Source: a virus. Taken from it: 29,844 nucleotides of DNA. Location: the IMG/VR virus record IMGVR_UViG_3300042549_000395, positions 1 through 29,844 of that record. One strand, 5' to 3'. Made by a program: the position numbers and the translations under genes. A model generated the notes under the pieces. That model was given only the letters and a program-made list of their open reading frames with translations, was not told where the DNA came from and ran no database searches. Positions 1-29,844 of the stretch are shown here, piece by piece; position 1 is the first letter of the stretch, and every line of letters starts with the position of its first letter.

Positions 1-678
1 AAGACCCTGTCCAGCTTCGCGTTCAAGCAGGAGTACTTAGCCAGCTTCAGCAACGCGGGCGCGGATGTGTTCAAGGAAGAGTGGATCAAGTACGGTGTGG
101 AGCCGGACTATGGCAGCTACTTCGTGGCGGTGGACTTGGCCGGGTTTGAGGAAGTGGCCAAGCAGGCGGCTAATAGTAAGAAGCGGCTGGACGAGTCGGC
201 GATTGCGGTCGTGAAAGTGACCGAGGACGGTAAGTGGTTCGTCAAAGAGATTCAGCACGGCCGGTGGGACATCCGGGAGACGGCGGCGAAGATTCTGCTG
301 GCTATGCGCGAGTACCGGCCGCTGAGCATCGGCATCGAGCGGGGGGCGCTGAAGAACGCTGTCTTGCCGTATTTGAGTGATTTGATGAGAAAAAACAATG
401 TCTACAGCCACATTGTGGACTTAACGCACGGTAATCGGAAGAAAACGGATAGAATCGTCTGGTCGTTGCAGGGCCGATTCGAGCATGGCCGAGTCGTCCT
501 GAACAGCGAAGAAGACTGGGACACGTTCGTGGACCAGCTTCTGATGTTCCCCTCGCAGGGCGTGCATGATGACTTGCCGGATGCGCTGTCATATATAGAC
601 CAACTGGCCGTGACAAGCTATTTCGAGCAAGACGACGACGATGCGTGGGAGCCGATGGACGTAATATCAGGGGTCTAG
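1..678 (+). CDS. terL: Terminase large subunit, C-terminal part (5' end outside window)
   Basis: The frame is open from base 1, so the gene is cut by the left edge; about 225 C-terminal residues are present. The part seen is the RNase H-like nuclease domain of large terminases, which cuts concatemeric DNA during packaging. Visible acidic motifs are VAVDLAGF (Asp at 133-135), IGIERG (Glu at 337-339) and the C-terminal HDDLPDAL (Asp at 568-573), the usual metal-binding set. The N-terminal ATPase half lies outside. A GTG at 67 is not needed as a start because the frame continues upstream. The portal gene follows after one base, the common terminase-portal order. The family call is from motifs and neighbours. 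Confidence 0.93.
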   Translation, partial: KTLSSFAFKQEYLASFSNAGADVFKEEWIKYGVEPDYGSYFVAVDLAGFEEVAKQAANSKKRLDESAIAVVKVTEDGKWFVKEIQHGRWDIRETAAKILLAMREYRPLSIGIERGALKNAVLPYLSDLMRKNNVYSHIVDLTHGNRKKTDRIVWSLQGRFEHGRVVLNSEEDWDTFVDQLLMFPSQGVHDDLPDALSYIDQLAVTSYFEQDDDDAWEPMDVISGV

Positions 679-679
679 C

Positions 680-2707
680 ATGGATCAAAACGAGTTCGAC
701 GAACCGACAGAAAACGACAAAGAACTAACCTCCTTTGTCATCGACCACTGCGACCGCTGGCGCGACTATCGGGACACGAATTTTCTTGACAGCTACCTCG
801 AATACGAGCGTATCTTCCGCGGCGAATGGGCCGCAGAAGACAAGACGCGGGACTCTGAGCGCTCACGCATCGTGACGCCGGCCACTCAGCAGGCTGTGGA
901 GACGCGGCACGCTGAGATCATGGAGGCCATCTTCGGCCAGGGCGACTTCTTCGACATCGAAGACGACCTCAAAGACGTCAACGGCAACCCGTTGGACGTT
1001 GAGATGCTCAAAGCCCAGTTGATGGAAGACTTTAAGCAGGACAAGATCAGAAAAGCTATCGATCAGATCGAGTTGATGGCTGAAATCTATGGCACCGGCA
1101 TCGGCGAGATCGTCGTGAAGACGGAAAAGGTGTTCGAGCCAGCCACGCAGGCGATTCCAGGCCAGACCGGTCAGGCCGCCATCGGTGTGGTGGAGAAAAG
1201 CCGGATTGCGGTCAAGATCATGCCGGTCAACCCCAAGAATTTCTTGTTCGACCCCAACGGCACCAGCATCGACGACTGCATGGGCGTGGCGGTGGAGAAG
1301 TATGTGGGCATCCACAAGATCGTTCAAGGCATCGAGAAGGGCATCTACCGCAAGGTAAACATCACCCCGACGTACGAAGACACTGACCTCGAGCCGACTC
1401 AGGAAATGAGTCAATATCAGGACGAAAAGGTCAGATTGCTGACGTACTACGGCCTTGTTCCGAGGGAGTACCTCACTGAAAAGGACGTAGAAGTCGAGGA
1501 ATTGTTCCCCGACGACTCGGCTGCTGAAGATTATAGCGACATGGTAGAGGCGATTGTTGTGATCGCCAACGACGGTCTGCTGCTCAAAGCAGAAGAGAAC
1601 CCGTACATGATGAAGGACCGCCCGATCCTGAGCTATCAGGACGACACGGTTCCGAACCGTCTGCTCGGCCGGGGCACGGTGGAGAAGTCCTACAACATGC
1701 AAAAGGCAATTGACGCCCAAGTGCGTAGCCACCTGGACAGCTTGGCGTTGACGACCAGCCCAATGATGGGTATGGACGCTACTCGCCTGCCGCGCGGGGC
1801 TAAGTTCGAGGTCAAACCCGGCAAGGCGTTCATGGTCAACGGCAACCCAGCCGAGATTCTGTACCCGTTCAAGTTCGGCGAGACCAGCCTCAACAACCTG
1901 AACACGGCCAAAGAGTTCGAGCGTATGCTGCTGCAAGCCACCGGCACGCTGGACAGCCAAGGCATGGTCAGCCAAGGCAACCGCGACGGCGCGGGCATGA
2001 GCATGGCGGTGGCCACCATCATCAAGAAGTACAAGCGCACGCTGGTGAACTTCCAAGAGGACTTCCTGATCCCGTTCATCCAAAAAGCGGCGTTTCGGTA
2101 CATGCAGTTCGATCCAGAACGCTATCCGTCGGTGGACATGAAGTTCCTGCCGACAGCCACGCTGGGCATCATTGCTAGAGAGTACGAGCAGCAGCAGTTT
2201 ATTGGCCTCTTGCAGACGCTTGGGCCTAACACGCCGGTCCTGCCGCTGATCCTGAAGGGCATCCTGACCAATTCGAGCCTGTCCAACCGGTACGAGTTGA
2301 TGGCAGCCCTCGATCAGATGAGCCAGCCAGACCCGCAAGCCCAGCAAATGCAGCAAATGCAGCAGCAATTGGCTATGCAAGCGGCGCAGGCTCAGATCGC
2401 GGTGCAGACCACGCAGGCCGAGCAGAATCGGGCAGAAGCTCAGAAACTGATGACCGAGGCTCAGTTGATGCCGCAGGAATCGCAGGCCAAAACGATGGCG
2501 GCTATGACCAAGAACCTGCCGGCTGACAACGAAGAGAAAGCATTCGACAAACGGGTCAAGATCGCCGAGTTGATGCTAAAAGAAGCGGACATGAAGAACA
2601 AGTCTAAAATTGTAGAACTCCAAATGGCCGAAAAACGTAACAAGGTCGCCGGCATGGAAGAAGATTTTCTTGATCAGTTGACTAAGGAGTTAAACGATGG
2701 ACGTTGA
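680..2707 (+). CDS. Portal (head-tail connector) protein
   Basis: This 675-residue protein is in the size range of P22/T7-class portals. It forms the dodecameric ring at the capsid vertex through which DNA is packaged and ejected. The N-terminus is acidic and the central region has the mixed alpha/beta wing-and-stem pattern. The C-terminal ~150 residues are a Gln/Ala/Met-rich coiled coil (for example QQMQQMQQQLAMQAA) followed by a charged helix, like the barrel of P22-like portals. Start ATG 680 lies one base after the terminase stop. The end overlaps the next gene by 11 bases. The call rests on position, length and overall character rather than on a catalytic motif. Confidence 0.88.
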   Translation: MDQNEFDEPTENDKELTSFVIDHCDRWRDYRDTNFLDSYLEYERIFRGEWAAEDKTRDSERSRIVTPATQQAVETRHAEIMEAIFGQGDFFDIEDDLKDVNGNPLDVEMLKAQLMEDFKQDKIRKAIDQIELMAEIYGTGIGEIVVKTEKVFEPATQAIPGQTGQAAIGVVEKSRIAVKIMPVNPKNFLFDPNGTSIDDCMGVAVEKYVGIHKIVQGIEKGIYRKVNITPTYEDTDLEPTQEMSQYQDEKVRLLTYYGLVPREYLTEKDVEVEELFPDDSAAEDYSDMVEAIVVIANDGLLLKAEENPYMMKDRPILSYQDDTVPNRLLGRGTVEKSYNMQKAIDAQVRSHLDSLALTTSPMMGMDATRLPRGAKFEVKPGKAFMVNGNPAEILYPFKFGETSLNNLNTAKEFERMLLQATGTLDSQGMVSQGNRDGAGMSMAVATIIKKYKRTLVNFQEDFLIPFIQKAAFRYMQFDPERYPSVDMKFLPTATLGIIAREYEQQQFIGLLQTLGPNTPVLPLILKGILTNSSLSNRYELMAALDQMSQPDPQAQQMQQMQQQLAMQAAQAQIAVQTTQAEQNRAEAQKLMTEAQLMPQESQAKTMAAMTKNLPADNEEKAFDKRVKIAELMLKEADMKNKSKIVELQMAEKRNKVAGMEEDFLDQLTKELNDGR

Positions 2708-5456
2708 TAAGCTCGCGATTGACCTTCTGCTGAAGGGCATGACGCAAGAGCAGCAAACTGTTGCCCTTGAATCCATCAAAGACTCTGTAGCTCAAGCCAA
2801 AGCGGTGCAAAAGCAACGCATTGGCGAGAACGTCCAAGTGGTCGTGCAGGCGCTCAAGAAGCTGGAAGCCGACATCAAGGCCAGGTACGACGAGACCGGC
2901 AAGGTCATCGAAAAGCGGGTGGCCAATATCAAAGACGGCCAAGACGGCCGTAATGGTGTAGATGGCAAGGCCGGTAAAGACGGCCGACCAGGTCGTGATG
3001 GGGCCACTGGACCGAAGGGCACTGACGGCATCGACGGCAACGACGGCCGAGACGGCACAGACGGCGTATCGGTAACGGATGCGAACATCGACTTCGACGG
3101 CAGCCTGATCATCACGCTGTCGTCCGGCCGCACGATCAACGTGGGTGAGGTGGTGGCTCCCGATCTGGCAGAGAAGATCAAGGTCATCACCAATGGCGGC
3201 GGCACCAGCCAGACGGTCATCGACACGCTGGCCAGCCTTCAGACCCAGATCGACAACCTGATTCCGGACCAGACCGGCAACGCCGGTAAGTTCCTTACGA
3301 CCAACGGAAGTACCTTGTCGTGGGCACAAGTTGCTGGTGGTTTGAGCTATCAAGGTACATGGAACGCATCGACCAATACGCCAACGCTAGCGTCTGGTAC
3401 AGGCAGCAGCGGCTATTATTATATTGTGGCCACGGCCGGCTCAACCAACCTGGACGGCATCACTGACTGGCAAATCGGCGACTGGCTGATGTTCAACGGC
3501 ACGGTCTGGCAGAAGATCGACCAGTCCAACCTGGTGACCTCAGTCAATGGCCAGACTGGTGCGGTCAGCTTGACCACTACAAACATCAACGAGGGTACAA
3601 ACCTCTACTACACAGACGCCAGGGCACGGGCCTCGGTCAGTGCAGGCACGGGCATCAGCTACAGCAGCGCAACCGGCGTCATTACGAACGCAGCACCCGA
3701 TCAGACGGTGGCCTTGACAGCCGGTACGGGCATCAGCACGACTGGTACTTACCCTAACTTCACAATTGCCAATACGGCCCCTGACCAGACGGTGGTTCTG
3801 ACGCAAGGCGGCACGACCACCATTACTGGTACTTACCCTAACTTCACCATCTCGTCTGATGACCAGTACGATGGGACGGTGACATCAGTCAGCGGTACGG
3901 GCACGGTCAACGGCATCAGTCTATCTGGCACAGTCACTTCATCTGGCAGTCTGGCATTGGGTGGCACTCTTGATTTATCTAGCCCTCCGACTATTGGCAA
4001 TACAACCGCCAATACAGGTAATTTCACTACACTGACAACCTCTAGCACTGTTACGCACAACGGCGGCACAGCCAACGGCGTGGCGTACCTGAACGGCAGC
4101 AAGGTGCTGACAAGCGGCTCTACGCTGACGTTCGATGGTGCGATCCTTGGCGTAAATGGCGTGTCCGTAGGCCGTGGCGCAGGGTCTGTGGCTACCAACA
4201 CTGCGGTGGGTGCGAGTGCTTTGGCGGCGAATACAACGGGTGCAAATGGTGTTGCTATCGGTTATCAGGCGGGGTATAGCAACGTAACTGGAAACAATGT
4301 AACCGCTATAGGCTCAAATTGTTTGACAGCGAACACTGCAAGCAATAACACTGCGATTGGTAATGATGCGTTGGCGGCAAATACAAGCGGCACAAATAAC
4401 GTGGCGCTCGGTCAAAGTTCTATGGTTTCTAATACCACTGGCTCAGAAAATGCCGCAGGCGGTCGTGGCGCTCTTTTGTCAAATACAACTGGCTCTAGCA
4501 ACGCCGCATTCGGCCGTCAGGCCTTGTTCTCCAACACCACAGCCTCAAACAACACCGCTGTGGGTTATCAGGCGGGATATACAAACCAAACTGGAACTGA
4601 CAATACTTTTGTCGGAACATTTGCTGGATACACCTCCAATGGCGGCGCTCGTAACACTGCTTTAGGTAAAAATGCAGGATATAACCTAACTGCTGGAACT
4701 GATAATGTGTTTGTTGGTGGCAGTGGTGCTGGTTACTTTATAACATCTGGTTCTAAAAATTCCATTATTGGCAATTACAACGGCAACCAAGGTGGCCTCG
4801 ACATCCGCACTGCCAGCAACTACATCGTGCTGTCTGATGGGGATGGGAATCCAAGATTTGGGTCTGCTACTGGGAATGCATATCTTGGGAGCGCCCCCAT
4901 CGTTACTAGTGGGCAATATTCCACTCTAACTCTTACTGGTGCTGGCGGTGCTGGATATATTTCTGGTTCAAGAAACATACTCTATCTTCGCAATGTAAAT
5001 GCTTCAAGCAATCAATCTAATGGATTTGTTTTTGGCTCTGCTGGAACTGCAAGTAGCATTGAAATTTTAAACGATGTCAATGCAAACGGAACAACCACTA
5101 ACCAACTTAATATTGTTGCTGGCGGTACTGGTGGGGTTTTTCTTGCCAGCGGCGGGACATCTTGGTCTGCGGTTTCTGATGAGCGACAGAAAGACATAAT
5201 TGAACCAATTACCGATGCTTTAACAAAAGTAGCAACACTTCGCACTGTTATTGGTAAATATAAAGCTGATTCCGAAGATAAACGTAGAGTATTCCTTATT
5301 GCACAAGAAGTTCAAGCGGTATTGCCGGAAGCGGTTACTGTTGGAACTGATGAAAACAACACATTGGGGCTTTCTTATTCCGATACTATCCCGCTTCTGG
5401 TCGCCGCCATCAAAGAACTCAAAGCTGAGATTGACCAACTGAAAGCAGCAGCATGA
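2697..5456 (+). CDS. Mosaic tail fibre: collagen-like repeat, YadA-like repeats, S74 intramolecular chaperone
   Basis: This 919-residue fibre has four visible parts. Residues 1-75 are an alpha-helical attachment region. Residues about 80-125 are Gly-X-Y collagen-like repeats (DGRPGRDGATGPKGTDG). A long beta-rich shaft holds two 28-residue repeats from residue 333. Residues about 501-700 are repeated 22-23-residue units of the type NTAVGxxALxxNTTG, like the beta-roll heads of trimeric autotransporters. The C-terminus (from about 820) is a peptidase S74 chaperone of endosialidase: SDERQKDIIEP, with Ser827-Asp828 as the expected self-cleavage dyad, and later AQEVQAVLPEAV. The chaperone trimerises the fibre and is normally cleaved off. 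Start ATG 2697 follows AAGGAG (2684-2689). Base composition is clearly more AT-rich toward the 3' end, suggesting mosaic origin. Confidence 0.92.
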   Translation: MDVDKLAIDLLLKGMTQEQQTVALESIKDSVAQAKAVQKQRIGENVQVVVQALKKLEADIKARYDETGKVIEKRVANIKDGQDGRNGVDGKAGKDGRPGRDGATGPKGTDGIDGNDGRDGTDGVSVTDANIDFDGSLIITLSSGRTINVGEVVAPDLAEKIKVITNGGGTSQTVIDTLASLQTQIDNLIPDQTGNAGKFLTTNGSTLSWAQVAGGLSYQGTWNASTNTPTLASGTGSSGYYYIVATAGSTNLDGITDWQIGDWLMFNGTVWQKIDQSNLVTSVNGQTGAVSLTTTNINEGTNLYYTDARARASVSAGTGISYSSATGVITNAAPDQTVALTAGTGISTTGTYPNFTIANTAPDQTVVLTQGGTTTITGTYPNFTISSDDQYDGTVTSVSGTGTVNGISLSGTVTSSGSLALGGTLDLSSPPTIGNTTANTGNFTTLTTSSTVTHNGGTANGVAYLNGSKVLTSGSTLTFDGAILGVNGVSVGRGAGSVATNTAVGASALAANTTGANGVAIGYQAGYSNVTGNNVTAIGSNCLTANTASNNTAIGNDALAANTSGTNNVALGQSSMVSNTTGSENAAGGRGALLSNTTGSSNAAFGRQALFSNTTASNNTAVGYQAGYTNQTGTDNTFVGTFAGYTSNGGARNTALGKNAGYNLTAGTDNVFVGGSGAGYFITSGSKNSIIGNYNGNQGGLDIRTASNYIVLSDGDGNPRFGSATGNAYLGSAPIVTSGQYSTLTLTGAGGAGYISGSRNILYLRNVNASSNQSNGFVFGSAGTASSIEILNDVNANGTTTNQLNIVAGGTGGVFLASGGTSWSAVSDERQKDIIEPITDALTKVATLRTVIGKYKADSEDKRRVFLIAQEVQAVLPEAVTVGTDENNTLGLSYSDTIPLLVAAIKELKAEIDQLKAAA
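2937..3064 (+). repeat. Collagen-like Gly-X-Y coding repeat
   Basis: Repeated GAC-GGC and GGC/GGT-containing triplets encode successive Gly-X-Y units (KDGQDGRNGVDGKAGKDG and on to DGTDGV). Such segments form stiff triple helices in phage fibres and are prone to length variation. Confidence 0.8.
3693..3860 (+). repeat. Two tandem 84-base (28-residue) fibre repeats
   Basis: Unit 1 (3693-3776) and unit 2 (3777-3860) encode two related 28-residue stretches, both starting APDQTV and containing TGTYPNFTI. A 23-base stretch is identical at 3741-3763 and 3825-3847, exactly 84 bases apart. Confidence 0.85.
4197..4800 (+). repeat. YadA-like/Hep_Hag-type beta-roll repeats in the fibre gene
   Basis: Residues about 501-700 of the fibre hold eight to nine degenerate units of about 22-23 residues with the core N-T-A-x-G-x-x-A and a linker such as NTTGSSN. 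This is the pattern of left-handed parallel beta-roll head repeats in trimeric autotransporter adhesins, also found in phage fibres upstream of S74 domains. Confidence 0.75.
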
Positions 5457-5662
5457 ACACCATCACCCCCGAAGAAATCGCCCAGCACTACTCTGCCGCA
5501 CTGGACAGCGTAGCCCTCATCAACGCAGGGCAGCCTGAAGGCATGAGCAACGAGGACTGGGCAGACACGCTCAAGCGCAACCAAGACCACCTCGTCATCA
5601 TGCTGGCGAAGGATTACTGGACTGACGAAGACCTGACCCCGCTGCAAGCGGCTGTGGCATGA
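5453..5662 (+). CDS. Small acidic protein, unknown function
   Basis: A 69-residue acidic, helical protein (MNTITPEEIAQHYSAAL) with no recognisable catalytic motif, membrane segment or signal peptide. Its ATG overlaps the fibre stop in an ATGA, and its own stop overlaps the next start (ATGA at 5659), so it is translationally coupled on both sides. Small genes after S74 fibres are sometimes fibre assembly factors, but nothing in the sequence shows that. Reality is supported by clean coupling and phage-like codon use. Confidence 0.75.
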   Translation: MNTITPEEIAQHYSAALDSVALINAGQPEGMSNEDWADTLKRNQDHLVIMLAKDYWTDEDLTPLQAAVA

Positions 5663-5889
5663 GCGACCACGATGTAACTCATAGAGAAATCTACGACCGC
5701 CTGGTGGCCGTGGAGACAAAGGTGGATGCCTTGGGGGAAAGCACCAAGGATGTCGTGGGCGCGTTCGCTGCTGCTCAGGGCGCATTCGCTGTACTTGAGA
5801 CACTGGGCAAGCTGGCAAAGCCCCTGCTGTGGGTCGGCGGCCTGGTCACGGCTATCGTCGCTTTCTGGGATCACTTCAAGGTACGTTGA
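5659..5889 (+). CDS. Small membrane protein, XhlA/holin-like
   Basis: A 76-residue protein with an amphipathic N-terminal coiled coil (REIYDRLVAVETKVDAL) and one C-terminal hydrophobic helix (about residues 50-70, LLWVGGLVTAIVAFWDHF). This coil-plus-one-helix layout is that of XhlA-type hemolysin/holin-accessory proteins, which sit in the inner membrane. A separate 3TM holin lies beside the endolysin at 19026, so this one may be an accessory or anti-holin. Its TGA overlaps the next ATG by one base (TGATG). The functional label is inference from layout. Confidence 0.7.
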   Translation: MSDHDVTHREIYDRLVAVETKVDALGESTKDVVGAFAAAQGAFAVLETLGKLAKPLLWVGGLVTAIVAFWDHFKVR

Positions 5890-6017
5890 TGGACGCCCTC
5901 CCGCCACCGCCGCCAGCAATACAAGCTCCCGCGCCGGTGTTTGAGTGCGTGCGCTGGTCGTGGTCATCTGACAGGCTGTTGGTTTGGTGCCTTCAATGGC
6001 GGGAGAGGAAAAAGTGA
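5889..6017 (+). CDS. Proline-rich micro-ORF, unknown
   Basis: A 42-residue frame starting at an ATG that shares one base with the preceding TGA. It begins MDALPPPPPAIQAPAPVF and continues with a Trp/Arg-rich tail (VRWSWSSDRLLVWCLQWR). I do not recognise it. Support for it being translated: it fills an otherwise empty 128-base gap, and its stop overlaps the best start of the next gene as GTGA (6014-6017), with GGGAGAGG upstream serving that start. It has no clear membrane helix. It could instead be a leader that only couples translation. Confidence 0.5.
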   Translation: MDALPPPPPAIQAPAPVFECVRWSWSSDRLLVWCLQWRERKK

Positions 6018-6493
6018 TCGATCCCCTAACGGCCCTAGCGGGGATACAGGCAGCAGTTGCGCTGATCAAGAAGGTCAGCAAGACCGTTGACGATGTGTCC
6101 TCGCTCGGCCCTGTGTTGGGTAAATACTTTGATGCGAAGTCCACTGCCAGCAAGGCTGTTGTTCAAGCCAAGAAGTCCAAGTCAAGCATGGGCACGGCCA
6201 TCCAGATTGAGATGGCTCTGGATCAAGCCAAGCGGTTTGAAGATGAGTTGCAGTTGCTGTTCATGCAGAGCGGTAAGATCGATGTCTGGAACAAGATCAA
6301 GGCGCGGGCAGCGGCAATGGATGTCGAGGCGGCCCATGATGCTCGCAAAGAGAAAGAAGCCGCCGCAAAGCACAAGAAAGAGGTGGATGAGATCATCACC
6401 ATCGTGCTGATATTGCTGGTCTTCGGGCTGGTGCTTGGTGGCGTTGGTTGGGTCGTATACGAAGCTGTGCAGCAATGCAATGGAAAATGTTAA
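6014..6493 (+). CDS. Helical protein with C-terminal membrane anchor, conserved in podovirus-type phages
   Basis: A 159-residue protein from GTG 6014 (MIDPLTALAGIQAAVALIKK). The start is chosen because GGGAGAGG ends about 6 bases upstream and because GTGA overlaps the previous stop; TTG 5984 and ATG 5996 in the same frame are possible but lack such a site. Most of it is charged helix and coiled coil (residues about 60-125). A single hydrophobic helix follows near residues 128-150 (IVLILLVFGLVLGGVGWVVY), then a short Cys-containing tail. I recall similar proteins (MIDPxTA start, coil, terminal helix) in cyanophage and related podovirus genomes, without assigned function. Confidence 0.72.
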   Translation: MIDPLTALAGIQAAVALIKKVSKTVDDVSSLGPVLGKYFDAKSTASKAVVQAKKSKSSMGTAIQIEMALDQAKRFEDELQLLFMQSGKIDVWNKIKARAAAMDVEAAHDARKEKEAAAKHKKEVDEIITIVLILLVFGLVLGGVGWVVYEAVQQCNGKC

Positions 6494-6496
6494 AAA

Positions 6497-6736
6497 ATGA
6501 CACCTGAACTGCAAAAATATTACGAAGACCGTTTCGATCTGTTCTCCCGCCCAGGCTGGGCCGACATGATGGAGGATATCGAGGTCATGCTGACGGCGCT
6601 CAATAATGTGTCAACCATTGCGGATGAAAAAAGTTTACAATTTCGCAAGGGCGAGATTTCAATCCTGACTTGGCTGATAACCTTGAAAGAGATCAGTGAA
6701 CGAGCCTACGAGGACTTGAATGAAAAGAATATATGA
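6497..6736 (+). CDS. Conserved small phage protein, unknown function
   Basis: A 79-residue protein (MTPELQKYYEDRFDLF) with a predicted all-helical fold, no membrane segment and no catalytic motif. The YYEDRFDLFxxPGW...MED pattern resembles a small protein I recall from marine and freshwater podoviruses, always uncharacterised. It lies three bases after the preceding stop and overlaps the next gene by 17 bases, so it belongs to the same operon. No function is proposed. Confidence 0.75.
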   Translation: MTPELQKYYEDRFDLFSRPGWADMMEDIEVMLTALNNVSTIADEKSLQFRKGEISILTWLITLKEISERAYEDLNEKNI

Positions 6737-6947
6737 ATTTGTCTGCGATTGCAGCAAACGCACTGAGGCGTTTACCGTTTATGAGACGGCAAGCGTGCAG
6801 TGTTCATGCGGCGGGCTTGCCCACCGCGTTATCAGCGCTCCATCGTTTAATTTGGAGGGATGGTCTGGGCACTTTCCTACGGCTTACGCCAGGTTTGAGC
6901 AAAGACACACCGACAAGTTGAATGCGGAGCGCAAAGCCAACTCATAA
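6720..6947 (+). CDS. FmdB-like zinc-ribbon small protein
   Basis: A 75-residue protein starting MKRIYEFVCDCSK with a second Cys pair in VQCSCGGLAHRVIS. The order YEFxCDC...CSCG...A.RVIS.PSF is that of FmdB/CxxC regulatory-type zinc ribbons, common as stand-alone phage proteins next to scaffold and coat genes. The knuckles here are C-x-C (Cys9/Cys11 and Cys28/Cys30) rather than the usual C-x2-C, so zinc binding is likely but geometry may differ. The C-terminal half (GWSGHFPTAY) is typical of the phage version. Role unknown. Confidence 0.75.
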   Translation: MKRIYEFVCDCSKRTEAFTVYETASVQCSCGGLAHRVISAPSFNLEGWSGHFPTAYARFEQRHTDKLNAERKANS

Positions 6948-6999
6948 GCGCGAAACGCCGAGTTGATTATCCTACAACCATTTTGGCAGGAACCATAAT

Positions 7000-7731
7000 A
7001 TGTTGATTGACGACGAACAAGAGCCGCTAGGCGAACTCGAAGTAGAAGAGAAAAAAGCCGAACTTCCTGACAAGTACAGGGCCAAAAGTTTGGAAGAAGT
7101 CGTTCGGATGCACCAAGAAGCTGAAAAGCTGATCGGTAAGCAAGCCCAAGAAGTGGGCGAAGTCCGAAAACTTGCTGACGAGTTGCTCAAGCAAAACCTC
7201 AGTTCTAAGCAGCAGCGTATTCAGGAGGAAGAACCTGAAGTTGACTTTTTTGAGAATCCTCAAAAAGCAGTTCAAACGACGATTGATAGGCATCCAGATG
7301 TTCTCGCAGCCCGGCAAGCCGGCCTCGACTTCAAACGGATGCAGATTCAGCAAAAGCTAACGCAAGAGCATCCTGACTACTCCCAAGTGGTCGGTGACTT
7401 GGAGTTCCAAAGCTGGGTGAAGTCTTCACCCGTGCGCCTGGGACTCTACGCAAAGGCCGACGCTGAGTTCGACTATGACTCGGCCAATGAATTGTTGTCC
7501 ACCTTCAAGCAACTTCGCGGCATCAAGGCAAAGGAATCGGAACAGGCCAGCAGCGCTGTACGAACCAAGTCGATGAAGGCCGCGCAGGTTGACGTAGGTG
7601 GCTCTGGCGAGAGTTCCAAGCGAGTCTACCGACGCGCCGACCTTATTCGTCTCAAGATGACTGACCCGAACCGGTACGAGACCCTGAGTGATGAAATCAT
7701 GCAGGCTTATGCTGACGGGCGTGTTCGATAA
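7000..7731 (+). CDS. Capsid scaffolding protein
   Basis: A 243-residue, highly charged, mostly helical protein directly upstream of the coat gene, the standard place for the scaffold that guides procapsid assembly and then leaves. It has an acidic N-terminus (MLIDDEQEPLGELEVEEKK), a coiled-coil centre (HQEAEKLIGKQAQEVGEV) and a basic C-terminal helix-turn-helix (RVYRRADLIRLKMTDPNRYE) of the kind that binds coat subunits. A weak AGGA site lies upstream of ATG 7000. Assigned by position and composition; scaffolds share little sequence. Confidence 0.83.
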   Translation: MLIDDEQEPLGELEVEEKKAELPDKYRAKSLEEVVRMHQEAEKLIGKQAQEVGEVRKLADELLKQNLSSKQQRIQEEEPEVDFFENPQKAVQTTIDRHPDVLAARQAGLDFKRMQIQQKLTQEHPDYSQVVGDLEFQSWVKSSPVRLGLYAKADAEFDYDSANELLSTFKQLRGIKAKESEQASSAVRTKSMKAAQVDVGGSGESSKRVYRRADLIRLKMTDPNRYETLSDEIMQAYADGRVR

Positions 7732-7752
7732 TTTAATTTTGGAGTTTCCATC

Positions 7753-8727
7753 ATGGCAAATACTGCTTTTTCCCCCACAAACTCGGTAACGACTACCTCC
7801 GCAGCTAACTTCATTCCAGAAATCTGGAGTGACGAAATTGTTGCTGCCTATCGCAAGAAACTCGTCTTGGCCAACGTGGTCAAGAAGATGTCTTTCAAAG
7901 GCAAAAAGGGCGACACCGTTAACATCCCTAGCCCAGCCCGTGGCAATGCGTCTATCAAGGCCGCAACGGACGCCGTTACTCTGATCGCAGAGAGCGACAC
8001 CAACATTCAAGTGCTGATCAACAAGCACTATGAATACAGCCGCCTGATCGAGGACATCGTCGAAGTGCAAGCCCTGACCAGCCTGCGTTCTTTCTACACG
8101 GAAGACGCCGGCTACGCCCTGGCCAAGCGCATCGACACTGACCTGGTTCAGTTGGGTCGCGCGTTCAACGGCGCCACTATCGGCACTGACGACTACGCCA
8201 CCAGCAACACGGCCACCAAAGCCTTTATCGGCTCTGACGGCACGACTGCCTACAACAGCACGACCTCGAACGCTGCTGCTCTGACTGATGCTGCTATCCG
8301 CCGCACCATCCAGCGCCTGGACGACAACGACGTTCCTATGGACGGCCGTTTCTTCCTGATCCCACCGTCGAGCCGCAACACCCTGATGGGTCTGGCCCGC
8401 TACACCGAGCAAGCGTTCATCGGCAACGGCGACGCTATCCGCAACGGTGAAATCGGTCAACTGTACGGCATCGCTGTGTTCGCTTCTACCAACGCCGATA
8501 CCGGCGCAGGTAACAGCGGCGTCGACCGTATCTGCCTGATGGGTCACAAGGACTCGATGGTTCTGGTCGAGCAGATCGGCATCCGTTCGCAGACTCAGTA
8601 CAAGCAGGAATACCTCGGTACCCTGTTCACTGCTGACACCCTGTACGGCGTGAAGGCTCTGCGTACCAGCGCCACCAGCACCGCATCCAACGCCTCTGGC
8701 GCGTTCGCCCTGGCTGTTCCAGCCTAA
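7753..8727 (+). CDS. Major capsid (coat) protein
   Basis: A 324-residue protein directly after the scaffold, with a strong TTGGAG site upstream of the ATG. It has the beginning usual for podovirus coat proteins (an N-terminal arm, then IPEIWSDEIVAAYRKKLVLANVVKK) and the core GDTVNIPSPARG, expected to form the HK97 fold. Its codon use is the most biased and GC-rich at third positions in the window (CTG, GGC, ATC, AAC), as for a highly expressed gene. A GC-rich hairpin follows the stop at 8735, suited to stabilise or punctuate the message. Family assignment is from length, position and these segments. Confidence 0.92.
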   Translation: MANTAFSPTNSVTTTSAANFIPEIWSDEIVAAYRKKLVLANVVKKMSFKGKKGDTVNIPSPARGNASIKAATDAVTLIAESDTNIQVLINKHYEYSRLIEDIVEVQALTSLRSFYTEDAGYALAKRIDTDLVQLGRAFNGATIGTDDYATSNTATKAFIGSDGTTAYNSTTSNAAALTDAAIRRTIQRLDDNDVPMDGRFFLIPPSSRNTLMGLARYTEQAFIGNGDAIRNGEIGQLYGIAVFASTNADTGAGNSGVDRICLMGHKDSMVLVEQIGIRSQTQYKQEYLGTLFTADTLYGVKALRTSATSTASNASGAFALAVPA

Positions 8728-8734
8728 TGATGAT

Positions 8735-8755
8735 CCCCCGGCCACAAGCCGGGGG
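8735..8755 (+). terminator. GC-rich hairpin after the coat gene
   Basis: CCCCCGGC and GCCGGGGG form an uninterrupted 8-bp stem with a 5-base loop (CACAA). The downstream bases are GTTAT, not a T run, so this is more likely a transcript-stabilising or partial terminator hairpin than a full intrinsic terminator. Confidence 0.65.
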
Positions 8756-8778
8756 GTTATCCTACACAGGAGTAAGAA

Positions 8779-9102
8779 ATGGCTGCTGCATCCGCAATCA
8801 CTTCCCGTCGCGGGAATGACCAATTCCGAGGTGTCTACTCTGACACTTGGGCTGTTACCTGCACTTTGGACTCGGCTTCTGTTGCCGACCAAGCTGCGGC
8901 GACTGATACCGTTGCTGTCCCGGGCGTTGCCTTGGGCGACATGGTTATCAGCATGTCGGCTGGCGTCAGCGAGGCAGGCGTTGTTCGCCGCGCCTACGTC
9001 TCAGCCGCCAATGTCGTGACTATCGCTACAACCAACACCACTGGTGGTGCGGTTGATCTGGGCGCCACGACCGTTAAGCTGGTCATCGGCCGTATGGTCT
9101 AA
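8779..9102 (+). CDS. Head decoration-like / minor capsid protein
   Basis: A 107-residue, beta-rich, Ala/Val/Thr-rich protein (MAAASAITSRRGNDQFRG) with a good AGGAG site. Codon bias resembles the coat gene, suggesting high expression. It lies between two hairpins, right after the coat gene, where decoration or head-fibre proteins are often found. No specific family motif is seen, so decoration is inferred from position, size and composition. Confidence 0.65.
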   Translation: MAAASAITSRRGNDQFRGVYSDTWAVTCTLDSASVADQAAATDTVAVPGVALGDMVISMSAGVSEAGVVRRAYVSAANVVTIATTNTTGGAVDLGATTVKLVIGRMV

Positions 9103-9104
9103 AC

Positions 9105-9132
9105 AACAGGGGGCTTCGGCCCCCTGTTTTTT
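9105..9132 (+). terminator. Strong intrinsic terminator
   Basis: A perfect stem CAGGGGGC/GCCCCCTG (10 bp if the flanking AA/TT pairs are included) closes a TTCG tetraloop and is followed by six T residues. It lies between the decoration-like gene and the next small gene, inside the virion operon, so it should reduce expression of everything downstream relative to the coat genes. Confidence 0.9.
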
Positions 9133-9143
9133 GAAAGAAAATA

Positions 9144-9329
9144 ATGGCTACCTATCGTTGCATTCAGAGTGGTAATACGGTCACGTTCACACTGCCGCAC
9201 GACATCGAGACAATGAAAGGCCACGGCGGATATGTTCTGCTTGATGAGCCTGTTGTTGAGCCTGAAGTAAATGAACCGGCCAAGAGAATGGGCCGCCCCC
9301 GCAAAGTTGTTGAAACTGTTCAGGAGTAA
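9144..9329 (+). CDS. Small protein with AT-hook-like C-terminus
   Basis: A 61-residue protein (MATYRCIQSGNTVTFTLPHD) starting just after the terminator. The N-terminal half looks like a small beta module. The C-terminal part has an acidic stretch and then AKRMGRPRKVVETVQE, where GRPRK is the core of an AT-hook minor-groove binding motif. DNA binding is inference from this core only. It heads a run of very small, basic genes. Confidence 0.7.
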   Translation: MATYRCIQSGNTVTFTLPHDIETMKGHGGYVLLDEPVVEPEVNEPAKRMGRPRKVVETVQE

Positions 9330-9332
9330 ATC

Positions 9333-9464
9333 ATGTACGGAAAAGCACCAAAGATGGCCAAGAAAGCCATGCCAGTCACAGTCGTAGTTGCCGTTGGCAA
9401 GCCAAAGCCGCTGCCCAAGCGCGGCCAGCGCACTGCCACCAACAAGGCGAGCAAGAAGAAATGA
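9333..9464 (+). CDS. Lysine-rich micro-protein
   Basis: A 43-residue frame starting ATG 9333 with CAGGAG upstream. The protein is MYGKAPKMAKKAMPVTVVVA followed by a Lys/Arg/Pro-rich tail ending KASKKK; about one third of residues are Lys or Arg. No family is recognised with certainty. It ends AAGAAGAAATGA and overlaps the next start by ATGA, as do its neighbours at 10135-10146 and 10278-10289. Possible roles (DNA-binding or packaged basic protein) are speculation. Confidence 0.62.
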   Translation: MYGKAPKMAKKAMPVTVVVAVGKPKPLPKRGQRTATNKASKKK

Positions 9465-9508
9465 AAACCAAGGCTGAAAAGAAAATCAGCGCCAATTTCG
9501 CCCTTTAA
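9461..9508 (+). pseudogene. 5' stub of a small basic gene cut by the HNH endonuclease insertion
   Basis: An ATG overlapping the preceding stop (ATGA) opens MKTKAEKKISANFAL and then stops. The first nine residues look like the start of the small basic family found intact at 9988, and the reading frame runs straight into the tail of the antisense endonuclease gene (whose stop is at 9486). I infer that this is the original 5' end of the gene now found at 9988, separated by the inserted endonuclease cassette. The stub may still be translated as a 15-residue peptide. Confidence 0.45.
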
Positions 9509-9989
9509 CAACGGCAGAAATAGCTGAATCAGTTACTCCAAAAGCCTTTGCTAATTCAGTCTGACGCACAAGTTCATTGATATGCAAATACCGAATTGCA
9601 GCTACGCATCGTTCCGAAAGAACGGCTCGACCGTTATTTTCATGCCAATGCGTCTTATGTTTTTTGGTGTCGGCGTAATTCTGTTCAACAGAACCGTATG
9701 CAAGATTTGTAGCTTTATTGTTATACCTGTCACCGTCAAGATGCCGAATAACAAGCCCATCTGGGCGAGGGCCAATGAATACTTGCGCAACCAACTTATG
9801 TATGTAAAGCGATTTTTGCGGTTTTCCATCCAAAGATTTGACAGAAACACTCAGATACGGCGTTTTAGAGTTCAACTTTCTAAGCTGACGCCCATCTGGT
9901 AAAAGTTTTGCAAATCTGCCATGATTGCTTACTTCATAAAAATCTTCGTACCCAGGAACTTTCACCCAACTTTCAACGAGGTCTGACAT
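9486..9989 (-). CDS. HNH homing endonuclease (NUMOD4 + HNH_3 + C-terminal HTH)
   Basis: A 167-residue protein. Residues about 8-45 match the NUMOD4 pattern (WVKVPGYEDFYEVSNHGR). Residues about 60-105 are an HNH_3 nuclease (YIHKLVAQVFIG, then RHLDGDRYNNKATNLAYGS, with His64, His83 and Asn90/91). Residues about 125-165 form a helix-turn-helix ending in the typical VKGRNWR. Such enzymes cut unoccupied alleles and spread by repair. It is the only antisense gene in the structural block, is visibly more AT-rich than its neighbours, and overlaps the plus-strand start of the next gene. CTGGAG lies 8 bases upstream of its ATG. Acquisition by transfer is inferred from strand and composition. Confidence 0.92.
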   Translation of the reverse strand: MSDLVESWVKVPGYEDFYEVSNHGRFAKLLPDGRQLRKLNSKTPYLSVSVKSLDGKPQKSLYIHKLVAQVFIGPRPDGLVIRHLDGDRYNNKATNLAYGSVEQNYADTKKHKTHWHENNGRAVLSERCVAAIRYLHINELVRQTELAKAFGVTDSAISAVVKGRNWR

Positions 9990-10146
9990 GGCGACTACTC
10001 CAGAACAAAAAAAGAAGATTAGAAAAGTATATCAGGAATTTAAAGACAAGACTCTGCACTCGGGCAAGGGCGGCAAAGTCGTCAAGAACCCCAAGCAGGC
10101 CATCGCCATCGCGCTGTCGCAGGCTGGAAAGGCGAAGAAGAAATGA
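9988..10146 (+). CDS. Small basic phage protein (DUF6496-like)
   Basis: A 52-residue protein from ATG 9988, with GAGG six bases upstream. It reads MATTPEQKKKIRKVYQEFKD, then TLHSGKGGKVV and PKQAIAIALSQAGKAKKK. The LHSG...KQAIAIALSxAG pattern is that of a small family (DUF6496-like, from memory) found beside structural genes in many phages. Its first 12 residues partly mirror the stub at 9461 (AEKKI versus EQKKKI), so the gene may have been re-started by sequence at the insertion edge. Its ATG overlaps, on the opposite strand, the start codon of the endonuclease gene. Confidence 0.75.
   Translation: MATTPEQKKKIRKVYQEFKDKTLHSGKGGKVVKNPKQAIAIALSQAGKAKKK
10026..10034 (-). promoter_or_regulatory. 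Possible extended -10 promoter for the HNH gene
   Basis: On the minus strand TGATATACT gives a TGn-extended -10 box (TATACT) about 37 bases upstream of the endonuclease start. No good -35 is seen. It lies inside the coding region of the gene at 9988, so it could be fortuitous. Confidence 0.3.
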
Positions 10147-10289
10147 AGCCCGGTCTTTACGCCAACATTAACGCCAAGAAGGCCCGCATCGCTGCGGGTT
10201 CTAAAGAGAAGATGCGTAAGCCTGGCACAAAAGGCGCGCCGACACTCGCCGCTTTTAAGCAGTCTGCCAAGACTGCCAAGAAGAAATGA
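10143..10289 (+). CDS. Small basic conserved phage protein
   Basis: A 48-residue frame, MKPGLYANINAKKARIAAGS, followed by KEKMRKPGTKGAP and a tail ending AKTAKKK. The KPGLYANI-xxK-xxRIAAGSKEKMRKPG pattern is one I recall as a recurrent small protein in phages and prophages, of unknown function, often with lysine-rich tail. Both ends are ATGA couplings: it starts inside the preceding stop and ends inside the next start. Net charge is strongly positive. Confidence 0.75.
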   Translation: MKPGLYANINAKKARIAAGSKEKMRKPGTKGAPTLAAFKQSAKTAKKK

Positions 10290-10579
10290 AAACGCCTGCT
10301 TGGCAACGAAAAGAAGGCCAAGCCAAGACGGGGGGCTTGAATGCCAAGGGCCGTTCGTCTTATAATGCCGCAACCGGTGGCAGTCTCAAAGCCCCGGTCA
10401 AGTCAGGCGACAACCCTCGGCGGGCCTCCTTTTTAGCACGGATGGGCAACATGCCCGGGCCTGAGTACAAGGATGGTGAGCCTACGCGGCTTCTGTTGTC
10501 CTTGAAGGCTTGGGGCGCGTCGTCCAAGACGGATGCCAAGGCAAAAGCCAAGGCCATCTCAGCCAGGAATAAGAAATGA
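10286..10579 (+). CDS. Conserved small basic protein (DUF6321-like)
   Basis: A 97-residue basic protein with the very characteristic core GGLNAKGRSSYNAATGGSLK, then SGDNPRRASFLARM and GMxGPEYKDGxPTR...SLKAWGASSK type sequence. From memory this is the DUF6321-type family shared by many podoviruses; its role is unknown, although the position among head genes suggests a virion or packaging role. It ends in a lysine tail (ARNKK) and overlaps the next gene by ATGA. Confidence 0.82.
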   Translation: MKTPAWQRKEGQAKTGGLNAKGRSSYNAATGGSLKAPVKSGDNPRRASFLARMGNMPGPEYKDGEPTRLLLSLKAWGASSKTDAKAKAKAISARNKK

Positions 10580-10911
10580 GACCCCTATCTGTTGGTGTAA
10601 ACCCTACTGCTGGTGTCAGCACTACGGCGTATACGGCGCCAACAGGCTATTATTCTATGGTCAAGTTGTTGTACATACACAACACGGGTGGCTCCACCAA
10701 GCAGATCACGGTTCAGTGGTATGACTCGAGCGCCAACACAACGCTGGATATTCTGACCGCGTATGCGTTCACGACAAAAGAATACATCCAGTTCAACGGC
10801 AACGCTTACATTGTGTTTGAGGAAGGTGACCAATTAAAGGTCACTACGGAAACTGGTAGCACGTTTACCGTCATTGCCACCTTTGAAGAAATAGGATTGA
10901 CCCGCCAATGA
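10576..10911 (+). CDS. Beta-rich small virion protein, unknown
   Basis: A 111-residue protein of mostly beta character (MRPLSVGVNPTAGVSTTAYT), with motif-like stretches LLYIHNTGGSTKQITVQWYD and FTTKEYIQF. This pattern is frequent in small head or neck proteins of phages and may be a head-closure or decoration component. No catalytic residues are evident. It is coupled to both neighbours by ATGA overlaps. The structural role is inferred from place and composition. Confidence 0.72.
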   Translation: MRPLSVGVNPTAGVSTTAYTAPTGYYSMVKLLYIHNTGGSTKQITVQWYDSSANTTLDILTAYAFTTKEYIQFNGNAYIVFEEGDQLKVTTETGSTFTVIATFEEIGLTRQ

Positions 10912-11555
10912 CCTACCTACAACTCATCAATGATGTGCTGATCCGGTTGCGCGAGACGCAAGTCTCGACAAATGGCGAGACGGCTTACTCAATCCTTATC
11001 GGCAAATTCATCAACGACGCCAAGCGCCAGATCGAGGACGCCTACGCTTGGAATGTGCTGGGCCAGACGATCACCATCACGACCAATGCCAACGATCACA
11101 TCTATTCGCTGACCGGCGCTGGTCAGAAGTTCCAGGTCATGGACGCCATCAACACGACAGCGAATGTCGGCCTGCGGAACATCAGTTTCGTGGAGATGAA
11201 CCGGTTTCAAAACTTCGTGCCGTCAGTCACCGGCATCCCCGAATACTTCTCGTTTGACGGCGTTGACGGTAACGGCGACACCAAGGTAGTGCTGTACGCC
11301 CGCCCTGACGGGGTCTACAACTTGCCGTTCGCGCTGACCGTGCCCCAAGCCACCTTGTCGGCCGACAACACGCTGGTGATGGTCCCTGATGCGCTGGTGG
11401 TGCAGAACGCCTACGCCCGGGCGCTGGTTGAACGCGGTGAAGACGGCGGCCTGAACTCATCGGAGGCTTATCAGCTTTACCGAGGTATGCTGTCTGATTA
11501 CATCGCTCTGGAGGGCACGCGCTACCCAGAAAACCAAGAGTTTGTCGCGGTATGA
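10908..11555 (+). CDS. Head-to-tail adaptor (P22 gp4 / T7 gp11-like)
   Basis: A 215-residue protein starting MTYLQLINDVLIRLRE. The N-terminal helices (LINDVLIRLRE...INDAKRQIEDAYAWN) and the central beta part are the hallmark of tail tubular protein A / adaptor proteins that attach to the portal ring in short-tailed phages. The C-terminal helices (VVQNAYARALVERGED) also fit. It directly precedes the likely nozzle protein, the usual gp11-gp12 order. Identification is by this N-terminal pattern, size and order. Confidence 0.8.
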   Translation: MTYLQLINDVLIRLRETQVSTNGETAYSILIGKFINDAKRQIEDAYAWNVLGQTITITTNANDHIYSLTGAGQKFQVMDAINTTANVGLRNISFVEMNRFQNFVPSVTGIPEYFSFDGVDGNGDTKVVLYARPDGVYNLPFALTVPQATLSADNTLVMVPDALVVQNAYARALVERGEDGGLNSSEAYQLYRGMLSDYIALEGTRYPENQEFVAV

Positions 11556-13096
11556 GCCAAGCCCTCCAGACCGCCAGCATTTCAGCGCCAGGTTTCTTTG
11601 GGTTGAATACTCAGGACTCGCCTCTGGACTTGGCGGCTGGCTTCGCACTGGTCGCGACTAACTGCATCATTGATCAGTACGGCCGGATCGGCGCCCGCAA
11701 GGGTTGGTCCCGCGTCAATAGTTCATCTGGCAACTTGGGCGCCAACAACGTCGGCGTCATCCATGAGTTGGTTCAGTCTGACGGCACACTGACGGTCCTG
11801 TTTGCGGGCAACAACAAGCTGTTCTACCTGAACGGCTCGAACGCCGTGACAGAGTTGACCTACGGGGGCGGGGGCACTGCGCCTACGATCACAGCCAGCA
11901 ATTGGTCCTGCGCCTCGCTTAATGGCATCACCTACTTCTTTCAGACCGGCCATGATCCGCTGATCTTCGATCCGGCAGTCAGCACTACAACGTATCGGCG
12001 CGTGGCTGAGAAGACGGGCTATGTCGGCACCGTGCCGTCGGGCAACATCGTTCTGGCGGCCTTTGGCCGTCTGTGGGTGGCTAACACCGCCACAGTCAAG
12101 AACACAGTTTACTTTTCTGACCTGTTGGCTGGCCATGTCTGGTCTACCGGCACGGGCGGCTCGCTCAATGTGGACCGTGTCTGGCCGTCCGGCTCAGACG
12201 AGGTGCAGGGCATGGCAGCGCACAACGGCTTTCTGATCATCTTTGGTAAGCGCCAGATTCTGGTCTACGCCAACGCTACTACGCCTTCGACGATGACGCT
12301 GGCCGACACGGTGGGGGGTATCGGCTGCTTGGCCCGTGACTCTATCCAGTCTACCGGCAAAGATGTGCTGTTCTTGTCCAATTCGGGCGTGCGCTCGTTT
12401 GCCCGGACGATCATTGAGAAGTCAGCGCCGCTGGGCGACTTGTCCAAGAACGTGCGAAGCGATCTGATGAGCATTGTGGCTGGTGAGACGTTGGCCAGCA
12501 TCAAGTCGGTCTACTCTGAGTCGGAAGCATTCTACCTGCTGACGCTGCCCTCAGTCAATGAGGTGTACTGCTTTGATACCCGCACGCAGTTGCAGGATGG
12601 CTCGTTTCGCATCACCAACTGGAACTCGATTCAGCCGACCGCGCTGCTGTCTAGGCGCAACGGCAATCTGTTGATCGGCAAGAACGGTTACATCGGCAAG
12701 TACGGCACCTACCAAGACCACACAACGGCTTATCGGATGCAGTACTTCACCAACCATGCTGATCTGGGCAATGCCAACGTCACCTCGCTGCTCAAGCGAC
12801 TGAAGGTGATTGTTATCGGCGGCACGAACCAGTATGTGACCATGAAGTGGGGTTTTGACTTCAGCGCTAACTACCTGTCGGCCAACGTCTTGATCCCGAC
12901 GCAGGGCGTGAGCGAGTATGGCATCGCCGAGTACGACATTGCCGAGTATTCAGACGGCGTGGCGCTGCAAATACTGAGCGCGCAAGCTACCGGTAGCGGT
13001 AAAATTGTGCAGACCGGTTACGAAGCGAACATTAACGGAGCGCCGCTGTCGATTCAGCGGATTGAAATCCAGTCCAAAGATGGGAAGACGACATGA
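11552..13096 (+). CDS. Tail nozzle / stabilisation protein (P22 gp10 / T7 gp12-like)
   Basis: A 514-residue, beta-rich protein (MSQALQTASISAPGFFGLNT). The beginning, with SAPGFxGLNTQDSPxDL...ATNCIIDQYGRIGARKGW, is shared by tail hub/nozzle proteins of many podoviruses. The central repeats (for example GRLWVANTATVKNTVYFSDL) look like beta-propeller blades, as in the P22 gp10 and T7 gp12 tail nozzles. It would form the lower tail tube below the adaptor. It overlaps the adaptor stop (ATGA) and the next gene (ATGA). Confidence 0.8.
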   Translation: MSQALQTASISAPGFFGLNTQDSPLDLAAGFALVATNCIIDQYGRIGARKGWSRVNSSSGNLGANNVGVIHELVQSDGTLTVLFAGNNKLFYLNGSNAVTELTYGGGGTAPTITASNWSCASLNGITYFFQTGHDPLIFDPAVSTTTYRRVAEKTGYVGTVPSGNIVLAAFGRLWVANTATVKNTVYFSDLLAGHVWSTGTGGSLNVDRVWPSGSDEVQGMAAHNGFLIIFGKRQILVYANATTPSTMTLADTVGGIGCLARDSIQSTGKDVLFLSNSGVRSFARTIIEKSAPLGDLSKNVRSDLMSIVAGETLASIKSVYSESEAFYLLTLPSVNEVYCFDTRTQLQDGSFRITNWNSIQPTALLSRRNGNLLIGKNGYIGKYGTYQDHTTAYRMQYFTNHADLGNANVTSLLKRLKVIVIGGTNQYVTMKWGFDFSANYLSANVLIPTQGVSEYGIAEYDIAEYSDGVALQILSAQATGSGKIVQTGYEANINGAPLSIQRIEIQSKDGKTT

Positions 13097-13803
13097 GTAA
13101 TTACACACAGAGTACCAACTTCGCCACGAAAGACGCGCTGCCATCTGGCGATCCGCTTAAGATCGTCAAAGGCACGGAGATCAACACCGAGTTCAATAAC
13201 ATCTCGGTGGCCATCGCTACGAAGGCTGATCTGGTGTCGCCTACATTTACCGGAACACCTACATTGCCGACAGGCACTATCGGCGTAACGCAGACCGCGA
13301 CTGATGACAGCACGGCACTGGCTACTACGGCATTTGTTCAGGATGTGGCTGCAATTGTAAAAGCCGCGCTGTTTCCCGTAGGCGCGATCTACACTGCTAT
13401 CGTATCGACTAACCCTGGCACGCTGTTGGGCTTTGGTACTTGGACCGCCTTCGGCGCCGGTCGGGTGCCTGTTGGTTTTGACGCGGGCAACGCCTTGTTT
13501 GATACGGCCGAAGAAACTGGTGGGAGCGCGGACGCGGTCACAGTTAGCCACACGCACACAGCAACCTCAACCGTTACTGACCCCGGCCATAAACACACAG
13601 TACAGCGAACATTTCAAGACGGTAATTTTACTATAGAAGTACCTATTCCATCGGATATTGCAAATCAGACATATTATACGGATACTTCTACAGCTACCAC
13701 AGGTATCACAGTAGCAACTACCAATGCCTCCACAGGCGTAAGCGGCACCAACGCCAACTACCAGCCGTACATCACTGTATTTATGTGGAAGCGCACTGCA
13801 TGA
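13093..13803 (+). CDS. Second tail fibre / collar protein with His-rich tip
   Basis: A 236-residue tail protein. Residues 50-80 hold the fibre-stem pattern SPTFTGTPTLPTGTIG...STALATTAFV. Residues about 94-130 (FPVGAIYTAIVST...GTWTAFGAGRVPVGFD) match the collar-like C-terminal domain of T4 gp10/gp12-type and P22-like tails. A histidine cluster HTHTATSTVTDPGHKH (His153, 155, 166, 168) is of the HxH type that binds iron or zinc in the trimeric tips of T4 gp12 and P2 gpV. The end NYQPYITVFMWKR is typical. It probably makes host contact or the needle tip. Confidence 0.85.
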   Translation: MSNYTQSTNFATKDALPSGDPLKIVKGTEINTEFNNISVAIATKADLVSPTFTGTPTLPTGTIGVTQTATDDSTALATTAFVQDVAAIVKAALFPVGAIYTAIVSTNPGTLLGFGTWTAFGAGRVPVGFDAGNALFDTAEETGGSADAVTVSHTHTATSTVTDPGHKHTVQRTFQDGNFTIEVPIPSDIANQTYYTDTSTATTGITVATTNASTGVSGTNANYQPYITVFMWKRTA

Positions 13804-14093
13804 TCACGCATCACTTCAGTGATGGTCTGTACGCCAAGCAGGCGGTGATCCCTGCGGGCACATCCATCCTGAAGCACACGCACAGCTTCAGCCACTTGTC
13901 GATCTTGGCCAAGGGCAAGGTTGCGGTGATGAAGGGCGCGTTTGTTGAAGTCATTGAAGCGCCGGCCTGCATAGAGATTCAGGCCGGAGTGACGCACGGC
14001 GTCAAGGCCATCACTGACTGCGTTTGGTTTTGTATTCACGCCACCGACGAGAAAGACCCGTCTAAGGTGGACGAAATTTTGATTGGAGTTTGA
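13800..14093 (+). CDS. Cupin-fold small protein
   Basis: A 97-residue protein from ATG 13800, chosen over the upstream in-frame ATG at 13785 because 13800 overlaps the fibre stop as ATGA. It shows cupin motif 1 (HTHSFSHLSILAKGKVAV; His26, His28, His32) and a second-motif histidine in IQAGVTHGVKAI (His66), so a metal site is likely. Single-domain cupins next to tail genes occur in other freshwater and marine phages; the substrate is unknown. It could be a structural cupin in the tail or an enzyme acting on host sugars. Confidence 0.85.
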   Translation: MITHHFSDGLYAKQAVIPAGTSILKHTHSFSHLSILAKGKVAVMKGAFVEVIEAPACIEIQAGVTHGVKAITDCVWFCIHATDEKDPSKVDEILIGV

Positions 14094-14094
14094 T

Positions 14095-15150
14095 ATGCCA
14101 TTTACCGCAGCGTTAATTGGGGCTGGCGCTAGCCTTCTTGGTGGTGCAATGGCGGGTAGTTCCGCTGAAGACGCCGCCCGTACACAGGCAGCCGCGCAGA
14201 CTGAGGCCGCACGAATCGCGGCTGAAGAGGCGCGGTTTCGCCCGGTAGGTGTTACAACCCGCTTTGGCGCGTCGCAGTTTGAGTACGGTCCTGAAGGTCG
14301 CGTTACAGGCGCAAGCTACACGCTCGACCCCGCGCTGCGTGCCTATCAGGAGCGCTTCTTGGGCCTGGCTGGCGGCGGTCTGTCGCAGGCCGAGCAGGCG
14401 CAGCAGCAGTTCGCACCATTGCAGCAAGGCGCGCAAGGTCTGTTCGGCCTTGGCCAGCAGTACTTGGCGCAGTCACCAGAAGCTGCCGCACAACAGTACA
14501 TGGCCAGTCAGCAGAACCTGCTGGCCCCGAGTCGTGAGCGTCAGATGGCGCAGTTGCAGAACCAGTTGTTTCAAACTGGCCGTGGTGGCCTGTCAGTCGG
14601 CGCTACTGGCGCTCGCCCGAGCGGTGCGGCCGGCCTTGGCGCCACCACACCAGAAATGGAAGCCTACTACAACGCCATCGCCCAGCAAGATGCTGCGCTG
14701 GCGGCTCAGTCCATGCAGGCCGGTCAGCAACAGACAGCCTTCGGCGCTGGCTTGCTCGGCACTGCCGGCAACCTGCTGACGCAAGGCTACGGCGGCCAGG
14801 TCGCGGCCATGACGCCTTACCAAGCGTACCTGCAAGGCGCGACTGGCCTGGAGGCGCTCGGACAGCAACCGCTGGAGATGGGTTCTGCCTTGGGCGGGCG
14901 CATCGCCAACCCTGCGGGCGGTCAAGCGCTGTTCCAAGGTGGTATGGCTGCGGCCGGTTCTATGGCCGCTGCGAATGCCTACAATCCGTTTGCTGAAGCA
15001 TTGATCTCAGGCAGTCGTAATCCAGCGCTGACTTCGGCTGCCGGACGAATGTTTAGCAATCGACCGGCCGTAAGTGGATTCGGCGCTGGCGGATACGGCG
15101 CGGGGATCAACCCGGCTACAGGTGAGTTCATGGGTTCTACGGAGTTCTAA
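14095..15150 (+). CDS. Internal virion / DNA-ejection protein A
   Basis: A 351-residue Ala/Gly/Gln-rich protein. ATG 14095 is preferred (TTGGAG upstream) to the TTG at 14083. The N-terminus MPFTAALIGAGASLLGGAMA is a hydrophobic, glycine-zipper-like helix, followed by coiled coil and long low-complexity Gln/Ala helices. This is the usual look of the first of three ejected core proteins (T7 gp14-like or P22 gp7-like) that help form the trans-envelope channel. The assignment rests on order (three large genes before the lysis genes) and composition. Confidence 0.75.
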   Translation: MPFTAALIGAGASLLGGAMAGSSAEDAARTQAAAQTEAARIAAEEARFRPVGVTTRFGASQFEYGPEGRVTGASYTLDPALRAYQERFLGLAGGGLSQAEQAQQQFAPLQQGAQGLFGLGQQYLAQSPEAAAQQYMASQQNLLAPSRERQMAQLQNQLFQTGRGGLSVGATGARPSGAAGLGATTPEMEAYYNAIAQQDAALAAQSMQAGQQQTAFGAGLLGTAGNLLTQGYGGQVAAMTPYQAYLQGATGLEALGQQPLEMGSALGGRIANPAGGQALFQGGMAAAGSMAAANAYNPFAEALISGSRNPALTSAAGRMFSNRPAVSGFGAGGYGAGINPATGEFMGSTEF

Positions 15151-15151
15151 T

Positions 15152-16390
15152 ATGGCCGATATTGTTCCATCATTGTTTGGCGTTACGCCTGAGTCGTATC
15201 AGCAGCAGCAGTCATTGCTGGCTGATCAACAGGCCATGCAGTTTGCCAGACTCAGCCCATTCGAGAAAGCCAGTTTCGGCATCAGTCGGGGGGCTTATGG
15301 TTTGGCCGGCGCGTTGGGTGGCCAAGACCCACAGCTTCAGATGATCAGCGCGCGTCAGGCCATCTCCAAGCAGATCAACTACAACGACCCAGCATCCATC
15401 CAGCAGGGCGTGAAGGCGTTGTCAGAGGCTGGCGATACGCAGGGTGCGATGATGCTGGCTGATGTTGCTCGTCAGGCTCAAAGTGAGATCGCGCAGACTG
15501 GTCAGCGTCAGGCTGCAGGTGTGGCTTCGTTGGCTCAAGCCGGCCGTGAGCGCACGCAAGCAACGCCCAAAGAAGTGCAGTTAGCCCGTGAAGTTGCATC
15601 GCTGACAGGTTTTGAACCAGGCACGCCACAATACAACACTGCGTATGCAGCCTCGTTGCAAGGCCAGATGGAGCCTAAAGGCCCAGGGTTCGGTACGGAC
15701 CGTGAGGCTGTCTCGGCTGAAGTTTACGACAAGCCTTTCGCGCAACTGACGCCGGCTCAAAAAGCTGCGGTCAACAAGCGTGTCGAAGAAGAACAAGGCC
15801 GAAAAGCGGCGGCTGGTGCAGCAAAACTGACCAACGTGCTGCCCGGCACTAAAGAACTGGTGGATATCCCAGCCTTCCGCGCCAAAGTGCAGTCCACTAT
15901 CGATCCGCAGGCCAAGGCCATTAACGCTGCTGATCAGGCGCTGGAAGCCATTGAAGGCTCGCTCGCGACAAATAACTTTGCGTCGTACCGCGCGGCGCAA
16001 GTACAGTTTGCCAAAGCTATCTCTGGCGCAGGCGATTTGAGCCAGAAGGAACTCAAAGCTGCTGGTGCCGATCCATCTTTGCTGGGCGGTACGGCTGACT
16101 ATCTGTCTAGTTTGTTCACGTCGACGCCTACGGTCGATACACAAAACAAGATCAAGCAGACTTTGCAGGCTATCCGCAAGGTAGCGGCTGATAAGGCGCG
16201 CACTGAAGTCGAACAGCAGCGTAAGATTGCGCTGCGCTCACCGGGGTATAACGTAGAGGCGGTGACGGAAGCACTCAACTTCCCTGAGTTGGCCCCCCGA
16301 ACAGCAGGGGCGGCGCTCGGCGCACCGGGTGGTTTAGAAGCGCAAGCTGCTGCCGAAATTGCACGTCGTGCTGCTGGAAAGGTGAAATAA
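15152..16390 (+). CDS. Internal virion / DNA-ejection protein B
   Basis: A 412-residue mostly helical protein from ATG 15152 (MADIVPSLFGVTPESYQQQQ), with GGAG about 7 bases upstream; the in-frame TTG or ATG further upstream would overlap the preceding gene without a better site. It is rich in Ala, Gln and Lys, with long coiled-coil stretches and no enzymatic motif visible. The VPSLFGVTPExYQ beginning is one I recall in ejection-protein candidates of podoviruses. Together with its two neighbours it would form the ejected core. Confidence 0.72.
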   Translation: MADIVPSLFGVTPESYQQQQSLLADQQAMQFARLSPFEKASFGISRGAYGLAGALGGQDPQLQMISARQAISKQINYNDPASIQQGVKALSEAGDTQGAMMLADVARQAQSEIAQTGQRQAAGVASLAQAGRERTQATPKEVQLAREVASLTGFEPGTPQYNTAYAASLQGQMEPKGPGFGTDREAVSAEVYDKPFAQLTPAQKAAVNKRVEEEQGRKAAAGAAKLTNVLPGTKELVDIPAFRAKVQSTIDPQAKAINAADQALEAIEGSLATNNFASYRAAQVQFAKAISGAGDLSQKELKAAGADPSLLGGTADYLSSLFTSTPTVDTQNKIKQTLQAIRKVAADKARTEVEQQRKIALRSPGYNVEAVTEALNFPELAPRTAGAALGAPGGLEAQAAAEIARRAAGKVK

Positions 16391-16391
16391 C

Positions 16392-19022
16392 ATGGCCGTC
16401 GATTTTACGAAGCTGTCAGATGCAGATTTGCAGGCCATTACGTCGGGCAACCTGACTTCACTGTCAGACGAGACCCTGCGGGCGCTGGCCGGCACACCTA
16501 CAGGCGATTACCGCGTCGAAGCGCTTCGTAAAGGCCCCGCGAGTACGGCCGGCACAGTTGCCGGTCTCGCCGCGCTTGCTGCTGAAGGTCCAGCAGGTAG
16601 GGGTTTACCCGAACTGATTCAAGCGCTGCGTCAGCCTGGTCCGATTGAGCCTGCACGCACACCGGGGCAAATCTTCACGCAGGCGCAGCAGCCTACACAG
16701 CAAGCCATCATGCGGGCGCTGGGCGGTACTGGTGCCGAACCGCAGACCGGCCCGCAGAAGATTCTGGCCGGCGGCTTGCAGGCCGTTACAGATCCGCTTT
16801 CCTATGCGTTTCCACCGCTGGCCGGCGTCAGGCGCATGGGTATGCTCGGCCAAGCCGTGGCTCGCCCAGCCGAACAGGCCGTTGTAGGTTCCGGCGCAGA
16901 AGCTGGCGGTATAGCTGGCGAAGCTGCTGGTGGTGGTGTAGGGCGCGTTATCGGCGGTTTGTTTGGCGGTGGTCTGTCTGCGTATGGTACTGGTTCAGCA
17001 CTCAAACTTGCGCCGGTCGGCGGTAAAGCTTTTGATCTGGCCAAGGGCCAGTGGGATAAGGTTCGGGGTACAGACCCTGAAGATGCGCTGCTAAAGGATG
17101 TGGACAACCGCATCAGCAACATCTTTATCGCAGCAGGCGCGGCGGACCCTAACTTTATGAAGACCCTGACCGACGCGGCGCAGGCGCAGAAGGGTGTGTC
17201 TCTTAAAGCGCCGGGCGGCGTTCAGGTGCAAATGCCTATTTCGGCCCTGCTGGCTGACAATCCGGTCATCAACAACTTCATCCAGAACCTGTCAGCGCGC
17301 GACCCCGTGTTCCGCGCTCAGTACGGCGCGCAATATGAGGCGGCCAAACGGGCGCTGACCGCCAACCAGATTCGTTTGTTTGGTGACCCCACCAAGGTGG
17401 CTGTGACTGTTGCCGGCCCAGACTTGGCCAAGGTGCAGGCCCGCCGCGTCAAATCGCTGGACGAGCAGATTGCCGACGTTTACAAGGATCAGTCAATCGA
17501 TCCGAACGTGTTCGGCCAGCGCGTCGCCAACCTGGTTGAGAAGAAAGAAAAAGCGGCTTACGCCGAAGTCAAGCCGCTGTACACAGAAGCGTTCGACATT
17601 GCCAAAGCCAAGAATGTGGAACTGCCAGCCGCATCAGTGGACGACATTTTCAATTTCGTCGCCAGCGAGAAAGCTTCGGACGTCTTCAAGACATTCCCGT
17701 CCATCTACAACCGCGTGCAAGCCAGGTTCAAGCCAACCGTGGTCGAGCCGAGCGCCATCCTGACCGCCGAAGGTAAACCAATGACGCCGCGCGGCGTGGA
17801 GTTCAGCGCAGCCACAATTGAAGACCTGGACTCGCTCAAGCGCGAGATCAATCGACAGTTAAGCAAGACTGATGTGCCAACTGAAATTCGTCTGCTGTCC
17901 GAGTTGAAGCAGCGCGTCGGCGGTCACATCGACAGCCTTGATCCTGACTTCGTAACTGCGTACCGCAACGCCGACAAAGCGTACTTGACAAAGGTTGGCC
18001 TGCCATTTGACGCTGCAACGCTCAAGTCGGTGGATCGCAAAAAGTTCGTCGAGCAGATCGCGCCTGCAATCATTGGCAACAAGTCTAACGTCTCTGAGTT
18101 TGTTGCGGCCACTGGCCCCGAAGGTCTTCAGTTGGCCCGGTCGGCGTTCTTGGATAGTTTTACCAATGCCGCGCTCAAGGGCGACGCGCTGGACCCCAAG
18201 GCTGCGGCCAAGTGGCTCAAAAAGAACGAAGGCGGCGTCTCGCTGGTGCCTGGCCTGCGCGACGAGTTGCAGGCCGCGACGACGGACGTGCAGAAGTTGC
18301 TGGCCGAACGCACGCGCCTTAACGCTGACTTTAAGCGTGTGGCCGGCGACCAGATCATCAGCGCAGAGGGCATGGGCAGCCCGCAAGATTTGGTCTCCAA
18401 GATGTACGGCGACGTCAAGTTCACGAACAAGTTCATGCAGCAGTACGGTGCCAACAAAGATTCCGTTAACGCTGTGCGATCGTTCATGCTGGACGACCTG
18501 GTGACATCGGCTGATCCAATCGCCGCGCTGGCCGACCGCAACAAGGCGGCTGTGTTTAACCGCGTGTTTGGCCCGACCTACGCCCAGAAGGTGCAGGACT
18601 TTGTGACTGTCTCCGACCGAATGGCCCGTGATCTGACGCAAGTCGGATTCAAAGGCGAGACGGTGCCCAAGACGCCAATCGAGCAGTTGACTGGCATCCC
18701 GCCCGAACAAATCCTCTCGCGTATATACAACCCCGTGTCTGGCGCCACTTACGCTATCACCTCGCTGTTCAGTAAGTTCTGGGCCAAGAAGGCATCAGAA
18801 GCCACTGAGACGCGCCTCAAAGAGTTGCTGTTGAACCCGAGCGACGCCGTCAAGGTCTTCCAGGCTGTGCAGCCGCGCGCTGCTGCGCTGGACCCCAAAA
18901 AGGTTCAGGACGCCATCGACATTGGGCGCAAGTACGGCATTCAGTGGGTGGCCGACGCCGCCAGCGATATCACCACCGGCGCTGCCCGCGGTGCGGTGCA
19001 GCAAATGCAACCAGAGGAGTAA
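16392..19022 (+). CDS. Large internal virion / DNA-ejection protein C
   Basis: An 876-residue protein, the second largest here, starting MAVDFTKLSDADLQAITSGN. A short N-terminal repeat-like helix is followed by a glycine-rich hydrophobic stretch (about residues 150-210, AGGIAGEAAGGGVGRVIGG) that could cross a membrane, and then by long charged helices to the end. No lytic transglycosylase or peptidase motif was noticed, unlike T7 gp16. Position immediately before holin and endolysin and after two similar proteins supports an ejection role. Confidence 0.75.
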   Translation: MAVDFTKLSDADLQAITSGNLTSLSDETLRALAGTPTGDYRVEALRKGPASTAGTVAGLAALAAEGPAGRGLPELIQALRQPGPIEPARTPGQIFTQAQQPTQQAIMRALGGTGAEPQTGPQKILAGGLQAVTDPLSYAFPPLAGVRRMGMLGQAVARPAEQAVVGSGAEAGGIAGEAAGGGVGRVIGGLFGGGLSAYGTGSALKLAPVGGKAFDLAKGQWDKVRGTDPEDALLKDVDNRISNIFIAAGAADPNFMKTLTDAAQAQKGVSLKAPGGVQVQMPISALLADNPVINNFIQNLSARDPVFRAQYGAQYEAAKRALTANQIRLFGDPTKVAVTVAGPDLAKVQARRVKSLDEQIADVYKDQSIDPNVFGQRVANLVEKKEKAAYAEVKPLYTEAFDIAKAKNVELPAASVDDIFNFVASEKASDVFKTFPSIYNRVQARFKPTVVEPSAILTAEGKPMTPRGVEFSAATIEDLDSLKREINRQLSKTDVPTEIRLLSELKQRVGGHIDSLDPDFVTAYRNADKAYLTKVGLPFDAATLKSVDRKKFVEQIAPAIIGNKSNVSEFVAATGPEGLQLARSAFLDSFTNAALKGDALDPKAAAKWLKKNEGGVSLVPGLRDELQAATTDVQKLLAERTRLNADFKRVAGDQIISAEGMGSPQDLVSKMYGDVKFTNKFMQQYGANKDSVNAVRSFMLDDLVTSADPIAALADRNKAAVFNRVFGPTYAQKVQDFVTVSDRMARDLTQVGFKGETVPKTPIEQLTGIPPEQILSRIYNPVSGATYAITSLFSKFWAKKASEATETRLKELLLNPSDAVKVFQAVQPRAAALDPKKVQDAIDIGRKYGIQWVADAASDITTGAARGAVQQMQPEE

Positions 19023-19025
19023 AGC

Positions 19026-19439
19026 ATGTTCCCACTCACAGCACTACTCGAGGTCGGTGGCAAGCTCATCGACAAGCTCATCCCGGACCCAGAAGCCAAG
19101 GCCAAGGCTCAGATGGACTTGGCCAAGATGGCGCAGGATGGTGAGTTGGCCAAGATGGCCAACGACACCAAGCTGTACGAGGTCGAGCAGACCAATGTCA
19201 CTGAGCGCTGGACCGCCGACATGAGCAGCGACTCTTGGTTATCCAAGAACATCCGCCCAATGGCGCTGGCGGCTATCTTCTTGGCCTACTTCCTGTTCAC
19301 CACCATGAGCGCCTTCGGCTACAACGCGCAGGAGTCCTACGTCCAACTGTTGGGCCAGTGGGGCCAGATCGTGTTCTTGGCCTACTTCGGTGGCCGCACA
19401 GTCGAGAAGCTGGCTGAAATGAAAATGAACAAGAAATGA
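19026..19439 (+). CDS. Holin, 3TM superfamily type
   Basis: A 137-residue protein with a helical charged N-terminal region rich in PEAKAKAQ...LAKMAQ and then at least two hydrophobic helices (about residues 73-95, PMALAAIFLAYFLFTTMSAF, and 105-122, LGQWGQIVFLAYFGGRTVE). This matches the Holin_3TMs family of Gram-negative phages. GAGGAG precedes ATG 19026. The stop overlaps the endolysin start (ATGA at 19436), the common holin-endolysin pairing. Confidence 0.87.
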   Translation: MFPLTALLEVGGKLIDKLIPDPEAKAKAQMDLAKMAQDGELAKMANDTKLYEVEQTNVTERWTADMSSDSWLSKNIRPMALAAIFLAYFLFTTMSAFGYNAQESYVQLLGQWGQIVFLAYFGGRTVEKLAEMKMNKK

Positions 19440-19852
19440 ACTTGACCGAACACTTCACGCTGGAAGAACTGACTACCACCAGCCACCGCCAGTTCGACAA
19501 CACGCCCAACGACGCCGAGATGGCTAACCTGGTGCTGCTGGCCGAGTTCTTGGAAAAGGTCAAGACCTACCTAGACTGCAAACCGATCATGGTGAACAGC
19601 GCCTTCCGATCCAAGCAAGTCAATGACTCGGTTGGCTCCAAGGACACCTCTCAGCACCGCACGGGCTGCGCGGCTGATATCAGGGTGCCAGGCATGACGC
19701 CTGACGCCGTGGTGAGGGCTTTGGTGACCTCCAAACTGCCGTTTGATCAGATCATCCGCGAGTTTGACGCCTGGACGCACATCAGCATCAGCCCGACACC
19801 CCGCCGTCAGGCGCTGATCATTGACCGCGCGGGGACTCGGCCTTTCGCATAA
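19436..19852 (+). CDS. Endolysin, M15-family D-Ala-D-Ala peptidase
   Basis: A 138-residue protein matching Peptidase_M15_3. The zinc-site residues are visible: His74 and Asp81 in SQHRTGCAADIRV (H-x6-D) and His115 in AWTHISIS. SAFRSKQVNDSVGS (residues 55-68) is the conserved Arg/Asn segment before it. It would cut peptide cross-links in peptidoglycan at lysis. It has no signal peptide and so needs the holin. Its 3' end overlaps a convergent minus-strand gene by 35 bases. Confidence 0.93.
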   Translation: MNLTEHFTLEELTTTSHRQFDNTPNDAEMANLVLLAEFLEKVKTYLDCKPIMVNSAFRSKQVNDSVGSKDTSQHRTGCAADIRVPGMTPDAVVRALVTSKLPFDQIIREFDAWTHISISPTPRRQALIIDRAGTRPFA

Positions 19853-19991
19853 GCGCCCGGTACGCCTCGATGGCGTCCTTTACGTCGCGCTGTAGCTGCT
19901 CAATCCGCTCATTCTGCTCGACCATCTTGTCGTTCGCTTCCTGCGCGAACTTGGCTAGGTTTTCCTGCGTCCATGTGGTGAAGTTTGACAT
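19818..19991 (-). CDS. Small helical protein, unknown
   Basis: A 57-residue frame from ATG 19991: MSNFTTWTQENLAKFAQEAN, then an amphipathic coil (VEQNERIEQLQRDVKDAIEA) and a short basic tail. I recall similar WTQENLxKFAxEAN proteins of unknown role in phages of this kind. It is the last gene of the leftward block. It overlaps the upstream zinc-ribbon gene by 83 bases in another frame and the endolysin gene tail to tail by 35 bases. Confidence 0.65.
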   Translation of the reverse strand: MSNFTTWTQENLAKFAQEANDKMVEQNERIEQLQRDVKDAIEAYRALMRKAESPRGQ

Positions 19992-20160
19992 CTATTAACG
20001 GCCTTCCGGCCTCCAGTTTTTGTTGATCTATTCGGACGACAAGTCCATCTAATGTGCTGAACCTGTGCATGTTGCCGCACTCGTAGCGGCGGTACATGCC
20101 CGCCTTGCGTTTGCGCGACTCCAGCAGGTCAGTCCAAGCGTTGCATTCCGGGCATTTCAT
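19909..20160 (-). CDS. Small zinc-ribbon protein with NrdR-like N-terminus
   Basis: An 83-residue protein beginning MKCPECNAWTDLLESRKRKA, then MYRRYECGNMHRFSTLDG. The CPEC pair (Cys3, Cys6), the ESRxR..G.YRRYEC spacing and the HRFST end resemble the zinc ribbon of the transcriptional repressor NrdR, but the second knuckle is CGNMH, with His in place of the last Cys, and there is no ATP-cone. It is therefore a stand-alone, probably DNA- or RNA-binding ribbon. Its last third overlaps the next gene in a different frame and looks unconserved in character. Confidence 0.7.
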   Translation of the reverse strand: MKCPECNAWTDLLESRKRKAGMYRRYECGNMHRFSTLDGLVVRIDQQKLEAGRPLIDVKLHHMDAGKPSQVRAGSERQDGRAE

Positions 20161-20381
20161 TGTTTGTGTATCTTAAATTGTTTTGGCTTCTGCGCCAGCA
20201 TTGAGGCCGTCTTGCCGCTGATCGCCAGCGTGCCGTACTTGGGCGTGTCCTCGCGGATGCGCTCGATGGCCTTGCTGGACGCAAGGCTACGCTTGAGGGC
20301 CGTGTTGTTGGCGTTGAGTGTCTCGCCGCGCTTGGCGCGTTCTTCGTCGGTGTACTGTTTCCAGTTGAATGCGTTGGTCAT
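20157..20381 (-). CDS. Small basic protein, unknown
   Basis: A 74-residue protein (MTNAFNWKQYTDEERAKRGE). The longer in-frame reading up to 20741 is rejected because it overlaps the DUF551-like gene and has no phage-like composition. The start at 20381 overlaps the upstream stop (ATGA) and the end overlaps the next start, so it is coupled on both sides. It is helical and basic, with a lysine-rich end (KPKQFKIHKQ). No function is suggested by the sequence. Confidence 0.68.
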   Translation of the reverse strand: MTNAFNWKQYTDEERAKRGETLNANNTALKRSLASSKAIERIREDTPKYGTLAISGKTASMLAQKPKQFKIHKQ

Positions 20382-21028
20382 TTTGGTTTCTTTGGTACAG
20401 GGCACCAGTGAGTGTAGAAGGATACATCGCTGCCAAGCGTTCCGTACTGAGCAACGCCACCTATTGACAGCAGTTGCAGCTTGGCGCTGCGTGGCGTGTC
20501 TTTGTCGATGGGCAGCCAGTAGGTGTCGGTCGCCACCGCCACGGTCTTGGTGGAGTTGAGCGTGTGGGTAGGTGCAGTCTCTCCCGCTGTCACGCATTTG
20601 CCGCCTGCGTTTGACGTACTTACCGGCTCGGTAGGAAATCCGTAAAAAGCCTGTGAGCCGGCTGCAATTAAGTTTTTCTGCTTGAGTTTGGCTTCGATTG
20701 CGCGGCACTGTTCGTAACCTCCCCATTCGTTGATTCCCCATTCGTTGACGCAGATTTCTCGCACCTCCTCATCCGTCAACCCTACCCACGGGCGCTGCTG
20801 TGAAGCCGCCTCCACCATGCTTTTATGTGCGTCTTGCTGTGCTTCCAGCCTCTTGATTGTGGCTTCGTGGTATCGAATGATGAGTTCATCCTCATCACAC
20901 TCGTCCAAGGCTTCTTTCATGGCATCAATTGCAACAAAGCCCGCTTCACGCTCGGGGTCGGACCAGACAAACTTCATGCCGTTCTCCAGCGCCTCCAGCG
21001 CCAGCTTCAGTGCTTTGTCTTTAGTCAT
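20378..21028 (-). CDS. Composite hypothetical protein with DUF551-like C-terminus
   Basis: A 216-residue protein with an N-terminal helix MTKDKALKLALEALENGMKF, a central helical part (LTDEEVREICVNEWGINEWG...YEQCRAIEAKLKQKN), a low-complexity linker and a C-terminal segment WLPIDKDTPRSAKLQLLSIG...FYTHWCPVPKKP. The last part matches the DUF551 pattern (W.PI..TP ... THW.P.P) seen in many phages; function unknown. The three pieces occur separately in other phages, from memory, so this looks like a modular early-type protein. Confidence 0.78.
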   Translation of the reverse strand: MTKDKALKLALEALENGMKFVWSDPEREAGFVAIDAMKEALDECDEDELIIRYHEATIKRLEAQQDAHKSMVEAASQQRPWVGLTDEEVREICVNEWGINEWGGYEQCRAIEAKLKQKNLIAAGSQAFYGFPTEPVSTSNAGGKCVTAGETAPTHTLNSTKTVAVATDTYWLPIDKDTPRSAKLQLLSIGGVAQYGTLGSDVSFYTHWCPVPKKPK

Positions 21029-21243
21029 GCGCTTTTTTCCTTTATGCTTCGGTGCAAGTTTTTTCCCGCTTGTTCAAGGCCGACAGCGTTGCAGTCCAGC
21101 ATGAAGCCGTAAAGCAGTTTGCGGCACTCGTTCTCGCTAACTTGCGCTGGCTGTGCCAATACTTGTTTAAGCGCGGCAATCTCTGCTTCAAGATTTCGAA
21201 TGGTGTCGTAAGCAAACTTTAGCTTTCCCGTTGGATTGGTCAT
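21025..21243 (-). CDS. Small hypothetical protein
   Basis: A 72-residue protein (MTNPTGKLKFAYDTIRNLEA) with an N-terminal coiled coil (IRNLEAEIAALKQVLAQ) and a C-terminal part with two cysteines (ENECRKLLYGFMLDCNAVG). Not recognised. Both ends are ATGA-coupled to neighbours in the leftward operon, which supports translation. Confidence 0.65.
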   Translation of the reverse strand: MTNPTGKLKFAYDTIRNLEAEIAALKQVLAQPAQVSENECRKLLYGFMLDCNAVGLEQAGKNLHRSIKEKSA

Positions 21244-21599
21244 GCTTGTCCCCTTGCTCGGATGGCGTTAGCGGCAGAGTTAGCGCCAAGGCCCATTTGC
21301 CCGTAAGCATCGCACACCTTCGCACACGCCTCACGCTCTGCTTTGATAGCGTCGGCAACAAGTTCTCGGGCGGGCCTGACTATCTGGCAGTAATCGCATA
21401 TCTGATTTATTGGGCAGCCGTTTGCACACTCAGCCGGCTTATCTTGGCCGTAAAAAGCCTCACGCTCTGCTGCTGCGACAAGGGCGGCAAAGTGGGCAAG
21501 CTGCTCCTCCCCGTCAAACAACCAAACATCGCCATTAGGTAGTTCAGCAAGGTATCCACCAGCCTCACACGCCATGCGGATGATGTCTTCTTGTTTCAT
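21240..21599 (-). CDS. Cysteine-containing hypothetical protein
   Basis: A 119-residue protein starting MKQEDIIRMACEAGGYLAEL. The start at 21599 is chosen because it overlaps the upstream stop as ATGA; the longer frame to 21704 adds a basic, unlikely N-terminus. Residues 58-71 (CANGCPINQICDYC) form a four-cysteine cluster that could bind zinc or an iron-sulfur centre. The AEREACAKVCD helix near the end is a recurrent element in small phage proteins. Function unknown. Confidence 0.7.
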   Translation of the reverse strand: MKQEDIIRMACEAGGYLAELPNGDVWLFDGEEQLAHFAALVAAAEREAFYGQDKPAECANGCPINQICDYCQIVRPARELVADAIKAEREACAKVCDAYGQMGLGANSAANAIRARGQA

Positions 21600-21799
21600 G
21601 CCATCCATCCCTGCGTAATCGAACACCAGTACACGCGCTGGCAGTTGTTGAGGTAATGACCCGCCACAATCATGTCCAGTTGCTCGCCTAGTTCGTAGTG
21701 GCATTCGTCCTTAAACGCCATCAGTTGCTCACCCTCGGCAAGCTGCACGGTGATGGTGCGAACGCCGTCTTTGCGGGTAGTTTCTTTGATGACTTTCAT
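21596..21799 (-). CDS. Small hypothetical protein
   Basis: A 67-residue protein from ATG 21799 (MKVIKETTRKDGVRTITVQL). The start overlaps the stop of the upstream membrane-protein gene as ATGA, and the longer reading to 21904 is rejected on that ground. It has a beta-rich N-terminal half with the segment LAEGEQLMAFKDECHYELGE and a C-terminal half ending WCSITQGWMA. Not assigned to any family. Confidence 0.68.
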   Translation of the reverse strand: MKVIKETTRKDGVRTITVQLAEGEQLMAFKDECHYELGEQLDMIVAGHYLNNCQRVYWCSITQGWMA

Positions 21800-22062
21800 A
21801 TCAGCAAGCTCCAAATCCAAACGCCAGTGAAAAACAGCGCCAAGCAGATCACCGCCAGCACAACCATGATGCCGGTCAGCATTGCCGTCCCCACGGTGTG
21901 CCACACCTCCGGCACTGGCTCGATGTCATCAGGCACTGCCGGATACGGCTTGACCTTGCGGGTCATTGGCTCCAGATGTGCCGCGTCGTATTTGCAGTCC
22001 CAGATGCACGCAGGCAAGTGCGGGCAGTCAATGCGGCCCGTGTCGCAGTAGCGTTTCGTCAT
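21796..22062 (-). CDS. Small membrane protein with N-terminal Cys cluster
   Basis: An 88-residue protein. The N-terminal 30 residues hold four cysteines (MTKRYCDTGRIDCPHLPAC and WDC). One long C-terminal hydrophobic helix (about residues 58-86, AMLTGIMVVLAVICLALFF) should anchor it in the inner membrane with the Cys-rich part in the cytoplasm. Early-block membrane proteins can act in superinfection exclusion, but nothing here proves it. Confidence 0.68.
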   Translation of the reverse strand: MTKRYCDTGRIDCPHLPACIWDCKYDAAHLEPMTRKVKPYPAVPDDIEPVPEVWHTVGTAMLTGIMVVLAVICLALFFTGVWIWSLLI

Positions 22063-22247
22063 GCTTTTTCCTCGGTAGGCGTCTGGTACGCCTTCAGGCG
22101 CTTGACGCGGTTCTTGTTGTACGTCACCAGCGCCTGCGCGTACTCCACGCCAGTCTCGGCGCGCAGCAGCGCGTGTTCGGCCTCTGCCAGTTCGGCAGCA
22201 ATAGCCTGGGCTGGCGTGATCACTTTAAAGATTTCTTTGATGTTCAT
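22059..22247 (-). CDS. Small helical protein, unknown
   Basis: A 62-residue, almost entirely helical protein (MNIKEIFKVITPAQAIAAEL) with a coiled coil rich in Ala and Glu (AEAEHALLRAETGVEYAQAL). The MxIKEIFxxITPxxxxAxELxEAxxxLLxAxTxxEYA pattern is one I recall in many phage genomes in replication-linked positions, without function. ATGA-coupled on both sides. Confidence 0.72.
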   Translation of the reverse strand: MNIKEIFKVITPAQAIAAELAEAEHALLRAETGVEYAQALVTYNKNRVKRLKAYQTPTEEKA

Positions 22248-22435
22248 GGTTGTTTTGCCTCCTGTAGTAATTCGATTCGTTCGCGGCTGACCCGCAGTGT
22301 GTTGTAACGCTGATGCAAGCGCTGCAAGACCGACACGCGGCGCTGGTTCTTGCGCTCCTCCATCAGCATCTCCAGCACCCGCGTTTCATCCAAGGTTCGC
22401 AGTTCTGCGTTAAGACTTCGCCAGGTAGTTGTCAA
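22244..22435 (-). CDS. Small charged helical protein, unknown
   Basis: A 63-residue, highly charged helical protein (MTTTWRSLNAELRTLDETRV) with an Arg/Glu/Leu-rich coil (EERKNQRRVSVLQRLHQRYN). The NAELRTLDETRVLEMLxEERxxxRRVxVLxRLHQRYNxLR pattern suggests a helical DNA- or protein-binding hairpin of a kind frequent in phages. Function unknown. It overlaps the upstream gene by 26 bases. Confidence 0.7.
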   Translation of the reverse strand: MTTTWRSLNAELRTLDETRVLEMLMEERKNQRRVSVLQRLHQRYNTLRVSRERIELLQEAKQP

Positions 22436-22571
22436 TTTTGTTCTCCAGTTGAATAATTAATTTTGTCAGTCTGACGACATTTCGTATCGCCGCGTTTGCT
22501 TCCCTATCCCGTATCCTCAACTCAGCCCGCGCCGCCTTTAGCTGCGCCTTCCATAAATCAATCCGTCTCAT
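22410..22571 (-). CDS. Small charged helical protein, unknown
   Basis: A 53-residue frame from ATG 22571, MRRIDLWKAQLKAARAELRI, then a coil (RDREANAAIRNVVRLTKLII) ending DNYLAKS. It starts in an ATGA with the stop of the helicase gene and fills what would otherwise be a 132-base gap between the helicase and the next small gene. The regular heptad-like spacing of hydrophobic and basic residues supports a real coiled-coil protein. Confidence 0.62.
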   Translation of the reverse strand: MRRIDLWKAQLKAARAELRIRDREANAAIRNVVRLTKLIIQLENKIDNYLAKS

Positions 22572-23872
22572 TTCAAAGCCTCCAATGCAATGTCCGACAA
22601 TGCGCGCTTGTCATGTAACGCGCCCCAAATCTTCTCGTCAACCGTCTTGTGCGTCAGCATGATGTACACCCACACGTCGTTTTTCTGGCCGCTGCGGTGC
22701 AGCCGACCAACAGCTTGTTCGTAATCCGTAAAACTCCAAGGTAACGACAAAAAAACCATGCGGCAGCCGCCGCCTTGTAAGTTAAGTCCAAACTGCGCGC
22801 TTTTAGGGTGCGCTACTAACAGTTCAATTTCGCCGTTGTTCCATCGTTCAATAGCGCGGTCATCATCAAGCGTTTGAAGATATGGGTGCCTGCGGCGCAA
22901 CTCTGCAAGCTCCTCCTTATAGTTGTAAAAAACAATCGTGTTGGCGCGCTGGTTCTCGGCCAGCAAGTCTTCCAGCCGGTCAAACTTGTGGCCGGACGAC
23001 CAGACAGGGCCGTTGTCGGTGTACAGGAACCCGCTAGCCATCTGTTGCAATTTCTGCGTCACCACAGCCGCGTTGACGGCCACCACGCGGGCGTCGGGGA
23101 ACTCCAGCACGAACTCTTTCTTAAGCGTGTTGTAGTCGGCCATGTCCATGTCGCAGCGCAACTCGACCGTGTGCAACGGCGGCAGCTTGTCCTTGTACTC
23201 GCCTGGCTCCAGCAGGAACGTGGCCGGCTTGATGCGCTCCATCACCTGCGCCAGTGAGCCAGGCCGTGGTGCCCAGTCGCCGTACTCTTTGTTAATCAGG
23301 ATGAAGTACTGCTGCTGGAACGCGCCTTTGCTGCGGCCGAGCAACGACTGATCCACGATCTTGCACTGACCGAACACGTCCTCTAGGCCGTTGCTGGTGA
23401 ACGAGCCGGTCAAGCCCCAGCGAATGTTAATCTTGTCGATGACCTTGTTCAGCGCCTTGAACCGAGCGCCCGACGGGTTCTTTAGCTTGGTCAACTCGTC
23501 GTAAACGATGCCGTCGATGTGCGACAGGTTCTGCGTCGCCAACCACTGGATGTTGTCGTAATTGGTCACGATGATCTGCGCGCTGCCGCCCAGCGCTGCC
23601 GCCCGCTGCGCTGGTGTGCCGACGGCCACGGCCAACGTGCAGCCGGGTGCCCACTTCGGCTGCTCGACCGGCCACACGTCGGTGCAGACGCGCTTGGGGG
23701 CCAGCACTAGGAAGCGCTTGACCACGCCGTCAGCCAGCATCGCCTGCATGGCCGTCAGCGTGATGGCTGTCTTGCCTGCGCCCACGGGTGCCAAGATCAT
23801 GGCGCGGTCGTGTTCGTACAGGAAGTCAGCCGCCTGTTCTTGATAGTCACGCAACTTCATTAAGCCACTCAT
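22568..23872 (-). CDS. SNF2-type superfamily 2 DNA helicase
   Basis: A 434-residue SF2 helicase/translocase of the compact phage SNF2 type. Visible motifs: Q-like MKLRDYQEQAADFLYE, Walker A APVGAGKT (28-35), motif Ia LAPKRV, Walker B IVYDELTKLK (Asp124-Glu125), motif III GLTGSFTSN, and motif VI QAVGRLHRSGQ (385-395, arginine fingers). The Walker B ends DELT rather than DEAH, as is usual in this phage group. It may unwind or remodel DNA in replication or recombination with the VRR-NUC protein encoded just upstream. The start may be ATG 23872 (AAGGA close upstream) or ATG 23860 (MKLRDYQ). Confidence 0.92.
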   Translation of the reverse strand: MSGLMKLRDYQEQAADFLYEHDRAMILAPVGAGKTAITLTAMQAMLADGVVKRFLVLAPKRVCTDVWPVEQPKWAPGCTLAVAVGTPAQRAAALGGSAQIIVTNYDNIQWLATQNLSHIDGIVYDELTKLKNPSGARFKALNKVIDKINIRWGLTGSFTSNGLEDVFGQCKIVDQSLLGRSKGAFQQQYFILINKEYGDWAPRPGSLAQVMERIKPATFLLEPGEYKDKLPPLHTVELRCDMDMADYNTLKKEFVLEFPDARVVAVNAAVVTQKLQQMASGFLYTDNGPVWSSGHKFDRLEDLLAENQRANTIVFYNYKEELAELRRRHPYLQTLDDDRAIERWNNGEIELLVAHPKSAQFGLNLQGGGCRMVFLSLPWSFTDYEQAVGRLHRSGQKNDVWVYIMLTHKTVDEKIWGALHDKRALSDIALEALK

Positions 23873-24122
23873 TGATCTGATCCTTGTTCCACAGGCAAAC
23901 GTAGTTCTGCTTCATGCGTGCCATGTCCGACATGAAGACCTTCTGCAACGCGGAGAGCCTGCCGCCTTCGGTCTTGACCTCGACGAACCAGGTCTGGCCG
24001 TCAGGTAAGCACACGATGCGGTCAGCCACGCCACGATGCGCGGGACTGGTGAATTTGTAAGCCACACCGCCGAGCGCTTTGACGCGATCAACTAGGTAGC
24101 GTTCGATTTGTTTTTCAAGCAT
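23847..24122 (-). CDS. VRR-NUC domain nuclease
   Basis: A 91-residue stand-alone VRR-NUC (restriction-endonuclease-like) domain, MLEKQIERYLVDRVKALGGV. The catalytic signature is clear: GVADRIV (Asp34), then WFVEVKTEGG (Glu48, Lys50). Stand-alone phage copies are thought to act as structure-specific (Holliday junction or flap) nucleases and usually sit beside this SNF2 helicase. Start ATG 24122 is chosen as the family usual start; an in-frame extension upstream (MLVQMFF...) lies inside the divergent promoter. It overlaps the helicase gene. Confidence 0.9.
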   Translation of the reverse strand: MLEKQIERYLVDRVKALGGVAYKFTSPAHRGVADRIVCLPDGQTWFVEVKTEGGRLSALQKVFMSDMARMKQNYVCLWNKDQINEWLNEVA

Positions 24123-24129
24123 GGCCCGC

Positions 24130-24157
24130 ATCATACATGTAAAAAACATTTGCACAA
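24130..24157 (-). promoter_or_regulatory. Leftward sigma70-like promoter
   Basis: On the minus strand: -35 TTGTGC (24157-24152), a 16-base spacer, and -10 TATGAT (24135-24130, five of six consensus bases). The predicted start of transcription is near 24123, at or next to the VRR-NUC ATG (24122), implying a leaderless message if this promoter is used. Confidence 0.55.
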
Positions 24158-24178
24158 GCATTTATTTTGATGTACACT
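24150..24178 (+). promoter_or_regulatory. Rightward sigma70-like promoter
   Basis: -35 TTGCAC (24150-24155), an exact 17-base spacer, and -10 TACACT (24173-24178). Predicted transcription start is near 24185, about 24 bases before the leader gene ATG (24209), leaving room for its GGAG site. The -35 overlaps that of the leftward promoter. Confidence 0.55.
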
Positions 24179-24208
24179 GAACGCCTCATCAACTAAATTG
24201 GAGTTCAC

Positions 24209-24370
24209 ATGAAGATCGAGTTCAGCCGCGCCGATATCGAGCGCATCGTCTTGGGCTACGTTAACGCCCTTATCCCCAACCAACACTTCAACACCGTTGA
24301 AAGCTCTGGCTATCGCGGCTTGCCAGACACCCTCACTGTTAGCGTGAAAGAAGAAGATGCAGCACAGTAA
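24209..24370 (+). CDS. Small leader protein of the replication operon
   Basis: A 53-residue frame from ATG 24209 with GGAG (24200-24203) upstream: MKIEFSRADIERIVLGYVNA, then LIPNQHFNTVES and an acidic tail. It looks like a small alpha/beta protein and resembles phage proteins with the start MxIxFTxxDVExxVxxYV that I recall as uncharacterised. It is the first gene after the rightward promoter and overlaps the nuclease gene by 14 bases. Confidence 0.7.
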   Translation: MKIEFSRADIERIVLGYVNALIPNQHFNTVESSGYRGLPDTLTVSVKEEDAAQ

Positions 24371-25481
24371 CATCGTCGGTGGCTCGTCAGCCAAGCGCGT
24401 GATGGCGTGCCCAGGCTCTGTAGCCTTGGTGCAAAAGATGCCCCCAAAGCCCAGTAACAGCCACGCCGACCAAGGCACGCTGCTGCACGACATCGTCAGC
24501 GAAGTGTTGGAAAAAGACTTGGCCCCCGCGTCGTTCCTTGGCCGCAAGTACGAAGGCGAAGTCTTCACGCAAGACCTGCTGGACGACAAGTTGCTGCCGG
24601 CCTTGGCGCTGCTCGACCAAGTAGACCCTGACCGCACCATGCTGTACGAAGTCGAGACGCGCGTTGGCTTTGCCGACCTGCTGCCTGGCGTGTTCGGCTC
24701 AACCGACCTGATGGGCCGCATCGGTGGCAAGGCCATCATCCTCGACTGGAAGTTCGGCAGCGGCGTTGCCGTGTCGGCTGAAGAAAACGAACAGTTGATG
24801 TTCTACGCGGCTGCTGCCATGCGTACCCCCGAGGCGAAGTGGGTGTTCGACGGCGCAACTGAGATCGAGTTGATCATCGTGCAGCCGCCAGAGATCAAGC
24901 GCTGGACGACCACCCGCGCGCGCATCGAACAGTTTGAGCGCGATCTGGTCAAGGCCGTTACCACGGCTGGTTTGGCTAACGCCCCGCTCAAGAATGGCGA
25001 CCATTGCCGCTGGTGCAACGCCAAGCCGGTGTGCCCGGTGATGACCGGCGCTGTCGATCGGGCCATCGCCATCAAGATGGACAAGATTGATGTTGACAAG
25101 CTGGGCGCGTATCTTCACAATGCAGACCTTCTCGAAGATTGGATTAAAGACCTTCGCGCTTTGGCTGAAGAAATGCTCAAGAAGGGTAAGCCCGTTGCGG
25201 GCTGGAAGATGGTCCCTAAACGGGCCACAAGATCGTGGGTGAAGGAGGTAGACGCCAAGGCGGCGCTGCTCCAGCACCTCAAAGAATCTGAAGTGATCGA
25301 GACCAAGTTGGTCAGTCCGGCTGCTGCCGAGAAGCTGCTTAAAGCGCAGAAGCTCAAGCTGCCGGACGGGCTGACAGTAGCGATCAGTTCAGGTAACACA
25401 ATTGCACCGGAGAGCGATCCCCGTCCAGCAGTTGTACTCATTGGGCAGCAGTTGTCTGCGGCCCTTTCTAAAATCATGTAA
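24357..25481 (+). CDS. DUF2800 PD-(D/E)XK nuclease, Cas4/AddB-like
   Basis: A 374-residue protein of the DUF2800 family of phage RecB-type exonucleases. His44 lies in QGTLLHDIVSE, Asp117 in GSTDLMG, Asp130 and Lys132 in ILDWKFGSG, and Gln146 in ENEQLMFYA: the PD-(D/E)XK set. Cys18 (MACPGS), Cys217, Cys220 and Cys226 (CRWCNAKPVC) are placed like the four cysteines of the 4Fe-4S cluster of Cas4/AddB nucleases. It probably resects DNA ends in phage recombination together with the next gene's protein. The true start is ATG 24357; its GTSAKR-like beginning (VGGSSAKRVMACPGS) is typical. Confidence 0.93.
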   Translation: MQHSNIVGGSSAKRVMACPGSVALVQKMPPKPSNSHADQGTLLHDIVSEVLEKDLAPASFLGRKYEGEVFTQDLLDDKLLPALALLDQVDPDRTMLYEVETRVGFADLLPGVFGSTDLMGRIGGKAIILDWKFGSGVAVSAEENEQLMFYAAAAMRTPEAKWVFDGATEIELIIVQPPEIKRWTTTRARIEQFERDLVKAVTTAGLANAPLKNGDHCRWCNAKPVCPVMTGAVDRAIAIKMDKIDVDKLGAYLHNADLLEDWIKDLRALAEEMLKKGKPVAGWKMVPKRATRSWVKEVDAKAALLQHLKESEVIETKLVSPAAAEKLLKAQKLKLPDGLTVAISSGNTIAPESDPRPAVVLIGQQLSAALSKIM

Positions 25482-25490
25482 AGGTAAATT

Positions 25491-26132
25491 ATGTTGACCG
25501 TTTTCAAATCCGCTGGTCTGCCAGCAGTCGCTTCCCTCGCTACTTCCCTTCGTTCCATCGCCACTGATGTTGGCCCTGCTGGCGTTGTCATCCTCAAGAT
25601 GGACAAGACCGGCCACTGGGTGTTCGGTGCCGACCAGACCGAAGTCGAAGACGACGCAACCTGGGCCATCAACCCTTTCTCGTTCGTCCACGGCTTCATC
25701 GCTTGGGGTGACGGCGAAGTGTTGGGCGAGAAGATGGCTAGCGTTAGCCAGCCCCTGCCTGAGTTGGAAGTGGCACCCGCTGCTGCCAAGCGCGGCTGGG
25801 AAACCCAAGTCGGTATGTCGCTCAAGTGCTTGAGCGGCGAAGACAAGGGCATGGAAGCGCGCTTCACCACCACATCAGTGGGTGGCAAGCGTGCGGTGCA
25901 GGCTCTGGCTGTGGCCTTGGCCGAGCAGGTCGAGAAGGACCAGACCAAGCCAGTGCCGGTGATCAAGCTGAAGAAGGACCACTACGCACACAAGAGCTAC
26001 GGCAAGATTTACACGCCGGTGTTCAATGTGATCGAGTGGGTTAGCATGGATGCGGATGAAGTGCCCGCTGAAGCTGTAGCTGTAGTCGCTGAAGAAGCGC
26101 CAGCCGCTGGACGCCGCCGCCGCGCAGCGTAA
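25491..26132 (+). CDS. Putative single-stranded DNA-binding / recombination mediator protein
   Basis: A 213-residue protein (MLTVFKSAGLPAVASLATSL). In related replication modules the gene directly after the DUF2800 nuclease encodes a ssDNA-binding protein (often DUF2815), and a beta-rich core (GVVILKMDKTGHWVFGADQ, WAINPFSFVHGFIAWGDGEV, YGKIYTPVFNVIEWV) fits an OB-like fold. It does not clearly match DUF2815. After an acidic, Ala/Glu/Val-rich stretch it ends in RRRRAA rather than an acidic tip. So the function is inferred from position and fold character only. Confidence 0.65.
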   Translation: MLTVFKSAGLPAVASLATSLRSIATDVGPAGVVILKMDKTGHWVFGADQTEVEDDATWAINPFSFVHGFIAWGDGEVLGEKMASVSQPLPELEVAPAAAKRGWETQVGMSLKCLSGEDKGMEARFTTTSVGGKRAVQALAVALAEQVEKDQTKPVPVIKLKKDHYAHKSYGKIYTPVFNVIEWVSMDADEVPAEAVAVVAEEAPAAGRRRRAA

Positions 26133-26133
26133 G

Positions 26134-26175
26134 CCTTTCCTGATGCCCATTCGCAAGAGTGGGCATTGGAAAAGG
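26134..26175 (+). promoter_or_regulatory. Intercistronic hairpin overlapping a ribosome-binding site
   Basis: A 10-bp stem (26143-26152 with 26157-26166, one T.G pair) closes a GCAA tetraloop. Below a small internal loop, CCTTTCC (26134-26140) can pair with GGAAAAGG (26168-26175, one bulged A). The lower right arm contains the first bases of the AAAGGAG site of the next gene, so the fold could hide it. Confidence 0.65.
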
Positions 26176-26182
26176 AGACAGT

Positions 26183-26884
26183 ATGAAACATGTTATTGGA
26201 TTGAGTGGCGGCAAAGACTCTACGGCGCTGGCGCTGCGGCTGATGGAAGTCGAGCCACGCGAGTATGAATTGATCTGCAACGCCACAGGCAACGAGTTGC
26301 CCGAGATGGTTGACCATTGGGCCAAACTGGAGCAGATGCTGGGCCTGCCGATTAAAAAAGTTGGCCACAAAACAGACCTGTACGGCCTGATCGACGAGAT
26401 GCAGATGCTGCCGAACTTTCGCGCCAGATGGTGTACGCGCATCCTCAAGATCGAACCGACCATCAAATACTTTGAGTCGCTGCCCGAAGGCTCTGTTTTG
26501 TATGTGGGCCTGCGCGCTGACGAAGAAGCTAGGCGCGGCATTTACGGCGAAGACATGAAGATCAGGTTTCCCATGCGTGAGTGGGGCTGGGACGAAGCAA
26601 AGGTTTGGTCGTACTTGGGTGAGCGTGGCGTGTCGATACCGCGCCGCACTGACTGCGCCGTGTGCCCGTACCAGCGCTTGGGTGAGTGGCGTGACCTGTG
26701 GCGCGACTACCCTGAAGAATACGCCAGAGGCGTGGCCGTTGAGGAAAAGCTGGGGCACACCTTCCGGTCGCCGCAGCGCGACACTTGGCCCGCCTCGCTT
26801 AAAGAGTTGGCCGTAGAGTTTGAAAGCGGTCGCAAGATTCGCGGTGACAGTAACGCGCCTACTTGCAGGGTGTGTTCGCTGTGA
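26183..26884 (+). CDS. PAPS-reductase-family PP-loop ATPase (CysH/DndC-like)
   Basis: A 233-residue protein from ATG 26183, with AAAGGAG upstream (the longer GTG reading from 26159 lies in the hairpin). The PP-loop SGGKDS is at residues 8-13. Cys84 (RWCTRILKIEP) is followed by GLRADE (109-114), a DCAVCP pair (Cys158/161) and a terminal CRVC pair (Cys228/231). Family members activate a substrate with ATP for sulfur transfer or reduction; the extra cysteines suggest a 4Fe-4S cluster. Within a replication operon a role in nucleic-acid sulfur or other modification is more likely than in sulfate assimilation, but partner dnd genes are absent here. Confidence 0.87.
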   Translation: MKHVIGLSGGKDSTALALRLMEVEPREYELICNATGNELPEMVDHWAKLEQMLGLPIKKVGHKTDLYGLIDEMQMLPNFRARWCTRILKIEPTIKYFESLPEGSVLYVGLRADEEARRGIYGEDMKIRFPMREWGWDEAKVWSYLGERGVSIPRRTDCAVCPYQRLGEWRDLWRDYPEEYARGVAVEEKLGHTFRSPQRDTWPASLKELAVEFESGRKIRGDSNAPTCRVCSL

Positions 26885-28833
26885 GTTTGTGGATTGACTT
26901 TGAAACCCGCAGCCGCTGTGACCTTAAAAAGCATGGCGTTTACAACTACGCTCAAGACGCCTCAACCGAGGTGCTGTGCATGTCCTACGCCTTTGGCGAG
27001 GGTGATGTGCAGACTTGGTTGCCCAGCCAGCCCTTTCCGCGTGAGGTGGCTGACCACACCGGCCTGATCTACGCCCACAACGCCGCGTTTGAGCGCCTGA
27101 TCTTTTGGTACGTCTTACAACTCGACTTCAAGCTGGAGCAGTTCTACTGCACCGCAGCGCAGGCACGGTCCAACTGCGCGCCTGGCAGCCTTGAGGATGT
27201 GGGCCGGTTCGCCAGCGCCAGCATGAAGAAAGACCACCGAGGCGGCCAGTTGATCCGTCTACTGTCTATCCCGCAAGCCGATGGCGAGTTCAAGCAGGAC
27301 GCCGGCTTGATGGCCGAGATGGTGGCCTACTGCGAGCAGGATGTGCGCGCCATGCGGGCCGTCAGCCAGGCCATGCGGCCACTGAGCGCTGACGAGCTAC
27401 TGGACTATCACGTTAACGAACGCATCAACGACCGTGGCGTGCTGGTGGACGCCCCACTGTGCCATGCTGCCGTGCGCTTTGCCGCCGACGAAACCGTCGA
27501 GATTCAGCAGATCGTGCATGAGGTGACCGACGGCGCCATCACCAGCGTGCGCTCGCCTAAGATGCGCGAGTGGGTATTGGAGCGCGTCGGGCCCGAGGCC
27601 AAGAAACTGATGTGGACCGGCGAGAAGTATTCGATTGACAAGACTGTGCGGGCAAACCTGCTCGCGATGGAGAACCCCGATGAGATTCCGGCCCATGTTG
27701 CGGACGTTATTCAATGCGCGGACGACCTCTGGGCGTCTTCGGTCGCGAAATTCGCGCGTCTTGCAGACCTCGCCGATGTCGAGGATCAGCGAGTCCGAGG
27801 CGCTTTCGTTTTTGCTGGAGGGGCTGCCACCGGACGTGCGTCAAGCTATGGCGCACAGGTTCACAACTTTACCCGCAAGTGCGCCAAAGCACCTGATGAA
27901 GTTCGCAACGCTATGGTGCGCGGACACGCAATCACCCCAAGATTTGGAAAACGCATTACAGATGTTCTCAAGGGAATGCTCCGGCCCGCACTGATCGCCA
28001 AGCCTGGCCATGTCCTGATCGCCTACGACTGGTCAGCCATTGAGGGCCGTGTGCACCCGTGGCTGTCCAACTGCCCGTCAGGCGAAGCCAAGCTGGACGT
28101 GTTCCGCTCGGGCCTCGATCCGTACATGGTCAACGCATCGGCCACCTTCCACCAAACTTACGAACATATCGCTGCCGAGCATGAGGCTGGCCGTAGCGAG
28201 ATGCGCCAGGTCGGCAAGGTCCAAGAGTTGGCCCTCGGCTTTCTAGGCGGCGCAGGCGCGTTTGAAGTGTTTGGGCGGGCCTACGGCATCCACCTGTCAG
28301 CCGGCGAGGTTGCGCGGGCTGTAGTGGGCTGGCGTATGGCAAACCCGTGGGCCATGCTGCACGGCAACGCCCTTGAGGCCGCGTACATGCGCGCCATGCG
28401 AAATAAAGGCCACGAAGTCAGCGCCGGTCGGGTTACCTATCTGTTCGACGGGCAAATGCTCTGGTACAGTCTTCCTTCCGGCCGGGTTCTGTGCTATCCC
28501 AATGCCAAATTTGATGAAGAAGGCAACGTGACGTACAGCAAGGCCGCTTGGAAACCCGCAGCAGACGCCAAAGAATGGCCCCGCGCCCGCCTGTGGCGCG
28601 GCCTGGCTTGCGAGAACGTGACGCAGGCGGCTGCCCACGACATCCTGCGCCACTCCCTGCGCCAGCTTGATGGCGTTGTCCTACATGTGCATGATGAGAT
28701 CGTCGTCGAGTGCCCGGCCACTGAGGCCGAGGCGACCGCTGCGCTCATGCACCGCATCATGTGCGAACCACCAGCTTGGGCTACGGGTTTACCCCTAGCC
28801 GCCGAGGGTGTGACCACAACCCGATACTCGTAA
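26881..28833 (+). CDS. DNA polymerase, family A, with 3'-5' exonuclease
   Basis: A 650-residue replicative polymerase from GTG 26881 (GTGA overlap with the preceding stop). Exonuclease domain: LWIDFETRS (Asp6, Glu8), HNAAFE, and YCEQDVRAM. Polymerase motifs: A AYDWSAIEGR (Asp383, Glu388, Arg390), B RQVGKVQELALGFLGG (Arg442, Lys446), C VHDEIVVE (Asp605-Glu606). There is no 5'-3' exonuclease domain, as in T7-type enzymes. The position matching E. coli Phe762 is Leu450. It is expected to copy the genome with the primase encoded next. A hairpin follows the stop. Confidence 0.95.
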   Translation: MSLWIDFETRSRCDLKKHGVYNYAQDASTEVLCMSYAFGEGDVQTWLPSQPFPREVADHTGLIYAHNAAFERLIFWYVLQLDFKLEQFYCTAAQARSNCAPGSLEDVGRFASASMKKDHRGGQLIRLLSIPQADGEFKQDAGLMAEMVAYCEQDVRAMRAVSQAMRPLSADELLDYHVNERINDRGVLVDAPLCHAAVRFAADETVEIQQIVHEVTDGAITSVRSPKMREWVLERVGPEAKKLMWTGEKYSIDKTVRANLLAMENPDEIPAHVADVIQCADDLWASSVAKFARLADLADVEDQRVRGAFVFAGGAATGRASSYGAQVHNFTRKCAKAPDEVRNAMVRGHAITPRFGKRITDVLKGMLRPALIAKPGHVLIAYDWSAIEGRVHPWLSNCPSGEAKLDVFRSGLDPYMVNASATFHQTYEHIAAEHEAGRSEMRQVGKVQELALGFLGGAGAFEVFGRAYGIHLSAGEVARAVVGWRMANPWAMLHGNALEAAYMRAMRNKGHEVSAGRVTYLFDGQMLWYSLPSGRVLCYPNAKFDEEGNVTYSKAAWKPAADAKEWPRARLWRGLACENVTQAAAHDILRHSLRQLDGVVLHVHDEIVVECPATEAEATAALMHRIMCEPPAWATGLPLAAEGVTTTRYS

Positions 28834-28837
28834 AAAA

Positions 28838-28860
28838 GCCCCCGTGGATTAGACGGGGGC
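28838..28860. terminator. Hairpin after the polymerase gene
   Basis: GCCCCCGT and ACGGGGGC form an 8-bp stem with a 7-base loop. Six A residues precede it and no T run follows it on the plus strand, so the canonical terminator direction would be the minus strand. For plus-strand transcripts it may act as a stabiliser or partial terminator. Confidence 0.6.
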
Positions 28861-28884
28861 TAAACTCAACTCAAGGAGAACAAC

Positions 28885-29844
28885 GTGTCAGATTTTATCC
28901 CTTTTCTCAAGAATTTAGCGCCCGAGGGCGAAACTTTTTTGCTTGTCCGTCAGAAACCGATTGGCACAACGCTGCAATACCACGCCGACGGGGCCGTCAA
29001 GGCCACCTGGCCCGCCTTCCTTCCGGAACACAAGATCAAGACCGGCCAGTCTTGGTACGGCAACACCGCGTCGTTCATCCTCGACCGGATGACTGACCAT
29101 ATCAGCGCCAGCGCTGCCAATTGTGATTACATCCTTGTAATGATGCTGGACGATATCGGCACCAAAAGCAAAACCCCGCCTTTGGCGCCGACCTGGGTCA
29201 TGGAGACCAGCGCCGGCTCGTTCCAGTGGGGCTACGCCTTCAGCGTGCAGCCCGGCAAGTCTGATTTTGCTGCTGCCATCCGCGCCATCGCTGACGCCGG
29301 TTACACCGACCCGGGCGCCTGCAACCCGGTGCGCAACTTTCGCCTGCCGGGCTCGGTCAACCTGAAACCCGGCCGCGATAACTTTGCTGCCGTGCTGACT
29401 GAATTTCACCCAGAGCGCGAGTACACCCTCGAAGAAATCTGCGCTGCCCTTAACGTGGTGCCCGGCCCGGCCGAGACAGGTTATAAACCTATCCATGTCG
29501 CCGATGACGGCACCGATGACGTGCTGGCCTGGCTGTCCTCCGAGGGGCTGCTGCTGTCCAAACCCAACGCCGAGGGCTGGGCCGGCGTCGTCTGCCCCAA
29601 TGCGGCCGAGCATACCGACGGCAACCCAGAGGGCCGCTACATGCCCGCAAACCGGGCCTACTGCTGCCTGCACTCGCACTGTGTCGAGTTTGGCAGCCGC
29701 CTGTTTTTGGACTGGGTAGGCGAGCAGGGCGGGCCAGACCATGCGCCCGGCCTGCGCGAAGAACTGCTGGTCAGCGCCATGTCTACCGCGCTGGCTAAAC
29801 TCACGCCCACCGAGATGTTCACCGATGTTGGCGCCGCAATCGTG
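28885..29844 (+). CDS. RepB/AEP-type primase, N-terminal part (3' end outside window)
   Basis: The frame is open from GTG 28885 to the window end (320 residues, no stop). AAGGAG (28873-28878) lies 6 bases upstream and no ATG is near, which decides the GTG start. The region CDYILVMMLDDIGTKSK, then PTWVMETSAGSFQWGYAFS and PVRNFRLPGSVNLK, is the pattern of RepB-type archaeo-eukaryotic primase domains; the DD in LMLDD and the late His/Arg are candidate active-site residues. A C-terminal part with VCPNAAEHTD and CCLHSHC may be a zinc-binding or PriCT-like segment. A helicase domain probably follows outside the window. Confidence 0.85.
   Translation, partial: MSDFIPFLKNLAPEGETFLLVRQKPIGTTLQYHADGAVKATWPAFLPEHKIKTGQSWYGNTASFILDRMTDHISASAANCDYILVMMLDDIGTKSKTPPLAPTWVMETSAGSFQWGYAFSVQPGKSDFAAAIRAIADAGYTDPGACNPVRNFRLPGSVNLKPGRDNFAAVLTEFHPEREYTLEEICAALNVVPGPAETGYKPIHVADDGTDDVLAWLSSEGLLLSKPNAEGWAGVVCPNAAEHTDGNPEGRYMPANRAYCCLHSHCVEFGSRLFLDWVGEQGGPDHAPGLREELLVSAMSTALAKLTPTEMFTDVGAAIV

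Follow-up and report, generated by a model that had tools for sequence, protein, structure and literature searches.

By the usual view, homing endonucleases enter genes harmlessly as passengers of introns or inteins, or else settle between genes. A different outcome is described for the mORF elements of fungal mitochondria, found in atp6 of Allomyces and in atp6, atp9, cox2 and nad3 of Glomus (PMC3630166). Here, a free-standing endonuclease comes with a foreign gene terminus, the native terminus is displaced beyond the insert, and a hybrid gene results without splicing (PMC3630166). The locus studied here shares these features, and the mORFs are its closest precedent by function. They replace, however, the C-terminus, and their endonuclease is of the LAGLIDADG or GIY-YIG type, has the same orientation as the gene and can be in phase with it (PMC3630166). 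In contrast, our locus is from a phage and concerns an N-terminus, the endonuclease is an antisense HNH protein, the two starts overlap, and the signals of each gene are nested in the coding DNA of the other. That is, the cassette works like a mORF terminus-replacement element but is not a member of that group.

Among phage systems, the cassette resembles the T4 seg/mob HEGs in its patchy occurrence and its transfer with flanking DNA, and T4 segG in having control signals embedded in endonuclease coding DNA, which favours retention (PMC2988022). Its NUMOD4/HNH_3 protein is like I-HmuI. The free-standing HEGs of T4 lie between genes or split them, but a replacement N-terminus or antisense promoter-coding DNA is not described for them (PMC2988022). 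Aeh1 mobE in nrdA and T4 mobA in gene 60 are, like our case, HNH HEGs that have entered a phage gene and involve neither an intron nor an intein, but there the gene remains two expressed pieces, whereas here it is rebuilt as one (PMC2988022). The HNH gene in the methylase of phage ShiLan is likewise a non-splicing insertion tolerated through overlapping coding; the insert is read through in frame, with the HNH gene on the same strand in another frame and without detectable RBS (PMC11855218). The present locus differs by its antisense HNH gene, the replaced start and a clear Shine-Dalgarno (SD) motif. Our literature search, covering mainly work outside subscription papers, yielded no N-terminal swap by a phage HEG with antisense-coded endonuclease signals, and DUF6496, the gene invaded here, is not named in the literature among the matches listed.

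Layout of the locus and its endonuclease-free counterpart

We studied a stretch of 29,844 nt (IMG/VR record IMGVR_UViG_3300042549_000395; the window). Around the locus, the window encodes a phage capsid protein and an SU10-like adaptor, along with small genes of the structural region; the features of the locus are listed in Table 1.

Table 1. Features of the DUF6496 locus in the window (plus-strand numbering).
Feature	Position	Strand	Remarks
Small upstream gene	9333..9464	+	TGA stop overlaps the stub ATG (ATGA); protein 100% identical in L082
Stub, original 5' end of DUF6496	9461..9508	+	equals the L082 gene to 9490; lineage-specific stubs in other cassettes
NUMOD4 + HNH_3 endonuclease gene, 167 aa, free-standing	9486..9989	-	Pfam; PHROG; 1U3E
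GAGGT Shine-Dalgarno for the re-created DUF6496 gene	9978..9982	+	inside endonuclease codons 3-4
Re-created DUF6496 gene, MATTPEQKKKIRKVYQEFKDKT-LHSGKGG...	9988..10146	+	Pfam PF20106; imported + host hybrid
Imported DUF6496 codons 1-22	9988..10053	+	minimal shared cassette border after codon 15 (10032)
Endonuclease Shine-Dalgarno GGAG	9998..10001	-	CTCC on +, DUF6496 codons 4-5 ('TTP'), 8 nt from its ATG
Putative extended -10 of the endonuclease, TGATATACTTT	10024..10034	-	45 nt upstream of the ATG; antisense of K-V-Y-Q
Next host gene, unaffected flank	10143..10289	+	start overlaps the DUF6496 stop

A sequence-only reading had reported an ATGA-coupled start at 9461 ending inside the tail of an antisense, AT-rich HNH gene, a new ATG at 9988 opening a small conserved protein, and two bases common to this ATG and that of the endonuclease. 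All of these are found. The stub reads MKTKAEKKISANFAL followed by a stop, where MKTKAEKKIS is host DNA (to 9490) and the remainder is endonuclease DNA. Its 3' part overlaps the 3' end of the HNH gene, whose stop codon (TCA on the plus strand, 9486-9488) lies within host-identical DNA (AAATCAGC). The small protein is DUF6496 (PF20106; 52 aa), its GAGGT is five bases ahead of the new ATG, and this ATG (9988-9990) and the endonuclease start (CAT, 9987-9989) have bases 9988-9989 in common. The HNH gene has a GC content of 42.5%, and the imported codons on the 3' side of the shared start (9990-10053) have only 33%, compared to 60% for the remainder of the DUF6496 gene and 56% for the window. The arrangement recurs with 100% identity on a second contig (L161/L172). 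The product of the next host gene is basic, has 48 aa and no Pfam match, and is kept in most relatives.

The endonuclease matches PF07463 (NUMOD4; 3e-9) and PF13392 (HNH_3; 6e-10), both above cut-off, as well as the I-HmuI structure 1U3E (E=4e-13). The H...N...N catalytic region (RHLDG..(R/K)(Y/F)NN...NL) is invariant or near-invariant in six relatives and also aligns to 1U3E. By these domain and catalytic-region matches, the protein classifies as an I-HmuI-like HNH homing endonuclease, and omega values of 0.06-0.26 between relatives indicate purifying selection. Relatives from bacterial genomes are 27-41% identical; at such loci, a scan for stubs and start repeats placed even known positives barely above shuffles. 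Similar DNA sought in annotated phages gave only unrelated short matches. Distant HNH protein matches are present in 1281 annotated records, and the match adjoins DUF6496, among the matches listed, only in cyanophage S-CBS4 (two records).

The earlier reading had also predicted an endonuclease-free relative with one intact gene. A capsid search found it in L082/L006, which lack the HNH gene (98% identity for the capsid, 100% for the upstream gene and 97% for the downstream one). L082 carries a single intact DUF6496 gene, MKTKAEKKISKVMREYKAGG-LHSG, whose start is the window's stub. Aligned to L082, the window shows unbroken identity through ...AAGAAATGAAAACCAAGGCTGAAAAGAAAATCAGC (9490), resuming at CTGCACTCGGGCAAGGGC (10054). 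Between these joints, L082 carries AAGGTCATGCGCGAGTACAAGGCCGGCGGC, such that its gene reads MKTKAEKKISKVMREYKAGGLHSGKGG..., while the window carries the antisense HNH gene and a different set of first 22 DUF6496 codons, MATTPEQKKKIRKVYQEFKDKT. The flanks are about 90% identical over 0.8 and 1.5 kb, and identical beside both joints. From this comparison, the stub is the former start of the host gene and the re-created gene is a hybrid; i.e., the alignment assigns the ATG at 9988 to the insert and the stub at 9461 to the host's old start.

The two N-termini had looked like versions of the same sequence, and the empty allele rules out a chance similarity. The right junction had been expected at about 10015; it lies at 10054 in the window phage and directly after codon 15 in the best-resolved other pairs. 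An HNH-free locus with both a stub and a separate TTP-type start, which would speak against the insertion, is absent among about 109 distinct HNH-free DUF6496 alleles. The idea that the host gene is kept by a start codon and SD supplied by the cassette edge gains support, and the alignments indicate that the insert brings more than start codon and GAGG, namely replacement codons 1-15 or more.

Occurrence, mobility and borders of the cassette

From metagenomic contigs, HNH searches recovered some 15 distinct cassettes related to that of the window, with HNH identities of 59-100%. On every contig that reaches far enough, the HNH gene is found on the opposite strand immediately ahead of DUF6496, and the two are linked by a CATG start overlap. 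Most left flanks have a stub of the local lineage type, namely MKTKAEKKIS in the window, MKKTKAEAKISKV in L002, MKKAEAKISKV in L166, MKMTKAQKKV in L174 and MKMTKAEKKVG in L183; the left flank of L183 is 98% identical to that of the HNH-free L125. The cassettes of L003, L186-L191 and L185 have no stub, so these insertions are considered intergenic. In L003 and L186-L191, the cassette lies between a terminator-like hairpin, which is behind a terminase-like gene, and DUF6496. Plausibly, this stubless intergenic type is the ancestral donor form. The DUF6496 gene itself has more than one location, namely the interval from capsid to adaptor or, in L003 and L186-L191, the region following the large terminase (called by eye from the SPDMADAFVLTF motif). 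Since it occupies different genomic places, DUF6496 itself is taken to be the target.

We compared cassettes and flanks. In the pair L163/L164, the HNH genes are 98.4% identical at nucleotide level compared to 79% for the capsid and 64% for the adaptor. L002 and L166 show 99.4% HNH identity with zero synonymous divergence while their stubs differ, and L174 and L177 combine 100% identical HNH genes with different left flanks. Mapping the cassette onto quick trees requires 9 label changes for the capsid and 11 for the adaptor (strongly supported branches alone force at least 8 and at least 10, respectively). Because the loci were sampled through homology, their frequencies are not to be read as estimates. 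These comparisons indicate that the cassette moves between lineages independently of its flanks.

The borders are sharp in the best-resolved pairs. L163 and L164 are 100% identical over DUF6496 codons 1-15 (to GTATAC) and agree at 61/90 positions thereafter, and the same border pattern is observed for L174/L178. The left joint is at AAGGT or immediately before. Placed from these borders, the target would be KV^M, i.e., between AAGGTCAT and GCGC. The window's own endpoints differ, with the left joint a few codons earlier and the imported tract reaching codon 22, as expected if recombination endpoints vary.

Other sequences also occur at DUF6496 loci. L021, L022, L040, L051, L064 and others have about 320 extra bases, not HNH, between the gene corresponding to 9333 and DUF6496, which is probably a gene of about 100 codons. 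L045, an HNH-free DUF6496 locus, shows a weak HNH-family profile match (E=4e-4; from 884 onward, plus strand) that is not adjacent to DUF6496.

The best match among phage records is the cultured Synechococcus phage S-CBS4 (HQ698895; gp017/gp018), with an HNH protein 40% identical to the window's. In the record, gp017 and gp018 are annotated separately and their link is unremarked. Like in the window, a stub, an antisense HNH gene upstream of DUF6496 and a complete new DUF6496 gene are found, with the joint at the same KV/M codon. The stub, MTSKQKQAKVRKV plus stop, is encoded by ATGACATCGAAGCAGAAGCAAGCGAAGGTGCGCAAGGTT-TAG ahead of the HNH stop and ends at KV, and the new gene reads MSLKQKRQKIARVLREF / MSLKQKRQKIARVLREFKAG. 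The empty relatives L253/L255 read MTSKQKQ(A/S)KVRKVMREF, i.e., MTSKQKQ(A/S)KVRKVMREFKAG. They are 92-94% identical to S-CBS4 in the left flank and 94% in the right flank from codon 16, but only 53-56% over codons 1-15. The S-CBS4-type arrangement is seen again, with other stubs, in L246-L249. The stub ATG of L247 is ATT (compared to L246), from which we conclude that the stub is expendable and can decay freely.

In contrast to the window, the promoter-like sites of this family are not inside the gene but in a 40-nt spacer between the two start codons, which holds a conserved TGnTAnACTTT (minus strand) and TTGCTAGAAT (plus strand). The latter is perfectly conserved across L245-L249, such that two promoter-like sites face each other within 40 nt. 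In sequence, the two motifs resemble divergent extended -10 elements; for S-CBS4, endonuclease transcription is predicted to start about 7 nt after TGCTACACT (minus strand) and DUF6496 transcription after TGCTAGAAT (plus strand). As far as the alignments tell, this is the same outcome at the same codon in a distant HNH family.

Probable dual use of the imported codons

Every cassette has, with minor variants, the imported start M(K/A)(T/A)TPxQ...K(I/V)xKVY (shortened to MMSPKQKEKVAKVY in the L003 group), while none of about 109 HNH-free alleles has it. KVY is found in 16/16 cassette alleles; at the same residue, the HNH-free alleles (n=108) have M (103), L (3) or Y (2). The two HNH-free KVY alleles, L088 and L147, use the codons GTT/GTC TAC, unlike those of the cassette, and may either resist cleavage or be left over from a lost cassette.

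Two parts of this start carry signal-like sequences on the opposite strand. There, the codons ACT-CCA yield GGAG, which stands 8 nt ahead of the endonuclease ATG. At that distance, 84% of the cassettes have an SD motif vs. 3% of the HNH-free alleles. Similarly, AAA-GTA-TAY-CA reads antisense as TGRTATACTTT, which is extended -10-like and 42-45 nt before the endonuclease ATG. In antisense, the imported codons have an invariant TATACTTT, in most cases as an extended -10 (TGnTATACTTT). TATACT is found in 16/16 cassettes compared to 2/109 HNH-free alleles, and the full TGnTATACT in 13/16; the TG at the right spacing is missing in two of the 16, and one other has the G only. Within the whole window, TGnTATACT occurs once, at the putative endonuclease -10. 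The -35 region of this putative promoter is not conserved. A sigma-70 consensus scan gave no match there, since it requires a -35 box. For the reverse direction, GAGGT or AGGAG for DUF6496 lies inside endonuclease codons in most cassettes and is weak in four.

The cassettes share ancestry, i.e., 16/16 are not 16 independent trials. A comparison of third bases among ten divergent cassettes corrects for shared ancestry only partly. GTA has the same third base in 10/10, and AAA does not vary either. In contrast, at 17 fourfold-degenerate HNH positions where the amino acid is invariant, not one third base is shared by all ten. Because these bases are fixed while HNH fourfold sites vary, the simplest explanation for the M to Y exchange in the host protein is a need at the DNA level, i.e., promoter and/or loss of the target. 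Given their sequence, the imported codons would serve the endonuclease, in antisense, as SD and probably as extended -10 promoter. Since HNH-free alleles almost never have the SD or TATACTTT, the imported start appears to be both an endonuclease expression signal and a new N-terminus.

Alternative readings, proposed mechanism and implications

The strongest competitor takes the endonuclease as an ordinary free-standing HEG upstream of DUF6496 and the replaced start as a mere co-conversion tract from a divergent donor, with no role of its own. Co-conversion of flanks is normal in homing (PMC2988022), the window's imported tract extends to codon 22 and thereby past the minimal border, and an HNH gene between terminator and intact DUF6496, as in L003/L186-L191, is the expected donor layout. 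A neutral tract, however, would vary in length and origin between events, while only cassette carriers have the TTP-xQ...KVY start, with no instance among the approximately 109 HNH-free alleles. Furthermore, its SD and TATACTTT bases do not vary, against saturated synonymous sites in the rest of the cassette. We thus hold this explanation to be unlikely, albeit one to be taken seriously. Less credit still is given to the view that the endonuclease itself binds or nicks DNA at the invariant AAAGTATAY, which would then not be a promoter. The motif lies at the presumed cut site, I-HmuI-type HNH enzymes have long recognition sites beside the insertion point, and I-HmuI nicks both alleles. Yet it is missing from the very empty alleles that would need to be recognised (present in 2/109), and in the S-CBS4 family TGnTAnACTTT is in a spacer outside the gene, beside the divergent TGCTAGAAT.

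Two readings invoke known ways of living inside a gene. If the locus were a split gene as in Aeh1 mobE/nrdA, both the stub and the body would be produced and work together, and most carriers indeed retain the stub's ATGA-coupled start and DUF6496 frame. But the body gene has a complete N-terminus covering the same residues, the stubs (10-19 codons) end in unrelated endonuclease codons, several carriers have no stub and one stub has no ATG, which makes this very improbable. The stricter form with two complementary, non-overlapping pieces was rejected, since the N-terminal residues occur twice and the stub is lost or start-less in some carriers. A group I intron or intein in DUF6496 had already been dismissed by the sequence-only reading, and we see practically no chance for it: HNH endonucleases of the I-HmuI kind are often intron-encoded, but here the HNH gene is antisense, stops and a new start stand between the parts, the N-terminus is duplicated rather than interrupted, and an Rfam scan over 9200-10400 (E up to 1) gave no match.

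The account that we consider highly probable is an antisense HNH homing cassette that replaces the start of DUF6496, with the gene rebuilt as one polypeptide. Comparison of the sequences shows empty and filled alleles, a replaced start, mobility between lineages, exact borders, and conservation of the SD and TATACTTT; it also finds the arrangement again in many lineages, as well as in a second HNH family (S-CBS4). For the process itself, we infer that the empty gene is cut at KV^M and repaired from the filled allele, that the promoter is active and that the recoded site is immune. The cassette's target would lie towards the 5' end of DUF6496 genes, around the codons K-V-M, where the endonuclease would nick or cut the empty allele at KV^M, near AAGGTCATGCGC (between AAGGTCATG and CGC). 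The gap would be repaired from a filled phage, on the right side via the gene body and on the left via the stub region or microhomology (AAGGT). The product would be a cassette with recoded start, in which the foreign first ~15 codons replace the native start, which in turn is left as a dead stub on the left side. The gene would be whole again, i.e., without intron, intein or split subunits. The imported codons may have three jobs: encoding the new N-terminus in sense, providing the SD and probably the extended -10 of the endonuclease in antisense, and altering the presumed target (KVM to KVY).

Because the DUF6496 ribosome-binding site is in endonuclease codons 3-4, the two genes would be locked together and the insert hard to lose. 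That is, DUF6496 needs the cassette's start codon and RBS, such that clean loss should be hindered, as argued for the T4 segG promoters (PMC2988022). We further lean towards, with some reserve, a splicing-free rescue strategy: the DNA upstream of the endonuclease, with promoter, leader and SD, would have evolved to encode, on the opposite strand, a functional and cleavage-resistant N-terminus of the invaded gene, while the gene's RBS is inside the endonuclease. If true, insert and target are inseparable without breaking the gene.

The striking point is the double use of DNA, with a putative antisense promoter and an RBS fixed inside codons. 'Home and rescue' is a design of synthetic gene drives, and the cassette would be its natural counterpart. 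S-CBS4, a cultured phage with empty relatives, offers direct access to homing. For bacterial viruses, the locus would add another route into coding sequence, in which the endonuclease supplies its own start of the invaded gene.
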